From positions 1 to 40,141 of the forward strand of contig NZ_JAQGLG010000094.1 in the NCBI RefSeq assembly GCF_028292965.1: a DNA stretch of 40,141 nt, given 5' to 3'. Each line of letters starts with the position of its first letter. The stretch's first letter is position 1. This DNA comes from Sphingomonas bacterium (GTDB lineage: Bacteria > Pseudomonadota > Alphaproteobacteria > Sphingomonadales > Sphingomonadaceae). This document shows positions 1 through 40,141 of the stretch, one piece after another. The translations under genes and the position numbers were made by a program. The notes beneath the pieces were generated by a model. That model did not search any database. It was given only the letters and a program-made list of their open reading frames with translations, and was not told the origin of the DNA.

Positions 1-19
1 CTGCCGTGGCATCAGTCAT
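1..19 (-). CDS. 5' end of a gene running off the left edge
   Basis: A minus-strand ATG at 19 opens a frame reading M-T-D-A-T-A before the window ends. An AGGAG sits about 8 bases upstream of the ATG (near 27-31), good Shine-Dalgarno spacing. It lies downstream of the DDAH-like gene on the same strand, separated by about 255 bases that hold an inverted repeat, so it probably has its own promoter. Six codons do not allow a product call. Confidence 0.5.
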
Positions 20-147
20 GGGATGGTCTCCTGGTTGAGGGTTGGTCCAGCAACCAAACCTTCTCATCAGGAGGCCATTCCGGCCAATACGCACGCCAAT
101 CCCGCGTCAGCGGGTTAGTTCAATCCCCTAATTGATGACACGCCCTT

Positions 148-240
148 GTTTCAGCATCCATGCGCGACCAGTGGCCACCGGAGCGCCGCTCTTGGTTCAG
201 ATGACCGCGCATGGATCCTGAAACGAGTTCAGGATGACGG
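148..240. repeat. REPIN-like inverted repeat, family 1, copy a
   Basis: Left arm 148-166 (GTTTCAGCATCCATGCGCG) pairs with right arm 206-224 with one mismatch. The right side extends to 240 with a hairpin GATCCTGAAACGAGTTCAGG. The matching outer half of the left hairpin is missing here, so this copy is truncated on its left relative to 8687-8795. It sits between the DDAH-like gene and the next minus-strand gene. A smaller stem CCCGC-GTCA-GCGGG at 102-115 lies next to it. Confidence 0.8.
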
Positions 241-275
241 GTTATTTTGCGAGGGGGAGCAGCGCTCGCCGGCAA

Positions 276-1049
276 CTACCAGCGCAGCGACATGCACGAC
301 ATGCCGGCGTCGATCCGCGCGACATGGGTCGTGTCGAGCAAGACCACGTCATGGCCCAGCCGGGCGAGATGATCGGCGATGCGCGGATAGCCCGTAGCGA
401 GCAGCAGCGTGTCGTTGATGCGCAGCGCGTTGGCGGCGGGCGCCTCGTCCGGCGCGAGCGCGATCTGGCGGAACCCTGAGAACAGGCCGCTCTCCTTGCC
501 CTCCTGCGTGGTGAGGATGGTCTCCTCGTCGATCAGGCTGGCGATGGTCTTGAGATGCAGCGCGCCGCGCGGTGGCGTGACGATCCGCGCGGGCTTGCCC
601 AGCCGACCCAGCGCGGCGACCAGCGCGCGGGCGCCGGTCTCGTCGGTGCGGGCTGACAGGCCGATCAGGATCTCGCCGGGCGTGACCATCAGGTCGCCGC
701 CATCGGCATGGCCCTCGGCGAGGGTGTGCACCTCGGCGAAATGGCGTTCGAGCGTGGGGCGCAGATGGGCGGCCTCGGCGGCGCGGCTGGCGGCGCCGGG
801 CGCCAGGATGATGGCGCCCTCGGCAAAGACCAAAGCCGGGTCCTCGACGAACAGCGCGTCGGGAAAATCCTCCAGCGGATCGAGGATGGTCAGGTCTAGG
901 CCGCAGGCGGCGAGCGCGCGGGCATAGGCGGCGTGCTCGCGGGCAAGGCCGTCAAAGGTCGGCGAGGGGCCGTCATGGCTGCGCAGGCCGTCGACCGCCG
1001 AGCGGCCGGGCGCGCGGAGGATGGCGTGGGTGAAATCGAAACAGCGCAT
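276..1049 (-). CDS. dimethylarginine dimethylaminohydrolase-like amidinotransferase-fold hydrolase
   Basis: Members of this family hydrolyse N-omega-methylated arginines to citrulline and methylamines, or act on related guanidino compounds, in the cytosol. The 257-residue length fits bacterial DDAH. The catalytic set is visible: His165 in GALHLKT, nucleophile Cys252 in the C-terminal AGMSCMSL, and acidic clusters around 66-70 (LFVED) and 114-119 (HADGGD) that fit the substrate and general-acid positions. The start has GAAGGG 7 bases upstream. It follows the epimerase with a 3-base gap, so the two are co-transcribed. An arginine deiminase or other guanidine hydrolase specificity cannot be excluded. 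Confidence 0.85.
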   Translation of the reverse strand: MRCFDFTHAILRAPGRSAVDGLRSHDGPSPTFDGLAREHAAYARALAACGLDLTILDPLEDFPDALFVEDPALVFAEGAIILAPGAASRAAEAAHLRPTLERHFAEVHTLAEGHADGGDLMVTPGEILIGLSARTDETGARALVAALGRLGKPARIVTPPRGALHLKTIASLIDEETILTTQEGKESGLFSGFRQIALAPDEAPAANALRINDTLLLATGYPRIADHLARLGHDVVLLDTTHVARIDAGMSCMSLRW

Positions 1050-1052
1050 CGT

Positions 1053-2024
1053 TCAGCCCTTCGCCTGCGCGGCGCGCGCGACGATGGGCGAGACATAGTC
1101 GGCGTCATGCTCGATCGGCAGCGGCGCGTCCGCGCGCAGTGCCGCGAGCATCTCGGCAAAGCCGGTGGCGCAGCGGAAGCCCAGCACGCGCTCGGCGAGA
1201 CCCGCGTCATAGACGCGGTCGATCGACGCCGGCAGCGTCCAGCCGCGCCGGGCATAGAGTTCGGCCGCATCGGGGAAACAGCGTGCGATGACGGCGGGGG
1301 CGTCGGCCTTGAGCGCGGCGACGTCGCCGGGGGCGAAGGGCGTCGGCGCGGAAAGGATGAAGGTGCCGAAGCCGATCTCCGGCGCGCGTTCCAGCGCGAC
1401 GAGATGCGCCTCGGCCGCATCCTCCACCGTCAGGCGGCGGTGGAGCAGTTCGTTGGCCTTCATATTCTCGCCCGACAGGATCTGGTGGGTGTCGTCATCC
1501 TCGGGGAAGAAGCGGCCGATGCGCAGGACGATCACCGGCAGGCCGTGCTCGCCATGGACCAGGCGGCAGAGTTGTTCGGCGGCGAGCTTGGTCACGCCAT
1601 AGACGTTGCGTGGTTCGAGCGGGGCGAGGCTCTCGTCGATCCACACCGCCGCCTCGCCATGGCCCTCGCGGATCGCGGTGGAGATCATCAGCGAGGTGGT
1701 CGAGGTGAAGACAAAGCGGCTGGCCTTCGCCGCGACCGCCGCCTCGAGCAGGCAAAGCGTGCCGGTGACGTTGACGTCGATGAACGCCTGGCGTGGATAA
1801 CGCACGATATCGGGCTTGTGCAGCGCGCCGGCGTGGATGACGCCCTCGAAGCGATGTTCGGCGAAGAGGCGGTCGATGAGCGCGCGATCGGCGACGGTGC
1901 CGACGACCTGGGTGTCGGTGCCGGGGGCGATGTCGAGGCCGGTGACCTCATGGCCGCCCACGCGGAGCAGCGGGGCGAGGTAGCGGCCGAGCCAGCCGGA
2001 GGAGCCTGTCAGGAGGATGCGCAT
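1053..2024 (-). CDS. NAD-dependent epimerase/dehydratase (extended SDR)
   Basis: This is a cytosolic extended short-chain dehydrogenase of about 323 residues, of the sugar-nucleotide epimerase/dehydratase type. The chosen ATG gives MRILLTGSSGWLGRYL, the N-terminal Rossmann strand with its TGxxGxxG signature. The catalytic YxxxK is visible as NVYGVTKLAAEQL, preceded by a TSTTS serine/threonine strand. An in-frame upstream ATG at 2138 would add a proline- and histidine-rich stretch with no family resemblance, so it was not used. No strong ribosome site is seen at 2024. It is the first gene of a minus-strand pair with the DDAH-like gene. The substrate is unknown. Confidence 0.85.
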   Translation of the reverse strand: MRILLTGSSGWLGRYLAPLLRVGGHEVTGLDIAPGTDTQVVGTVADRALIDRLFAEHRFEGVIHAGALHKPDIVRYPRQAFIDVNVTGTLCLLEAAVAAKASRFVFTSTTSLMISTAIREGHGEAAVWIDESLAPLEPRNVYGVTKLAAEQLCRLVHGEHGLPVIVLRIGRFFPEDDDTHQILSGENMKANELLHRRLTVEDAAEAHLVALERAPEIGFGTFILSAPTPFAPGDVAALKADAPAVIARCFPDAAELYARRGWTLPASIDRVYDAGLAERVLGFRCATGFAEMLAALRADAPLPIEHDADYVSPIVARAAQAKG

Positions 2025-2253
2025 GGGAAGTGGCTTAGCGGGGTGGGGGCAGGGATGGAATGGGGAGGCGTGGTGGTGACTAGGCAACTGCGAACTTCGG
2101 GGAACAGGCACGCAGAAGCTTGGCATCTGTGCGCCCAAATTCCGTCTTAGAACGGCGATCGCGCTGGTCCTTTAAGCGGCAATTGGTACGAGCATGATCG
2201 GCTCCGTGGGGTAAGTTAGACCGATACTAACTTTTGTAGCCGAATGTGGCTTG

Positions 2254-2826
2254 ATGCTTGACGAGAGACCACGACTTACCCGGGCGGAGCGAGCTTTCCT
2301 CGAAGGTAATAGTATTCCCGAGGAGTATGTGGCTGATATGCGCCATCGCGCTGATTGGGCAAGTTGTAGCGACGAGTTGCGTACGGTCTCGTGTTTCTTC
2401 GCGTGGGGGTTCCGAAGGTGCATCTTTGGTCACCGCCTCACGAATGGCAGGGGGCGATGCCTCCAATGTCATCCAGCCACCGTTGCCTTTGTTTTGCGTC
2501 ACGCTCGTCCGGGGTGGCTTTACATCGCGGTTGCGGACTGCAAGCGACTGACAAAAGTCGGGATCGGAGCTGACGTTGCTGAGCGGCTGCGGCAGTTGAA
2601 CGCGCACCGGCTGGCGGGCGTGTGCCGCTGGGAAGCGGTCCACGCCGATTGGTGCAAAAATCCGGCTGCACTTGAAGCTGAGTTACATCGCCGTCTCGCG
2701 AAATATCGGGAAGAGTCTAGTTATGACCGCAAAGGCGGTCAGGTTGGACGGGAAGTATTTGCCTGTTCACCATCCGATGCCATAAACGCGCTCGCCGAGA
2801 TTTATTCCGGCCAACCAGATTGGTAG
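2254..2826 (+). CDS. GIY-YIG-like (T5orf172/MUG113-type) protein with Cys-rich N-terminal region
   Basis: The protein has 190 residues. Residues 87-105 carry GWLYIA and KVGIG, which match the two strands of the GIY-YIG nuclease core. R111 in ERLRQL fits the catalytic arginine, E141 in LEAELHRRL fits the metal-binding acid, and GREVF at 165-169 matches the end of T5orf172/MUG113 domains. Before it, residues 47-73 have Cys/His spacing (C47, C56, H60, C69, C72) suggesting a small zinc-binding module. The start is ATG at 2254; a TTG directly before it is possible, and no clear ribosome site is seen. Base composition is visibly less GC-rich than its neighbours, and it lies in an accessory pocket, suggesting transfer. 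Whether it cuts DNA is unproven. Confidence 0.65.
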   Translation: MLDERPRLTRAERAFLEGNSIPEEYVADMRHRADWASCSDELRTVSCFFAWGFRRCIFGHRLTNGRGRCLQCHPATVAFVLRHARPGWLYIAVADCKRLTKVGIGADVAERLRQLNAHRLAGVCRWEAVHADWCKNPAALEAELHRRLAKYREESSYDRKGGQVGREVFACSPSDAINALAEIYSGQPDW

Positions 2827-2830
2827 CTAG

Positions 2831-2942
2831 GATTCCGGTGACAGTGCACTTATTTTGCCGCCCACCAATTAAATGTGCTGTCACCGGAATCCACTTACCT
2901 CGCCGTCAGCTTGGACAATTAAATGCACTTTCACCAGAATGC
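2831..2942. repeat. inverted-repeat element A with partial second copy
   Basis: 2831-2891 begins with GATTCCGGTGACAG and ends with the exact reverse complement CTGTCACCGGAATC, enclosing about 33 bases. A degenerate second unit follows directly at 2892-2940, with the same order CACTTA...GCCG...CAATTAAATGCACT...TCACCAGAAT. Related units occur at 3953-4018 and 4071-4120, on the other side of the exonuclease gene. The motif resembles palindromes associated with IS200-like/RAYT transposases; that link is from memory and untested. Confidence 0.85.
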
Positions 2943-2981
2943 AGAGCCTGTACAGGAATGAGTTGAGCGATATTGTTGTGC

Positions 2982-3833
2982 TCATTCCGTGATTGACGTA
3001 AGTGCCATGAAATCGCTTTCACCTATAATTCGGATGGGCTGCCCGGCTACGATGAGTGCCTCTACTTTAATTTGTTTTGAGCTTTTCTCGTGGCCGCCGA
3101 GCTTCGCGATATCTTGATCTCCAACGACGAGCATGCTCGTTGTCTTTGTAACCCCAGGCTGCACATCCGCGCCGGCGTCCGCCGCGCGATCTGCGGCTTG
3201 TCGGCGTGGAACCTGCAACGCGCCCGTGAAGACGATCGACTCGCCAACCAAAGCGCCATCGCCGTCGCCGGCACGGCAGATCGCAACGCCAGCCCCCGTC
3301 GGTCGTCTCACTAGTTTTAACCACTGGGCCAGATCGTGGCCCGTCTCCTCAATTGCCTTGAGCAGAATCAAGCCTGCTGTGCGGGCGTCTTCGAGTGCGT
3401 CATGATGCTGAAAGCTAATGCCGCAGTGACGCGCGACATTAGCGAGGCCGTAGCCGCGTTGCGCGAATTCTGGCCATGCCCGGCGGGCGACGCGCGCACT
3501 GTCCAACCAAGTGCAGGTCATCGCCGGAGAATTGCACTCTTCACATGCCTGTTGAAATGCGACCCGGTCGAAATGCGTATGGCAAATTACGAGTTCATCC
3601 GCGGTCCAACCGCAAAGCCAGTTATGAAGCTGATGAAACGTCTTCGCGTCGCGAACGGCGCACTCGTCGATTCCGTGGATACCGACATTCGTCGGGTCGA
3701 ACCACGTTTGCGGATTGACGAGCATGCTTTCGCTCCGAGACTCTCGGCCATCCTCAAACAGGACTAATCCGATCTGGCAGATGCTTCCCATGTTGGGATT
3801 CGCCGTCTCAACGTCGACCGCTACAAACCTCAT
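2982..3833 (-). CDS. DEDDh 3'-5' exonuclease (DnaQ-like) fused to a C-terminal BRCT domain
   Basis: The 283-residue product starts MRFVAVDVETA, giving the Exo I motif D7-x-E9. Exo II is in the HTHFDRVAF segment, and the HHDALEDARTAG segment supplies the Exo III His and Asp of the DEDDh class. The last 80 or so residues (VFTGAL...AADAGADV...TSMLVVGDQD) fit a BRCT fold. Proteins of this layout degrade single-stranded DNA or RNA ends, and BRCT domains bind DNA or phosphopeptides. The ATG at 3833 has GGGGAAG 4-5 bases upstream, better than the ATG at 3875. It stands alone between two sets of related inverted repeats, with lower GC than its flanks, which suggests a mobile or imported gene. Confidence 0.8.
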   Translation of the reverse strand: MRFVAVDVETANPNMGSICQIGLVLFEDGRESRSESMLVNPQTWFDPTNVGIHGIDECAVRDAKTFHQLHNWLCGWTADELVICHTHFDRVAFQQACEECNSPAMTCTWLDSARVARRAWPEFAQRGYGLANVARHCGISFQHHDALEDARTAGLILLKAIEETGHDLAQWLKLVRRPTGAGVAICRAGDGDGALVGESIVFTGALQVPRRQAADRAADAGADVQPGVTKTTSMLVVGDQDIAKLGGHEKSSKQIKVEALIVAGQPIRIIGESDFMALTSITE

Positions 3834-3952
3834 AAACTTCCCCGCTGCGAAAATACCGAGAGTAATGTTAGTCACGATAGGGCATTTCGACTATGGCTCG
3901 GCAAGACGCGACAAATATGCTCCAGCGGCTCGCGCCCGGAGGCGTCGTTATG

Positions 3953-4018
3953 GATTCGGGCGACAGTCCACTTATCTTGCCGCCTGCCCAAGCAATTAGA
4001 TGCACTGTCACCGGAATC
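3953..4018. repeat. inverted-repeat element B
   Basis: The unit begins GATTCGGGCGACAGTCCACT and ends TGCACTGTCACCGGAATC, with a middle (ATCTTGCCGCCTGCCC, CAATTAGATG) that aligns to element A at 2831-2891. It is about 5 bases longer and its left arm has diverged. Together with element C it flanks the exonuclease-BRCT gene on the side opposite element A. Confidence 0.8.
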
Positions 4019-4070
4019 CCGCGCTCGACGCAGGGGCGCAAGGAGCGAAGCTCGCGCAATTTCGCACTCC

Positions 4071-4120
4071 GATTCCGTTGACAGTTCACTTATCTCTCCG
4101 TCTGCCTTGGGCGTGGCTTA
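4071..4120. repeat. half copy (element C) of the same repeat
   Basis: GATTCCGTTGACAGTTCACT followed by TATCTCTCCGTCTGCC matches the left half of elements A and B; the right arm is missing. It ends about 60 bases before the antitoxin promoter region. Confidence 0.7.
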
Positions 4121-4182
4121 GCGGCGCGAGTGGAGATCAACATTCCTCCAACGCACTGGAAAGTGTCATGCAAAAATATTAC

Positions 4183-4196
4183 ATGTGACGTGACAT
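4183..4196. promoter_or_regulatory. candidate antitoxin operator
   Basis: ATGTGACGTGACAT is an imperfect palindrome (ATGTNACGTNACAT) about 17 bases before the antitoxin start. AT-rich sequence just upstream (4171-4180) could be the -10 region. RelB-like antitoxins normally repress their own operon through such sites. The site is a sequence-based guess. Confidence 0.4.
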
Positions 4197-4213
4197 CGGA
4201 AGGAACGACGATC

Positions 4214-4516
4214 ATGGTTGCAAGCGCATTGGTGCAGACTCGCATCGACCCGGCCGTGAAGGCGCGTGCGGCGGAAGTGCTGGAGGCGATGGGCATGACG
4301 GTGTCGGATGCGGTTCGTATCCTGCTGACCCGCACGGCACGCGAAGGAGCGATACCGATCGAATTGACGATCGACCAGGTCGCCTATGACAGCTGGTTTC
4401 GCGCGAAAGTGCAGGAGGCGCTGGACGATCCGCGTCCCGATATTCCGCATGAAGATGTGGAGACCGAGTTCGCCGCTCGCCGCGCCGCGACCTTGCGTAA
4501 GCTCGGTGATGCGTGA
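4214..4516 (+). CDS. RelB/DinJ-family antitoxin
   Basis: This 100-residue cytosolic protein should bind and neutralise the ParE/RelE-type toxin encoded next and repress the operon. The N-terminal half (QTRIDPAVKARAAEVLEAMG, then MTVSDAVRILLTRTAREGAI) is the ribbon-helix-helix domain typical of RelB/DinJ. The charged C-terminal part would wrap the toxin. The ATG at 4214 is preceded by GGAAGGA about 9 bases upstream; an ATG at 4130 is in frame but adds residues without family resemblance. Its stop overlaps the toxin start by 4 bases (GTGA), the usual coupling for such pairs. Confidence 0.9.
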   Translation: MVASALVQTRIDPAVKARAAEVLEAMGMTVSDAVRILLTRTAREGAIPIELTIDQVAYDSWFRAKVQEALDDPRPDIPHEDVETEFAARRAATLRKLGDA

Positions 4517-4815
4517 AGCTCGTCTGGTCGGCCCTGTCGCGGGCGGACCGCCGGGAGATTTACGCCTATATCGAAGCGGATAATCCACGGGCAGCGATCG
4601 CGGTCGATAAGCGGATCGAGGCGGTCGCCTGGCGCCTGATCGACTTCCCGGAAAGCGGGCGCATCGGCCGCGTGGAAGGCACGCGCGAACTGGTGGTCGG
4701 CCGGACCCCCTATATCCTTCCGTATGTCATCGCTGACGATGTCGTGCGGATCCTGAGGGTCATTCACGGCGCGCGCCTCTGGCCCGAGAACTTCACCGAT
4801 GACGAAAGCGCGTGA
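4513..4815 (+). CDS. RelE/ParE-family toxin
   Basis: The 100-residue protein has the RelE/ParE fold pattern: an N-terminal strand KLVWSALSRADRREIYAYI, a helical middle with FPESGRIGRVEGTREL, then VVGRTPYILPYVIADDVVRI and the terminal strand ILRVIHGARLWPE. The RVIHGAR segment and the conserved Arg and Tyr positions are typical. Family members either cleave mRNA at the ribosome (RelE) or poison gyrase (ParE). The sequence looks more ParE-like, but this cannot be settled by reading. The start is GTG at 4513, overlapping the antitoxin stop. Confidence 0.9.
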   Translation: MKLVWSALSRADRREIYAYIEADNPRAAIAVDKRIEAVAWRLIDFPESGRIGRVEGTRELVVGRTPYILPYVIADDVVRILRVIHGARLWPENFTDDESA

Positions 4816-4854
4816 GGTGCGGCGGGTTAAGGCCACAATCGCCGAGAGCTGCCG

Positions 4855-4960
4855 CTAGAGCGGGCTGCGTTTCGGTGGAAACGCGGCCCGCTCTAGATGC
4901 CTTGTGGTCGCGTGCTCGATCGCGAATAGCCGGATTCCACCTATTCGCAGCACGCTCTAG
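4855..4960. repeat. double hairpin flanked by CTAGAG/CTCTAG
   Basis: 4855-4896 forms an 18-base-pair stem with one mismatch (CTAGAGCGGGC..GCGTTT with AAACGC..GCCCGCTCTAG) around the loop CGGTGG. A second hairpin, CGTGCT at 4911-4916 with AGCACG at 4949-4954 plus inner GCGAATAG/CTATTCGC at 4922-4948, follows, and the element ends in another CTCTAG at 4955-4960. It lies between the toxin gene and a convergent gene and could end transcription of both, though there is no T-run. Confidence 0.8.
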
Positions 4961-4970
4961 GAAAGCGGCC

Positions 4971-6113
4971 TCATTCCCCGTCAGGCAATGCCTCAAGTGC
5001 GGGCAAATCCCATCGATCCATGAGGCCGCCGACGCAGGTAAAGCGCGCCTGATTGAACATCGTCGCCTGTCGCATTGTTGCCGCCAGCGCCGGCTGCTTC
5101 GTCGCGAGGGTGGCCCTGGCGTCTTCGAGGTGACGGCTGTAACCGATACCATATCCCCAACCACCGCTAGACAGCTTCACGCCGAAGAAGGGCGTGAAAT
5201 CGCCGATGTAGACGGTCTGACCGGCATCGACGTGAAAGAGCGGCGCCCCGAAGCAATTCGCGTTGGTGTGGACACCGACCAGAAGGATACGGGAAATCGC
5301 CGTGCCGGCGATGACATAATCGCCCTGCGTCAATCGCAGCACCTGCACTTCATAGGCGGCGTTGCGATCGATGCTCTCGGCGAGGTGCGCATAGGTGGTT
5401 GAATCGGCGGGGACTGTCGCCTCTGCCGATGGATAGGCGAGATCCCGCTTTGCCCTGTCGTAGCGTTGGAGCTGCAACTCGATTGCCCGGCCGCTGCTGC
5501 CCTTGCCAGGCCTGCGAAAGGCGAGAACCACCAACCCTTCATTTGCGCCGGGTGTCATGGCCACAGCGGGGTCAATCTTGCGCCCGATATAGACGCTGCC
5601 GGGCAATGTCGGGTTTCCGTCGGTGACAAGCGCCGGATCGCGCGGAGGAGCAAAGTCGATTCTACCGTAAGGCGTGCCGGGTGCTGCCGGGGCGCGGATC
5701 GCCTGTTCGAAATACGCCGCCCGATCGGCTTCGCTCATCGCCTGGACACGCTGCTTCTCCTCCGGTCCAAGCGAATATTGTCGCCAGCCGCGCACGAGCA
5801 GGCAGGTGTTGCGGCTGTAGCGGCGCTCGATCGACTCGGTGAGTATGGCGGGCAATATGCCGAGGAATACCGTCGCTTCCCCGACGTTCGGGAAATTCTT
5901 CGATGGTGGCGGCGTGCCACGCGCGATCAACCGGCATGCCGCCCAGTCGGCCTCATATTCCGCGCGCGTGGCGCCGGGCCGATTATAGAATTTGTCGGCG
6001 GTGAGGTCTTGCACCGCATCCTTGGCGGCGTCTTCCGTCGTCGCAGCGGGAAGCGATTGCACCAGGCCCATCGATATCAACGCGCTCAAGCCGACAATCG
6101 ATGATGTGCGCAT
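4971..6113 (-). CDS. secreted protein of unknown function
   Basis: The family is not recognised. The 380-residue product begins with a signal peptide (MRTSSIVGLSALISMGLVQSLPAATT, probable cut after PAA), so it is likely periplasmic. No catalytic signature is evident. Cysteines in WAACRLIARG, NTCLLVRGW, NANCFGAP and ARFTCVGG could form disulfides, fitting export. The middle has beta-rich stretches (GLVVLAFRRPGKG, VYIGRKIDP, DYVIAGTAISRILLVG), and GDFTPFFGVKLSSGGWGYGIG hints at a surface-exposed beta structure. It stands alone, ending against the 4855-4960 double hairpin. Only a weak G-rich run precedes the ATG. Confidence 0.8.
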   Translation of the reverse strand: MRTSSIVGLSALISMGLVQSLPAATTEDAAKDAVQDLTADKFYNRPGATRAEYEADWAACRLIARGTPPPSKNFPNVGEATVFLGILPAILTESIERRYSRNTCLLVRGWRQYSLGPEEKQRVQAMSEADRAAYFEQAIRAPAAPGTPYGRIDFAPPRDPALVTDGNPTLPGSVYIGRKIDPAVAMTPGANEGLVVLAFRRPGKGSSGRAIELQLQRYDRAKRDLAYPSAEATVPADSTTYAHLAESIDRNAAYEVQVLRLTQGDYVIAGTAISRILLVGVHTNANCFGAPLFHVDAGQTVYIGDFTPFFGVKLSSGGWGYGIGYSRHLEDARATLATKQPALAATMRQATMFNQARFTCVGGLMDRWDLPALEALPDGE

Positions 6114-6153
6114 ATCGGCCCCCGGGACTGTTCAAAACCAACGCTTATCCGCG

Positions 6154-7035
6154 CTATCTCAAATGCTCCCTCAAAAACCCCACACTATCCCCTAGCACCG
6201 GCGCCTTCCCCCGAAACGGCTTCGACAGCGCCATCGCGACCTGCTCATGCGTCAGCCCCGGATAGTCGATCACCGTCACCGGCGCGCCGAGCCCCTTGAG
6301 CTTCGCCGCCAGATCATAGGCGTTGTGCGGCTTCACCTCGGTATCCAGCGCCGAGGTGACGAGCAGCATCGGCGGGGCGTCGGCGCGGGCGAAGTGGATC
6401 GGCTGGGTCATCGCCGGTTCGGCGGCGTTGCTGAACGCGTCGATCGCGCGCTTCGAGGTGAAGGGGTAGAAGTTGTACGGCCCCGACAGGCCGACCGCGG
6501 CGCGGATGATGTGCGGGTCGACCCCTTCCGCGCGCAGCCAGCGCTGGTCTAGCGCGAGCATCGCCACGGTATAGGCGCCGGCGCTGTGGCCGGCCACGCC
6601 GATGCGCGCCGGGTCGCCGCCGAACGCGGCGATATGGTCGCGGGTCCATTTCACCGCCTCGGCGCCGTCCTGCAGCATGGCGGGGAAGTGGATCCGCGGC
6701 ACCTTGCGGTAATCGGGCATGACGACGACGAAGCCGGCCTTGGCATAGGCGCGCGCGGCAAAGGCATAGGCGCGGCGATCGCCGGCGACCCAGCCGCCGC
6801 CATACCAGAAGATCAGTACCGGGTTGCCGGTTCTGGGCGCATTCGAAGGGCGCCACACGTCGAGCGTCTGGCCGTGGGTGCCGAAGGGGATCGCGCTGCC
6901 CGGGCGGTCGGCGCCGATGCCGCCGCCCATCGCGGCGTCGAGGATGCTGAGTTGTCCGGGGGGCGAGACGAGGAGCATGATCAGGCCGAGCGTTGCCGCC
7001 AGCAGGACCGCGGCGGCGAGCAGCGCACGGCGCAT
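6154..7035 (-). CDS. alpha/beta-hydrolase, esterase/carboxylesterase type
   Basis: The 293-residue protein has an N-terminal membrane anchor or uncleaved signal (LLAAAVLLAATLGLIMLLV), then an alpha/beta-hydrolase domain of the hormone-sensitive-lipase/BD-FAE kind. The oxyanion segment is FWYGGGWVAGDRRAY (HGGGW-like, with Tyr in place of His). The nucleophile elbow is GVAGHSAGAY. The acid is in VTSALDTEV and the catalytic His in YPGLTHEQV. These enzymes hydrolyse short-chain esters, and the target is unknown. The start codon overlaps the GST stop by one base (TGATG), so translation of the pair is likely coupled. Confidence 0.85.
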   Translation of the reverse strand: MRRALLAAAVLLAATLGLIMLLVSPPGQLSILDAAMGGGIGADRPGSAIPFGTHGQTLDVWRPSNAPRTGNPVLIFWYGGGWVAGDRRAYAFAARAYAKAGFVVVMPDYRKVPRIHFPAMLQDGAEAVKWTRDHIAAFGGDPARIGVAGHSAGAYTVAMLALDQRWLRAEGVDPHIIRAAVGLSGPYNFYPFTSKRAIDAFSNAAEPAMTQPIHFARADAPPMLLVTSALDTEVKPHNAYDLAAKLKGLGAPVTVIDYPGLTHEQVAMALSKPFRGKAPVLGDSVGFLREHLR

Positions 7036-7718
7036 CAGGCCCGGTAGTCGGCGGTGATGACGCCGGTCTCGGCGAGCTCGGTTTCGTGCTCGGCCTCGCG
7101 CCAGGGTTCGGCGAGGGCGGCACGTTCCCATTTCTGCATCGCGGGGTGGGCGAGGATGTGGTCGACCCATGCATGGCCGGCGGTGCCGATATCGAGGGCG
7201 TAGGTGCGCACGCGGAAGGCGACCGGGGCGTAGAAGGCATCGACCGCGGTGAAATCGGGGCCGGCGAGCCAGGGGCCGCCGAAGCGCGTGAGGCCTTCCG
7301 CCCATAGTTCGGCGATGCGGGCGATGTCGCGTTGCAGTGCCGGGGAGAGCGGGCGGGGCGTCACGCGGACGCCGACGTTCATCGGGCAGTCGCCGCGTAG
7401 CGCGCGGAAGCCGCCATGCATCTCGGCGGTCGCGGCCTGGGCCCAGGCGCGGGCGGCTTCGTCGGCCGGCCAGATGCCGGGATGGCGCTCGGCGAGGTAG
7501 AGGGTGATGCCGAGCGAATCCCAGATCGTCCGGTCGCCGTCGATCAGTGCCGGCACCAGCCCGCTCGGCGAAAAGGCGCGGAAGGCTGTGTGGTTGTCGG
7601 AGGCGGCGAAGGGTTCGATGCGATCGTTGAAGGGGATGTCGAGCGCCTTCATCAGCAGCCAGGGGCGCAGCGACCAGCTCGAATAATTGCGGTTGGCGGT
7701 GATCAGCGTGAGAGTCAT
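7035..7718 (-). CDS. glutathione S-transferase family protein
   Basis: This cytosolic protein of 227 residues has the N-terminal thioredoxin-like domain (LTLITANRNYSSWSLRPWLLMKAL, with NYSSWSLR at the glutathione site). The cis-proline/SxLG region follows (SGLVPALIDGDRTIWDSLGI), then a helical C-terminal domain. The NYSSWSLRPW start is characteristic of a GST subgroup common in proteobacteria. The ATG at 7718 was preferred over an upstream one at 7760 because family homology starts here; GGAG lies about 11 bases upstream. It is first in a two-gene operon with the hydrolase. Substrate unknown. Confidence 0.9.
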   Translation of the reverse strand: MTLTLITANRNYSSWSLRPWLLMKALDIPFNDRIEPFAASDNHTAFRAFSPSGLVPALIDGDRTIWDSLGITLYLAERHPGIWPADEAARAWAQAATAEMHGGFRALRGDCPMNVGVRVTPRPLSPALQRDIARIAELWAEGLTRFGGPWLAGPDFTAVDAFYAPVAFRVRTYALDIGTAGHAWVDHILAHPAMQKWERAALAEPWREAEHETELAETGVITADYRA

Positions 7719-7780
7719 GGTTTGGTGTTCTCCACCGATCGTGCTGCATTGTCGATGCATGTCGCCGTTGAGGTTTTCAG

Positions 7781-7982
7781 CCTCTCCCCTGAAGGGGGTC
7801 GCTGCGAAATTTCATCACGTTGGTGAACGTGCCCGCTCCCCTGGAAAAAGCCGTGTTCCTGCGAAAGCAGGAACCCAGGGCCACAGGCGTAGCGCGTGTT
7901 ACCCTGGGCTCCTGCTTTCGCAGGAGAACAGCGCCTGAAGAAGCGCGCCGCTGTTTTGCAACGATACCCTGAAGGGGAGGGG
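7781..7982. repeat. nested inverted repeats, REPIN-like
   Basis: Inner arms 7853-7880 and 7902-7929 are nearly perfect reverse complements (GTTCCTGCGAAAGCAGGAAC and partner). Each arm is itself a hairpin CCTGC-GAAA-GCAGG with a GNRA-type tetraloop in the RNA of one strand. Outer imperfect arms 7781-7811 and 7954-7982 (CTCCCCT..AGGGG..TCG.TGC.AAA) enclose them. The element fills the gap between scoB and the GST gene. Confidence 0.8.
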
Positions 7983-8013
7983 CCAAGAGAAACAGGAAGT
8001 ACCCTCCGCGCGC

Positions 8014-8649
8014 CTAACTCACATAATGCGCGGTGGTCTTGGCGGCGATCTCGTCGGCGGTGACGCCCGGGGCCATTTCGAGCAGCCTGAACGGCGAGGC
8101 ATGGTCGGGGCGCTGGAACACGGCGAGATCGGTGATCACCATGTCGACGACGTTCTTGCCGGTCAGCGGCAGGGTGCAGGACGGGATGAATTTGGGGTCG
8201 CCGTTCTTGCTGCTGTGCTCCATCACGACGATGATCTTCTTGACGCCGGCGACGAGGTCCATCGCGCCGCCCATGCCCTTGATCATCTTGCCCGGAATCA
8301 TCCAGTTGGCGATGTCGCCATTCTCGGCCACTTCCATCGCGCCGAGCACGGTCAGGTCGATATGCCCGCCGCGGATCATCGCGAAGCTGTCCGACGAGCT
8401 GAAATAGACCGATTGCGGCAGTTCGCTGATGGTCTGCTTGCCGGCGTTGATCAGATCGGGGTCTTCCTCGCCCGCGTAAGGGAAGGGGCCGATGCCGAGC
8501 ATGCCGTTTTCCGACTGCAGCGTGACCTCGACGCCTGCGGGGATGTGGTTGGCGACGAGCGTCGGGATGCCGATGCCGAGGTTGACGTAATAGCCGTCCT
8601 TCAGCTCGCGCGCGGCGCGGGCGGCCATTTCGTCACGGGTCCAGGTCAT
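8014..8649 (-). CDS. scoB: succinyl-CoA:3-ketoacid CoA-transferase, subunit B
   Basis: This subunit carries the active site for CoA transfer between succinyl-CoA and acetoacetate or related 3-oxoacids, a cytosolic step in ketone body or branched catabolic pathways. The 211 residues match the family length. The nucleophilic glutamate is E47 in the signature [18 protein letters not shown] at 25-32 and [14 protein letters not shown] are further family blocks. The start has GGAG 7 bases upstream. It is normally adjacent to subunit A, but here a HAD phosphatase gene and a repeat of about 110 bases lie between them on the same strand. Confidence 0.95.
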
Positions 8650-8686
8650 TGTTGGGCTCCAGGCTTGTCGGTCTCGTCAAAATCGA

Positions 8687-8795
8687 ACGTCATGCTGAAC
8701 TCGTTTCAGCATCCATGCGCGGTCATCTGAACCAGGAGCGACGCTCTTGTTGCCGTTGACCGCGCATGGACCCTGAAACAAGTTCAGGGTGACGG
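8687..8795. repeat. REPIN-like inverted repeat, family 1, copy b
   Basis: Both arms are complete: GTCATGCTGAACTCGTTTCAG then CATCCATGCGCG on the left, with the reverse counterpart CGCGCATGG, ACCCTGAAACAAGTTCAGGG and TGACGG on the right. Each arm folds as a small hairpin (CTGAA-CTYGT-TTCAG). A partly truncated relative is at 148-240. It sits between the phosphatase gene and scoB. Confidence 0.85.
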
Positions 8796-8803
8796 AGTAA
8801 AAT

Positions 8804-9913
8804 TTACTGCGGCGCGGCGGCCGGCGGGGTCGCGCCCGGATCGGTCCAGCGCTTGTCGGCGGGGAAGGCGTCGTCGAGGCCGCCCTTCAGCGCCGAGCCA
8901 TAGACCGGGTTGGGCAGGATGAACCAGCCATGGCCCCAGATGGTGCGCAACGCCTCGCCGTCGATCGCGGCGCGGCGCATGGTCGGGGTCATGCCCGGGC
9001 GGTTGAACAGATCGGAGAAATCGCCGAGCTGATCGCCGACCATCGCGATGACGCAATATTTGAGCGCGATGGCGTGGCGCCGGGCATCCTTGGCCGAGCC
9101 GGTGCCTTCATCGCCCTGCAGCCAGAGGTTCTTGAGATGGGTGACGGGGCCGAGGCCGGCGCCGACCAAGGCCGCCTCTGTCTGCGCCGCGTTGGAGGCG
9201 AGGCGGTTGGAGTTGTAGACCATCGTCACGCCGCTCGACTTGGCGATCTTGGCGGCTTCGAGAATGCCCGGCGTGGCGGCGACCGCGCCGGCGCCGGTCT
9301 GTTCCCAGCGGTCCCAGCGGGCCTGGTCATAGGACCCGGTGCGCTGGCTCTCATCGGCCTCATAGCCGAGGTTGAGCAGCGAGGTCTCGTCGACGTCGAG
9401 CACGACGGCGAGCGGCTTGGCGCCGCAATCCTCGAACTTGGGCGCGGCGAGGGTGGCGTCGGGGGTGAGCACCGCCGACCACACCTTGAGCCCGACCGCG
9501 CGATCGGACGAGCGCGCGATCATCATGTCGATCAGGCCGCGATAGGCCTGCACGCTGAGCGCGGCGCCTTCGCCCGAGGCGTAGAGGAACTGCATGCCGG
9601 GGGTGATGGTGCCTGCGACCGGTGCGGGCGCGGCGGTAGGGGGCGGTGCCGGCGTTGCGGCAACGGCCTGCGGCTCTTCGGCGCGCGAGGCCGTGACGAT
9701 CGGTGCGGGCGCGGGTGCCGCTGCCGGTGCGGGGGCGGCGGGTGGTGTCGCGGTCGCCTGGACGGTGGCGCCGGGCAGGTCGGGGGCGGTGTTGTGCTTC
9801 AGCTGCTTCCGGCCGATCGCGCCGGCGGCGATGACCGGGACAATCGCCGCGACGCAGCCCGACAGGGCCCAGGCTATGCCGCACAGTGCGGCGGCGCGTG
9901 TCGCGCGCTTCAT
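8804..9913 (-). CDS. HAD-family acid phosphatase lipoprotein (class B/e(P4)-like)
   Basis: The 369-residue protein has a lipoprotein signal (lipobox LSGC, Cys20), so it is probably membrane-anchored and faces the periplasm. A long Ala/Pro-rich linker (about 50-105) follows, then a HAD subclass IIIB phosphatase domain. The catalytic DVDET is at 173-177; D173 is the nucleophile and D175 the acid/base. YNSNR serves as motif II and MVGDQLGDF as motif IV. Relatives dephosphorylate nucleoside monophosphates and other organophosphates. Its start overlaps scoA by 4 bases (ATGA), so it is translated with the CoA-transferase operon, an unusual partner. Confidence 0.88.
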
Positions 9914-10617
9914 GCCGCCACCCGTTCGCGCACGGTGCGGAATTCGATCTTCTTCTCATAGGGCGCGCCGAGGATCAGGCGGTTGATGTAGATGCCGGGC
10001 AGATGGACGCCGTCCGGATCGAGCGTGCCGACGGGGACGATCTCCTCGACCTCGGCGATGCAGATCTTGCCTGCGGTGGCCATCGGCTGGTTGAAGTTGC
10101 GCGCGGTCTTGCGGAAAATGAGGTTGCCGGCCGCATCGGCCTTCCAGCCCTTGATGATCGCGAGATCGGCGCGGATGCCGCGTTCGAGGATATATTCCTC
10201 GCCGTCGAACAGCTTGCTCTCCTTGCCCTCGGCGACCTGGGTGCCGACGCCGGTCTTGGTATAGAAACCGGGAATGCCGGCACCGCCCGCGCGGCAGCGC
10301 TCGGCCAGCGTGCCCTGCGGGCAGAATTCGACTTCGAGCTCGCCCGAAAGATATTGCCGCTCGAACTCCTTGTTCTCGCCGACATAGGAGGAGATCATCT
10401 TCTTCACCTGGCGCGTGCGGAGCAGCTTGCCCAGGCCCTCGCCATCGATGCCGGCATTGTTGCTGGCGATGGTCAGGTTCTTGACGCCGTTGTCGCGGAT
10501 CGCGTCGATCAGGCGCTCGGGGATGCCGGACAGGCCGAAACCGCCGGCGCAGATGGTCATGCCGTCGAACAACACGCCATCGAGTGCCGCTGCGGCATCG
10601 GGATAGAGTTTCTGCAT
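9910..10617 (-). CDS. scoA: succinyl-CoA:3-ketoacid CoA-transferase, subunit A
   Basis: This is the 235-residue partner of scoB. Family marks are [13 protein letters not shown] near 25-37, the glycine-rich stretch [16 protein letters not shown], and [21 protein letters not shown]. It forms the CoA-binding half of the heteromeric enzyme. GGAGGGG lies just upstream of the ATG. It is the first gene of a minus-strand operon scoA - HAD phosphatase - scoB. Confidence 0.95.
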
Positions 10618-10715
10618 CGTTGGGCCCCTCCAGGTCGTCGCGCGCCGATTAGTCGAGTTCGCGCGGTGGTCAATTGCAAGTCACGCCTACACGGTTGCGC
10701 CGAATAGCGCACCCA

Positions 10716-11828
10716 TCAGGCGCGACCGCCCAAGTCAACGATCGTGCTGGCCCGCGGATCCGCGCTGCCGGCGACGGCCTCATGCCAGGCGGCGAGCGCG
10801 CCGTCGGCGCCGGTGCGGCGATCGATCCGGGTAAGTGCCGGGACATCCGCCATGAAGGCGGTCCAGCCGAGGCCCATGCGGCGGTTCAGCTCCTCACCGC
10901 CCCAGTCCTTGGCGCGCTTCTCGATTCGGCCCGGGGCGAAGAAGCCGCTCTGGCGCGGGCCCGGCAAGGGGCCACCTGAACTCTCCGCATCCCAATGCGC
11001 CTTGCCGACGACGAGGCTGAGGCGAAGCTGGTCGCCCAACGTTTCATGCACCGCGCGCGTGATGCCGGGGTTGCCGGCGATGTCGATCAGCGCGGTCGGC
11101 GTCGCTGGGTCGAGCGAACCGATCGCGTCATAGGTGACGATGCGGTCATAGAGTCCCGAGGCTTCGAGAAAGGCGACGCTGCCCGGCGAGGTGAGCGCGA
11201 TGAGCGCCGGTCGTGACGCGCGGCCGCGAAAGGCATGGGCGAAGCCCATCGCGGTCTTGCTCGACGCGGCGGTGACCAGCACCTGTTCCGCGCCGTAATC
11301 GCGGCCTTCGTCGAGCTGGTCGGCGATCAGCCAGCCGGTCATGTAGAGCGGGCGGAACACCGGCCACAGGTCATGATCCGCCGCGCGGTAATCATCGAGT
11401 GCGGCGAGGCGTTGGTAGCGGTTGTAGAGCGGCGGCAGGCCCTGGCGGCGGGGCAGGGCGTCGATGAAGCCGCCCGGGCCGATTCGCGCCGGGTGCAGGA
11501 CGACATGGCTCGCCATCGGCCAGTAGCCATAGACGCGCTCGCCGACCGTTATGCCTTCCACCGCGGAGCGGGTGACGGTGGCGAAACCCCAGACGGGCAG
11601 GCGGCCCGGCGCGTCGCGATCGGCGAAGAAATCCCAGTATCCGCCGCCTCCGGGTCCGAACAGGCCGACATCCTTGCCCAAAGCGGCATAGGTGACGTTG
11701 TTGGCGGTCATCGCGAACAGATCGATGGTCGCCTCGACCGCACCGTCGGGCAGTGGCGCTTCCGGTGCGGCGACGATCGTCGCCCGGGTGATGTCGTCCC
11801 GGTCGATGTCGATCGCCCAGCGGTTCAT
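10716..11828 (-). CDS. DUF2855 family protein
   Basis: The 370-residue protein matches the DUF2855 group as I remember it: an N-terminal part rich in short strands (VEATIDLFAMTANNVTYAALG), then VWGFATVTRSAVEGITVGERVYGYWP, which resembles the GroES-like half of medium-chain dehydrogenases. A Rossmann-like part (EQVLVTAASSKTAMGFA) follows. A zinc-free MDR-like reductase fold is therefore plausible, but the reaction is unknown. The ATG has AGGAG 8 bases upstream. It is monocistronic, with an inverted repeat directly upstream at 11865-11968. Confidence 0.8.
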   Translation of the reverse strand: MNRWAIDIDRDDITRATIVAAPEAPLPDGAVEATIDLFAMTANNVTYAALGKDVGLFGPGGGGYWDFFADRDAPGRLPVWGFATVTRSAVEGITVGERVYGYWPMASHVVLHPARIGPGGFIDALPRRQGLPPLYNRYQRLAALDDYRAADHDLWPVFRPLYMTGWLIADQLDEGRDYGAEQVLVTAASSKTAMGFAHAFRGRASRPALIALTSPGSVAFLEASGLYDRIVTYDAIGSLDPATPTALIDIAGNPGITRAVHETLGDQLRLSLVVGKAHWDAESSGGPLPGPRQSGFFAPGRIEKRAKDWGGEELNRRMGLGWTAFMADVPALTRIDRRTGADGALAAWHEAVAGSADPRASTIVDLGGRA

Positions 11829-11864
11829 GTGTTCGCTCCTGCCATGGCGGCTTCTCTTTTTACA

Positions 11865-11968
11865 CTTCCCCGGCGGAGGCCGGGGCCCAGTTGGGAAGCG
11901 GTTGGCAATGATCGATCCGCTCCGTCATTTTCACCTTTCCAACTGGGCCCCGGCCTCCGCCGGGGAAG
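11865..11968. repeat. REPIN-like inverted repeat, family 3, copy a
   Basis: The left arm CTTCCCCGGCGGAGGCCGGG continues with GCCCAGTTGG; the right arm CCAACTGGGCCCCGGCCTCC continues with GCCGGGGAAG. The roughly 32-base arms are almost perfect and surround about 40 bases. Each arm holds its own stem CCCCGGC-GGAG-GCCGGGG. A second copy with a GAAG loop is at 29743-29848. Confidence 0.88.
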
Positions 11969-12011
11969 CAAACATTATTCGGCCCCAATGGTGCGGCGCC
12001 AGCGCCATCAT

Positions 12012-12707
12012 TCACACATGGGCCCCGAACAGCGTTCCGACCGCCGCCGATGCGCCCATCGCCAGCGCGCCCCAGAAAACCACGCGCGTAACGCCGCGCG
12101 CGACGCTCGCGCCGCCGGTGCGGGCACCGAGCCCGCCGAGGATGGCGAGCAAGATCAACGAGGCGATCGTCACCGCAGCGGCCAGCCGGTCGCCCGGGAA
12201 CAACAGCACTGTCAGCACGGGAACGATCGCGCCGGCAGCGAAGCTCGCCGCCGAGGTCGCCGCTGCCTGAACCGGCCGCGCGACCATCGCCTCGTGGATG
12301 CCGAGTTCGTCGCGCATGTGCGCGCCCAGCGCATCATGCGCCATCAACTGATCGGCGACCTTGAGCGCGGTCTCCGTATCGACGCCGCGCGCGCGGTAGA
12401 TGGCGGCGAGTTCGCGGCGCTCGGATTCGGGTTCCTCTTCCAGCTCCCGCTCTTCGCGTGCGCGGTCGGCATTTTCGGTGTCGGACTGCGAGCTGACCGA
12501 GACATATTCGCCCGCGCCCATCGACATCGCGCCCGCCACCAGCCCGGCGATGCCGGTCAGCAGGATGGTGCTGCGCCCGGTCTGGGCGCTGGCGACGCCG
12601 ACGATCAGGCTGGCGGTCGACAGGATGCCGTCATTGGCGCCGAGCACGGCAGCGCGCAGCCAGCCGATACGCTGGACGAGATGCTTTTCATGGTGATGTC
12701 GGATCAT
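12012..12707 (-). CDS. VIT1/CCC1-family transporter
   Basis: This inner-membrane protein of 231 residues belongs to the vacuolar iron transporter family, which moves Fe2+ or Mn2+. The first helix block (GWLRAAVLGANDGILSTASLI) and the second (GLVAGAMSMGAGEYVSVSSQ) are hallmarks, with the metal-path Asp, Met and Glu. A charged cytoplasmic insert (about 75-105, rich in Glu/Arg) follows, as in the metal-binding domain of VIT proteins. Three further hydrophobic segments close the protein. It overlaps the SMP-30 gene stop by 4 bases (ATGA). Confidence 0.88.
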   Translation of the reverse strand: MIRHHHEKHLVQRIGWLRAAVLGANDGILSTASLIVGVASAQTGRSTILLTGIAGLVAGAMSMGAGEYVSVSSQSDTENADRAREERELEEEPESERRELAAIYRARGVDTETALKVADQLMAHDALGAHMRDELGIHEAMVARPVQAAATSAASFAAGAIVPVLTVLLFPGDRLAAAVTIASLILLAILGGLGARTGGASVARGVTRVVFWGALAMGASAAVGTLFGAHV

Positions 12708-13627
12708 GCGGTTGTATGTTCCAGTTTGAGGCCAGGGCGCGGCCAGTCCATCTTTGCCAACACGCCCGAGCCGGACAACGTGATGTAAGCGGTGCGCATG
12801 TCGGGGCCACCCCAGCAGATATTGGTGGTGAAGATGTCGGGCGTCGGCACGAACTCGACCAGCTCGCCCGCCGGCGAGATCACCGAGATCCCGCTCTCGC
12901 CGATCGTCGCGACGCAGATATTTCCGCACTCCTCAACGCCGAGCGAATCGAAGAATTTGTACCCGGCCGGGCGATAGAGCGGGATGCCGGGGCCGCCCGG
13001 GCCGGCGCTGCCGTCGACCTTGCCCGGCGCGATGACGTTGAAGGCGGTGAGGCGGCAGGTATAGGTTTCGGCCGCGTAGAGCCGCGTGCCGTCGGGCGAC
13101 AGGCCGATGCCGTTGGGGTTCTCGCTCGGGAAGATCACCTCCTCGAGATGGCTGCCATCCGCTTTCGCGTAGAAGATGCCGGTAATGTCGCGCTCGCGCG
13201 GACGGTTCTTGCCATGGTCGGTGAACCAGAAGCCGCCATGGGCGTCGAACACGATGTCGTTGGGGCCGCGCAGCACGCAGCCGAAATCGCCGTCCTTGTA
13301 GAGGATTTCGACCGCGCCGGTGTCGATATCGATGCGCTCGATCCGACCGCCGGAATAGTCGTCGGCCTGGCCGTGCGGCATCAGATAGCCATTGTTATCG
13401 ATATAGTTGAAGCCGCCATTGTTGCAGCAATAGAGCTTGCCGTCGGGGCCGAGCGCGAGGCCGTTCGGCCCGCCGCCGGGCGTGGCGATGACGTGTTTGC
13501 CGCCATCGGGCGTGACGCGGGTGACGCGGCCGGCGGCGATCTCGACCAGGATTACGCTGCCGTCGGGCATCGCGACCGGGCCTTCGGGGAAGCGCAGGCC
13601 GGTGGTGACGGGGGTGAGTGTGGTCAT
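12704..13627 (-). CDS. SMP-30/gluconolactonase family protein
   Basis: The 307-residue protein has six-bladed propeller repeats: LRFPEGPVAMPDGSVILVEI, NGLALGPDGKLYCCNNGG, GPNDIVFDAHGGFWFTDHGK, NGIGLSPDGTRLYAAET. The metal ligands of SMP-30 lactonases (E in FPEG, N in GPNDIVFD, N-G in PNGIGLSPD, the D of SPDGT) are in place. Relatives hydrolyse sugar lactones, organophosphates or act as drp35-like lactonases; there is no signal peptide. GGAGGAAG precedes the ATG. It is the first gene of the pair with the VIT1-like transporter. Confidence 0.88.
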   Translation of the reverse strand: MTTLTPVTTGLRFPEGPVAMPDGSVILVEIAAGRVTRVTPDGGKHVIATPGGGPNGLALGPDGKLYCCNNGGFNYIDNNGYLMPHGQADDYSGGRIERIDIDTGAVEILYKDGDFGCVLRGPNDIVFDAHGGFWFTDHGKNRPRERDITGIFYAKADGSHLEEVIFPSENPNGIGLSPDGTRLYAAETYTCRLTAFNVIAPGKVDGSAGPGGPGIPLYRPAGYKFFDSLGVEECGNICVATIGESGISVISPAGELVEFVPTPDIFTTNICWGGPDMRTAYITLSGSGVLAKMDWPRPGLKLEHTTA

Positions 13628-14187
13628 CGGGCTTCCTCCGCGCGCGCTGCCGGGAAGCTTGGCGGGGCGGGGCGGCGGTGTCGAGGGCCATCTGTGGCGA
13701 AGGGCATGGCCGGCGTGCCGGCGACCTGTTCCACCTGCAAAAACAGGACGATCTTTTTTTGCTGCCGGTTTTTGCCGTACGGCTTGCGATTACCGTGCGA
13801 TATGATGCGGTTACGGGAAATGCCCGATCCAACATAGCAGGTGAGCGAGCAGGTCGCCGCCACCTGCAAAGCAGGTCGCGAGCAGGCGCGATGCAGGGCA
13901 TTCGAATCGGTGTCGGGAGTGCCTCAAAGGACGAAAATGCGCGCGGTGCGATCATGCCCGTTAGTTAGTCGGGAACGGCGTTGGCGTGAATCAGGGGGTT
14001 GTGAGCGCGTCGGCGATGTTCTTGCGCGAGGTTGCCGGGATGCTCGACCCGTGTCGAGTGTGTTTTGGGCAGATTGACGGGCGGACGACACCTCGCTGTT
14101 CCTTACATTTTTGCGGTCGGTTTTACGCGGCTTGACGTCCCGCCGCGTTGGTTTGAGGTATCGGGCGTATTAAAACCGGAGTTTGCC
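13628..14187. other. 560-base intergenic region, promoter space of two divergent genes
   Basis: I see no convincing gene here. It separates the SMP-30 gene (minus) from the NTF2-like gene (plus). The middle has a cluster of GCAGGT/GCAGGC words at 13838-13890, including a small hairpin ACCTGC-AAA-GCAGGT at 13862-13876. CCACCTGCAAA also occurs at 13731. A small RNA or regulator-binding array is possible but unproven. Confidence 0.5.
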
Positions 14188-14937
14188 ATGCGTCTATCGT
14201 CGAGTGCGTTCCAAGGCCTGATTGTCGTCGTCGCCGCTCTGGGGTGCGCCTCCGCCGCCACGGCGGCCGATACGGACGCCGCCATATCCGCACTGCTGCG
14301 CCAGAAGACGCAGGAATTTTCGGATGCCGGTCAGCGTAACGATGGCGCCGCGATGGCCGCTTCTCTCGACGATCGCATCGTGTTCTTCAACGAGGGTGGA
14401 GACATGGCGACCAGGGCGGACATGGCATCGGGCACGCCGACACCGCCCTCGCCATCGGTCAGGACGGTGATGACGGTCGAGGACTGGCATTGCGAGGTTC
14501 ACGGCAACGTCGCCGTCGCCAGCTTCATCGATGACCAGCAACGCGACGCCTATGGCGAGCGCTTCCACGCACGTTATCGCTCGGTCGAGACCTGGCTGAA
14601 CGAAGGAGGCACCTGGCGGATGATCGGCAGCGAGACGATCGCGCTGAACGACGACCCGCGCGCCATCGCGCTGCCGGCGGCGGATCTCGACCAATATGTC
14701 GGGGCGTACAAGGCCGCCTCGGGCCAGATCTTCACCTTATCGCGCGCCGGCACGACGCTGATGGCGGCCACCGGCGACGGCGCCCCGACCGCGCAGAGTG
14801 CCGAGGCCCGCGACGTCTTCTTCACGCCCGGCCGGGCGCGCTTCCGCAAGGTGTTCGAGCGCGATGCGGGCGGGAAGGTGATCGGGTTCTTCGTGCGCAG
14901 GGAAGGGCATGACACGCATTTTGCGCGGGTGGGGTGA
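14188..14937 (+). CDS. secreted NTF2-like (DUF4440/SnoaL) protein
   Basis: The 249-residue protein starts with a clear signal peptide (LIVVVAALGCASAATAA), so it is probably periplasmic. Residues about 28-160 fit the NTF2-like/DUF4440 cone fold: AISALLRQKTQEFSDAGQRN, DDRIVFFNEGG, VAVASFIDDQQ, ETWLNEGGTWRMIGSETI. The C-terminal 80 residues (DLDQYVGAYKAASGQIFTL to the end) resemble the small beta domain found behind serine hydrolases (DUF3471-like). A snoal-type enzyme or a binding protein is possible; no catalytic call can be made. CGGAG lies 8 bases before the ATG. Confidence 0.8.
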   Translation: MRLSSSAFQGLIVVVAALGCASAATAADTDAAISALLRQKTQEFSDAGQRNDGAAMAASLDDRIVFFNEGGDMATRADMASGTPTPPSPSVRTVMTVEDWHCEVHGNVAVASFIDDQQRDAYGERFHARYRSVETWLNEGGTWRMIGSETIALNDDPRAIALPAADLDQYVGAYKAASGQIFTLSRAGTTLMAATGDGAPTAQSAEARDVFFTPGRARFRKVFERDAGGKVIGFFVRREGHDTHFARVG

Positions 14938-15154
14938 GGGGGTGCTGAGCGGACTTTGGTTGGCTGGATTGGGCCGATAGTCGTCAGCCCGCATTTGGGC
15001 AGACTGCAGTTGAAGCTCCTCCTCTTGCGCACCCAAACTGGGCGAGAATCTAGCTTACTCGCAAAAAGCGTGCTCGGAATTCGACGTTGGCCAAATCAGG
15101 TTGAGGAACTTACTTGCCAGCCGCGCCCTTGCCGTTCGCGTTCGTGCGAGGCAC

Positions 15155-15757
15155 ATGGTCGGGATGGGCGCCCCGCTAAAAGACCGCGACGTACGATCGG
15201 CAGCGCATCGCCAGCTGTTGCGCCATGCCCGAAGTTGCCCCGACACGCTCGTCCTCGACGAGCTCGGGGTCGCGCATGGCGCCTGCCGCATGGATATCGC
15301 CGTCATCAACGGTCATATACGCGGGTACGAGATCAAGGCCGAGGCAGACACGCTCGACCGGTTGCCGCGGCAAGTGGCGGCGTATGGCGATATCGTCGAC
15401 TACGCCACCCTGATCGTTGACCAACGCCATCTGGCAGCCGCGCTCCCACTGCTTCCGTGCTGGTGGGGTATTCTCGTCGCGACGCGATCGTCGACCGGAG
15501 ACGTCCGCTTTCGCCGGATCCGGGCCGAGCGCTATAATTGGTCGGCTGACTCCATGACGCTTGCCCGATTGCTTTGGCGGCCGGAAGCCGCGGCGCTGTT
15601 GCGCGCGCGCGGCCATGACGAGAAGAGCCTACGCGCCAATCGCGCTACACTTTACGCACGACTGATCACGGAAATGCCGCGTCGCGAACTATCAGCCGCT
15701 GTCCGCCAAACGCTCAAGGCTCGGACAGGATGGCGAGATCATGCACGACCTTTGTGA
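15155..15757 (+). CDS. sce7726-family protein, PD-(D/E)xK nuclease-like
   Basis: About 200 residues match the sce7726 family as I know it (LVLDELGVAHGACRMDIAVI, then HIRGYEIKAEADTLDRLPRQ). The residues fit a PD-(D/E)xK nuclease core: E36, D47, E59-x-K61, and Q73-VAA-Y77 (QxxxY, seen in RecB/Cas4-like enzymes). The start is uncertain: ATG 15155, ATG 15164 and TTG 15101 are all in frame; 15155 has GAGG close upstream. The gene faces the Beta-family gene and their 3' ends overlap by 44 bases (15714-15757). In other genomes, from memory, sce7726 genes sit next to Beta/sce7725-type genes, which supports one functional unit. Nuclease activity is inferred, not shown. Confidence 0.75.
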   Translation: MVGMGAPLKDRDVRSAAHRQLLRHARSCPDTLVLDELGVAHGACRMDIAVINGHIRGYEIKAEADTLDRLPRQVAAYGDIVDYATLIVDQRHLAAALPLLPCWWGILVATRSSTGDVRFRRIRAERYNWSADSMTLARLLWRPEAAALLRARGHDEKSLRANRATLYARLITEMPRRELSAAVRQTLKARTGWRDHARPL

Positions 15758-16789
15758 TGTGATGGTTGATCCCGACCCAGTTCCAAGTCGAACTGCCGCC
15801 AGTTGAACCGCCGTCGGCGCAGGCGACGAGGTACTGGCTGCCTGGCGAGAAGCCCGCCGGCAGAAACCCGTCGCTGTTGCGGATCGCGTCGCAGATGCCG
15901 CGAAACTGAGAGCGGCCATGAACGCGGATCTCCTTGCCGCGCCCGACCAGCCATTCGTCGTCGCTCGTGTAGCGGACATTGGCCATGACCGTCAGCTTTC
16001 GCATGTCGCCTTGCGGAAAGCGGGTCGACGAGATGGCATAGTCGCCGAAGGCAGGCGGCGTCGCGTCGTCGGCCAATTTGGCGAGGATGGCCTTGAAAAG
16101 CAGCCATTCGTTGCGCTTCACCCGTCGCACGCCGGTAAAGCCGGCCAGTGATTCCGGAAACGAAGTCGCGAGCACGGTGCGGCTGCGCGCTTCGGTAACA
16201 AGGCCGGGACCGGCCACCAGTCCTGCGACGAGCTCGGCCAGGTCATCGATCGCATCGAAACTCGGTGCGCCGAGGTCGAGGATCAGGTCGGTGTCGCGAA
16301 TCGAGGTGCCGAGTTGCGTGAGAAATGCCCCCGCACGGGTCGCGAAGTCGGAATCGAGCATCTCATCGAGGCGGCAGCGAAGCGCCACGCCGCAGCCGCC
16401 AATCCGGACGATGTCGCGGACCGCCGCCTGATAGGGAAGGTAGCGGTCCATGCAGGTCACCGGGATTGCCGGGACGCCGCGCAGCGCCGCTTCGTCGAAC
16501 ATGAAGCGCAACGGGTGGCGGCCGTCGGCCATTGTCGTGCCCGTCGTCATGTGGCCGGCGTCCAGCAGAAAGGGCGAGTGTCCCACGTTTCGAACAGGCG
16601 CTTCCCGAATTTCTCGAGATGCGCATCGACGGTCTTCTTGGGCTTCTGCTCCTCGAAGTCATAGTCGGGATCGAGCATTTCGACGAGCGGCATGATGAGG
16701 TTCTTCTGTTCCTGCTCGAGCCTCCGGAGCGCGAGGTATTCTCCTTGGCGCCAGCGAAGCAGCGGGACATAGCCCAATGGCCTGATCAT
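15714..16789 (-). pseudogene. Beta-family protein gene, broken by a -1 frame change at a slippery heptamer
   Basis: The N-terminal part (16789 to 16547, 80 residues) reads MIRPLGYVPLLRWRQGEYLA..., the start of the Beta/sce7725-type family, and ends soon after KRLFETWDTRPF. The remainder (GHSPFLLDAGHM onward, to the stop at 15714) continues in the -1 frame. Adding one base would give a single 358-residue protein. Segments such as LILDLG, GLVAGPGLV and WLLFKAIL suggest a beta/alpha barrel-like fold. GGGGAG lies before the ATG, 13 bases after the XRE-ImmA stop, so it is third in that operon. It may be a pseudogene, a sequencing error in the CCCTTTC run, or use programmed frameshifting. Confidence 0.75.
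16526..16574 (-). other. candidate -1 frameshift signal in the Beta-family gene
   Basis: On the minus strand the zero frame reads C CCT TTC at 16574-16568, which is the X XXY YYZ form for -1 slippage and leads exactly into the frame that encodes the rest of the protein. Ten bases downstream, CGGCCA (16557-16552) can pair with TGGCCG (16531-16526), giving a 6-base stem with a 20-base loop. CCC/TTT slippage sites are usually weak in bacteria, so simple mutation remains at least as likely. Confidence 0.35.
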
Positions 16790-16802
16790 TGGCTTCTCCC
16801 CT

Positions 16803-18068
16803 TCAGAGACCGAATTGCCGGCGGACGTCGCCAGCCCCCACAAGGTTGCGCAACAAGGTATAATCCCGCGCTTCGCGACGAACCCGACCGGCGATTACAG
16901 CTTGCCCTACCTTGAAGCGCTTCGCGTCGCTGGCCACGGCTTGCTCCGTGCGAGTGAAGCGCGACGCCGCTGCCTTCCAATTATCGGCCGGAAGCAGTGC
17001 CTCCTGGGCAAACACATCCGCCTCGCGCTCGATCTCGTCGGTCGCTGCGGATTCGGTGTCGTCGAATATCGCTGCGATGCCGTCACGGTCGATATGGAGC
17101 TTGAGGTGGCCGATCTCATGGAGGAGGGTGAACCAGAAATTGTCGAGACGGTCGTGCCGCAATGTTAGGCCGACAATCGCATGCCGGCCGAACGCGGTCA
17201 TTGCTGCGCCATCGAGCAACGTTCCCGGCAAGTGCCGCTCGACGACGAGCGAAATGCCGATCGAGCGAAGATGCGTCACCGCCAGTGCCGCCCCGTTCGG
17301 CTCAAGGGTCAAGGCGACCAGCGCGGCGACCCATGCATCATCGATCCTGGCCGGATCGAAAACTGCCTCGGGCGGATCGCGGTCGGCCAGCTGGCGAATA
17401 CGAGCCTCCCATGCCGAGAGCGCCGCCTCGAGCACCACACCACTGGCACGCACCGACTTACGGTGCAACGCAGCCGACGCGTAGCGCGCCTGCGCATTTG
17501 CCAGATAGGACGGCACCAGCGTACTTGCGGCCTTGCGGGCTTGCGCCGGTGTCCCCGTAAAGTCCTCGAACCAGCCGCGTTTCGCCATCTCGGAGACTGG
17601 AAAGCTCGCCCACGAGGTCGGATCGAACGACCCGAAATCGTCGGAGCCAAGCAATTCGGCGCGCTTGTGTATGTGGATGCCGAGAGCATCGGCGACCTCG
17701 ACCAAGCGGTCGAGGCTCGCCGAGCGGTAGCGCTCCGCCTCGTAGCGCTGGATCTGCTGTTCCTTGACCCCGATATACTCACCAAGTTCCTTTTGGCTCA
17801 TGCCGCGGGCAATCCGCGCCTGGATGAGGATGTCGGGCAGTTGTTGGAGTCCATCGGCCTCGAAGTCGGTGATCTCGCCCGAGCGGAGCCGGTCGTAGAG
17901 ATCGACCGCCTCTGCGAGTTCTTCGACTTGGCTATCGAGCGCCGCCTTTTGTGCGGTGGCCACGACCGCCGGCACGCTGGCATCACCGGCGTCGATTGCG
18001 AGGCGAGCCTGCCGCATCTTGTCGAGCTGGGCTCGCGTCGAACGATACTGTCTTTCGTTGGTGATCAT
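16803..18068 (-). CDS. XRE-type helix-turn-helix fused to ImmA/IrrE metallopeptidase
   Basis: The 421-residue cytosolic protein has a helical N-terminal region (1-70). A Cro/CI-type HTH follows at about 77-133 (DILIQARIARGMSQKELGEY, then IGVKEQQIQRYEAERYRSAS). The C-terminal ImmA/IrrE domain has a zinc-protease motif H317-E-I-G-H321 in TLLHEIGHLKLH and a third ligand in EIEREADVFAQEALLP. Such proteins act as DNA-binding repressors that can cleave a partner, as in ICE and DdrO/IrrE-type switches. It overlaps the DUF6932-like gene by 4 bases (ATGA), and the palindrome at 18534-18553 is its likely operator. An antitoxin role is inferred. Confidence 0.88.
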   Translation of the reverse strand: MITNERQYRSTRAQLDKMRQARLAIDAGDASVPAVVATAQKAALDSQVEELAEAVDLYDRLRSGEITDFEADGLQQLPDILIQARIARGMSQKELGEYIGVKEQQIQRYEAERYRSASLDRLVEVADALGIHIHKRAELLGSDDFGSFDPTSWASFPVSEMAKRGWFEDFTGTPAQARKAASTLVPSYLANAQARYASAALHRKSVRASGVVLEAALSAWEARIRQLADRDPPEAVFDPARIDDAWVAALVALTLEPNGAALAVTHLRSIGISLVVERHLPGTLLDGAAMTAFGRHAIVGLTLRHDRLDNFWFTLLHEIGHLKLHIDRDGIAAIFDDTESAATDEIEREADVFAQEALLPADNWKAAASRFTRTEQAVASDAKRFKVGQAVIAGRVRREARDYTLLRNLVGAGDVRRQFGL

Positions 18069-18532
18069 GCGGCCGCTCCTTTTGGCGACGCGAGCGTCAC
18101 GCGGACTATACCCTTTGGGCGACCCGAGAATTTGTCGACCTGGAAGAAATCGAGAAATGTCTGGCCCGGCAGATTCTCGGTCGACGTTAGGAACATCTCT
18201 CCGAGGAACTTGCGCTTTTGCGCCGCTCGCTTGTCCTCGAATCGAAGTAGGACTGGGTCCAGTTGCCCAAAGTCTACGCCTTGCCAGTCCCAGCAGCCAT
18301 CATAGTCTTCGGGATGCGGCTTGGCAGTGGTGAAGCTTCCGTCGAGGTAAAGCGTCGTGCAGTGCGCGGCTGCGAGCGCCTCGGCCATTCGTCGGAAGCC
18401 GTCGTAAAGCCAGCGTCGGTGAGGCGTCGTCGCGAAACGGTCGGCGATTTCCTGCAGCGTCGCGTCGTGGATACCCGGCGGAAGCACCGCCCAGGGAGTG
18501 GGAGAACCGAGTTCGACAAAATCCGGTATCAT
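18065..18532 (-). CDS. DUF6932-like minimal nucleotidyltransferase-type protein
   Basis: The 155-residue protein begins MIPDF..., followed by VLPPGIHDATLQEIADRFAT, the start pattern of DUF6932. Residues 64-78 (DGSFTTAKPHPEDYD) fit the nucleotidyltransferase motif: G65-S66, nine spacer residues, then D76-x-D78. Related enzymes transfer nucleotides to tRNA or proteins, and several are toxins paired with HTH antitoxins (AbiE, MenA, HEPN-MNT). It is first in the operon with the XRE-ImmA gene. There is no ribosome site: the ATG follows the upstream palindrome by one base, so translation is probably leaderless. Toxin activity is inferred from context. Confidence 0.75.
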   Translation of the reverse strand: MIPDFVELGSPTPWAVLPPGIHDATLQEIADRFATTPHRRWLYDGFRRMAEALAAAHCTTLYLDGSFTTAKPHPEDYDGCWDWQGVDFGQLDPVLLRFEDKRAAQKRKFLGEMFLTSTENLPGQTFLDFFQVDKFSGRPKGIVRVTLASPKGAAA

Positions 18533-18533
18533 G

Positions 18534-18553
18534 ACACAACAATATAGTTGTGT
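18534..18553. promoter_or_regulatory. palindromic operator/promoter of the DUF6932 - XRE-ImmA - Beta operon
   Basis: ACACAAC-AATATA-GTTGTGT is a perfect inverted repeat with 7-base arms. On the minus strand its centre supplies TATATT, a good -10 box, placed so that transcription would start at or next to the ATG at 18532. A repressor bound here would block the promoter directly, which fits autoregulation by the HTH protein of the same operon. A -35 box is poor. Confidence 0.7.
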
Positions 18554-18824
18554 TTAAGCAAAAGTCCAGACCCTTGAACAGGCCGTTGGGAGAAAGCGAA
18601 AGGACCACACCGAGATAGCAGCGGCCGTCGGCGACGCTGGAAGTATGCGGGCCGGTGGGTCGAACATTGGCGCTACAGGTTTGAGCCCAGGTGTGAGGCG
18701 GCACGTTCCAGCGACCGCGAGCTCACCGTCCCGGAGAAGAGCCCAATTCACCGACGAACGGCTTTTAGCGAAGCAGATTCGCAAACTCCCTCAGCACACC
18801 CCCGTTCATCCGCCGTTCACCGCA

Positions 18825-18863
18825 TTGACTACAGACGTAATCATCAAGATTACACACGTAGTC
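18825..18863 (+). promoter_or_regulatory. promoter with paired BlaI-type operators
   Basis: Two dyads, GACTACAGACGTAATC (18827-18842) and GATTACACACGTAGTC (18848-18863), are near reverse complements of each other. Each has the GACTAC/GTAATC half sites typical of BlaI/MecI operators. A -35 TTGACT (18825-18830) and a weak -10 at 18848 (17-base gap) overlap them, so bound repressor would block RNA polymerase. The blaI-like gene begins 20 bases downstream, which fits autorepression. The 18554-18824 stretch upstream shows nothing I can name. Confidence 0.75.
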
Positions 18864-18882
18864 AGTACGGGAGCGAGTCGAA

Positions 18883-19251
18883 ATGCCCGAGCGTATCAGC
18901 GATGCCGAGCATGCCGTGATGGAGGTGCTGTGGGACGAGAGCCCGCTCACCGCCCAGGATGTCTCCGAACGCATCTCGTCCGACAAGGATTGGTCGGCCA
19001 ACACGGTCAAGACCCTGCTCGGCCGGCTGCTCGCCAAGAGCGTCATCGCGCACGTCGCCGATGGCCGGCGCTACCTCTATCGCCCGCTCGTCGCGCGTGA
19101 CGATTATGTCGCGGGGGAGAGCCGCAAGCTGATGGACCGGCTGTTCGGCGGCAAGCTGACGCCGCTGGTCGCCCATCTCGCCGAGCGCGACGAACTGACC
19201 GCGCAGGACATTGCCGAGATCGAGGCGCTGCTCAAGGGCCTCAAGTCGTGA
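18883..19251 (+). CDS. BlaI/MecI/CopY-family transcriptional repressor
   Basis: The 122-residue protein has the winged-helix DNA-binding domain (ISDAEHAVMEVLWDESPLTA, then WSANTVKTLLGRLLAKSVIA and DGRRYLYRPLVARDDYV). A C-terminal dimerisation helix region follows. In this family proteolysis by the partner BlaR1-type protease frees the operator. GGGAG precedes the ATG. It overlaps the next gene by 4 bases (GTGA), and paired operators sit just upstream. Confidence 0.93.
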   Translation: MPERISDAEHAVMEVLWDESPLTAQDVSERISSDKDWSANTVKTLLGRLLAKSVIAHVADGRRYLYRPLVARDDYVAGESRKLMDRLFGGKLTPLVAHLAERDELTAQDIAEIEALLKGLKS

Positions 19252-20894
19252 GCGCGCTGATCCCCTGGGCGATCGAGGCGTTGATCGCCTCGACCCTGCT
19301 CATGCTGCTGGTGCTCGCGCTGCGTGGGCCGGTGCGGCGCGCCTTCGGGCCCGATATCGCCTATCTGCTGTGGCTGTTGCCGGTGCTGCGCCTGATGCTG
19401 CCGCCCCTGCCGCAGTCCTTGTCGCAAGGCTGGCATCAGGCGGTGGTCGCACCCGTCTCGCAGGCCAGCGAAACCTTCACCATCCTCGTGGCCGAACCCC
19501 TCGGCTTCAGCGGGGGTGCCGCCGCGCCGGATCCGCAAACCCCGCTGCTTGGTCCAGCCCTGGTCATGCTCTGGGTTTTCGGCGCGGCGGCCTTCATCCT
19601 GTGGCACACGCTGGCGCATGCCCGCTTCTGCCGGCGCATGCTCGCCGAGCAGCGCGGCGGCGCGGCGATGGCCGACGGCGTCCACGTCATCGAGACCGAC
19701 GCCGCACGCGGGCCGCTCGCCTTCGGCATCTGGCGTCGTTACGTCGCCTTTCCGCGCGATTTCGTCGAGCGGTACGATGCCGATGAGCGTGACCTGGCGC
19801 TGGCGCATGAGCTTGGCCACCATGCCCGTGGCGATCTGATCGCCAATTGGGCGGCGCTGGTCGTGCTCGCGCTGCACTGGTTCAATCCGATCGCCTGGCG
19901 TGCCTTCCGTGCGTTCCGCGCCGATCAGGAAATCGCCAACGACGCCCGCGTGCTGGCCGGGCGCGATGCGGTCACGCGGCATCTCTATGCCTGCGCGATC
20001 GTCAAGGCCGCGCATGGCGGAGCGGTATCGGCCGCCTGCCACCTTCATACCATCGAAGATCTGAAAGGGAGACTGAGGATGCTTACTACTAACCGCCCAT
20101 CGCGGGCCCGACTGATGAGCGGCATCGGCGTGATCGCCTTGCTGACCACCGCCGGCCTTGCCACCACCGCCTCCGGCACCCAGGCCGCCGAGCGCGTGCG
20201 CACGAAGGTCGAGCAGGCCACTGGCGTCAAGCTCGACGAACTGCGCCTGCCGGTCGCCTTCCAGTCGGCCCCGCCGGCCCCGCCGCCCGCACCCGAGGCA
20301 CCCACGGCGATGCCCGCGCCGCCGCCGCCGCCCGCTCCGCCGGCGCTCAGCGCCGATGGCCACCAGCGGCATCACTATCGCGTGGTCATCCGCGACCGTG
20401 ACGGTCATGTCACCGAAACCGATAGCGACACTCCGCCGGACATGGCGGCCATCGGCCCGGTGCCGCCCGTTCCGCCTATGCCTCCGATCCCGGGGATGCA
20501 CAGCCGATCGGAGGTGCGCATCATCCGGCGCGATCACGACGGCCATATGATGACCGAAAACTTCATGGGCAACATGCCCGAGATCAGCAGCGCCAATTGC
20601 GAAGGGCCCGACACCGCCCGGCCGCCGGTGATGCACAAGGACAGGGACGGCAAGCGCATCATCATCATTTGCCACAATCGCATCGAGCGCATGGCGCATG
20701 ACGGCGCGGCGATGGCGGCGCGCTCGCCCGATATCGAGCGTCGCGCCTACACCCATGCGCTGGAGGGGCTGCGTGATGCGCGGAGCCGGATCGCCGGCAA
20801 GACCTCGATGAGCTCCGAAGCGCGCGCCCAGGCATTGCAGGGGATCGACGAGGCGATCCGCGAGGTCGAGGGCGATCTCGCCAAGGTGAACTGA
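19248..20894 (+). CDS. BlaR1-like M56 membrane metallopeptidase with unusual sensor tail
   Basis: The 548-residue protein has N-terminal membrane helices (IEALIASTLLMLLVLAL, IAYLLWLLPVLRLML, LVMLWVFGAAAFILW). The M56 zinc site HELGHH is at 187-192, with WFNPIAWRAFRAFRADQEIA and the ligand-bearing E after it. A further helix (LMSGIGVIALLTTAGLATTA) leads to an outside domain. That domain is not a penicillin-binding fold: it is a Pro-rich linker followed by three RD.DG-type segments, so beta-lactam sensing is doubtful. It probably senses an envelope signal and inactivates the BlaI-like repressor. It starts at GTG 19248, overlapping that gene. Confidence 0.88.
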   Translation: MSALIPWAIEALIASTLLMLLVLALRGPVRRAFGPDIAYLLWLLPVLRLMLPPLPQSLSQGWHQAVVAPVSQASETFTILVAEPLGFSGGAAAPDPQTPLLGPALVMLWVFGAAAFILWHTLAHARFCRRMLAEQRGGAAMADGVHVIETDAARGPLAFGIWRRYVAFPRDFVERYDADERDLALAHELGHHARGDLIANWAALVVLALHWFNPIAWRAFRAFRADQEIANDARVLAGRDAVTRHLYACAIVKAAHGGAVSAACHLHTIEDLKGRLRMLTTNRPSRARLMSGIGVIALLTTAGLATTASGTQAAERVRTKVEQATGVKLDELRLPVAFQSAPPAPPPAPEAPTAMPAPPPPPAPPALSADGHQRHHYRVVIRDRDGHVTETDSDTPPDMAAIGPVPPVPPMPPIPGMHSRSEVRIIRRDHDGHMMTENFMGNMPEISSANCEGPDTARPPVMHKDRDGKRIIIICHNRIERMAHDGAAMAARSPDIERRAYTHALEGLRDARSRIAGKTSMSSEARAQALQGIDEAIREVEGDLAKVN

Positions 20895-20896
20895 CC

Positions 20897-20934
20897 GCGT
20901 GCCTCGCGCGGGTTACCGCCCGCGCGAGGCACGC
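20897..20934 (+). terminator. strong hairpin after the BlaR1-like gene
   Basis: GCGTGCCTCGCGCGGG and its exact reverse complement form a perfect 16-base stem with loop TTACCG, starting 3 bases after the stop codon. There is no T-run, so termination may be weak or may act as an RNA-stabilising hairpin. Confidence 0.7.
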
Positions 20935-20953
20935 CATCCAGACCGTATCGAGG

Positions 20954-21051
20954 CCGTCACCCCGGACTTGTTCCGGGGTCCACCGTACCGCGCAAGAGGG
21001 GACCGGTTTGCTCGTGGAACGGTGGATGCCGGAACAAGTCCGGCATGACGG
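20954..21051. repeat. REPIN-like inverted repeat, family 2
   Basis: Left arm CCGTCACCCCGGACTTGTTC, then CGGGGTCCACCGT; right arm ACGGTGGATGCCGGAACAAG, then TCCGGCATGACGG. Each arm folds as CCGGA-CTTGT-TCCGG. A single right arm occurs at 29889-29917. The layout matches family 1 with different stem bases but the same CTTGT loop. Confidence 0.85.
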
Positions 21052-21165
21052 ATCGCTGTAACGGCGAGGGCGTCAAGCTGATTCAAATTAGCCAATTCCG
21101 ATGTCTTAATAGTGCCATGCGCACGCTGGATCACCTCATCTGTCAGCCCGTCCGGATTCGACGAA

Positions 21166-21228
21166 ATTCCCTGCCAGCCGCGGCGAAAATTGATAAAATT
21201 CCCTGCCATTTCCCTGCCGGCAGGGAAT
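21166..21228. repeat. cluster of TTCCCTGCC words
   Basis: ATTCCCTGCC occurs at 21166-21175 and 21198-21207. TTCCCTGCCGGCAGGGAA, a perfect 18-base palindrome, is at 21210-21227. The cluster lies in the 399-base gap before the metallo-hydrolase gene; the rest of that gap holds only the terminator hairpin and the family 2 repeat. It could be a regulator-binding array or part of a dispersed repeat. Confidence 0.65.
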
Positions 21229-21293
21229 CCGGGCTTCCGCTCGCGCCACAGCGCGGTCTTGCGTTCGCCCGACGCAGCCGCCATCTGCTCTTC

Positions 21294-22151
21294 ATGGCCG
21301 ACCAACAGCCCGGCGTGCCGGAACAGCTCGAACCGCTGGTGGCGCGCCTGCTCGCGCCCAACCCGTCTCATTTCACCTTTACCGGCACGCAGGTGCATCT
21401 CGTCGGCACCACCGACCTGGCGGTGATCGATCCCGGCCCCGATGATCCCGAACATGTCGCCGCGATCCTCCGCGCGATCGTCGGCCGGCGGGTGTCGGCG
21501 ATCGTCATCACCCATACGCATCGCGATCACAGTCCGGGCTCGCGCCCGCTGGCGGCGGCGACGGGCGCGCCGATCGTCGGTTGCGCGCCGCTGGCGCTCG
21601 AGGATCTCGGTCCGCGCGCCGATGCCAGCTTCGACGGCGACTATGCGCCTGATCTCGTGCTGGCGGATGGCGAGAGCGTTGCCGGGCAGGGCTGGACGCT
21701 GACCGCGGTCGCGACGCCAGGCCACACCTCCAACCATCTCTGCTTCGCGCTCCCTGAAACCAAGGCGCTGTTCAGCGGCGACCATGTCATGGGCTGGTCG
21801 ACGAGCATCGTCTCGCCGCCCGATGGCGACATGGCGGCCTATATGGCCAGCCTCGACAAGCTGCTTTCGCGCGACGACCGCATTTATTATCCGGCGCATG
21901 GCGACCCGGTCGACCGCCCGCAGCGCCTGGTGCGCGGTATGCTCGGCCACCGCAAGCAGCGCGAGGGACAGATATTGCGGCTGCTGCGCGAGGGGCCTGA
22001 CGACATCCCGGCGATGACGGTGAAGATGTATGTCGGGCTCGACCAACGCCTGTTGCCCGCCGCCGAGCGATCGGTGCTGGCGCATCTCATCGATCTGCGC
22101 GACCGTGGGCTGGTGACCGAGGCTGGTTCGACATGGGAGATGGCGGCATGA
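21294..22151 (+). CDS. MBL-fold metallo-hydrolase (beta-lactamase-like fold)
   Basis: The 285-residue cytosolic protein has the metal motif VITHTHRDHSPG (HxHxDH), then TPGHTSNHLCF with the next His, FSGDHVMG with the bridging Asp, and YPAHGDPV with the last His. The C-terminal part (AERSVLAHLIDLRDRGLVTE) resembles the small winged-helix-like end of LACTB2-type nucleases, so an RNA-processing or glyoxalase-like role is possible. The ATG at 21294 begins the family homology; more upstream in-frame starts cross the repeat region. It is first in a likely operon with the DUF4230 gene. Confidence 0.85.
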   Translation: MADQQPGVPEQLEPLVARLLAPNPSHFTFTGTQVHLVGTTDLAVIDPGPDDPEHVAAILRAIVGRRVSAIVITHTHRDHSPGSRPLAAATGAPIVGCAPLALEDLGPRADASFDGDYAPDLVLADGESVAGQGWTLTAVATPGHTSNHLCFALPETKALFSGDHVMGWSTSIVSPPDGDMAAYMASLDKLLSRDDRIYYPAHGDPVDRPQRLVRGMLGHRKQREGQILRLLREGPDDIPAMTVKMYVGLDQRLLPAAERSVLAHLIDLRDRGLVTEAGSTWEMAA

Positions 22152-22837
22152 GCTTCATCGGCAAGTTCGCCGCCGCACTGGCGTTGATCGCGCTGTTCAT
22201 CGCCGGCGGTTTCTGGGCGGTCGGCCATTATGTGAGCAACAAGTTCGCCAGCCCCGATCCGGTGACCATCGCCAGTGGTTCGGTCGCCGGCCTGCGCGAG
22301 CAGAACCGGCTGTCGGCGTTCCAGGCCAGCTTCGTCGCGGTGACGACGTCGACCGTGTCGCAGTTCGGGCTGAGCACCAAGAAGACGATGATCACCCCGG
22401 GCACGGTGCGCTACGAGGTCGATCTCGCCAAGCTGACGCCGCACGACGTGACGTGGGATGCGAAGACCCAGACCCTGGGCGTCACCCTGCCGCGCATCGA
22501 AGTGTCGGCGCCGCAGATCGATCTCAACCAGATCAAGGAATATGGCGATGGCGGCCTGCTTTCGACGCTGACCGACGCCGATGCCAAGATCGACGCCGCC
22601 AACCGCACTGCCGGGCAGCAGCAACTCGTCGCCCAGGCCAATGGCGCGATGCCGATGGGCCTGGCGCGCGACGCCACGCGGCGTGCGATCGAGCGCAGCT
22701 TTGCACTGCCGCTCAGGGCAGCCGGGCTCGATGCCAAGGTCAAGGTGCGCTTCGCCGACGAGGCGAAAGATAATGACTCGGTGTGGGATGCCAGCCCGTC
22801 GATCGACGAGGTGATGCGCTTGAAGCCTTCCCGCTGA
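22148..22837 (+). CDS. DUF4230 family membrane-anchored protein
   Basis: The 229-residue protein begins with one hydrophobic helix (FAAALALIALFIAGGFWAVG), a membrane anchor with most of the chain outside the cytoplasm. The body matches DUF4230 as remembered (EQNRLSAFQASFVAVTTSTV, then GTVRYEVDLAKLTPHDVTWD and LPRIEVSAPQIDLNQIKEYG). The function of the family is unknown. The start overlaps the metallo-hydrolase stop by 4 bases (ATGA). Confidence 0.83.
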   Translation: MSFIGKFAAALALIALFIAGGFWAVGHYVSNKFASPDPVTIASGSVAGLREQNRLSAFQASFVAVTTSTVSQFGLSTKKTMITPGTVRYEVDLAKLTPHDVTWDAKTQTLGVTLPRIEVSAPQIDLNQIKEYGDGGLLSTLTDADAKIDAANRTAGQQQLVAQANGAMPMGLARDATRRAIERSFALPLRAAGLDAKVKVRFADEAKDNDSVWDASPSIDEVMRLKPSR

Positions 22838-22876
22838 CCGACCGAACGCCTATCTGGCCCGCATAGGGAGACCCGT

Positions 22877-23878
22877 ATGACCGCCATTGCCCAAAACCTG
22901 ACCGGCCTCGACCTGCGCGCCGAGATCGACCGGCTGCGCAAGGAACGCAATGCGGTGATCCTGGCGCATTATTATCAGAAGCCGGAGATCCAGGACCTCG
23001 CCGATTTCGTCGGCGACAGCCTCGATCTCAGCCGTAAGGCGCAGGCCACCGATGCCGAGGTCATCGCCTTTTGCGGCGTGCGATTCATGGCCGAGACGGC
23101 GAAGATCCTGTCGCCGGAGAAGATCGTCGTGCTCCCCGACATGGATGCGGGGTGCAGCCTTGAAGACAGCTGCCCGCCGGACAAGTTCGCCGCCTTCCGC
23201 GCCGCGCACCCCGACCATATCGCGCTGACCTATATCAATTGCTCGACCGAGGTGAAGGCGTTGAGCGACGTAATCGTCACCAGTTCCTCAGCCGAGAAGA
23301 TCCTGTCGCAGATACCGAAGGACCAGAAGATCATCTTTGGCCCCGACCGCAATCTCGGCGGTTATCTGGTGCGCAAGACCGGGCGCGAGATGCTGTTATG
23401 GCCCGGCGTGTGCATCGTCCATGAGGCGTTCAGCGAGACCGAACTGCTCAAGCTGCGCGCGCAATATCCCGACGCGCCGATCGCCGCGCATCCGGAATGC
23501 CCGCCGGTGATCCTCGACCATGCCCATTATGTCGGATCGACCAGCGGCATCCTGGCCTATGCCAAGGCCAGCCCCTCCAAGGTCGTGATCGTCGCGACCG
23601 AGCCGCATATCATCCACCAGATGGAAAAGGCGGTGCCGGACAAGCTCTTCATCGGCGCACCCGGCGCGGACGGCAACTGCAACTGCAATATCTGCCCGTA
23701 CATGGCGCTCAACACGCTGGAGAAGCTCTATCTCGCGTTGCGCGACCTGACGCCACGCGTGGAGATCGAGGAGGGGCTGCGGCTCAAGGCCAAGAAGAGC
23801 CTCGACGCGATGCTGGCCATGGCCGGCGGCACGGTTGGGATGGGCGATCTCGGGCCGGTCAAGGTGACCGGGGATTGA
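22877..23878 (+). CDS. nadA: quinolinate synthase A
   Basis: This 4Fe-4S enzyme condenses iminoaspartate with dihydroxyacetone phosphate to quinolinate in de novo NAD synthesis. The 333-residue length is usual. Family blocks are [20 protein letters not shown] and [12 protein letters not shown]. The three cluster cysteines appear at C93 (AGCSLED), C179 (WPGVCIVHE) and C273 ([14 protein letters not shown]). AGGGAG precedes the ATG by 7 bases. nadB is not in the window; nadC is at 27970 on the same strand but in a separate unit. Confidence 0.96.
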
Positions 23879-23882
23879 AAGC

Positions 23883-25253
23883 ATGATCCGTCTCACGCGA
23901 CGCGAGGCGATGGCCTCGGCCGCGCTGCTGGCCGCCGCGCCCGGCTTTGCCGGCGAGGCTGACGTGGTCGACTGGCATGCGCTGGCCGACGATGTCCGCG
24001 GCGAGATGCGCTGGGCGTGGGGCGAGTATCGCCGCCGCGCCTGGGGCAAGGACGAGATCAAGCCGATCTCGGGCGGCACTCACAGTTTCCCGCTCAAGAA
24101 GAAGCATCTCGGCCTGTCGCTGATCGAGGCGATGGATACCTTGTGGGTGATGGGGCTCGACGCGGAATTCTCCGACGCGCTCGCCTGGGTGACGGCGCAC
24201 GCCCGTTTCGACGTGGATGGCGAGGTCTCGGTGTTCGAGACATCGATCCGCCTCGTCGGCGGGCTGCTTTCGGCGCACCATGCCTGTGGCGATCCGGTGC
24301 TGCTGGCCAAGGCGCGCGATCTGGCCGACCGGCTGCTGCCGGCGTTCGATACGCCGACCGGCATGCCCTATCGCTATATCAACCTGAAGACGGGCAAACG
24401 GCGCGACCCGGTGACCAACCCGGCGGAGGTCGGTACCTATCTTCCGGAATATGGCACGCTCAGCAAGCTGACCGGCGATCCGCGCTATCGCGACGCCGCC
24501 AAGCGCGCGCTGGTCGCGATGTATCAGCGCCGCTCGCCGATCGGGCTGCTCGCCGACAAGATCGACGCGACGACCGGCGCTTGGCTCAGCCGCCGCGCGA
24601 CGATCGCGCCGCCGTCGGACAGCTATTACGAATATCTGTGGGATGGTTGGCAGCTGCTCGGCGATGCCGAGTGCAAGACAATGTATGACAGCTGCACCGT
24701 GGCGATCCTTAAGCATCAGGTGGTGCAGGCTCAGGGACAGACCTGGCTGGTCGATGTCGATTTCGAGACCGGCGTGCAGCTGTCGAGCGAACAGGACGAG
24801 CTCGCCTCCTTCTATGGCGGGCTGCTGGCGCAGGGCGGGGCAGGGGCGATCGGTGCCGTCTATACGCGTGCCTGGGCGAGCGTGCAGACGCGGTTCGGTA
24901 TCCTGCCCGAAGGCTATGACTTCGCCACCGGCAAACCGCTGTTCGTCACCAACGCACTGCGCCCCGAGCTGGCCGATGCGGCGTTCAACCACTGGTTGCT
25001 CGATCGCAAGCCCGAATGGCGCATGCTCGGCCGCGAGCATTATATGGCGATGAAGCGCTGGAACAAGGCGCGCTACGGTTACGCCGACATGGCCGATGTG
25101 ACGACCAAGAAGCAGGCGGATCATTGCCCGGGTTACTGGTGGTCCGAGCAGATGAAATATTACTGGCTGCTATTCAGCGACACGCCGCGCTTCGACTACA
25201 GCCGCAACTACCTGTCGACCGAGGGCAATGTGCTATTGGGCTTTCGGCGCTAG
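23883..25253 (+). CDS. glycoside hydrolase family 47 alpha-mannosidase, exported
   Basis: GH47 enzymes trim alpha-1,2-linked mannose; they are mainly eukaryotic, with a few bacterial members. The 456-residue protein has an export signal with twin arginines (LTRREAMASAALLAAAP), suggesting Tat or Sec export. Family marks are SLIEAMDTLWVMGL, FETSIRLVGGLLSAH, PSDSYYEYLWDGWQL, LRPELADAAFNHW and the C-terminal STEGNVLL, whose Thr binds Ca2+ in the family. Acid residues at these blocks fit the catalytic set. It starts 5 bases after nadA, with GGGGA in reach, so it is in that operon. Its 3' end overlaps lgt (convergent) by 21 bases. Confidence 0.9.
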   Translation: MIRLTRREAMASAALLAAAPGFAGEADVVDWHALADDVRGEMRWAWGEYRRRAWGKDEIKPISGGTHSFPLKKKHLGLSLIEAMDTLWVMGLDAEFSDALAWVTAHARFDVDGEVSVFETSIRLVGGLLSAHHACGDPVLLAKARDLADRLLPAFDTPTGMPYRYINLKTGKRRDPVTNPAEVGTYLPEYGTLSKLTGDPRYRDAAKRALVAMYQRRSPIGLLADKIDATTGAWLSRRATIAPPSDSYYEYLWDGWQLLGDAECKTMYDSCTVAILKHQVVQAQGQTWLVDVDFETGVQLSSEQDELASFYGGLLAQGGAGAIGAVYTRAWASVQTRFGILPEGYDFATGKPLFVTNALRPELADAAFNHWLLDRKPEWRMLGREHYMAMKRWNKARYGYADMADVTTKKQADHCPGYWWSEQMKYYWLLFSDTPRFDYSRNYLSTEGNVLLGFRR

Positions 25254-26063
25254 CGGGCGGATGATGAAGTAGAGCCCGGCGAGGATCAGCGGGACGCTGA
25301 GGGTCTGCCCCATGGTCAGGCCCCACCACAAATGCTCGAGCCCGGCATCGGGCTGGCGGACGAACTCCAGCGTGAAACGCGCGCAGCCATAGATCACCAA
25401 GCCGGTGCCGAGCAGGCGACCCGGCTTCAGCCGCGCATCGGTGCGCCAGAAGAGATAGAGGAGCACGATCATCGACAGGCCGCCCTCGAGCGCGGCCTCG
25501 TAGAGCTGACTCGGATGACGCGGGATGCCGTCATGCGTGCCGGGGAAGATCACCGCCCAGGGCAGCGAACTGAGGCGTCCCCACAACTCTCCGTTGACGA
25601 AGTTGGCGAGGCGCACGAGGATCAGCCCGAACGGCGTGGCGCAGGCGACATAGTCGCACACCCGCAACAGCGACAGCTGGTGGCGGCGGGTGAAGATCAC
25701 CAGCGCGACGATCACCCCGAGAAAGCCGCCATGCAGCGACATGCCGCCCTGCCACAGCTTGAGCAGGTCGAGCGGGTGAGACCACAGCTCCGGCTGGTAG
25801 AACAGCGAGAAACCGATCCGCCCGCCCAGGATGACGCCCAGCGTGATATAGAAGACCAGGTCGTCGACATGGCGTTTCGCCATCGGCGCGCCCGATCGGC
25901 CGAGCAGCTTGCCGAGATACCACCAGCCCAGCACGATCATCGCGATGTAGCTCAGCGCGTACCAGCGGACCTGCACGACGCCGAGATCGAGCGCCACCGG
26001 CGACAGGTGCATATTGTCGTAGTTGAATGCGGAAGCCGCGCTGGCGAGTTGGGCGGCGATCAT
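25233..26063 (-). CDS. lgt: prolipoprotein diacylglyceryl transferase
   Basis: This inner-membrane enzyme adds diacylglycerol to the lipobox cysteine, the first step in lipoprotein maturation. The 276-residue protein shows the signature GMSLHGGFLGV, then LVRLANFVNGELWGR with essential Arg and Asn, and YGCARFTLEFVRQPD. Hydrophobic helices are spaced as usual. Lipoprotein precursors in this window (8804, 30376) would be its substrates. It overlaps the DUF885 gene by 4 bases (ATGA). Confidence 0.96.
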   Translation of the reverse strand: MIAAQLASAASAFNYDNMHLSPVALDLGVVQVRWYALSYIAMIVLGWWYLGKLLGRSGAPMAKRHVDDLVFYITLGVILGGRIGFSLFYQPELWSHPLDLLKLWQGGMSLHGGFLGVIVALVIFTRRHQLSLLRVCDYVACATPFGLILVRLANFVNGELWGRLSSLPWAVIFPGTHDGIPRHPSQLYEAALEGGLSMIVLLYLFWRTDARLKPGRLLGTGLVIYGCARFTLEFVRQPDAGLEHLWWGLTMGQTLSVPLILAGLYFIIRPLAPKAQ

Positions 26064-27832
26064 CCGATCGGCAGCCCGAACATGAGTTCGCGAGCAAACC
26101 GCGCCGGCGGCGAGCCGTGCGCCAGCACCGCATCGTTATAGGTTTTGAGGTCGAACTTGGCGCCCAGCCGGCGCTTGGCTTCCTCGCGCATCGCCATATG
26201 CTCGCTATAGCCGGTGAAATAGCTCAGCAGCTGGGTCGAGCCGAGGCTGGCGCGGGTCCATTTGCCGGCCGCCTCGCGTTCCTGCTGGAAGGCGCCCTTC
26301 ATCATCAGGTCCATCGCCTGGTCGCGCGTCATGCCCTCGGTGTGGATGCCGATATCGAGCAGCGAATTGGTGATCGAGCGAAGCCGCATCTTGAGGATGG
26401 TCAGCTTGAACAGCGGATTGCCGTCCATGTAGCCGGCATCGGACATCATGCCCTCGGCATAGACCGCCCAGCCCTCGACGAACGGCCCCGACGACAGCAC
26501 CGCGCGCAACACGCTGTGGTTCTGATTGGCGTGGGCGATCTGCAGGTAATGGCCCGGCATCGCCTCATGGATGCTGACATCCTGGATCATATAGTCGTTA
26601 TATTCGCTGAGGAACGAGGTGGCCTGCGCGTCGCTCCAGTCGTCGGGGATCGGCGAGATGGCGTAGAGGGTGTCGAGCCGTTGCTCGAGCGCGCCGGGGC
26701 TGTCGCAATAGGCGACAGCGGCACCCTGCTGGAATTTGGGCATGGTGATGATCTTCACCGGCGTGTCAGGCATCGACACCAGACCCTTGGCGCGGACGAA
26801 GGCGGTTGCTTGGGCGAGGGTGGCGTTTGCCTTGGCCATTACGCCGTCGCGTGCGGGGCGCTCGCGATAGGTGAGGGCGAGGGCGGCTTCGATCGCCGCC
26901 TGCTGCTGGGCGGCCGTTGGCTGGTCAGGCAAAGCGGGGGCCAGCACCTGACGGGCGAGCGCATACATCTGTGCGCGGGTTTCCACGACGGCGGCGGTGG
27001 CGCGCGCTTTGATCTCCTGGCGGGTGAGGTTCGAAACCAGGGCGAAGGCGACCTTCTGGTCGTAGAGCTTCGCGCCGAGCCGCAGTTCCCCCTTCGCCTG
27101 CGGGACGAGCACCGTGTCGAGCCACTTCTGATGCATGGCGACAGCCGCCTTGAGCGTGGCCAGTGCGGTGTTGAAGCGCGCACGGTCGGGCGGGGAGAGC
27201 GTGTCGGCATGCGGCGCGAGCATCGTCTCGGCGATGTCGACCACGCCGCCATTTCGCTTGGCGACGGTGGTCGCGTAGATCGCCGGGACGCGGGCCGGGA
27301 TTATCTGCGCGCGCGCCTGGGCGAGGAAGGCGGGCATTGCCTCCATCCGCGCGGTCGCCGCCTTGAGCCGTTGCGGCCAGGGGGCGAAATCTCGCGCGGC
27401 AAGGCTGTAGAGCGCGCCGCCGGCAATGCCGTTGTAGATTTGCGGGTCCCATGACCAGTCGCGCAGCGTTTCGATCTGCCAGATCTCGTAGCGCAGTGCA
27501 TTGTCGAGCAGCGCGGCATCGACCTGGCTTTCGCGGGCGAGCGCGCTGCGGTCGATCCTCGCCAACGCCGCGAGCAGCGCCTTGTCATGCGCGAGCACCC
27601 GTGCGCGGCCGACGGCCGAGACATCTTCGAGGCGGTCGTCAAAGCGGTGATCGCCGAGGGTCGTCCCGCCCGTCGGGGTGAAGCGAGCGATGTCGCGGAC
27701 ATAGCGCTGGCTCAGTGCGGTGAAGGCGGCTTCGGCACTGGCGGCGCGCGCCGCGACGGTGCGGGCGGGCACAGGGTGAGTCGCGCCGAGCAGCAACGCG
27801 CTTCCGGCGAGCAAGGCGAAAGCGAGACGCAT
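26060..27832 (-). CDS. DUF885 family secreted metallopeptidase-like protein
   Basis: The 590-residue protein has a signal peptide (LAFALLAGSALLLGATHPVPA), so it is likely periplasmic. The DUF885 domain has the HExxGH zinc motif in VSIHEAMPGHYLQIAHANQN and a later acidic helix (GPFVEGWAVYAEGMMSD) that would provide the third ligand. The family is thought to be oligopeptidase or carboxypeptidase-like, but substrates are mostly unknown. It is followed directly by lgt, with which it shares an operon. Confidence 0.88.
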   Translation of the reverse strand: MRLAFALLAGSALLLGATHPVPARTVAARAASAEAAFTALSQRYVRDIARFTPTGGTTLGDHRFDDRLEDVSAVGRARVLAHDKALLAALARIDRSALARESQVDAALLDNALRYEIWQIETLRDWSWDPQIYNGIAGGALYSLAARDFAPWPQRLKAATARMEAMPAFLAQARAQIIPARVPAIYATTVAKRNGGVVDIAETMLAPHADTLSPPDRARFNTALATLKAAVAMHQKWLDTVLVPQAKGELRLGAKLYDQKVAFALVSNLTRQEIKARATAAVVETRAQMYALARQVLAPALPDQPTAAQQQAAIEAALALTYRERPARDGVMAKANATLAQATAFVRAKGLVSMPDTPVKIITMPKFQQGAAVAYCDSPGALEQRLDTLYAISPIPDDWSDAQATSFLSEYNDYMIQDVSIHEAMPGHYLQIAHANQNHSVLRAVLSSGPFVEGWAVYAEGMMSDAGYMDGNPLFKLTILKMRLRSITNSLLDIGIHTEGMTRDQAMDLMMKGAFQQEREAAGKWTRASLGSTQLLSYFTGYSEHMAMREEAKRRLGAKFDLKTYNDAVLAHGSPPARFARELMFGLPIG

Positions 27833-27923
27833 GACGTTTCCCCCATTTTCTTATCGTTGGCCGACGTGTAGCCGTCTCGACGCCGCGACGCCATGGCATG
27901 CGTCCAAAAGGCTCTTGCTATTT

Positions 27924-27938
27924 GTTCTCTTTTTGTGC
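27924..27938. promoter_or_regulatory. LexA-box-like site GTTC-N7-GTGC
   Basis: GTTCTCTTTTTGTGC differs at one base from the alphaproteobacterial LexA consensus GTTC-N7-GTTC. It lies in the divergent promoter space between the DUF885 gene and nadC. Neither gene is a usual SOS gene, so it may be chance. Confidence 0.3.
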
Positions 27939-27969
27939 CAGCATTCCAACCCTGTCGATGAGGCGTGAA

Positions 27970-28866
27970 ATGGCTCTGGGAATCACCATCGAAGAACGCC
28001 ATCGCGGCCCCGCTCTGACGGCGGGCTGGAGCCTGGCGGGATTCGATATCGACGCATTCGTCACGGCGACATTGGCCGAGGATCTGGGTGAGGGGGGGGA
28101 CATCACTTCCGACGCGGTGATCCCGGCCGATGCGCGCTTCACCGGCGTGATGGACAGTCGCGATGCGATCACCGTCGCTGGCCTGCCGATCGCCGAGGCC
28201 TTCTTCCGCACGCTAGATCCATCGGTGCGCATCGAGCGGCTGGTCGAGGAGGGCGCGCGGGTTGCGGCGGGCACCGACCTGATGCGGCTGGAAGGCAATG
28301 CGCGCGCGATGCTCACCGCCGAGCGCTCGGCGCTCAATACGGTGCAGCATCTTTCGGGCATCGCCACCTTCACCCGTAGTTATGTCGACAAGATTCTCGG
28401 CACGGGTGCGATCCTGCTCGATACGCGCAAGACCATCCCGGGCCTGCGCGTGCTGGAGAAATATGCGACGCGCATGGGCGGGGCGACCAATCACCGCATG
28501 GGCCTGTGGGACGCGGCGATGATCAAGGACAACCATGTCGCGGTTGCTGGCGGTGTTGGCGAGGCGGTCGCGCGGGCGAAGGCGGCGGGTATTGCGCGGA
28601 TCATCGTCGAGGTCGATCGCACCGACCAGATCGAGCCGGCGCTGGCGGCCGGCGCGACGCATCTGCTGCTCGACAATATGGACCCGCCGACGCTGCGCGG
28701 TGCGGTCACGTTGGTCGGCGGGCGCGTGCCGACCGAGGCGTCGGGCGGCGTACGGCTCGATACGATCCGCGCGATCGCCGACACCGGCGTGACCTATATC
28801 AGCGTCGGGCGGCTGACCCAGTCGGCGCCGGCGGCCGACATCGGACTGGATTTCAAGACGATATGA
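27970..28866 (+). CDS. nadC: nicotinate-nucleotide diphosphorylase (carboxylating)
   Basis: This enzyme converts quinolinate and PRPP to nicotinate mononucleotide, CO2 and PPi, the step after NadA. The 298-residue length is typical. Visible marks: EDLGEGGDITSDAVIP, the DTRKTIPGLRVLEKYATRMG substrate block, NHRMGLWDAAMIKDNHVA, LLLDNMDP, EASGGVRLDTI and ISVGRLTQSAPAADIGLD. The ATG at 27970 has GAGG 6 bases upstream and was preferred over 27958 and 27898. The RNase T2 gene follows closely. Confidence 0.96.
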   Translation: MALGITIEERHRGPALTAGWSLAGFDIDAFVTATLAEDLGEGGDITSDAVIPADARFTGVMDSRDAITVAGLPIAEAFFRTLDPSVRIERLVEEGARVAAGTDLMRLEGNARAMLTAERSALNTVQHLSGIATFTRSYVDKILGTGAILLDTRKTIPGLRVLEKYATRMGGATNHRMGLWDAAMIKDNHVAVAGGVGEAVARAKAAGIARIIVEVDRTDQIEPALAAGATHLLLDNMDPPTLRGAVTLVGGRVPTEASGGVRLDTIRAIADTGVTYISVGRLTQSAPAADIGLDFKTI

Positions 28867-28892
28867 TTGGCAGTTTGACAGGGGAGAGAGCG

Positions 28893-29687
28893 ATGCGGCG
28901 CAGATTGGCGATCGGTACGGTAATGGCTGCGACGATGCTGCCGTTGGTGGCGCAGGCACAGACGATCAACTGCGCGGTGCCGCGCTCGATCGAACGTCCC
29001 AGGCCGGATGTACCGTCAGCAAGCGAACCGCAGCGTGATGTGCCGATCGGCGGTTATACGCTGGCGCTGACCTGGGCACCCGAATTCTGTCACAGCCATG
29101 CGCGCGACGCGAGTTCGCGGATGGAATGCGGCAGCGGCAATCGCTTCGGCTTCACGCTCCACGGCCTGTGGCCGGACGGGGTGGGCAAGGATTGGCCACA
29201 ATATTGCGCCGCGGCGCCGCTGCTGCCGGAAAAACTGCTGCGCCAGCATCTCTGTTCGACACCATCGGCGCAGTTGCTGCAGCATGAGTGGTCGAAGCAC
29301 GGCACCTGCATGCACACCACGCCCGAGGCCTATTTCGCACGCTCGACGGGCATGTACGGCAAGCTGAAATTCCCCGACATGGATGCGCTGTCGCGCGGGC
29401 CGGTGACGGCGGGCAAGCTGGCCGATGCCATCGCCGCGGTGAATCCCGGCCTGCCAGCGAGCGCGATCCGCGTGACGAAGAACGCCAAGGGCTGGCTGGA
29501 TGAGCTGTGGCTGTGTCTCGACAAGCAATATGCCTATACGCGGTGCAGGGTAGGGACGGGCGGCGTGCCGGGGAATACTGCGATCAAAATTTGGCGTGGT
29601 CCGGGTGCGGGCAGTTCGGCGCGATCATCCGGCGGTAGCTATTCGCGGCGGAGTTATTCCCGGAGCAGTTATTCGCGGCACTACTGA
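28893..29687 (+). CDS. RNase T2 family secreted ribonuclease
   Basis: The 264-residue protein has a signal peptide (IGTVMAATMLPLVAQAQ), so it is periplasmic or secreted. The two active-site segments are present: CAS1 FGFTLHGLWPDG and CAS2 LQHEWSKHGTCMH, each with its catalytic His, and disulfide-forming cysteines nearby. Such enzymes degrade single-stranded RNA to scavenge phosphate and nucleosides. The tail is low-complexity, rich in Ser, Arg and Tyr with repeated SYSR. GGGGAGAG precedes the ATG, which follows nadC by 26 bases. Confidence 0.92.
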   Translation: MRRRLAIGTVMAATMLPLVAQAQTINCAVPRSIERPRPDVPSASEPQRDVPIGGYTLALTWAPEFCHSHARDASSRMECGSGNRFGFTLHGLWPDGVGKDWPQYCAAAPLLPEKLLRQHLCSTPSAQLLQHEWSKHGTCMHTTPEAYFARSTGMYGKLKFPDMDALSRGPVTAGKLADAIAAVNPGLPASAIRVTKNAKGWLDELWLCLDKQYAYTRCRVGTGGVPGNTAIKIWRGPGAGSSARSSGGSYSRRSYSRSSYSRHY

Positions 29688-29742
29688 GCTGCATTGGGAC
29701 TCTCAGCCCGGATTTGTTCGGGATATTGCGGTCGACCAGGTG

Positions 29743-29848
29743 CCGTTCCCCGGCGAAGGTCGGGGCCCAGTTGGGGCACGAGGTAACCAGCGTTGCGCCC
29801 CGTTACTCCTGCCGTTCCGACTGGGCCCCGGCCTTCGCCGGGGAACGG
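29743..29848. repeat. REPIN-like inverted repeat, family 3, copy b
   Basis: Left arm CCGTTCCCCGGCGAAGGTCG, then GGGCCCAGTTGGG; right arm GACTGGGCCCCGGCCTTCGC, then CGGGGAACGG. Compared with 11865-11968 the outer bases and the hairpin loop (GAAG for GGAG) have changed together in both arms. The spacer is also different. It lies after the RNase T2 gene. Confidence 0.88.
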
Positions 29849-29888
29849 CCGGGGGTAACGTGCCACGAATGTTAGCGCTTGCTGATGA

Positions 29889-29917
29889 GTGGATGCCGGA
29901 ACAAGTCCGGCATGACG
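29889..29917. repeat. single arm of the family 2 repeat
   Basis: GTGGATGCCGGAACAAGTCC followed by GGCATGACG is identical to the right arm of 20954-21051. No left arm is visible nearby, so this is a solitary REP-like hairpin just downstream of the DUF4112 gene. Confidence 0.75.
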
Positions 29918-29933
29918 AAAGTGAGTTTAGGGC

Positions 29934-30368
29934 TCAGCCCTCGACCACCGCTGACGACGGGTGATGCTTGTCGAGATGGCGCTTGATGATCTTGAGGTTG
30001 CGGCTGTTCGAGCGGAACAGCGCGTCGGGGACGGCGCCGACGACCGGGATGATGCCGAGCAGGAAGTCGATCCCGACATTGCCGAACATGCGCGCCATCT
30101 GCATCTTGGACATGCCGAGGTTACGCGCTTCCCACACCATGTATGCGCCCATCAGCGAGCCGATCACATCACCACCGATCGGGATCAGGTCGAGGATCAC
30201 GTCGAGGCCGATCTTGTAATTGGTGCCGGGGATGGTGAACAGGCCCTCGAGCAGATGCTCCAGCGCCTCGATGCGCTTGCGCACGGAGACGACATCGGTG
30301 CCCATCGGCACCATGCTGCTGAGCTTACCGAACGTGTCGGGTTCGATGCGGGTGGCGCGGTCGGTCAT
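29934..30368 (-). CDS. DUF4112 family membrane protein
   Basis: The 144-residue protein matches DUF4112 as I remember it: LEHLLEGLFTIPGTNYKIGL, then DVILDLIPIGGDVIGSLMGA, then GNVGIDFLLGIIPVVGAVPD. The two hydrophobic GDxxG-type segments should be membrane hairpins. Its function is unknown. Two adjacent ATG codons are possible; the second (30368) is 5 bases from GAGG and was chosen, while the first (30371) is only 2 away. It follows the binding-protein gene by a few bases, with the ribosome site next to that gene's stop codon. Confidence 0.85.
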   Translation of the reverse strand: MTDRATRIEPDTFGKLSSMVPMGTDVVSVRKRIEALEHLLEGLFTIPGTNYKIGLDVILDLIPIGGDVIGSLMGAYMVWEARNLGMSKMQMARMFGNVGIDFLLGIIPVVGAVPDALFRSNSRNLKIIKRHLDKHHPSSAVVEG

Positions 30369-30375
30369 CATTACC

Positions 30376-31818
30376 TCAATTGGTGGGCCCCCGCAGGCGA
30401 TTCAATGGGTGCCAGGCGCGGGCGTTGGGTTGCCACTGCTTCAGACGTAACGAAACGAGCGACCAGCGTAACGGTTGCGCGATGGGGATGAAAGCGACAT
30501 CGCTGGCCAGTGCGGCGTCGGCTTCGGCGAGATGCTGGGCACGCAGCGCCATGGTCGGCGCGTCGCGCGCGCCGTCGAGCGCGGTCTGTGCCTCCGGGCT
30601 GCACAGCTGGCACGCAGTGGCCAGATACCAGCGGGCGCTGTCATAGGGCGCGACGGCATCGATCAGGCGCAGATCCGCCGACGCATCCCAGGCGACGCGA
30701 TCGGCGATGATGCCGAGTGTGTGCAGGTTGGCGGCGGTCAGGCCGAAAACAAGCGTCCCGCCGGGCCCGGCCGGCACCGCCAGCCGCAATCGTATGTCGC
30801 CGGGATGCGCCGCGCGCCACGTTGCGACCGGGTTCGCTGTCGTCGCGGCCGGCACTGTCGCCCAGGCGGGCTGCGCCGGTGGCGTCGCGGAATCGAGCGC
30901 CTCAGGCAGGATCTGGTTGGTGGTTGGCCAGGTCGTGCCGAAGGCCGCGACGATCGCCTGCCGATCGATCGCCCGTGCCACCGCCGCACGGTTCGCCGCG
31001 TCGGCGAGGAATCCGCTGCGATCGACCACCGCCCAGCCGAACAAGCCCATAGCCGGGTCGATCCGGCGGTTGGCCGGCGCGACGCCGGCGGCGGCGAGCA
31101 GCGGCCAGTCCGCCGCAGTGCCGCCCGAGACGAGATCCGACTGGTGCAGCACGAACCGGGCGATGGCGCGCGAGGCGCGTTCGCCGATCAGTTCGACATT
31201 GTCTTGCGGACCGGGCTTCGCGACATCGTCATCGGGCGAGCGTCGTGGGTCGAAGGCGGGGCGCAACAACACATGGCCATGAGGCCCGTCCGTGAGCCGA
31301 AACGGGCCGCTGCCGCCGGGCCTGTGCGTGCGGAACAGCGCCAGTTCCGGCTGAGCGAACAGCTTGAGCAGATCGGGGCGCGGACGTTTCAGCTCGACCT
31401 CGATCACTTCGGGCGTGCGGGCGACGATCTGGTCGATCGCGCTGAGGAACGGAAGCAACGCGTTGCGCGAGCCGGGCGCGATCTGGCGACGCAGCGAGGC
31501 GACGACCTCGTCGGCGGTAACCTTGTCGCCATCGGCCCATTCCGCCTCGCGCAGGCGGAACAGATAAGACATGCCGTGATCGATCACGATCCAGCGCTCG
31601 GCGAGACCAGGCTCGATCTGGCCGGCCGCGTCGAACCGCACCAGCCCCTGCGCGGTGGCGTCGAGCAGGACGCGGTTGCCGTGATCGAGTGCGCCGCGTG
31701 CCGGGTCGGCCAGCGCGACCTCGCCGCCGATCGTGCTGACCACGACCGGACCGGCGTCGGAGCGAGGGTCGCATCCCGCCAGCAGCAGGGCAAAAGCTAG
31801 CGGTAGCCGCACCTTCAT
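30376..31818 (-). CDS. peptide/oligopeptide-type substrate-binding lipoprotein (SBP family 5)
   Basis: The 480-residue protein starts MKVRLPLAFALLLAGCDP, a lipoprotein signal with lipobox LAGC, so it is anchored and faces the periplasm. The mature part follows the SBP family 5 pattern: LLDATAQGLVRFDAAGQIEP, GLAERWIVIDHGMSYLFRLR, ADGDKVTADEVVASLRR. It is shorter than typical DppA/OppA (about 500-540). No permease or ATPase gene is nearby, so the transporter partner is unknown. No clear ribosome site precedes the ATG at 31818. The 31819-32037 gap separates it from the divergent glycan-acylation cassette. Confidence 0.83.
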   Translation of the reverse strand: MKVRLPLAFALLLAGCDPRSDAGPVVVSTIGGEVALADPARGALDHGNRVLLDATAQGLVRFDAAGQIEPGLAERWIVIDHGMSYLFRLREAEWADGDKVTADEVVASLRRQIAPGSRNALLPFLSAIDQIVARTPEVIEVELKRPRPDLLKLFAQPELALFRTHRPGGSGPFRLTDGPHGHVLLRPAFDPRRSPDDDVAKPGPQDNVELIGERASRAIARFVLHQSDLVSGGTAADWPLLAAAGVAPANRRIDPAMGLFGWAVVDRSGFLADAANRAAVARAIDRQAIVAAFGTTWPTTNQILPEALDSATPPAQPAWATVPAATTANPVATWRAAHPGDIRLRLAVPAGPGGTLVFGLTAANLHTLGIIADRVAWDASADLRLIDAVAPYDSARWYLATACQLCSPEAQTALDGARDAPTMALRAQHLAEADAALASDVAFIPIAQPLRWSLVSLRLKQWQPNARAWHPLNRLRGPTN

Positions 31819-32037
31819 CGGGCGCTGGATCGCAGGTCGTGGAAAGCGATTGGCCGCATGACAGCATCCTGCCATCGACAGGACGATTGCGCCACCGCCA
31901 GACCGTGCCAAAAAGAATTTTTCGCGGGTCTTCCGGCCATATGGACAGTGGAATCGACGCCGCATACAGTCTGTGGGCGGGGTATTCATACAGGGTTGTT
32001 TTTGGGTGGCGCACGGTGCGGCGCATGGCGGGGCTGT

Positions 32038-33030
32038 ATGCAGTTCATTGATGTGATGCGCGAGAAGATGACGGTTTTGGTGGAGTTTATCCGTGCGCGC
32101 GCGCCGTTGTTGCCGGCGATGGATCGTGCGGCGGTGCTGCTGATCGGTGTCGCCGTAGGAACCGCGATCGGCTTTGCCTTTCGCGGTGGCCCGAGCGACG
32201 CGCCGCCGCTCGCTGCGGCCCCCGCGCCGGCGGCGAAGACGCATGCCGCGCCGACTCCTGCCAACGCCGAAGCTAGCATTGCCGAGCGTTGTGCGCCGTC
32301 CAATCAATTGCAGCAGCAGTTGAAACAGACGGCGGCCGAGGGCGGCAAGGTGCGCATCGGCGTGTTCGGCGACAGTTTCGGCAAGGGCGTGTGGGCCGGA
32401 CTGGTCAATCAGCTATCGAGCAAGGCCGGTTATGAGGTGACGGACTTCGGCCAGGAAGCGATCGGCTTCACCCGCTACAAGAGCCTCAATCTCGAAAAGC
32501 ACGCTGCCGATCAACTCGGTAGCAGCAATGTCGACATCGCGGTCATCTCGTTCGGGGCCAATGACGCGCAGGGCATCATCACGCCCGAAGGCCATTACGC
32601 GCCGTTCATGGGGCCGTTGTGGCAGGAGACGCTCGGCGGTCGGGTCAAGCGCTATGTGGGCATCCTGCGTGCGCACCATGCCCTGGTTTATTGGGTCGGC
32701 CTGCCACACATGCGGGAGCCCGGGCTTGAGCGCGATGTGACCGCGATCAACGATTTCTACCATGCGCAGATGGACGAGCTCGGCGTGCCGTTCCTCGACA
32801 GCCGGCCGATCTCATCGGACGAGCACGGCCAGTTCACGCCCTATCTCAACGATCCGAAGGACGGGAAGCGCACGCTGATCCGGGTTGGCGACGGCATCCA
32901 TATGACGATCCCCGGTTATATCTGGATCACGCGCGATCTGGCCGACCGTATCCGTAGTTATGTCGGGTCGGTGCGTAACATTGCTGGTGTTGCGGCACCG
33001 GTGCTGCCTGTGAAGAAGAAGCCGGTATGA
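32038..33030 (+). CDS. SGNH-hydrolase (DUF459-type) membrane-anchored protein
   Basis: The 330-residue protein has an N-terminal cytoplasmic stretch, one membrane helix (AAVLLIGVAVGTAIGFAF), an Ala/Pro-rich linker, then a DUF459-type SGNH domain. The catalytic Ser block is GVFGDSFGKGVW, followed by VISFGANDAQ and the C-terminal DGIHMTIPGY with the catalytic Asp and His. Partners of MBOAT O-acyltransferases of this class move acyl groups onto glycans outside the membrane. The ATG at 32038 has a G-rich GGCGGGG upstream. It overlaps the next SGNH gene by 4 bases (ATGA). Confidence 0.87.
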   Translation: MQFIDVMREKMTVLVEFIRARAPLLPAMDRAAVLLIGVAVGTAIGFAFRGGPSDAPPLAAAPAPAAKTHAAPTPANAEASIAERCAPSNQLQQQLKQTAAEGGKVRIGVFGDSFGKGVWAGLVNQLSSKAGYEVTDFGQEAIGFTRYKSLNLEKHAADQLGSSNVDIAVISFGANDAQGIITPEGHYAPFMGPLWQETLGGRVKRYVGILRAHHALVYWVGLPHMREPGLERDVTAINDFYHAQMDELGVPFLDSRPISSDEHGQFTPYLNDPKDGKRTLIRVGDGIHMTIPGYIWITRDLADRIRSYVGSVRNIAGVAAPVLPVKKKPV

Positions 33031-34349
33031 AGCACGTTCCCCCGTTGATCGCGGCATTTGCCGCCTTGTTACCGATGCCGGCGCTTGCCGCACGCTGCGC
33101 CGGGCCGGTGTGCAACATGGAGCGGCTCTCGCCCGTGTTCGCCAAGCTGGCCACCGCGCGCCGGGGAGGCGGGCCGGCGGTGCATATCCTGCAGATCGGC
33201 GACAGCCATACCGCGGGCGACGCGGTGACCGGCGCGTGGCGCGACCTGCTCCAGGCGCGCTACGGCGCGGGCGGACGTGGCGTACTGGCGCCAGGCAAGC
33301 CCTATGATGGTTATATCACGCGCGGCGTGACCGCGACGATGTCGACCGGCTGGACGATCGGCGCGACCTTCGGGAAGAATGCCGCCGCGCCGCGACCGAT
33401 GCTCGGCGTGTCCGGGTTCAGCATGGTCTCCAATCGGCCCAACGCGACCATGACGTTGCGGTCGGACAGCAGCGCGACGATGTTCGATCGTTTCGTGCTG
33501 TGCGCGATCGCCGGGCCGAATGCCGGCGGCGTGACGGTGAGTTTCGATGGCGCCGAGCCGAGCCGGCTCGACTTCACCGCGCCCGATGTGCGGCCGATGT
33601 GTCGCAGCATCACCACCGACACGCCGCACGCCTCTGTCGGCATCGACGCTGAATTTCCCGGGCTGACCCTGACCTCATGGGCGACGTTTCGCGGTGGCAA
33701 TGGCGGCGTGGTGCTGTCGAATGTCGGTGTGGTCGGATCGCAGCTCCAGCACTTCGCACGCACCGACGACATGGTGATCAGCGAGGAAATGAACGCCTAT
33801 ACGCCCGACATGATCGTGCTGGCGTTCGGCACCAATGAAGGCTTCTCACCAAAGTTCGACCCGGTCGCCTATGAAACCACGCTGCGCAGCCAGATCGCGC
33901 GGTTGCAGCATCTGTCGGGCGGCGTGCCGATCCTGCTGCTCGGGGCGCCCGACGCGCTGACCCGCAACGCCGCGCTGCGTGGCAATGCGCCAGGCTTGCC
34001 GCTGGAGTGCGAGGCGGCACCCGCCTTCCTCGCGCCGCCGACCGCGCCGAGCAATGCGATGGCCCAGCCCTTGCCTGGCAACGCCAACGCCGCGCCGAAG
34101 GGGCCGCTGTTCGGACCCCCGGCGCTGGCCGATGTGCGGCGTATTCAGCGTCAGGTCGCCGGCGATATGGGTCTGGCTTACTGGGACTGGCAGGCGCGCA
34201 TGGGCGGGCCATGCACCGCGCGTGACTGGGTGCAGCGCCCGGTGCCGCTGATGCGCGGGGACTATGTTCATTTCAAGAGCGGCGGCGGGCAGGAGATCGC
34301 CCGGCTGCTGCAGGCCGATCTCGACGCCGCCATGGCGAACGCGCGCTAG
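33027..34349 (+). CDS. second SGNH/GDSL-type hydrolase or acyltransferase, exported
   Basis: The 440-residue protein has a signal peptide (LIAAFAALLPMPALAA) and is probably periplasmic. The SGNH blocks are ILQIGDSHTAGDAV (catalytic Ser in GDSH), the Gly block GRGVLAPG, and the FGTNEGF Asn block. GDYVHFKSGGGQEIARL supplies the Asp-x-x-His pair. An inserted region around 110-250 separates the Ser and Asn blocks. It is co-transcribed with the DUF459 gene and precedes the MBOAT gene by 20 bases, which suggests it accepts or transfers acyl groups in the same pathway. Confidence 0.86.
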   Translation: MKHVPPLIAAFAALLPMPALAARCAGPVCNMERLSPVFAKLATARRGGGPAVHILQIGDSHTAGDAVTGAWRDLLQARYGAGGRGVLAPGKPYDGYITRGVTATMSTGWTIGATFGKNAAAPRPMLGVSGFSMVSNRPNATMTLRSDSSATMFDRFVLCAIAGPNAGGVTVSFDGAEPSRLDFTAPDVRPMCRSITTDTPHASVGIDAEFPGLTLTSWATFRGGNGGVVLSNVGVVGSQLQHFARTDDMVISEEMNAYTPDMIVLAFGTNEGFSPKFDPVAYETTLRSQIARLQHLSGGVPILLLGAPDALTRNAALRGNAPGLPLECEAAPAFLAPPTAPSNAMAQPLPGNANAAPKGPLFGPPALADVRRIQRQVAGDMGLAYWDWQARMGGPCTARDWVQRPVPLMRGDYVHFKSGGGQEIARLLQADLDAAMANAR

Positions 34350-34369
34350 CTTAGGGGGAGGGGCGAGCG

Positions 34370-35782
34370 ATGCTGTTCCCGACACTGACCTTCGGGTTGT
34401 TCTTCCTCGTCGCCTTTGTGGTGGTGTGGTCGGCGCCGTCGAATGAGTGGCGCAAAATCCTGCTGCTGGTGGCGAGCTGGTATTTCTACGGCGCGTGGGA
34501 CTGGCGCTTCGTGCCGCTGCTGATCTTCTCGGCGCTGGGCAATTGGGCGATCGCGCGCGGGCTGGAACATCCGCGCTTTGCCGGGCACCGCAAGACGCTG
34601 CTGCTGAGCGGCGTGGCGCTCAACCTGCTGGTGCTCGGCTTCTTCAAATATTGCGACTTCTTCATCGAGCAACTCGCCGGCACGTTGACCATGCTCGGTT
34701 TCGCACGCGATATCCCGGTGTTGCAGATCATCCTGCCGATCGGCATCTCCTTCTTCACCTTCCAGGGCATCAGCTACGTCATCGATGTCTATCGCGAGCG
34801 TGTGCCGGCGGCGCGACTGATCGATATCCTGCTGCTGATGTCGTTCTTCCCGCACTTGGTCGCGGGGCCTATCGTGCGTGCCGCCGATCTGGTGCCGCAG
34901 TTCCAGCAGAAGCCGAAGCTCGACCGTTCGATGGTGTCGATGGCGTTGCTGCTGATCGTCTGGGGGCTGTTCAAGAAGGCGGTGATCGCCTCGGAACTGG
35001 CGGTCGACTTTGTCGACCCGGTGTTCGCCGATCCGACCGCGCATTCGGCCTGGGACCTGATCTTCGCCGCTTATGGCTATGCGGTGCAGATCTATTGCGA
35101 CTTCTCGGCCTATTCCGACATGGCGATCGGCCTCGCCGCGCTGTTCGGTTATCGCTTCCCGCGCAATTTCAACCAGCCTTATCGTGCGCTGTCGCTGCAG
35201 GATTTCTGGCGCCGCTGGCATATGAGCCTGTCGCAATGGCTGCGTGACTATCTCTATATCGAGGCGCTCGGCGGCAGTCGCGGCGGTGAGGCGAAGACGT
35301 ATCGCAATCTGATGGCGACGATGCTGCTCGGCGGACTGTGGCACGGCGCCAACTGGACCTTCGTCATCTGGGGCGGGATCCATGGCGGGGTGCTGGCGAT
35401 CGAGCGTTACTGGACCGCGCACGCGCCCAAGGAGCGCCGGAAGCTGCCCGACTGGGCGAAGCTGCTGATCACCTTCCATGTCGTGCTGCTCGCCTGGGTC
35501 TTCTTCCGCGCGCCGAGCTTCAGCGATGCGATGACCTATCTCGGCGGGATCGTGATGCCGTGGCGCGGACCATCGGCCTTCACCGCGACGCCGCTGATCC
35601 TGCTGCTGATCGCGTGCGGCCTGGCGATCCATGCCGCGCCGCAGCGCTGGATCGGCGACGTGGCGGTCCGTCTCCGCACCATGTCGGCATGGAGCTTTGC
35701 CGCCGCGCTGATCGTTGTCATGCTGGTGATCGACGCGATGCGTTTCGAAGGGGTCGCGCCCTTCATCTATTATCGCTTCTGA
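34370..35782 (+). CDS. MBOAT family O-acyltransferase (AlgI-like)
   Basis: This is a polytopic inner-membrane protein of 470 residues. It has the AlgI/PatA-type signature: ILPIGISFFTFQGISYVIDV, LMSFFPHLVAGPIVRAADLV, YAVQIYCDFSAYSDMAIGLA, FPRNFNQPYRALSLQDFWRR. The active-site His is H325 in GGLWHGANWTFVIWGGIHG. Such proteins carry acyl groups from the cytoplasm across the membrane for glycan acetylation. GGGGAGGGG precedes the ATG. It sits between two SGNH genes and a small membrane protein gene, a classic arrangement for envelope polysaccharide or peptidoglycan O-acylation. Confidence 0.95.
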   Translation: MLFPTLTFGLFFLVAFVVVWSAPSNEWRKILLLVASWYFYGAWDWRFVPLLIFSALGNWAIARGLEHPRFAGHRKTLLLSGVALNLLVLGFFKYCDFFIEQLAGTLTMLGFARDIPVLQIILPIGISFFTFQGISYVIDVYRERVPAARLIDILLLMSFFPHLVAGPIVRAADLVPQFQQKPKLDRSMVSMALLLIVWGLFKKAVIASELAVDFVDPVFADPTAHSAWDLIFAAYGYAVQIYCDFSAYSDMAIGLAALFGYRFPRNFNQPYRALSLQDFWRRWHMSLSQWLRDYLYIEALGGSRGGEAKTYRNLMATMLLGGLWHGANWTFVIWGGIHGGVLAIERYWTAHAPKERRKLPDWAKLLITFHVVLLAWVFFRAPSFSDAMTYLGGIVMPWRGPSAFTATPLILLLIACGLAIHAAPQRWIGDVAVRLRTMSAWSFAAALIVVMLVIDAMRFEGVAPFIYYRF

Positions 35783-35794
35783 GGGGGCCGTTCG

Positions 35795-36115
35795 ATGCTG
35801 CACGATTTCCCCGTCGACCTGCCCGAAGCGCCGCCACCGGACGCCCATAGCCTGGGCTGGACGGCGTCGATCATCACCATCACGGCGCTGGGGCTGTTGC
35901 TGACCAACGCCATCTCAATATCGGAATGGGGCGCGGAGATGACGCCGAGCGCCGGCGTGGTGCGTTTCGTCAATATCGCCGACCGCTGGCACGCCTTTAC
36001 GGAGCGCACCGGGCTGGGTGCGCCCCGCAAGGGTGTTCATGCCGTCTGGAAGAAGCTCGAAGCGGTGCGCTTCCCGGGCCAGGAGCCCGCAACCGAAGCC
36101 AAACCTGCGGGCTGA
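35795..36115 (+). CDS. small membrane protein of the acylation cassette
   Basis: I do not recognise a family for this 106-residue protein. It has one hydrophobic helix (SIITITALGLLLTNAIS) about 26 residues in, a short acidic N-terminus and a Pro- and Lys-rich C-terminus. GAGGGGG precedes the ATG, 12 bases after the MBOAT stop, so it belongs to the operon. It could help assembly of the MBOAT-SGNH complex. The stop is one base from the end of the convergent SleB-like gene. Confidence 0.7.
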   Translation: MLHDFPVDLPEAPPPDAHSLGWTASIITITALGLLLTNAISISEWGAEMTPSAGVVRFVNIADRWHAFTERTGLGAPRKGVHAVWKKLEAVRFPGQEPATEAKPAG

Positions 36116-36116
36116 C

Positions 36117-36752
36117 TTAGCGGTAGAAGATATGGTCGCCGAGCACCGCGACGCGCTGGCGTCCGCGGAAGAAGCGCGGCGGGGCCTGGTAAGCGGCGTG
36201 GTAGAACAGCGCGCCGGGCACGACGGCCGGGCTGACATTCTGCACCGCGTCGCGCGACACCGCGACGGCGCGCGTCCACGCACCGCTGCTGCGGTCGGGA
36301 TGATAGCTGTCGGTGTTGAAGAACTGGCCGGGCTGGTTGACCACTGCGCAGGCCGTATGGCCGAAACGGCTGCCTACCCGGGTACGGTTGATGATCAGCT
36401 GTGCGACGGCGAGCTGACCCTTTTCCGACTGGTTGGCGGCCTCATGACGCACGACCTTGGCGATGCAGTCGATCGCGGCAGCGAGTTCGGCGGGTGCCAC
36501 TGCCGGACGCAGATCGAGATCGGCGGCCTGTGGCACGCTGGCGACGCTGTCCTCGGACGGGGCGGGAAGGGTGGTGGTCTCAACGGCGGGTGCCGTGATG
36601 ATCTGGGGCGCGGTCTGAATCGACGGCGTGCCCGGCAGGGTGCGAGCGATCACCGGAGCGATCAACTGCTGGGCCGGAGCAGATGCAGCGAGCGTGGGAA
36701 TCGCGGCTGCGGTAGCAACGAGCGTAATCAAAAAACGACGAGCGGGAAGCAC
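36117..36752 (-). CDS. SleB-like cell wall hydrolase, exported
   Basis: The 211-residue protein has a signal peptide (RFLITLVATAAAIPTLAASA), a Pro/Thr-rich linker, and a C-terminal hydrolase domain of the SleB/CwlJ type. Visible marks are ELAAAIDCIAKVVRHEAANQ with a candidate catalytic Glu, KGQLAVAQLIINRTRVGSRF, VVNQPGQFF, and PGALFYHAAYQAPP near the end. It would cut peptidoglycan in the periplasm. The start is GTG with GAGG 6 bases upstream. It faces the acylation cassette, and modified glycan could affect such hydrolases, a speculative link. Confidence 0.85.
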   Translation of the reverse strand: MLPARRFLITLVATAAAIPTLAASAPAQQLIAPVIARTLPGTPSIQTAPQIITAPAVETTTLPAPSEDSVASVPQAADLDLRPAVAPAELAAAIDCIAKVVRHEAANQSEKGQLAVAQLIINRTRVGSRFGHTACAVVNQPGQFFNTDSYHPDRSSGAWTRAVAVSRDAVQNVSPAVVPGALFYHAAYQAPPRFFRGRQRVAVLGDHIFYR

Positions 36753-37073
36753 TTATAACCTCGACATGTGCGCAGAGGCTCGTCGTCGCGCTATATCACC
36801 GGTGCGCTTGGATCTGCCCCACGTCTTGCCTTCGGAACCTGTTATTATTTCGGTTCTGTCCCAATGGCCGGGATGAGTGGTGGGCTATCGTGGCGACGGT
36901 TAACAAACGCAAAGCGTGCGCGGTGAACCGTTACGGCCCCGGGATGAATGGAGGATATATTTGCGTTTCGACCAGCGGTAGGTGAAAGCCCTGGAGGAAA
37001 ACGCTAGATGTTGTGTCTATCTCGCGTGGGAACCCATAGAGCCGATTCTCTGACGTCACCGCAACGTTCAGCG
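36753..37073. other. 321-base intergenic region
   Basis: This gap between the alkC-like gene and the sleB-like gene (both minus) is AT-richer than its surroundings. I see no gene or strong hairpin. It should hold the promoter of the SleB-like gene, but no confident -35/-10 pair stands out. Confidence 0.5.
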
Positions 37074-38183
37074 CTAGCTTGCGGCACGGTGCAGGTCGAA
37101 CATCCCTTGGGCCACCACGCGTCCGTTCACCATCAGATCGATCTTGTGCAGGCCCGGGTGATGCGTTCGGGTGGTGAAATCGCGGATTGGCTGGCGATGG
37201 GTGAGCGACATATCCTCGCCCCCTTTCAGGTCGATCGTCCTCAGCTTGAATACCTTGGCGGCGGTAGCGCCGGATTTCTTCACATAGTGAACCGCGTAAT
37301 CGATCACCAAACGCTGGTCCTGCTTGGCGGTGGAACGCAATATGATCGATAGCGTGATGTTGTCGCCCAGTGGGATCGATCGCGGTGAAACGGTGAAATC
37401 GACGACACGAATTTCCGGCGCGTCTCCCGCGCCGAGAATGGCGAGGGCGCGTTGATCGCCGCGTTTGATCAGCGTGCGCAGCGCATGGCGCGCGATCCAG
37501 GTCGTGGCGACATTGTCGCGCGGCCAGGCCTCGATCCGCGCGAGCATCCACTCGGGATTGTCCTTCGCGACGTCGTTGAGATGATTCGCCACCGATTTGC
37601 GCACGTAGCGGCTCGGATCCGTCTTCAGCGTATCGATGATACCTTGAGTCAAAGAGGGATCGGCGATCACCGCGGCGAGCTTGAACGACCAGGGCAGGCG
37701 CGGGCGACTGCCTTCGCTGGCAAGGCGCCGTACGTGCTCATTCTCGTCGCGCGCCCAACGCTCCATCGCGGCCAGGCCGCGGTTCAGATCGCATCGCAGG
37801 AAATGCCGCACGGCGAATTCGGACGAGCCGAAGACGGTGAAGAATTTGAGCGCTTCCATCGAGATGTCGAAATCATGCTGCCCGTAGAGGGCGACATAAT
37901 CGGGCAACACCATGGTGACGAACCCGCTGTTGAGACGCGGCGCGAGGCGGCGAAGTATTTCCAGCGCGGTGCGATAGTCGTCGGGCAGGGTCGCGTGCAG
38001 CGCCTCGGTGACGCGGCGCAATCGCGCCATCAGCGACAGGTCGTCGAGCCCGTCCGAGCATAAGGCGATGAACTGCGCGGTGTCGAAGGTGGGAAAGACC
38101 GCGCGTGTTTCCGCGGCGATGTGACCTATACGATCGGCGTTGAAGATTTCCTTCCGCGCCGAGGCCGGGGTGGGATCAGTCAC
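37074..38183 (-). CDS. DNA alkylation repair protein, AlkC/AlkD-like HEAT-repeat family
   Basis: Enzymes of this family remove alkylated purines such as 3-methyladenine from DNA. The 369-residue protein has HEAT-like helices (FIALCSDGLDDLSLMARLRR, FLRCDLNRGLAAMERWARDE). The family stretch NEHVRRLASEGSRPRLPWSF follows, then SRYVRKSVANHLNDVAKDNP and WIARHALRTLIKRGDQRALA. The C-terminal 100 residues are beta-rich (VVDFTVSPRSIPLGDNITLS) and resemble the Ig-like domain reported for AlkC-alpha members. The start is GTG at 38183. It lies just after the tRNA-Leu on the same strand. Confidence 0.85.
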   Translation of the reverse strand: MTDPTPASARKEIFNADRIGHIAAETRAVFPTFDTAQFIALCSDGLDDLSLMARLRRVTEALHATLPDDYRTALEILRRLAPRLNSGFVTMVLPDYVALYGQHDFDISMEALKFFTVFGSSEFAVRHFLRCDLNRGLAAMERWARDENEHVRRLASEGSRPRLPWSFKLAAVIADPSLTQGIIDTLKTDPSRYVRKSVANHLNDVAKDNPEWMLARIEAWPRDNVATTWIARHALRTLIKRGDQRALAILGAGDAPEIRVVDFTVSPRSIPLGDNITLSIILRSTAKQDQRLVIDYAVHYVKKSGATAAKVFKLRTIDLKGGEDMSLTHRQPIRDFTTRTHHPGLHKIDLMVNGRVVAQGMFDLHRAAS

Positions 38184-38212
38184 GAGATCCGCCGGCTTCC
38201 GAATGAGATGGA

Positions 38213-38298
38213 TGGTGCGGACGGCGGGACTCGAACCCGCACACCCAAAGGGCGAGGGATTTTAAGTCCCGTGCGTCTACCAATTTCGCCACGTCCGC
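38213..38298 (-). tRNA. tRNA-Leu, anticodon TAA
   Basis: On the minus strand the sequence folds as a class II tRNA: acceptor GCGGACG with CGTCCGC, D-loop around GAAATTGGTAGACGC, anticodon loop CTTAAAA giving TAA, a long variable arm (CTCGCCCTTTGGGTG), and T-loop GGGTTCGAGTCCC. Discriminator A is followed by an encoded CCA (38215-38213). The long variable arm and TAA anticodon fit leucine. Confidence 0.95.
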
Positions 38299-38351
38299 AT
38301 GCACGCGCCGTGGAAGCGCATAGGCGCCCGGGCGTCAAGCGGTACGGCGGG

Positions 38352-38630
38352 TCACACGTTCAGGCGAACGCGCATTTCCTTGCCGGGCTTGAAATAGGGC
38401 ACGCGCTTGGCGTCGACTTCGACCACTTCGCCAGTCCGCGGGTTGCGGCCAGTGCGTGAATCGCGCGCGCGGGTGGAGAAGGCGCCGAAGCCGCGCAACT
38501 CGACCCGTCCGCCACTCGACAGACGACGTGCGATCTCGTCGAAAAAGGTGGTGATGATCGCCTCGACATCGCGCAGCGCGAGGTCGGGATTTTCATCGGC
38601 GATCTGCTGAACGAGCTCTGATCGGATCAT
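38352..38630 (-). CDS. ihfB: integration host factor, beta subunit
   Basis: IHF is a DNA-bending heterodimer. The 92-residue protein reads [20 protein letters not shown] and ends in the HU/IHF arm [50 protein letters not shown]. The Pro at the arm tip and the conserved RNPRTG and FKPGKE segments identify IHF/HU. It is called beta because it follows rpsA, the common proteobacterial order. The ATG at 38630 gives the standard N-terminus; in-frame ATGs upstream add non-family residues. Confidence 0.93.
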
Positions 38631-38812
38631 TCTGTCATCGACTCCACTCATGGCCCCAGTCTGCCGTGACGCTGGCTGGATGTCCACCCGCACGATCGAG
38701 CACCCGCTCCCCCGAGAAAGGCCCGCTGCGGACCTATTCTTACAACATGCGTCGAGCCGGCGATAGGACCGAAACGACGCAAATTAGCAAAAAGAGCCTC
38801 ATTTCGGGTACT

Positions 38813-38847
38813 AAATCCGGGTGACGGCGCTGCCATCACCCGGATTT
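38813..38847 (-). terminator. hairpin after rpsA
   Basis: AAATCCGGGTGAC pairs with its near complement at 38837-38847 (CACCCGGATTT) around a short GC-rich loop, 5 bases after the rpsA stop on the minus strand. The stem ends in TTT, so it is a plausible intrinsic terminator, though the T-run is short. The A-rich part of the other arm also lets it act toward the plus strand. Confidence 0.7.
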
Positions 38848-38852
38848 CAGAC

Positions 38853-40141
38853 TTACTTCTTGGTTTCGCGAGCCTTGAGCGCCTCGCCGAGGATGTCGCC
38901 GAGCGACGCACCCGAATCGGACGAACCGTACTGCGCGACGGCCTGCTTCTCTTCGGAGATCTGCATCGCCTTGATCGAGAAGGTCGGCTTCTTCGAACGA
39001 TCGAAGCCGGTGACCATCGCGTCGAACTTCTGGCCGACCTGGAAACGCTCCGGACGCTGCTCGTCGCGGTCGCGGCCGAGATCAGTGCGCTTGATGAAGC
39101 CGGTCGCGCCGTCGTCGCCAACCTGCACTTCGAGACCCGCGTCGCGAACCTCGAGGACAGTTACGGTAACCACGGCATTCTTGTTGAGGCCAGTTGCGCC
39201 ACCAGCGCCAGCGGCAGCGCCACCAGCTGCGACGGCGGCCGACGGGCCACCACGCTCGAGCTGCTTCATGCCGAGCGAGATGCGCTCCTTCTCGGCATCG
39301 ATGTCGAGCACCACGGCCTTAACCGTCTCGCCCTTGCGATGCAGGTTGAGCGCGTCCTCGCCCGAAATGCCCCAGGCGATGTCGGACATGTGGACCATGC
39401 CGTCGACATCGTTGTCGAGGCCGATGAACAGGCCGAACTCGGTGGCGTTCTTGACTTCGCCCTCGACGGTCGAACCGACCGGGTGCGCCTCGGCAAAGGC
39501 TTCCCACGGATTGGCATGCGCCTGTTTGAGGCCGAGCGAGATGCGGCGCTTGTCGGGATCGACCTCGAGCACGACGACATCGACTTCCTGGCTCGTCGAG
39601 ACGATCTTGCCCGGATGGACGTTCTTCTTGGTCCAGCTCATCTCGGAGACGTGCACCAGGCCCTCGATGCCGGCTTCCAGCTCGACGAACGCACCATATT
39701 CGGTGATGTTCGTGACGCGGCCAGTCAGCTTCGCACCGACCGGGTATTTGGCGGCGGCGCCTTCCCACGGATCGCTCTCGAGCTGCTTCATGCCGAGCGA
39801 GATGCGCTGCGTGTCCTTGTTGATGCGGATGATCTGGACACGGACGGTGTCACCGATGTTCAGAACCTCGCTCGGGTGACCGACGCGCTTGTAGCTGAGG
39901 TCGGTGACGTGCAGCAGGCCGTCGATGCCGCCGAGGTCGACGAACGCACCGTAATCGGTGATGTTCTTGACCACGCCGTCGATGATCTGACCCTCGGCCA
40001 GGCTCTGGATCAGGCCCGAACGCTGCTCGGCGCGAGTCTCTTCGAGCACCGCGCGACGCGACACGACGATGTTGCCGCGCTTGCGGTCCATCTTGAGGAT
40101 CTGGAAGGGTTGCGGGATGTCCATGAGCGGCTGAACGTCGC
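38853..40141 (-). CDS. rpsA: 30S ribosomal protein S1, 3' part (5' end outside the window)
   Basis: Ribosomal protein S1 helps mRNA binding to the 30S subunit. The visible part covers the end of the second repeat (VVSRRAVLEETRAEQRS), repeat 3 (GVVKNITDYGAFVDLGGIDG), repeat 4 (GRVTNITEYGAFVELEAGIE), repeat 5 (GEVKNATEFGLFIGLDNDVD) and a divergent repeat 6 (VTVLEVRDAGLEVQVGDDGA). A Gly/Ala-rich linker separates repeats 5 and 6, and the tail ends LGDILGEALKARETKK. The open frame continues through 40141, so the true start lies beyond the window. ihfB follows it. Confidence 0.97.
   Translation of the reverse strand, partial: DVQPLMDIPQPFQILKMDRKRGNIVVSRRAVLEETRAEQRSGLIQSLAEGQIIDGVVKNITDYGAFVDLGGIDGLLHVTDLSYKRVGHPSEVLNIGDTVRVQIIRINKDTQRISLGMKQLESDPWEGAAAKYPVGAKLTGRVTNITEYGAFVELEAGIEGLVHVSEMSWTKKNVHPGKIVSTSQEVDVVVLEVDPDKRRISLGLKQAHANPWEAFAEAHPVGSTVEGEVKNATEFGLFIGLDNDVDGMVHMSDIAWGISGEDALNLHRKGETVKAVVLDIDAEKERISLGMKQLERGGPSAAVAAGGAAAGAGGATGLNKNAVVTVTVLEVRDAGLEVQVGDDGATGFIKRTDLGRDRDEQRPERFQVGQKFDAMVTGFDRSKKPTFSIKAMQISEEKQAVAQYGSSDSGASLGDILGEALKARETKK

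Follow-up and report, generated by a model that had tools for sequence, protein, structure and literature searches.

Head-to-head CGTC-class hairpin repeats in a Sphingomonas genome as probable cognate sites of small GIY-YIG nucleases

The stretch of DNA analysed here, hereafter the window, comprises 40,141 nucleotides of a Sphingomonas contig. Between a CoA-transferase gene (8017-8649) and an acid phosphatase gene (8804-9913, minus strand) lies a pair of inverted hairpin arms, the family 1 dimer, which starts 9 nt past the acid phosphatase stop. The plus-strand arm (8688-8715; CGTCATGCTGAACTCGTTTCAGCATCCA) has a CTCGT loop and outer stem pairs of the TG/CA type, the minus-strand arm (8767-8794; CGTCACCCTGAACTTGTTTCAGGGTCCA) is of the outer type CC/GG, and the spacer between them (8716-8766) has complementary ends, CATGCGCGGTCA and TGACCGCGCATG. 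A decayed family 1 dimer at 145-239 has a truncated left arm and an intact right arm (212-239, minus strand). The family 2 dimer consists of an arm of outer type CC/GG with the core CCGGA-CTTGT-TCCGG (20955-20982, plus strand) and an arm of outer type TG/CA (21023-21050, minus strand), and a lone family 2 arm lies at 29890-29917 on the minus strand.

Arms of both families are 28 nt long, with a CGTC head, an 8-bp stem, a 5-nt loop and a CCA tail, and their pairs face head to head. The sequence-only reading of this DNA had described a 5-bp stem, which is too short, and constant flanks GTCA/TCCA, which are better named as the CGTC head and the CCA tail. Its central observation, two compensated stem-pair changes between the families, was confirmed as described: families 1 and 2 differ at stem pairs 5 and 7, where T-A is replaced by C-G and A-T by G-C. 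The outer two stem pairs also vary with compensation, in this case between both arms of one element. In both families an arm on its own forms an 8-bp hairpin, and each dimer also folds as a whole into a single long hairpin (z-scores -7.7 and -7.8).

Two further hairpin families, neither with a CGTC head, occur in the window. Family 3 is represented by one dimer (7852-7930; TTCCTGC-GAAA-GCAGGAA, CCCAG tail) and family 4 by two (11866-11967 and 29746-29845; CCCCGGC-GRAG-GYCGGGG, CCCAG tail). A search of the window against Rfam at gathering thresholds gave one tRNA as the sole match. We also observed inverted and direct GGTGACAGTGCACTTA-like repeats at 2831-2942 and 3953-4106, which flank a 297-aa ORF at 2982-3875 (minus strand) and perhaps form another mobile unit with it.

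To measure pairing, we used 150 distinct 28-mers that were chosen by head, loop and tail, with no requirement on the stem. The results showed that 107 of the 150 formed 7 or 8 of the 8 possible Watson-Crick pairs, and the mean number of pairs was 6.19 compared with 4.01 after shuffling of the 3' halves. When the partner was slid by 1 to 3 bases, 0 or 1 of the 150 attained 7 pairs. Among the 110 28-mers with at least 6 pairs, changes on both sides from the commonest pair were present in 49, 37, 43 and 38 at pairs 2, 3, 5 and 7, respectively, these being counts of sequences and not of independent events. A stem intermediate between families 1 and 2, CCGAA/TTCGG, exists in relatives, for example in genomes G006 and G157. 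The stem pairs thus covary strongly, beyond both the shuffled and the slid controls, and the hairpin is under selection; this excess was the test that had been set for the proposed selection.

Within dimers, the inner core was common to both arms in 34 of 34 elements of the genome itself and in 60 of 61 elements from relatives (61 of 65 kept, dimers with at least 150 nt between arm starts being excluded). The outer pairs were unlike between the two arms in 31 of the 34 own dimers, against 17.9 expected (0 of 2000 shuffles as high), and in 51 of the 61 dimers of relatives, against 40.9 expected (p = 0.0065). The shared inner core and the differing outer pairs indicate that the core defines the family, while the outer stem alternates within an element.

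The repeats are numerous. With the stem left free and at most one mismatch allowed, the pattern GTCA-N6-ACTYGTT-N6-TCCA matched the 4.63-Mb genome at 100 places in each orientation, and the reversed control gave 0; families 3 and 4 had 42 and 110 exact arms genome-wide. Copies elsewhere, which had also been predicted, were found: with the own genome counted in each set, the exact arm pattern is present in 64 of 149 genomes of the bacterial family and in 44 of 61 genomes of the genus, and across these 61 the number of arms per genome ranges from 0 to 171. The 34 own dimers came from 54 own loci, and their arm starts are 78 nt apart in 18 and 67 nt apart in 8. In two genomes, G069 (loci L157, L159, L160, L166) and G006 (L130, L131), we observed dimers whose arm starts lie 84-87 nt apart and whose one arm has its 3' half swapped for TTTGTGCAAGCA-like sequence, and this recurrent form is a possible chimeric arm type.

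CGTC-tagged REPs have been described by Di Nocera, De Gregorio and Rocco (2013; PMC3733652); in excerpts of that paper they occur in several phyla, with sphingomonads among the hosts, have an 8-9 bp stem and a 4-5 nt loop, include heterodimers in their families 2 and 3, and are without an associated transposase gene. The window arms of families 1 and 2 agree with this description in their unpaired CGTC head at one end, in stem and loop length and in the CCA tail, and the own arms mostly form head-to-head dimers whose outer pairs differ, as counted above. The REP/REPIN-like layout that had been suggested for these repeats is supported.

Within 60 arm neighbourhoods of seven relatives, unusually long dimers were present in four of the seven, one more was found in the own genome, and all five inserts encode a small GIY-YIG nuclease. 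A profile built from eight small GIY-YIG proteins (profile A1) had members in 106 of the 149 genomes of the bacterial family. We compiled 30 loci, 80 further ones (nearly all of the stronger matches listed, and 30 of the weaker ones) and 3 earlier ones, and 111 of these 113 remained among the matches listed when 2 duplicates were dropped. Among these listed matches, inverted CGTC-type arms stood on both sides of the gene at 69 of the 111 loci, with both arms within 40 nt at 50 of the 111, and on one side at 14. At shifted control positions 5 of 438 were bracketed, 0 of them within 40 nt, and RAYT loci gave 0 of 30. When the eight seed proteins, seven bracketed ones among them, were removed, 62 of 103 listed loci were bracketed, and among the matches listed the proportion was 62 of 81 for stronger relatives and 7 of 30 for weaker ones. 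Upstream arms lay at a median of 21 nt from the edge of the profile match and downstream arms at a median of 12 nt.

The two arms of a unit carry one core. The same core was present on both sides in 61 of the 69 bracketed loci, compared with a mean of 16.1 and a maximum of 25 in 1000 shuffles, and about 10 different cores were found among these loci. Core labels also cluster on the nuclease tree, where they required 15 changes against 32.4 after shuffling (0 of 200 shuffles as low); for the tree test alone, 4 of the 8 discordant arm pairs, whose arms are variants of a single core, were labelled with that core. Half of the forks of this tree are open; clustering on it was weak for the family 2 core label (34 of 500 shuffles gave as low a count) and absent for three small core labels.

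The bracketing was also assessed by a motif-free test, which assumes neither head nor tail motif. It found brackets at 60 of 79 family loci, at 17 of 30 weaker family loci and at 43 of 80 loci across bacteria, with controls of 0/214, 1/59 and 0/296, respectively. Of the 17 weaker loci, at least L314 seems to have matched by chance. With the CGTC-type arms, the best 80 of 567 relatives in other bacteria had arms on both sides in 44, on one side in 19 and on neither side in 17, with a control of 0 of 149; for those loci under 2.2 kb the match ends were approximated. The bracketed loci among these best 80 of 567 include records titled gamma-, beta- and deltaproteobacteria, a planctomycete, a Bacteroidetes bin and a Neisseria bin. 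On plasmid AZO_p3 of Azospirillum lipoferum (L425), a homologous nuclease gene is situated between sufB and sufC and is flanked on both sides by CGTC hairpins.

In the own genome, each of the 6 genes matching profile A1 lies between inverted hairpins no more than 300 nt away, the distance used in the own-genome motif-free test (160 nt in its controls). The four hairpin families at these genes are the four families of the window: the gene on contig C218 carries family 1, that on C234 family 2, that on C132 family 3, whose stem is the one in the window dimer, and those on C217, C80 and C95 the family 4 hairpin of the window. A simple pair is lacking around the genes on C132 and C234, which have dimers or mixed arms beside them instead. 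Family 1 dimers match the C218 unit in their arms and at 25 of the 26 interior bases next to the arms, a likeness to be expected if these dimers were gene-less derivatives of that unit; judged from this sequence sharing, the reverse, a dimer gaining the gene, would be compatible too. For family 2, a descent of the dimers from the C234 unit by internal deletion was rejected, since no interior is shared. A seventh own match to PF01541 lies in a 643-aa frame that is not matched by profile A1 and is presumably UvrC.

The GIY-YIG domain was recognised in two of the nucleases by PF01541 with 45.7 and 39 bits (cut-off 22.6). Across 54 sequences, Y8, G21, H33, E66 and N85 are invariant and Y19 and R29 are present in at least 90%; we take these seven to be the catalytic residues. 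An AlphaFold2 model of the nuclease had a mean pLDDT of 92.9, and its closest PDB folds were UPF0213 BH0048, Slx1 and UvrC domains (best E 3.2e-3); a search of the PDB by sequence gave no match at E 0.1, and no NCBIfam family covers the two nucleases. A gonococcal homologue is identical to the family 1 nuclease at 49 of 90 positions (54% over 90 aa) and sits within 1.7 kb of sequence that carries 13 CGTC-type hairpins, the two nearest of which face tail to tail. We assume that this homologue is Ssn, a GIY-YIG family reported in a 2025 Nature Communications paper to cut single-stranded DNA at repeats (NTS/dRS3) in Neisseria. In the excerpts of PMC3733652, dRS3 is equated with CGTC-1. The sphingomonad system is therefore probably a relative of Ssn. 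Excerpts of the later literature on CGTC REPs contain no link to GIY-YIG genes; we do not claim that the pairing of nuclease and repeat as such is unpublished.

Presence of the arms differs between relatives. In five genomes of the same genus (G091, G150, G152, G153 and G157), the CoA-transferase and acid phosphatase genes stand side by side with a gap of 12 to 49 nt that holds no dimer. At 12 same-genus loci there is no arm at the dimer-side end of the CoA-transferase gene, and in G156 a family 2 dimer is located at its other end. The flanks of the orthologous site are too divergent for a clean junction, and no target duplications were evident by eye in the aligned flanks. Across the 149 genomes, arms were present in 45 of the 59 with a strong nuclease match compared with 19 of the 90 others (p = 3e-11, uncorrected for kinship). 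Genomes G070 (12 arms) and G136 (18 arms) have no match to profile A1, and G028, G046, G138 and G142 have arms together with weaker nuclease matches only. Conversely, 14 genomes have a strong nuclease match and no arm of the CGTC-type pattern, and several of these carry another flanking core.

The sites of the arms share a base composition. At bases -4 to -9 on the 5' side of the CGTC head, G makes up 4%, compared with 36% further out. The 12 nt 5' of CGTC contained at most one G in 52 of the 69 contexts from the own genome (0 and 2 at control distances) and in 212 of 345 contexts from relatives (27 and 19). Since these G-poor flanks differ in sequence, the depletion resembles a preference for target or substrate, and such a preference would fit an enzyme acting on unstructured single strands. 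Immediately beside the CGTC head, about 94% of own contexts have a pyrimidine, and the flank sequences are otherwise unconserved.

We interpret the repeats as CGTC-class REPs in head-to-head, REPIN-like arrangement, each core being the cognate site of a small GIY-YIG nuclease of about 100 aa, with the dimers as gene-less satellites, and we give this reading a probability of roughly 0.75. According to it, a nuclease gene lies between inverted copies of its own hairpin, typically about 21 nt upstream and about 12 nt downstream of the domain, and the two compensated stem pairs would mark the divergence of one nuclease-hairpin pair from another. The arms would fold when the DNA is single-stranded, as in replication, repair or uptake, the nuclease would recognise and cut at the folded arms, and both the unit with the nuclease gene and the paired-arm derivatives without it would be copied or moved to new, G-poor sites. 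The constraint on the hairpin, the bracketing, the single core per unit, its clustering on the nuclease tree and the varying presence among relatives are observations; binding, single-strand cleavage and mobilisation are inferred from them, with falling confidence: recognition of the hairpins by the nuclease is very probable, cleavage at the arms is likely, and for mobilisation by the nuclease we see even odds. More tentatively, and with slightly less than even confidence in the whole, the elements may constitute a class of mobile DNA with a GIY-YIG nuclease as sole enzyme, in which autonomous hairpin-gene-hairpin units of 400-460 bp and gene-less satellites spread via single-stranded DNA into G-poor sites, and several nuclease-hairpin specificities coexist in one chromosome and diverge by compensated stem changes.

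The sequence-only reading had proposed that the hairpins are moved by a RAYT or bound by a protein. Recognition by a protein is likely, as argued above, and it is the RAYT as that protein that lacks support. The arms would in that case be ordinary REPINs moved in trans by a RAYT, that is, a Y1 HUH transposase, and their link to GIY-YIG genes would be incidental; the head-to-head paired layout is that of REPINs, and the search for a RAYT gene in the genome did find a candidate. The genome encodes two Y1_Tnp genes, L025 on contig C143 and L026 on contig C170. L025 is REP-transposase-like (NF047646, 68 bits, under the 80-bit cut-off), but a different, unrelated CTAATTAGTATTATGTCCCC repeat flanks it. 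We noted CTAATTAGTATTATGTCCCCGAATT repeats at L025:1115-1188 and 1903-1928 (C143) flanking this RAYT-like gene, which resemble the TIR-associated (TIRYT) type in the excerpts of PMC3733652. L026 sits on a 3.8-kb contig, and given that the assembly is listed as 6.5% contaminated, this gene may be foreign to the organism. Arms were somewhat more frequent in genomes with a RAYT match (15 of 24 versus 49 of 125 without, p = 0.043), as were counts of at least 10 arms (11 of 24 versus 22 of 125, p = 0.0055), these p-values too being uncorrected for kinship; however, the two most arm-rich of the family relatives, G066 and G129, have no RAYT match. None of 30 RAYT-family loci, from 24 of the 149 genomes, had arms within up to 1.5 kb of flank at up to 2 mismatches. 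The arms also begin with CGTC and not with GTAG, which is the head of RAYT-associated REPs in the excerpts of PMC3733652. We rejected a RAYT as the mobiliser on the different repeat at the own RAYT-like gene and on the 0 of 30 RAYT loci with arms, and consider this explanation very improbable.

The bracketing and the covariation would fit equally well if the nuclease recognised the hairpins without moving them. The arms would then be genomic marks, for example in the control of DNA uptake or recombination, that spread otherwise, and the gene would be kept inside its own marks. Ssn is said to affect natural transformation in Neisseria, which would suit such a role. Insertion as a unit is nevertheless what is suggested by arm numbers from 0 to 171 in one genus, by the absence of the dimer at the orthologous site, by the end that family 1 dimers share with the C218 unit and by the preferred G-poor flank, and we regard pure marks as rather unlikely. 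A role at the RNA level, in which the arms serve as terminators or as ends that stabilise mRNA and owe the upkeep of their stem to this function, could draw on the position of the window dimer 9 nt past the acid phosphatase stop, on the long folds (z about -7.7) and on the preference of CGTC REPs for places downstream of genes given in the excerpts of PMC3733652. Such a role would not account for the bracketing of one gene family, for identical cores on both sides and a core type that follows the nuclease tree, or for the conserved loop and head, and it seems to us quite improbable.

On the reading that each core is the cognate site of a small GIY-YIG nuclease, the bracketing names a candidate enzyme for CGTC REPs, which were reported to have none of their own. 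It also offers many natural nuclease-hairpin pairs that can be tested directly, with four hairpin families in one genome, so that the spread of CGTC repeats becomes a question for the bench. If mobilisation proved true, mobile DNA that moves by way of single strands would have GIY-YIG nucleases among its drivers, alongside HUH enzymes.

Three known systems resemble the one described here. Like REPINs and their RAYTs, it comprises paired inverted hairpins that are multi-copy and mostly intergenic, and a gene flanked by the same hairpins; the enzyme, however, is of the GIY-YIG family instead of an HUH Y1 transposase, and the head is CGTC instead of GTAG. With Ssn and NTS/dRS3 of Neisseria it shares a small GIY-YIG protein, and the gonococcal homologue lies amid CGTC-type hairpins. 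It differs from that system in that the sphingomonad has other hairpin cores, paired REPIN-like satellites and several nuclease-hairpin pairs per genome; moreover, the two hairpins adjacent to the gonococcal gene stand tail to tail, unlike those of sphingomonad units, and the nuclease activity here is predicted. The closest likeness in the repeats themselves is to the CGTC-tagged REPs, which in the excerpts of PMC3733652 have the same CGTC head, 8-bp stem, 5-nt loop and CCA tail and form HH heterodimers with conserved spacers and alternative complementary stem residues. Those excerpts give no associated transposase gene, whereas here a GIY-YIG gene is bracketed by the arms, and window families 3 and 4, which lack the CGTC head, follow the same rule of paired hairpins and nuclease.
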